Below, one piece after another: positions 1 through 10,150 of a stretch of DNA of 10,150 bases. Position numbers and translations under genes: made by a program. The number at the start of each line of letters is the position of its first letter. Position 1 is the first letter of the stretch. The notes below the pieces were generated by a model. It did not search any database. It saw only the letters and a program-made list of their open reading frames with translations, and was not told the DNA's origin. Source of the stretch: Caulobacteraceae bacterium (GTDB taxonomy: Bacteria > Pseudomonadota > Alphaproteobacteria > Caulobacterales > Caulobacteraceae); assembly GCA_025351125.1 (NCBI GenBank), contig JANXWN010000427.1, positions 1-10,150 of the forward strand, read 5' to 3'.

Positions 1-186
1 CATCAAGCTTTCGAGGCTTTCGCCTTTCGCGACGCGCGCTTTGAATTCGTCGGTCTTGCCGCGTAGGGCGTCGTCGCTCAGCGCCGCCATTTGCGGCTCC
101 AAAGCGGTGATGCCGGACACTTTTGACAGCATCGCCTTGACCTTGCGGTCGTTGGAGGAGCCGATAAGTTTTCTAAGATTAAGCAT
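1..186 (-). CDS. secA: SecA preprotein translocase ATPase, N-terminal fragment (runs off the left edge)
   Basis: SecA is the cytoplasmic ATPase motor that drives unfolded preproteins through SecYEG. Only the first 62 codons are present, read leftwards from the ATG at 184-186. The translated start begins MLNLRKLIGSSNDRKVKAML, followed by an ALEPQMAALSDDALRGKTDEF-like stretch. Both match the conserved SecA N-terminus: the S-N-D-R-K helix, then ALEP, then LSD..LR.KT.EF. The DEAD motor, preprotein cross-linking and C-terminal zinc regions lie outside the window, so intactness cannot be judged. No good Shine-Dalgarno precedes the ATG; the bases just upstream are C-rich on the coding strand. The gene is divergent from the TonB-dependent receptor. 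Identification rests on recognising the family N-terminus, and I am confident despite the short length. Confidence 0.9.
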   Translation of the reverse strand, partial: MLNLRKLIGSSNDRKVKAMLSKVSGITALEPQMAALSDDALRGKTDEFKARVAKGESLESLM

Positions 187-215
187 GGGGGCGGGGACGT
201 CCGGGTTAAGCGTGC

Positions 216-244
216 GACTTAGGGAGCGGCGTCCCCGAAGTCAA
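216..244 (-). promoter_or_regulatory. Candidate sigma-70-type promoter for secA
   Basis: On the minus strand, TTGACT (239-244) is a 5-of-6 match to the -35 consensus. It is followed after 17 bases by TAAGTC (216-221), a poor -10 element. The position, about 30 bases upstream of the secA ATG, is suitable. The -10 is weak enough that this is only a candidate. Confidence 0.3.
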
Positions 245-356
245 CGCGACGGCAAAAAAGCCACACCCCCGCGACACTTACGCCGCAAGCACCCGGTTCG
301 ACTTGACGACGATGGCGCATTGGGTGAGATCACAGAGTTGTACGGCGGCAAAAGCT

Positions 357-363
357 AAAGGGG
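357..363 (+). promoter_or_regulatory. Shine-Dalgarno of the TonB-dependent receptor
   Basis: The purine run AAAGGGG ends seven bases before the ATG at 371. It supports that start over downstream ATGs, which would remove the signal peptide. Confidence 0.6.
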
Positions 364-370
364 ATAGCCG

Positions 371-2791
371 ATGTTTACTCTACATTCGTCGAACGGTTTG
401 GGATCGCATCGCGCCGGCGTTATTCATCCGGTCCCGCTGGCGGTGCTCATGGCCTCGACCATGCTGGCCGGCACGCCGGTTCTGGCCGCCGACACATCCG
501 GCGCCGTTAGAGACGTCGGCGAGATCGTCGTCACCGCCTCGAAGCGCGAGGAAAACATCCAAAAAGTGGCCATGAGCATTCAGGCCATCGACAGCAAAAA
601 ACTCAATCAGCTCAACATCACGAACTTTCAGGATTATGTGAAGTTCATGCCCAGCGTGGGTTTCCAGACTTTCGCGCCCAGTCAAACCACCATCTATATG
701 CGCGGCGTCGTCGACGGCGGCAACGCCAACCATTCCGGTCCGTTGCCGAGCGTCGGCGCCTATCTGGACGAACAGCCGATCACCACGATCGGCGGCACGC
801 TGGATATCCACGTTTATGACATCGCCCGCGTGGAGGTGCTGCCGGGACCGCAGGGCACCCTTTATGGCGCCAGCTCCGAATCGGGCACGATTCGCATCAT
901 CACCAACAAACCTAGTACTGCGGCCTTCGCCGGGGCGCTCAACGTCGAAGGCAACACCGTGGCCCACGGCGGTCAAGGTTATGTCGCCGAAGGCTTTGTC
1001 AATATTCCGCTAAGTTCGCGGGCGGCGATTCGGATCGTGGCCTTCGACGAGCACGATGCCGGCTACATCGATAACGTTCCGGGCGCGCGCCCGTTCAAAC
1101 TGACCGGCACAACCTTGAGCAACGCCGCGCTCGTCAAGAACAATTTCAATCATGTTGACACCTATGGCGGCCGCGCCGCGCTGAAGTTCGACCTCAACGA
1201 CAACTGGACGATCATGCCGACGGTCGTCGCGCAGGACACGCGGGCGCCCGGCGTGTTCGGCTTCCAGCCCTCGGTCGGCGATCTGCAAGTGCAGCGCTTC
1301 CAACCCGACGCCTACCACGATCGCTGGGTTCAGGCCGCGTTGAATATTACCGGCAAGATCGGCAGATTTGATCTCACCTATTCCGGCGGTTACTTCAACC
1401 GCAAAGTCAATTCGCTTTCCGACTATACCGACTACACGGTTGCTTATGAACAGATAGGATCGGGTACGGGTTGGGTCGACAACGCCGGCGCGCTTTTGCC
1501 GACTCCGGTGCAGGAAATCGTCGGACGCGACCGGTTCGAGAAGGGCAGCAACGAATTGCGCATCGCATCGCCGGCGACCGACCGTCTGCGTTTCATCGCC
1601 GGCGTGTTCCAAGAGCGCCAAAGTCATTGGATCATCCAGGACTATTTGATCCAGGGTCTGGGCTCGCAGGTGTCGGTGCCGGGGTGGCCCCAGACGATTT
1701 GGCTGACCGACCAAGATCGGGTGGACCGCGACGAGGCCGTATTCGCGGAAGCGTCGTTTGACGTCACCAGCCACCTAACGCTCACCGGCGGCATACGAGG
1801 CTATCACTATAAAAATTCGCTCTACGGTTTTTACGGCTTTTCCGCGGCGGAGAGTTCTCATACCGGTGTGGCGATCTGTATTCCCGGCCTGACATTCAGA
1901 GACGCGCCTTGCGTCGATTTAAATAAAACCGTCAGCGCTTCAGGAGAAACCCATAAAATTAACCTCAATTATAAAATTGATGACAATAAATTGGTTTATT
2001 TCACTTATTCAACGGGCTATCGGTCCGGTGGAGTGAACCGTAACGGTGGTGGATTGCTTCCGCCGTATCAGGCAGATCACCTCGATAACTTCGAGATTGG
2101 TTGGAAGACCAGTTGGCTCGATCATACGCTGCATTTCAACGGCGCCATCTACGACGAGGAATGGCACAAGTTTCAGTTTTCTTTTCTTGGCATTAACAGC
2201 CTGACCATAGTCGAAAATGCACCCCAGGCGCGGATCCAGGGCCTGGAGACCAGTTTTGATTGGCGGGCGACGCCGCAATTCACGCTGTCCGGCGGGGGCG
2301 CTTACAACCATGCCGTTTTGACTACGAACTTCTGCGGCGCCGATCCTGTGACCGGCGTGGTTATTCCCACCTGTACCGATAGCGCCGCCCAGGCGATACA
2401 TGGGCAACAGCTTCCCTATACGCCGAAATTCAAGGGCAACGTGACGGCTCGCTACGCCTTCGAGATGGCCGGATGGAACGCCCATGTCCAAGGCTCGCTG
2501 TTTTATCAGACTATGGCCTTCGCGGCTCTGCGCACCGCAGATAACGCCAGTTTGGGGACGATGCCCGGTTACGCGACCGCCGATTTCAGCGCTGGCGTCG
2601 AGCACGACAAAACCTCCATCGAAGTGTTCATCAAGAACGCCTTCGACGAGCGCGGCCAGCAAAATCGCTACACGCCTTGCACGACCAACGTTTGCGCGCC
2701 GGTGGGAGGTTACGCAACTGTAGCGCCGGCAATCTATGTCGTGCCGATTCAACCCCTGACCGTCGGCGTCAAGGTCGGGCAAAAGTTTTAA
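371..2791 (+). CDS. TonB-dependent outer-membrane receptor
   Basis: This is a 22-stranded-barrel type receptor that would import a scarce ligand (iron chelate, oligosaccharide or other natural product) across the outer membrane using TonB-ExbBD energy. At 806 residues it has the usual family length. Residues 1-40 are a signal peptide with a long, polar N-region, ending in a VLAA cleavage site. A TonB-box-like EIVVTASK lies at 51-58. The plug domain follows (about 60-180), with YMRGV, VEVLPGPQGTLYGASSE and TIRIITNKP blocks. The barrel ends in a C-terminal Phe (VGVKVGQKF), the BAM recognition signal. The usual Arg of the VEVLRGPQGTL block is Pro158 here; I recall this variant from other receptors of this class but cannot verify it. 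All six cysteines fall in three close pairs (503/514, 655/668, 770/775), suggesting loop disulfides. A sulfotransferase gene follows 21 bases downstream. The substrate cannot be read from the sequence. Confidence 0.95.
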   Translation: MFTLHSSNGLGSHRAGVIHPVPLAVLMASTMLAGTPVLAADTSGAVRDVGEIVVTASKREENIQKVAMSIQAIDSKKLNQLNITNFQDYVKFMPSVGFQTFAPSQTTIYMRGVVDGGNANHSGPLPSVGAYLDEQPITTIGGTLDIHVYDIARVEVLPGPQGTLYGASSESGTIRIITNKPSTAAFAGALNVEGNTVAHGGQGYVAEGFVNIPLSSRAAIRIVAFDEHDAGYIDNVPGARPFKLTGTTLSNAALVKNNFNHVDTYGGRAALKFDLNDNWTIMPTVVAQDTRAPGVFGFQPSVGDLQVQRFQPDAYHDRWVQAALNITGKIGRFDLTYSGGYFNRKVNSLSDYTDYTVAYEQIGSGTGWVDNAGALLPTPVQEIVGRDRFEKGSNELRIASPATDRLRFIAGVFQERQSHWIIQDYLIQGLGSQVSVPGWPQTIWLTDQDRVDRDEAVFAEASFDVTSHLTLTGGIRGYHYKNSLYGFYGFSAAESSHTGVAICIPGLTFRDAPCVDLNKTVSASGETHKINLNYKIDDNKLVYFTYSTGYRSGGVNRNGGGLLPPYQADHLDNFEIGWKTSWLDHTLHFNGAIYDEEWHKFQFSFLGINSLTIVENAPQARIQGLETSFDWRATPQFTLSGGGAYNHAVLTTNFCGADPVTGVVIPTCTDSAAQAIHGQQLPYTPKFKGNVTARYAFEMAGWNAHVQGSLFYQTMAFAALRTADNASLGTMPGYATADFSAGVEHDKTSIEVFIKNAFDERGQQNRYTPCTTNVCAPVGGYATVAPAIYVVPIQPLTVGVKVGQKF

Positions 2792-2812
2792 GATACGTGC
2801 TAGACGGCGGGG

Positions 2813-4804
2813 ATGACTGACGCGCCCGCCGGATCGCTCGACGCCGCCTTGGCGCACGCGGCCAAACTTATGCTCACGCGTCCGGACCTCGCGCAGCAGC
2901 AGGCCGTCGCGATCCTGGAGGCCGTACCGGGCGACCCGCGCGCGCTGTTGGTGTTGGGGATGGCGCGGCGGCGGACGGGCGATTTGGCCGGCGCGCGTGC
3001 TGTGTTGGAGCCTTTGGCGGAGACTCAGCCGCGTTCGGCGCAAACCCACTATGAATGGGGCATGGTGCTGGCATCGGAAGGCGAGGCCGCCGCGGCGATC
3101 ACCGCTTTTCGTCACGCCGTCGATCTGAAACGCGCCATGCCGGAGGCTTGGCGGGCGCTCGGCGACCAATTGACGGCGCTCGGCGATAAGGCGGCGGCGG
3201 ACCGCGCGTACGCGGAGCAAATTCGCGCCTCGGTCAACGATCCGCGATTGCTGGCGGCGGCCGACGCCATGTGTGACGACAAACTCGACGTCGCCGAGCA
3301 CCTGTTGCGCGATCATTTGCGCGCTCACCCCAGCGACGTCGCGGCAATGCGTATGTTGGCCGAAACCGGCACGCGACTGGGGCGATACGGCGACGCGGAG
3401 GCTCTGCTGACGCAGTGTCTGGCGCTCTCTCCCAGTTTCAGCGGCGCCCGATATAACCTCGCCATCGTGCTCTATCGTCAGCAAAAGGCGGCGGAGGCGA
3501 TTGCGCAGGTCGAGCCCTTGCTCGTCGACGACGCGCAAGAACCGAACTATCGCAATCTTCTGGCCGCCTGTTGTGGATTGGTCGGTGAGTATCAGCGGGC
3601 GATTGCGCTGTACGAAGGCGTGCTTGCGGATTTTCCCAACCAGCCGAAGGTCTGGCTGAGCTACGGTCACGCCCTAAAAACCGCCGGTCGGCGCGCGGAC
3701 GCGGTCGCCGCCTACGACCGCTGCATGGCCATGGCGCCGCGGTTGGGCGAAACCTATTGGAGCCTCGCCAACCTCAAAACCGTGCCGTTTTCACGCCGGC
3801 AAACCTTGGCGATGGAGGCTCTGCTGGCGGGCGAGGCGCTCGACGCCGAAGATCAATGGCATTTGCACTATGCGCTGGGCAAGGCGTTGGAGGACGCCGG
3901 CGACTTTGACGCCTCGTTCGAGCACTACGCCAAGGGCGCGCGGTTGCGGCGCGCGGAATTACCCTACGACGTGGATCAGACGACGGCGCAAATGCGCCGG
4001 GCGAAGGCACTATTCACACCGGCGTTTTTCGTGGACCGGTCGAGTGGGGGTTCGGACGCGCCGGATCCGATCTTCATCGTCGGCCTGCCGCGGTCCGGTT
4101 CGACCTTGATTGAACAAATCCTTGCGAGCCATTCCGCCGTCGAAGGCACGATGGAATTGCCTGAAATCGTCTCCATCGCCCGGGATCTTGGGCGCCAAGA
4201 CGGCAAAGGCGGGGCCTATCCCGAAGCGCTCGCCAGGCTTTCCCCATCGGAGCGGACCGCCTTGGGCGACGACTTCCTCGCCCGTACGCGCATTCAACGC
4301 AAGCTGGGTCGACCGTTCTTCATCGATAAAATGCCGAATAATTTCCAGCACATCGGGCTGATTAAGTTGATCCTGCCGAACGCAAAGATCATCGATGCGC
4401 GTCGTCATCCCATGGCAGCGTGCTTTTCCGCCTTCAAACAGCACTTCGCGCGCGGACAGGCTTTTTCCTACGATCTGGGCGATCTGGGCCGGTATTACGC
4501 CGACTATGTCGAGATCATGAGCCATTATGACGCCGTCATGCCCGGCGCGGTACATCGCGTGATCTACGAAGACCTCGTTGACGATACCGAGGCCGAAGTT
4601 CACCGGCTGCTGGCTTATTGCGGTCTGCCGTTCGAGGACGGCTGTCTGCGCTTTTACGACAACGACCGCGCGGTGCGCACCGCCAGTTCCGAACAAGTCC
4701 GCAAGCCGATTTTTCGCGAGGGTCTGGATCAATGGCGCCATTACGCGCCATGGTTGCAACCGCTCCGAGACGCATTGGGGCCAACGTTGCAGACCTGGCG
4801 ATAA
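2813..4804 (+). CDS. TPR-repeat protein with C-terminal PAPS-dependent sulfotransferase domain
   Basis: This 663-residue protein would transfer a sulfuryl group from PAPS to an unknown acceptor. Residues about 1-340 are tetratricopeptide repeats; clear units include those starting near DPRALLVLGMARRRTGD, SAQTHYEWGMVLASEGE, MPEAWRALGDQLTALGD and PKVWLSYGHALKTAGR. The sulfotransferase domain occupies about 415-663. Its 5'-phosphosulfate loop is DPIFIVGLPRSGSTLIEQ (418-435), and the 3'-phosphate site is R531-x7-S539 in DARRHPMAACFSAF, the spacing seen in tyrosylprotein sulfotransferases. E444 or E448 in EGTMELPE could be the catalytic base. No signal peptide or membrane segment is seen, so it is probably cytoplasmic. 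The ATG at 2813 has a GGCGGGG directly against it, too close for an ideal ribosome site, and translation may be coupled to the receptor 21 bases upstream. The acceptor could be a peptide tyrosine, a glycan or a small molecule. Family assignment is firm; substrate is unknown. Confidence 0.92.
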   Translation: MTDAPAGSLDAALAHAAKLMLTRPDLAQQQAVAILEAVPGDPRALLVLGMARRRTGDLAGARAVLEPLAETQPRSAQTHYEWGMVLASEGEAAAAITAFRHAVDLKRAMPEAWRALGDQLTALGDKAAADRAYAEQIRASVNDPRLLAAADAMCDDKLDVAEHLLRDHLRAHPSDVAAMRMLAETGTRLGRYGDAEALLTQCLALSPSFSGARYNLAIVLYRQQKAAEAIAQVEPLLVDDAQEPNYRNLLAACCGLVGEYQRAIALYEGVLADFPNQPKVWLSYGHALKTAGRRADAVAAYDRCMAMAPRLGETYWSLANLKTVPFSRRQTLAMEALLAGEALDAEDQWHLHYALGKALEDAGDFDASFEHYAKGARLRRAELPYDVDQTTAQMRRAKALFTPAFFVDRSSGGSDAPDPIFIVGLPRSGSTLIEQILASHSAVEGTMELPEIVSIARDLGRQDGKGGAYPEALARLSPSERTALGDDFLARTRIQRKLGRPFFIDKMPNNFQHIGLIKLILPNAKIIDARRHPMAACFSAFKQHFARGQAFSYDLGDLGRYYADYVEIMSHYDAVMPGAVHRVIYEDLVDDTEAEVHRLLAYCGLPFEDGCLRFYDNDRAVRTASSEQVRKPIFREGLDQWRHYAPWLQPLRDALGPTLQTWR

Positions 4805-4818
4805 GCCGTCGCTACGGC
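4805..4818 (+). terminator. Small hairpin after the sulfotransferase stop; possible weak terminator
   Basis: GCCGT-CGCT-ACGGC forms a 5-bp stem with a 4-base loop starting at the base after the TAA stop. It sits in the 64-base convergent gap with the acrylyl-CoA reductase gene. No T-run follows, so it is not a canonical intrinsic terminator. Confidence 0.25.
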
Positions 4819-4868
4819 ATTGCCCGCCGCTTAACCGCCCCCTTACCGCTCCAGGCTGCGCGGCTGGA

Positions 4869-5861
4869 CTAACCGTTAACGTTCACCACCACCCGGCCCC
4901 TTATTTGTCCGGCGATGATGGCGGGTCCCAGGGCGGCGACATCGTTTAGCGTCGCCGAAACGACCATCGTTTCCAGTTTGGCCAAATCCAGATCTCTCGC
5001 TAAGCGTGCCCAGGCTTCGACCCGATCGGCCTTTGGCCGCATGACCGAATCGATGCCGGCCAGAGTGATCCCGCGCAGGATGAACGGGGCCACCGATCCG
5101 GGAAGGTCCAGGCCTTGCGCCAAGCCGCAAGCCGCCACGAGGCCGCCATATCGTGTCTGCCCCAAAACATTCACTAAGGTGTGCGATCCCACGGAATCGA
5201 TCGCTCCCGCCCAACGTTCCTTACCCAACGGGCGGCCCGGCGTCGCAAGTTCGGAACGGTCGATGATCTCCGTAGCCCCCAAGGCGGTTAAGTAGGGTGT
5301 TTGGGTTTGTTTCCGGCCGGTGGAAGCGATCACGCGATAACCCAGCTTCGATAGCAGGGCGACGGCGACGCTGCCAACGCCGCCGGCCGCGCCGGTCACC
5401 AGCACGTCGCCCTTGGCCGGCGTCACGCCGCCGCGCTCGAGAGCGATCACGCACAGCATGGCGGTGTAGCCCGCCGTGCCAATGGCCATGGCTTGTTTGT
5501 TGGATATCCCCGCGGGAAGCTTAACCAGCCAATCGCCTTTGACCCGCGCCTTTTGCGCCAAGCCGCCATGGTGACTTTCGCCCACGCCCCAGCCGTTCAG
5601 CACTACCCTTTCGCCGGGCGCGAACTGTGGGTTGGACGAGGTTTCGACCACGCCTGAAAAATCGATTCCGGGTGTTAAGGGGAAAACCCGCACGATCCCG
5701 GCGCCGGTCAGCGCCAAACCGTCTTTGTAATTGACCGTCGAATAGTCAATCCGAACGGTGACATCACCGTCCATCAGGTCGTGGTCATGCAAATCGACGA
5801 CACGCGCCTCCTGCCCGGCGTCCGTCTTGGAAATGCGCAGGGCGCGAAACGTCTCGGTCAT
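4869..5861 (-). CDS. acuI: Acrylyl-CoA reductase (AcuI/YhdH family), zinc-free MDR oxidoreductase
   Basis: Members of this medium-chain dehydrogenase/reductase branch reduce acrylyl-CoA to propionyl-CoA with NADPH in the cytoplasm, either as detoxification or in 3-hydroxypropionate/acrylate assimilation. From the ATG at 5861 the protein has 330 residues, the normal AcuI/YhdH size. Visible landmarks are MTETFRALRI at the start, VNYKDGLALTG (43-53), PGIDFSGVV (64-72), GWGVGESHHGG (90-100) and the Rossmann loop GAAGGVGS (157-164). S180-T-G-R183-K184 is suited to the NADP 2'-phosphate, and AIDSVGS lies at 220-226. The catalytic and structural zinc ligands of alcohol dehydrogenases are absent. An in-frame TTG at 5870 touches the upstream stop and would add three residues (MID). 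I prefer the ATG because family proteins start near this point; neither has a clear Shine-Dalgarno. The lipoprotein gene ends only 9 bases upstream, so coupled translation is likely. The exact substrate is inferred from the family. Confidence 0.88.
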   Translation of the reverse strand: MTETFRALRISKTDAGQEARVVDLHDHDLMDGDVTVRIDYSTVNYKDGLALTGAGIVRVFPLTPGIDFSGVVETSSNPQFAPGERVVLNGWGVGESHHGGLAQKARVKGDWLVKLPAGISNKQAMAIGTAGYTAMLCVIALERGGVTPAKGDVLVTGAAGGVGSVAVALLSKLGYRVIASTGRKQTQTPYLTALGATEIIDRSELATPGRPLGKERWAGAIDSVGSHTLVNVLGQTRYGGLVAACGLAQGLDLPGSVAPFILRGITLAGIDSVMRPKADRVEAWARLARDLDLAKLETMVVSATLNDVAALGPAIIAGQIRGRVVVNVNG

Positions 5862-5870
5862 GTCAATCAA

Positions 5871-6416
5871 TCAGTTCAGCGTCACGGCGCGGGCGCCGCC
5901 GCGAGTTTCGACCCGGCGACTGACCGCAACAGCCTCGCCCTGGCCATCGATAGGCTTAGCGACGGTAATGACGAACCACGCACCGTCGGGCAGTCCGGAA
6001 AAGGAAAAGCGATTGGACTCGTCGCAGGTCGCCTTGCGCACGAAGCGCGCAAGATCGCCGCTGGGCGCCGAGGGCGAACGAGCGCGCACGATGGAGACCG
6101 GAACGGCGGCGGCGTTGGCCGAACCGTAGAGAATGACCATGCGGCGGCGGCTCCAGGGTGTTTCCGGCGTCAAGATAACGTCGCCGCCTTGGCACGAATA
6201 GCGACTGCCGCCGCCGCGAAAAGCGAGTGTGCCGAAAATGGCCGCGCCGCCCCCGCGTTGCGACCAAGCAAAGTCGCGGCCTTCGAAGCCGCCGGACTCG
6301 GTGGGCAATGGTTCAAAAACCGAAGAGACTTGCGCAGGGCGAAGCGTCGTTTCGGCGCAAGCCGACAAGAGCAGGCAGACAAGACCACCGGCGGCAAGGA
6401 GGGGGATCAACTTCAT
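5871..6416 (-). CDS. Small outer-membrane-type lipoprotein of unknown function
   Basis: This is a 181-residue secreted protein. Residues 1-19 are a lipoprotein signal peptide with the lipobox LSAC, so Cys20 should be lipidated. Ala21-Glu22 follow, with no Asp at +2, which favours transfer to the outer membrane. The mature part has a glycine-rich segment (56-78), then SCQGGDVILTPETPWSRRRM (74-93), and near the C-terminus RFSFSGLPDGAWFVITV (136-152). An F-x-F-x-x-L-P-x-G-x-W/Y-x-V pattern is typical of carboxypeptidase-regulatory/transthyretin-like beta-sandwich domains, so such a fold is likely. Cys75 and Cys131 could form a disulfide. I do not recognise a named gene. It lies between an acyl-CoA dehydrogenase gene (71 bases upstream) and the AcuI gene (almost touching), so it is probably cotranscribed with the latter, but nothing in it suggests an enzymatic role in acyl-CoA metabolism. 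Confidence 0.82.
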   Translation of the reverse strand: MKLIPLLAAGGLVCLLLSACAETTLRPAQVSSVFEPLPTESGGFEGRDFAWSQRGGGAAIFGTLAFRGGGSRYSCQGGDVILTPETPWSRRRMVILYGSANAAAVPVSIVRARSPSAPSGDLARFVRKATCDESNRFSFSGLPDGAWFVITVAKPIDGQGEAVAVSRRVETRGGARAVTLN

Positions 6417-6487
6417 GAATTACAGCCTAAGACGGACGTACCGCTTGGGCAACGGTTGAGCGCAGTTTCGGTTGCCGTTTTCCCAAA

Positions 6488-7636
6488 CTATCCACCGCGT
6501 TTCATGGTCTCGCGAGCGATTACGACCTGTTGAATCTGACTGGTGCCTTCGTAAATTCGGAAAATACGCACGTCGCGATACAGCCGCTCGATGCCGTAGT
6601 CGGCGACATAGCCGGCGCCGCCGAAAATTTGCACCGCGCGATCGGCGACGCGCCCAACCATTTCGGATGCATAGTATTTCGCCGCGGCCGCCTCGAGCGT
6701 GACGCCTTCGCCGCGATCACGCTTTCGCGCGCTTTCCAAGGTCAGAGCGCGGGCGGCCAAGGCCTCGGTCTTGGAGTCGGCGATCATCGCCTGGATCAAC
6801 TGAAAGCCGGCGATGGCTTGGCCGAATTGTTTACGCTCGCCGGCATAGGCGACGCAGTCGGCCAGCAGCCGCTCGGCCACGCCGATACAGATCGACGAAA
6901 TGTGTAACCGCCCACGATCCAGCACCTGCATCGCGACCTTAAAGCCCTCTCCTTCAGCCCCGAGGCGGTTTTCCGCCGGCACGCGGACGTTTTCAAAGAT
7001 CACGTCGCAGATGTGGGCGCCCTGTTGACCCATCTTCTTTTCCGGCTTGCCGACCGACAGGCCCGGCAGTTCGCGCGGAACCAAAAACGCCGACACTCCG
7101 CCGCCGCCCTTGATGTCCAGATTACTGCGCGCCATGACGGTAAATAGCCCGGCCTTGTTGGCGTTGGTGATATAGCGCTTGGTCCCGTTCAGGACGTACG
7201 CCTCGCCATCGAGCCGCGCGGTGGTGCGCACGGCGGCGCTGTCGGATCCGGCTTCCGGTTCAGTCAGGGCAAAGGAGGTTATGGTTTCGCCCGACGCGAT
7301 GCCCGGCAGCCATTTGGCTTTTTGCGCATCGGTTCCGAACATCACCAGGCCCTGCGCGCCGATGCCGACGTTGGTGCCGAAAGCGGAGCGAAACGCCGGG
7401 CTGGTCCGGCCAAGCTCAATCCCGACGAGGCACTCGTCTTCCATCGAGAGATCCAATCCGCCGTATTTCTCGGGTATTGACAGGCCGTACAGCCCTAGAG
7501 CGCGCATCTCCGCCAGTATATCGTCCGGAATGGCGTCGTTTTCCGCCACCTGCGCCTCGATCGGCCGCAACCGCTCCGCCACGAACCGCCGCACGGTGTC
7601 GATCAGCTGTTCGCGGGTGTCGATGTCGAGGGCCAT
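6488..7636 (-). CDS. Acyl-CoA dehydrogenase (FAD-dependent)
   Basis: This enzyme oxidises an acyl-CoA to the trans-2-enoyl-CoA, passing electrons to electron-transfer flavoprotein in the cytoplasm. Its 382 residues are the standard length for short/medium/branched-chain members. The N-terminal helical domain (about 5-115) includes GLYGLSIPEKYGG (48-60). The FAD-binding signature FALTEPEAGSDS occupies 122-133, and the middle beta-domain contains NGTKRYITNA (150-159). The C-terminal helical domain has RKQFGQAIAGFQLIQ (268-282), QIFGGAGYVADYGIERLYRD (336-355) and IYEGTSQIQ (361-369). Glu363 in YEGTSQIQ aligns with the catalytic base of medium- and short-chain enzymes (Glu376 of human MCAD); isovaleryl- and long-chain-type enzymes carry it elsewhere. 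The start is the ATG at 7636, with a modest AAAGCGGA about 8 bases upstream. It probably heads a leftward block with the lipoprotein and AcuI-type genes. Chain-length or branched specificity cannot be assigned by eye. Confidence 0.94.
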   Translation of the reverse strand: MALDIDTREQLIDTVRRFVAERLRPIEAQVAENDAIPDDILAEMRALGLYGLSIPEKYGGLDLSMEDECLVGIELGRTSPAFRSAFGTNVGIGAQGLVMFGTDAQKAKWLPGIASGETITSFALTEPEAGSDSAAVRTTARLDGEAYVLNGTKRYITNANKAGLFTVMARSNLDIKGGGGVSAFLVPRELPGLSVGKPEKKMGQQGAHICDVIFENVRVPAENRLGAEGEGFKVAMQVLDRGRLHISSICIGVAERLLADCVAYAGERKQFGQAIAGFQLIQAMIADSKTEALAARALTLESARKRDRGEGVTLEAAAAKYYASEMVGRVADRAVQIFGGAGYVADYGIERLYRDVRIFRIYEGTSQIQQVVIARETMKRGG

Positions 7637-7784
7637 GATGATCCGCTTTACGTTCGAGTTTGAGATTATCGCGCAATAAGCACAAACGCGGCGGCTCGCC
7701 TATGCGGCGACGGCGTGGTTTTTGCCGCGTGCGACTTGGGGAATTTGCTTGGTTTGTTAATAAGCGCGTGACCAAATGGGCGAA

Positions 7785-7796
7785 AGCAACGTTGCT
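7785..7796. promoter_or_regulatory. 12-bp perfect palindrome, candidate operator
   Basis: AGCAACGTTGCT is perfectly self-complementary. It ends four bases before the Shine-Dalgarno AGGAGA of the His-rich gene and lies about 20 bases downstream of the AT-rich candidate -10. That position fits a repressor site at or just after the transcription start. A role as a binding site is inference. Confidence 0.35.
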
Positions 7797-7800
7797 GCCC

Positions 7801-7806
7801 AGGAGA
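7801..7806 (+). promoter_or_regulatory. Shine-Dalgarno of the His-rich protein
   Basis: AGGAGA ends seven bases before the ATG at 7814. It is the best ribosome-binding site in the window, and strong evidence that this 60-codon frame is translated. Confidence 0.75.
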
Positions 7807-7813
7807 AAGCACG

Positions 7814-7996
7814 ATGAAGATCTTTGCCGCGATCGTCGCCGTTTCGACGGCCCTGATGATGGCCGGCGCCGCAGGCGCCCACCCCCACTACCACTACTGG
7901 GGTCACCAGCACTGGCGTGACCACCACTGGGGTCACGACCGCTGGGGTCACGACCGTTGGGCTCACCACCATTGGGATCACCGCCACCGTCGTTAG
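7814..7996 (+). CDS. Small exported His/Trp-rich pentapeptide-repeat protein, probable metal binder
   Basis: This 60-residue protein has a textbook Sec signal peptide, MKIFAAIVAVSTALMMAGAAGA (1-22 in total), with cleavage expected after AGA. The 38-residue mature part contains 14 His and 6 Trp. From residue 29 it is six consecutive five-residue units, each starting with Trp: WGHQH, WRDHH, WGHDR, WGHDR, WAHHH, WDHRH, then RR. Dense His clusters of this kind usually bind Ni, Cu, Zn or Co; heme is possible. The expected location is the periplasm. The strong Shine-Dalgarno and signal peptide argue for a real gene. It stands alone between divergent and convergent neighbours, with no metal transporter or metallochaperone gene beside it. 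I recognise no named family. Low complexity makes homology searches unreliable, and the metal-binding role is inferred from composition only. Confidence 0.8.
   Translation: MKIFAAIVAVSTALMMAGAAGAHPHYHYWGHQHWRDHHWGHDRWGHDRWAHHHWDHRHRR
7898..7987 (+). repeat. Six tandem 15-bp units encoding the W-x-H-x-x pentapeptides
   Basis: Six in-frame 15-bp units begin at 7898, 7913, 7928, 7943, 7958 and 7973, each starting TGG. Units three and four (TGGGGTCACGACCGC and TGGGGTCACGACCGT) differ at one base, which indicates recent duplication. The others have diverged but keep TGG and mostly CAC/GAC at the third codon. Confidence 0.85.
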
Positions 7997-8016
7997 CCGC
8001 GGGCGCCTGCCTGCGG
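7997..8016 (+). terminator. Hairpin directly after the His-rich gene; terminator-like
   Basis: CCGCGGGC and GCCTGCGG form an 8-bp stem (one G-U pair) around the 4-base loop GCCT, starting at the first base after the TAG stop. It lies in the 41-base convergent gap with pheT. No T-run follows, so it may protect the mRNA 3' end or act with Rho rather than as a simple intrinsic terminator. Confidence 0.4.
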
Positions 8017-8037
8017 TCGCCGGGTGACGGAAGTAAT

Positions 8038-10150
8038 CTAGGTCCGCAGCCTTGCGCCGACCGCCTTCGCGGCGGCGGCGATGATCTTGGCCGATAGCGC
8101 TTCGATTTCCGCGTCCGTCAGCGTCTTGTCGCGCGGCTGGATCGTTGCTTCCACGGCGACAGATTTGCAACCTTCCGGTACGCCGGCGCCGTGGTAGATG
8201 TCGAATACCTTGGCGGCGACGATCGACATCCGGTCGGCTCCGACCACCGCGCGGGTCAGGTCCTCGGCGGCGACGACTTGGTCGACCACGAACGCGAAGT
8301 CGCGAGTCAGCGGCATCAGCGGCGAGAGAGTCAAGGCCGGTTTTGTCTTGCCCGTCTTGCGCTTCGGCTCGGGGATGGCGTCAAGCCAAAGTTCGAAGGC
8401 GTAAATGGGTCCTTCAACGTCCATCGCCTTCAAGGTGGCGGGATGGATTTCGCCAAACGCCGCGACCACGGCCTTGCCCAAACACAAGGAGGCGGCGCGT
8501 CCCGGCCGCCACCACGTCGGGGCGTCGCCTTGGACGGTGCGCAGACTGGCGGTCGGCGCGCCCAGATTGTCCAATAGACTCAGGAGATCGGCTTTCAAGG
8601 CGTAAACGTCGTCCGCGCCCGCTTGATCCCAACGCCGAACGGCGCCCGGCGCCAAAACCGCCGCGATGCTGGTGCGCTGATCGCCGGGTTCGTCGCCGGC
8701 GAAAACCGGGCCGATTTCGAACAATGCGGCGTCGCGAAACCCGCGCTTGACATTGCGACCGACAGCTTCAATCAATCCGATCAGAGCCGACGGGCGCATG
8801 CAGTTCAGCTCGGCGGCGATTGGGTTTTGCAGCACAAGACTTGCGTCTCCTCCTCCGAACATGCGCGCGGCTTCTAGCGCGGTGAATGACCAGCCGATGG
8901 TTTCGTGATACCCCGCCGCCGCCAGGGCGCGACGGGCGACGCGGATACGCGCCTGCCGCGCTGTCAACACGCCGCCGGCCGCGCGCGGTAGAGCGGGCAG
9001 GGCATCGTCCGGCAAGGCGCCGTAACCGACGATGCGGGCGACTTCTTCGACCAGATCGGCCTTGCCCCCGACGTCACGCCGCCACGACGGCGGCTGCACG
9101 CGCAGGCCGTCGACGGTGAATCCCAGCGCCGTCAAGATGGCGTTGACCCGATCCGCCGGGACGTCCAACCCCGACAAGCGTTTCACATAGGCCGGATCGA
9201 ACTCGATCGCCCCCTGGAGCGCGGGCGCCTCGCCCGCGAAAACGATCTCCGACGCCTCGCCACCGCAGAGTTGCAAGATCAACCGCGTCGCCAGTTCCAG
9301 CCCCGGCGCCAACGACCGCGGATCGACGCCGCGCGCGAACCGATACTGCGCGTCCGAGGCAATGCCGGTGTCTCGGCCGGTCTGCGCCGTGCGGATCGGA
9401 TCAAACCAGGCGCTTTCGATAAAGACATCGGTCGTGGCGTCGGAACACCCGGTGGAGGTTCCGCCCATCACGCCGCCCAGACCGATGGCGCCGGAACCGT
9501 CGGCGATCACGCATATTTCCGACGTCACCGCGTAGCTTTTGCCGTCTAGCGCAGCAATGCTTTCGCCCGCGCGGCCCAGTCGCGCTTCGATGAACTTGCC
9601 GGTGACCAATGCCGCGTCATAGACGTGCAAAGGCCGCGCGCGATCATAGGTGATCAAATTGGTGATATCGACCAGCGCGCTGATGGGACGAAGGCCAATG
9701 GCCTTAAGGCGTTGTTGTAACCATGCGGGCGAGGGGCCGTTTTTCACCCCGCGGATCAGCCGACCGGCAAAGGCGGGGCAGGCTTCGGGCGCGGGAAGGC
9801 GAATCTCGACCGGGCAAGGAAACGCGCCCAGTGTCCGCGTGATTGCAGGGTCTTTGAGCCTTCCCAAGCCGGCGGCGGCGAGATCGCGGGCGATGCCGAC
9901 GACACCCAGCCAATCGGGGCGGTTGGGGGTGACCTCGAAATCGATGACCGCCTCCAGGCCCAGCGCCTCGGCCGCGGCCGTGCCGACCGGCAGATCGGCC
10001 AACTCGACAATGCCGTCGGACTCCTCAGCGGTTTCCAATTCCGCCGCCGAGCACAACATGCCGTTGGAAATCACCCCGCGCACCGCGCGCGGCTCCAGAG
10101 TGATTCCCGAACCGGGGATGTAGGTCCCGATCGGCGCGTAGATCGTGGTC
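8038..10150 (-). CDS. pheT: Phenylalanyl-tRNA synthetase beta subunit, C-terminal ~700 residues (N-terminus beyond the right edge)
   Basis: PheT pairs with PheS in the cytoplasmic (alpha-beta)2 enzyme that charges tRNA-Phe; this subunit carries editing and tRNA-binding domains. The frame stays open to the right edge. The codons upstream of the GTG at 10083 read [20 protein letters not shown], continuing into [17 protein letters not shown], the end of the EMAP/tRNA-binding OB domain. The GTG is therefore an internal Val, not a start. About 703 residues are present, so roughly 90-100 N-terminal ones are missing. The order is OB end, B3/4 editing domain ([20 protein letters not shown], then PLHVYDA), a [13 protein letters not shown] block, the B5 domain ([20 protein letters not shown]), the catalytic-like core, and the C-terminal FDX-ACB anticodon-binding domain ([14 protein letters not shown] to the end). 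It ends at a TAG and converges on the His-rich gene. pheS would be expected just beyond the right edge. Confidence 0.96.

Follow-up and report, generated by a model that had tools for sequence, protein, structure and literature searches.

A TonB-dependent receptor and a TPR-sulfotransferase as a conserved two-gene unit in related bacteria

Described relatives of the pair

The human tyrosylprotein sulfotransferases TPST1 and TPST2 are type II membrane proteins without TPRs whose catalytic domain is luminal, as described in part of PMC5562738. In bacteria, RaxST sulfates RaxX at Tyr41 (according to part of PMC6637879), and RaxX is the only case of bacterial protein tyrosine sulfation in those parts of the literature that were covered. 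Here we analysed a 10,150-nt stretch of DNA (the window), which is the whole of contig C53 in a Caulobacteraceae assembly of 2.36 Mb (480 contigs, 83.8% complete). It carries a gene for a TonB-dependent receptor followed by one for a sulfotransferase fused to a TPR array. Compared with the human TPSTs, this enzyme is bacterial, looks soluble, carries the TPR array and has an alanine before the catalytic serine; its activity is predicted.

In the RaxST system of Xanthomonas oryzae (RaxX, RaxA, RaxB), the sulfotransferase gene likewise lies beside a partner, which there is the exported substrate. Compared by description, the window pair differs in its long TPR array and in having a TonB receptor as partner. 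No RaxX-like precursor and no RaxAB-like or type I secretion gene was seen in the window, where the pair is flanked by secA and acuI. Methanobactin operons come close in another respect, as they too hold genes for both a sulfotransferase and a TonB-dependent transporter. In the relevant part of PMC3621798, the sulfotransferase MbnS belongs to PF00685 and is found in two Methylocystis operons only, and MbnS and the transporter MbnT are thought to sulfate and re-import Methylocystis methanobactins, respectively. The window pair instead is a two-gene unit with a PF13469 enzyme bearing TPRs, and MbnA, MbnB and MbnC were not among the six window proteins scanned. O-GlcNAc transferase and SPINDLY resemble the window enzyme in fusing a TPR superhelix to a protein-modifying transferase, although their catalytic domain is a glycosyltransferase and not a sulfotransferase.

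A TonB gene is noted near one Sutterella arylsulfate sulfotransferase, which is of a different enzyme family and for which no operons are noted in the part of PMC10932419 covered. A term look-up in the accessible text of three papers on TonB systems (PMC7142613, PMC11658791, PMC1790865) gave no mention of a sulfotransferase. Among the matches listed for open-access PMC full text (a scope outside which subscription journals and preprints lie), there was no description of a unit of TonB receptor and TPR-sulfotransferase. The parts are thus of known kinds, and the conserved two-gene unit was not found in open-access print.

The two genes and their products

The window contains the following genes, and the close protein homologues that bear names come mostly from Caulobacteraceae.

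1-186, minus strand: start of secA (SecA_DEAD), upstream of the receptor gene
371-2791, plus strand: TonB-dependent receptor, 806 aa
2792-2812, plus strand: intergenic gap of 21 bp from the receptor stop to the sulfotransferase ATG
2813-4804, plus strand: TPR-sulfotransferase, 663 aa
4869-5870, minus strand: acuI, downstream of the sulfotransferase gene
5871-6416, minus strand: 181-aa protein, between acuI and the acyl-CoA dehydrogenase gene
further downstream of the pair, minus strand: acyl-CoA dehydrogenase and pheT

A preliminary description of this DNA, made from the sequence alone, had proposed a two-gene operon with 21 bp between same-strand genes and no independent promoter in the gap. 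The open reading frame coordinates agree with the former, and a scan of positions 150-5000 gave neither a promoter-like nor a terminator-like match in the gap. The scanned region has a sole promoter-like match, at 1450 on the minus strand, a number close to that in shuffled sequence (mean 1.1), and the two terminator-like matches (275 and 2455) are also on the minus strand. Since the neighbours on both sides are on the opposite strand, receptor and sulfotransferase genes stand alone as a unit. By eye, the N-terminus of the 181-aa protein looks like a lipoprotein signal; the protein matches neither Pfam nor NCBIfam families.

The first gene product belongs to the TonB-dependent receptors, with a predicted role in uptake. 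Two Pfam families were matched above cut-off, PF07715 (Plug; 53 bits) and PF00593 (TonB_dep_Rec_b-barrel; 108 bits). The AF2 model (pLDDT 86, pTM 0.84) shows a plug and a barrel, the latter with 22 strands by count, and its nearest fold is FyuA (4epa; TM 0.88 by target length). It shares this architecture with TonB-dependent receptors of the FyuA, FecA and FptA types and differs from them in reaching no NCBIfam cut-off and in carrying a DYxDY motif in extracellular loop 4, which by strand count on the model comprises residues 352-380.

receptor residues ~1-40: putative signal peptide (hydrophobic N-terminus, by eye)
receptor residues 51-55: TonB-box-like EIVVT (by eye)
receptor residues 63-172: plug
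632-637, plus strand: D88-Y89 in the plug, a second DY and weaker candidate site
1421-1450, plus strand: DYTDYTVAYE, residues 351-360, extracellular loop 4, candidate tyrosine-sulfation site

The second gene product matches Sulfotransfer_3 (PF13469) with an E-value of 8.8e-48, PF00685 more weakly and many TPR families, as expected from the fusion of a TPR array to a sulfotransferase in the preliminary description. No signal peptide was seen by eye, so the enzyme is probably cytosolic. In the AF2 model (pLDDT 92), the N-terminal helix pairs form a superhelix whose first Foldseek match is the TPR domain of O-GlcNAc transferase (1w3b); by sequence, engineered consensus TPRs rank first and O-GlcNAc transferase next.

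2837-3958, plus strand: TPR superhelix, residues ~9-382 (helix pairs in the AF2 model)
4067-4639, plus strand: Sulfotransfer_3 domain core, residues 419-609
4082-4105, plus strand: 5'-phosphosulfate loop GLPRSGST, residues 424-431; R427 corresponds to TPST1 R79
4154-4156, plus strand: E448, candidate catalytic base by its spacing from R427
4328-4330, plus strand: K506, corresponding to TPST1 K159
4403-4429, plus strand: R531 and S539, predicted to bind the 3'-phosphate
4685-4687, plus strand: S625 in SSEQV, corresponding to TPST1 S286

The likeness to tyrosylprotein sulfotransferases that had been suggested for this domain is borne out by the predicted structure, which has the TPST fold: the match to TPST1 spans residues 414-663, and TPSTs outrank other sulfotransferases among the matches listed. 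TPST1 uses R79, E100, K159 and S286 in catalysis and is said to hold the acid at position -1 of the substrate with two side chains, one of them R285, which precedes the catalytic serine (part of PMC5562738). The PAPS loop, R531 and S539 are all at the residues reported earlier, and PAPS-binding and catalytic residues are retained in homologues: all 118 related enzymes have G424, R427, G429, S430, T431, R531 and S539 as well as E448, K506 and S625, and 117 have P426. E448 lies 21 residues from R427, the distance between R79 and E100 in TPST1; the HMMER alignment instead puts G445 there. At the place of R285, the window enzyme has A624, and in the HMMER alignment to a tick TPST the arginine before the catalytic serine falls in an insertion. 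A counterpart of TPST1 R123 could not be placed. Because of the alanine, we regard the enzyme as TPST-like and do not file it as a TPST. APS kinase was not found in this 83.8%-complete assembly; it is present in all 12 relatives of at least 90% completeness.

Recurrence of the pairing

Receptor and enzyme form a conserved unit, perhaps of a receptor and its modifier, that recurs in many related bacteria. We counted the pairing from the enzyme in two sets, admitting enzymes that scored at least 380 bits with a custom domain model. The GTDB set comprises the best 80 of 591 loci found with an alignment of 20 TPR-sulfotransferases, and the family set 40 regions that surround Sulfotransfer_3 matches (38 in relatives belonging to the same family, two in the genome of the window), taken from the top of the match list and thus not at random. 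Two loci (L139, L141) have no called enzyme gene and were left out of the counts, and at least one contig is common to both sets (L070 and L144).

The immediate neighbour was a TonB receptor for 70 of the 79 assessable enzyme genes of the GTDB set (two unassessable), with 61 enzyme-first, five receptor-first, three divergent and one convergent arrangement; four of the nine misses belong to one array in L164. In the family set, a receptor adjoined 31 of 34 enzymes (two unassessable), in 21 cases receptor-first, in nine enzyme-first and in one convergent. Sulfotransferases below 380 bits were mostly unpaired (one of seven assessable with a receptor neighbour). By gene offset, the GTDB set has a receptor at +1 in 62/79 and at -1 in 8/73 cases, and at offsets 4 to 6 on both sides in 0/294; for the family set together with the window, the latter figure is 3/138. 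Within a single genome (G019), 7 of 11 sulfotransferase matches had a same-strand receptor within 2.5 kb, for which random placement gave a mean of 0.48 and a maximum of 5 in 20,000 draws. The same count, weak matches included, gave 2/8 and 3/8 in two other genomes (G047 and G010). The adjacency that the preliminary description had anticipated is thus far above chance in the neighbour counts, the offset control and the randomisation alike. The two genes are less than 60 bp apart in 49 of 102 pairs and at least 150 bp apart in 11.

Several loci deviate from the simple pair. An alphaproteobacterial MAG holds the four tandem TPR-sulfotransferase genes already mentioned (L164, 5649-13134), with no TonB receptor adjoining. 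Tandem genes for one high-scoring and one low-scoring sulfotransferase occur at L056, L072, L166, L112 and L119, at the first three of which a TonB receptor lies upstream. Head-to-head, divergent pairs were seen at L158, L162, L163 and L250, and the loop-4 motif reads DYxGY at L158 and L250.

Counting from the receptor gave a similar picture; in the class, phylum and gammaproteobacterial searches, the best two or three candidates per genome were scored. Across the 16 genomes of the genus, the enzyme adjoins all eight other receptor matches of at least 47% identity (six receptor-first, one enzyme-first and one divergent, the last taken from coordinates and the other seven confirmed on sequence). 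Below 47% identity the pairing is mixed: the enzyme adjoins four matches (G066:C44, G021:C77, G034:C30, G060:C35), lies ~5 kb away on G055:C238 and is not listed on the contigs of three more (G070:C180, G067:C111, G046:C193). Outside the genome of the window, 4 of 4 matches were paired class-wide (289 genomes) and 13 of 14 phylum-wide (398 genomes), the exception being L255; two loci (L242, L243) are common to these sets. A profile search of 369 gammaproteobacterial genomes returned 22 receptor matches, three of which (L260, L266, L277) are receptors already present in the phylum set. The enzyme adjoins 15 of them and lies ~1.6 kb away on the same strand at L264, and for the remaining six no enzyme was found within the roughly 3 to 6 kb inspected to either side. 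Two bins titled Klebsiella pneumoniae (L125, L129) also hold pairs with class A receptors; these receptors fall next to those of other gammaproteobacterial bins, and the titles look like mislabels.

The paired receptors are of several lineages. On the enzyme tree, the enzymes paired with class C, D and E receptors are interspersed with those of class A (support 0.25 for D), and their receptors sit elsewhere on the receptor tree than class A. The enzyme thus seems to have switched between receptor lineages on more than one occasion. This speaks for a genuine functional tie to TonB receptors as a group, and against loop 4 being the sole target. The genome of the window has a second such locus (G000:C170, L050), where a sulfotransferase gene lies downstream of, and on the same strand as, the gene for a class C TonB receptor (1004-aa frame).

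A candidate site in loop 4 and the role of the enzyme

Because the pairing recurs in many relatives, the enzyme probably acts in support of the receptor, perhaps through sulfation of one of its surface loops. The likeliest sulfated residues are Y352, Y355 and perhaps Y359 of a DYxDYSxxYD motif in loop 4. Across the 87 class A rows that are paired, at least three of which repeat a receptor (L244/L083, L245/L078, L144/L070), D351, Y352 and Y355 are invariant, position 354 is D in 75 and E in three, and Y359 is kept in 81. Three invariant residues within five positions are unusual among the loops compared: loop 7 has more, of a kind common in TonB receptors, and loops 2, 3, 6 and 9 have scattered conserved residues. 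DYx[DE]Y is present in 120 of 120 receptor homologues among the matches listed and in none of 40 unpaired receptors, two of which contain the looser DY..Y anywhere. At the aligned place, DY..Y was found in 35/35 sampled class A, 5/5 group P and 14/17 class B receptors (the last without the second acid), and in 0/40 unpaired receptors and 0/9 of classes C, D and E. The unpaired set, mostly not close relatives of the window receptor, consists of the 30 top PF00593 matches of three genomes, nine receptors of the same genome and L255. No sulfotransferase domain was found in the 1.5-kb flanks of the first 39 of these, and by coordinates the 30 top matches are all more than 2.5 kb from any Sulfotransfer_3 match.

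Motif and enzyme also tend to coincide in the 22 gammaproteobacterial receptors: 11 have both, one has the motif with the enzyme absent within ~6 kb (L263), four have an adjacent enzyme and no motif (L261, L265, L272, L278), and six, including L264, have neither (one-sided Fisher p 0.015, or 0.043 with L264 as paired, both uncorrected for kinship). On the receptor tree, a motif clade (support 0.995) holds 35 sampled tips, of which 34 are paired and 33 have the motif. The adjoining L264, L265 and L277 all lack it. L265 is paired, so either the pairing predates the motif or these receptors have lost it. The motif is nearly confined to a single clade and could therefore just reflect ligand binding or structure.

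The reading we tentatively prefer is that a TPR-guided protein-tyrosine sulfotransferase sulfates its partner receptor before export, most likely in loop 4. Among the three roles guessed in the preliminary description, sulfation of the receptor itself is the one we favour, and it has a candidate site. PAPS is cytosolic. The enzyme would act in the cytosol with PAPS, its TPR array would guide the protein substrate, and the receptor precursor would be sulfated on Y352, Y355 and perhaps Y359 while unfolded, before Sec export; the resulting surface sulfotyrosines may then tune ligand binding, much as on animal chemokine receptors. The location of PAPS, the lack of a visible signal peptide and the fit of TPR arrays to a protein substrate favour this order of events, as does the expectation that TPST substrates be flexible at the modified site (part of PMC5562738). 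What is observed is that the pairing and the loop motif are conserved and that the predicted fold is TPST-like and retains the catalytic residues; from this we infer protein sulfation by the enzyme and, with it, the substrate, the site and the effect. Several points weigh against this reading: the paired lineages C, D and E without the motif, L263 and the four motif-less gammaproteobacterial receptors with an enzyme, the missing second acid in class B, the mixed pairing below 47% identity, the alanine at the place of R285 and the APS kinase not found in the assembly.

The enzyme might instead sulfate a secreted peptide or a small metal-binding molecule made elsewhere in the genome, with the receptor re-importing the product, which we consider somewhat unlikely. 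The methanobactin operons, in which a PF00685 sulfotransferase and a transporter occur together (part of PMC3621798), offer a model for such an arrangement; FyuA, the nearest fold to the receptor, is a siderophore receptor, and this reading would account for the pairing of one enzyme type with several receptor lineages. A sulfated ligand or secreted peptide nevertheless has less in its favour. The loci have neither a third gene nor a short ORF that recurs, which speaks against a local peptide precursor or exporter: no third family (at least 100 aa) is present in more than 8 of 102 pair loci, and of the 466 short ORFs of 20-99 aa that lie within 2.5 kb and outside any called gene, none recurs in more than four, so that neither precursor, tailoring nor export genes stand out. 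The eight recurrent neighbours scanned are of catabolic or uptake types (amidohydrolase, two MFS transporters, HAD hydrolase, acyl-CoA dehydrogenase, amino-acid permease, aminotransferase and FAD oxidoreductase), which mildly favours a nutrient receptor. Long TPR arrays also suggest a protein substrate, and the domain fits TPSTs better than other sulfotransferases among the matches listed.

It is unlikely that the enzyme sulfates another exported protein or a surface glycan and is merely co-regulated with the receptor. The nine GTDB enzyme genes without a receptor neighbour, four of them in one array, would fit such a role, as would the up to 13 Sulfotransfer_3 matches per genome in the family. 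Co-regulation alone would not single out TonB receptors, however; several receptor lineages are involved, the association survives changes of gene order, and no other gene recurs as a partner.

Phages and bacteriocins often use TonB receptors as their own receptors, and sulfation of the receptor could alter recognition by these agents rather than ligand uptake. Several PDB fold matches of the window receptor are phage or bacteriocin complexes and loop 4 is surface-exposed by strand count, yet the strict invariance of the motif is unlike the usual outcome of an arms race and no defence gene is among the scanned neighbour families, which makes this reading improbable. Adjacency by chance or hitchhiking, without function, is very improbable: co-inheritance of linked genes and repeated loci mean that counts from relatives are not independent, but the offset control and the whole-genome randomisation come close to refuting it, and the pairing involves different receptor lineages in different orders.

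With still more reserve than for the window pair, we put forward that in many Pseudomonadota TonB receptors may be tyrosine-sulfated on an extracellular loop by a linked TPR-sulfotransferase. If true, protein tyrosine sulfation would be widespread in bacteria, as a counterpart of the sulfotyrosines of animal chemokine receptors, and nutrient uptake as well as recognition by phages and bacteriocins would gain a further level of regulation, a post-translational control of outer-membrane transporters that we did not find described. Even without receptor sulfation, there is now a dedicated partner enzyme for a conserved set of receptors, which offers a handle on receptors that lack known ligands.

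Other acidic-Tyr sites were also compared. Some are conserved within classes C and D, and none common to lineages C, D and E was found. A site at the start of strand 6 was not counted as an alternative target, because it is also present in an unpaired receptor (L230). The plug site D88-Y89 occurs in 30 of 35 sampled class A and 5 of 5 group P receptors, and at this place DY is not among the five commonest residue pairs of the unpaired receptors, which together cover 23 of the 40.
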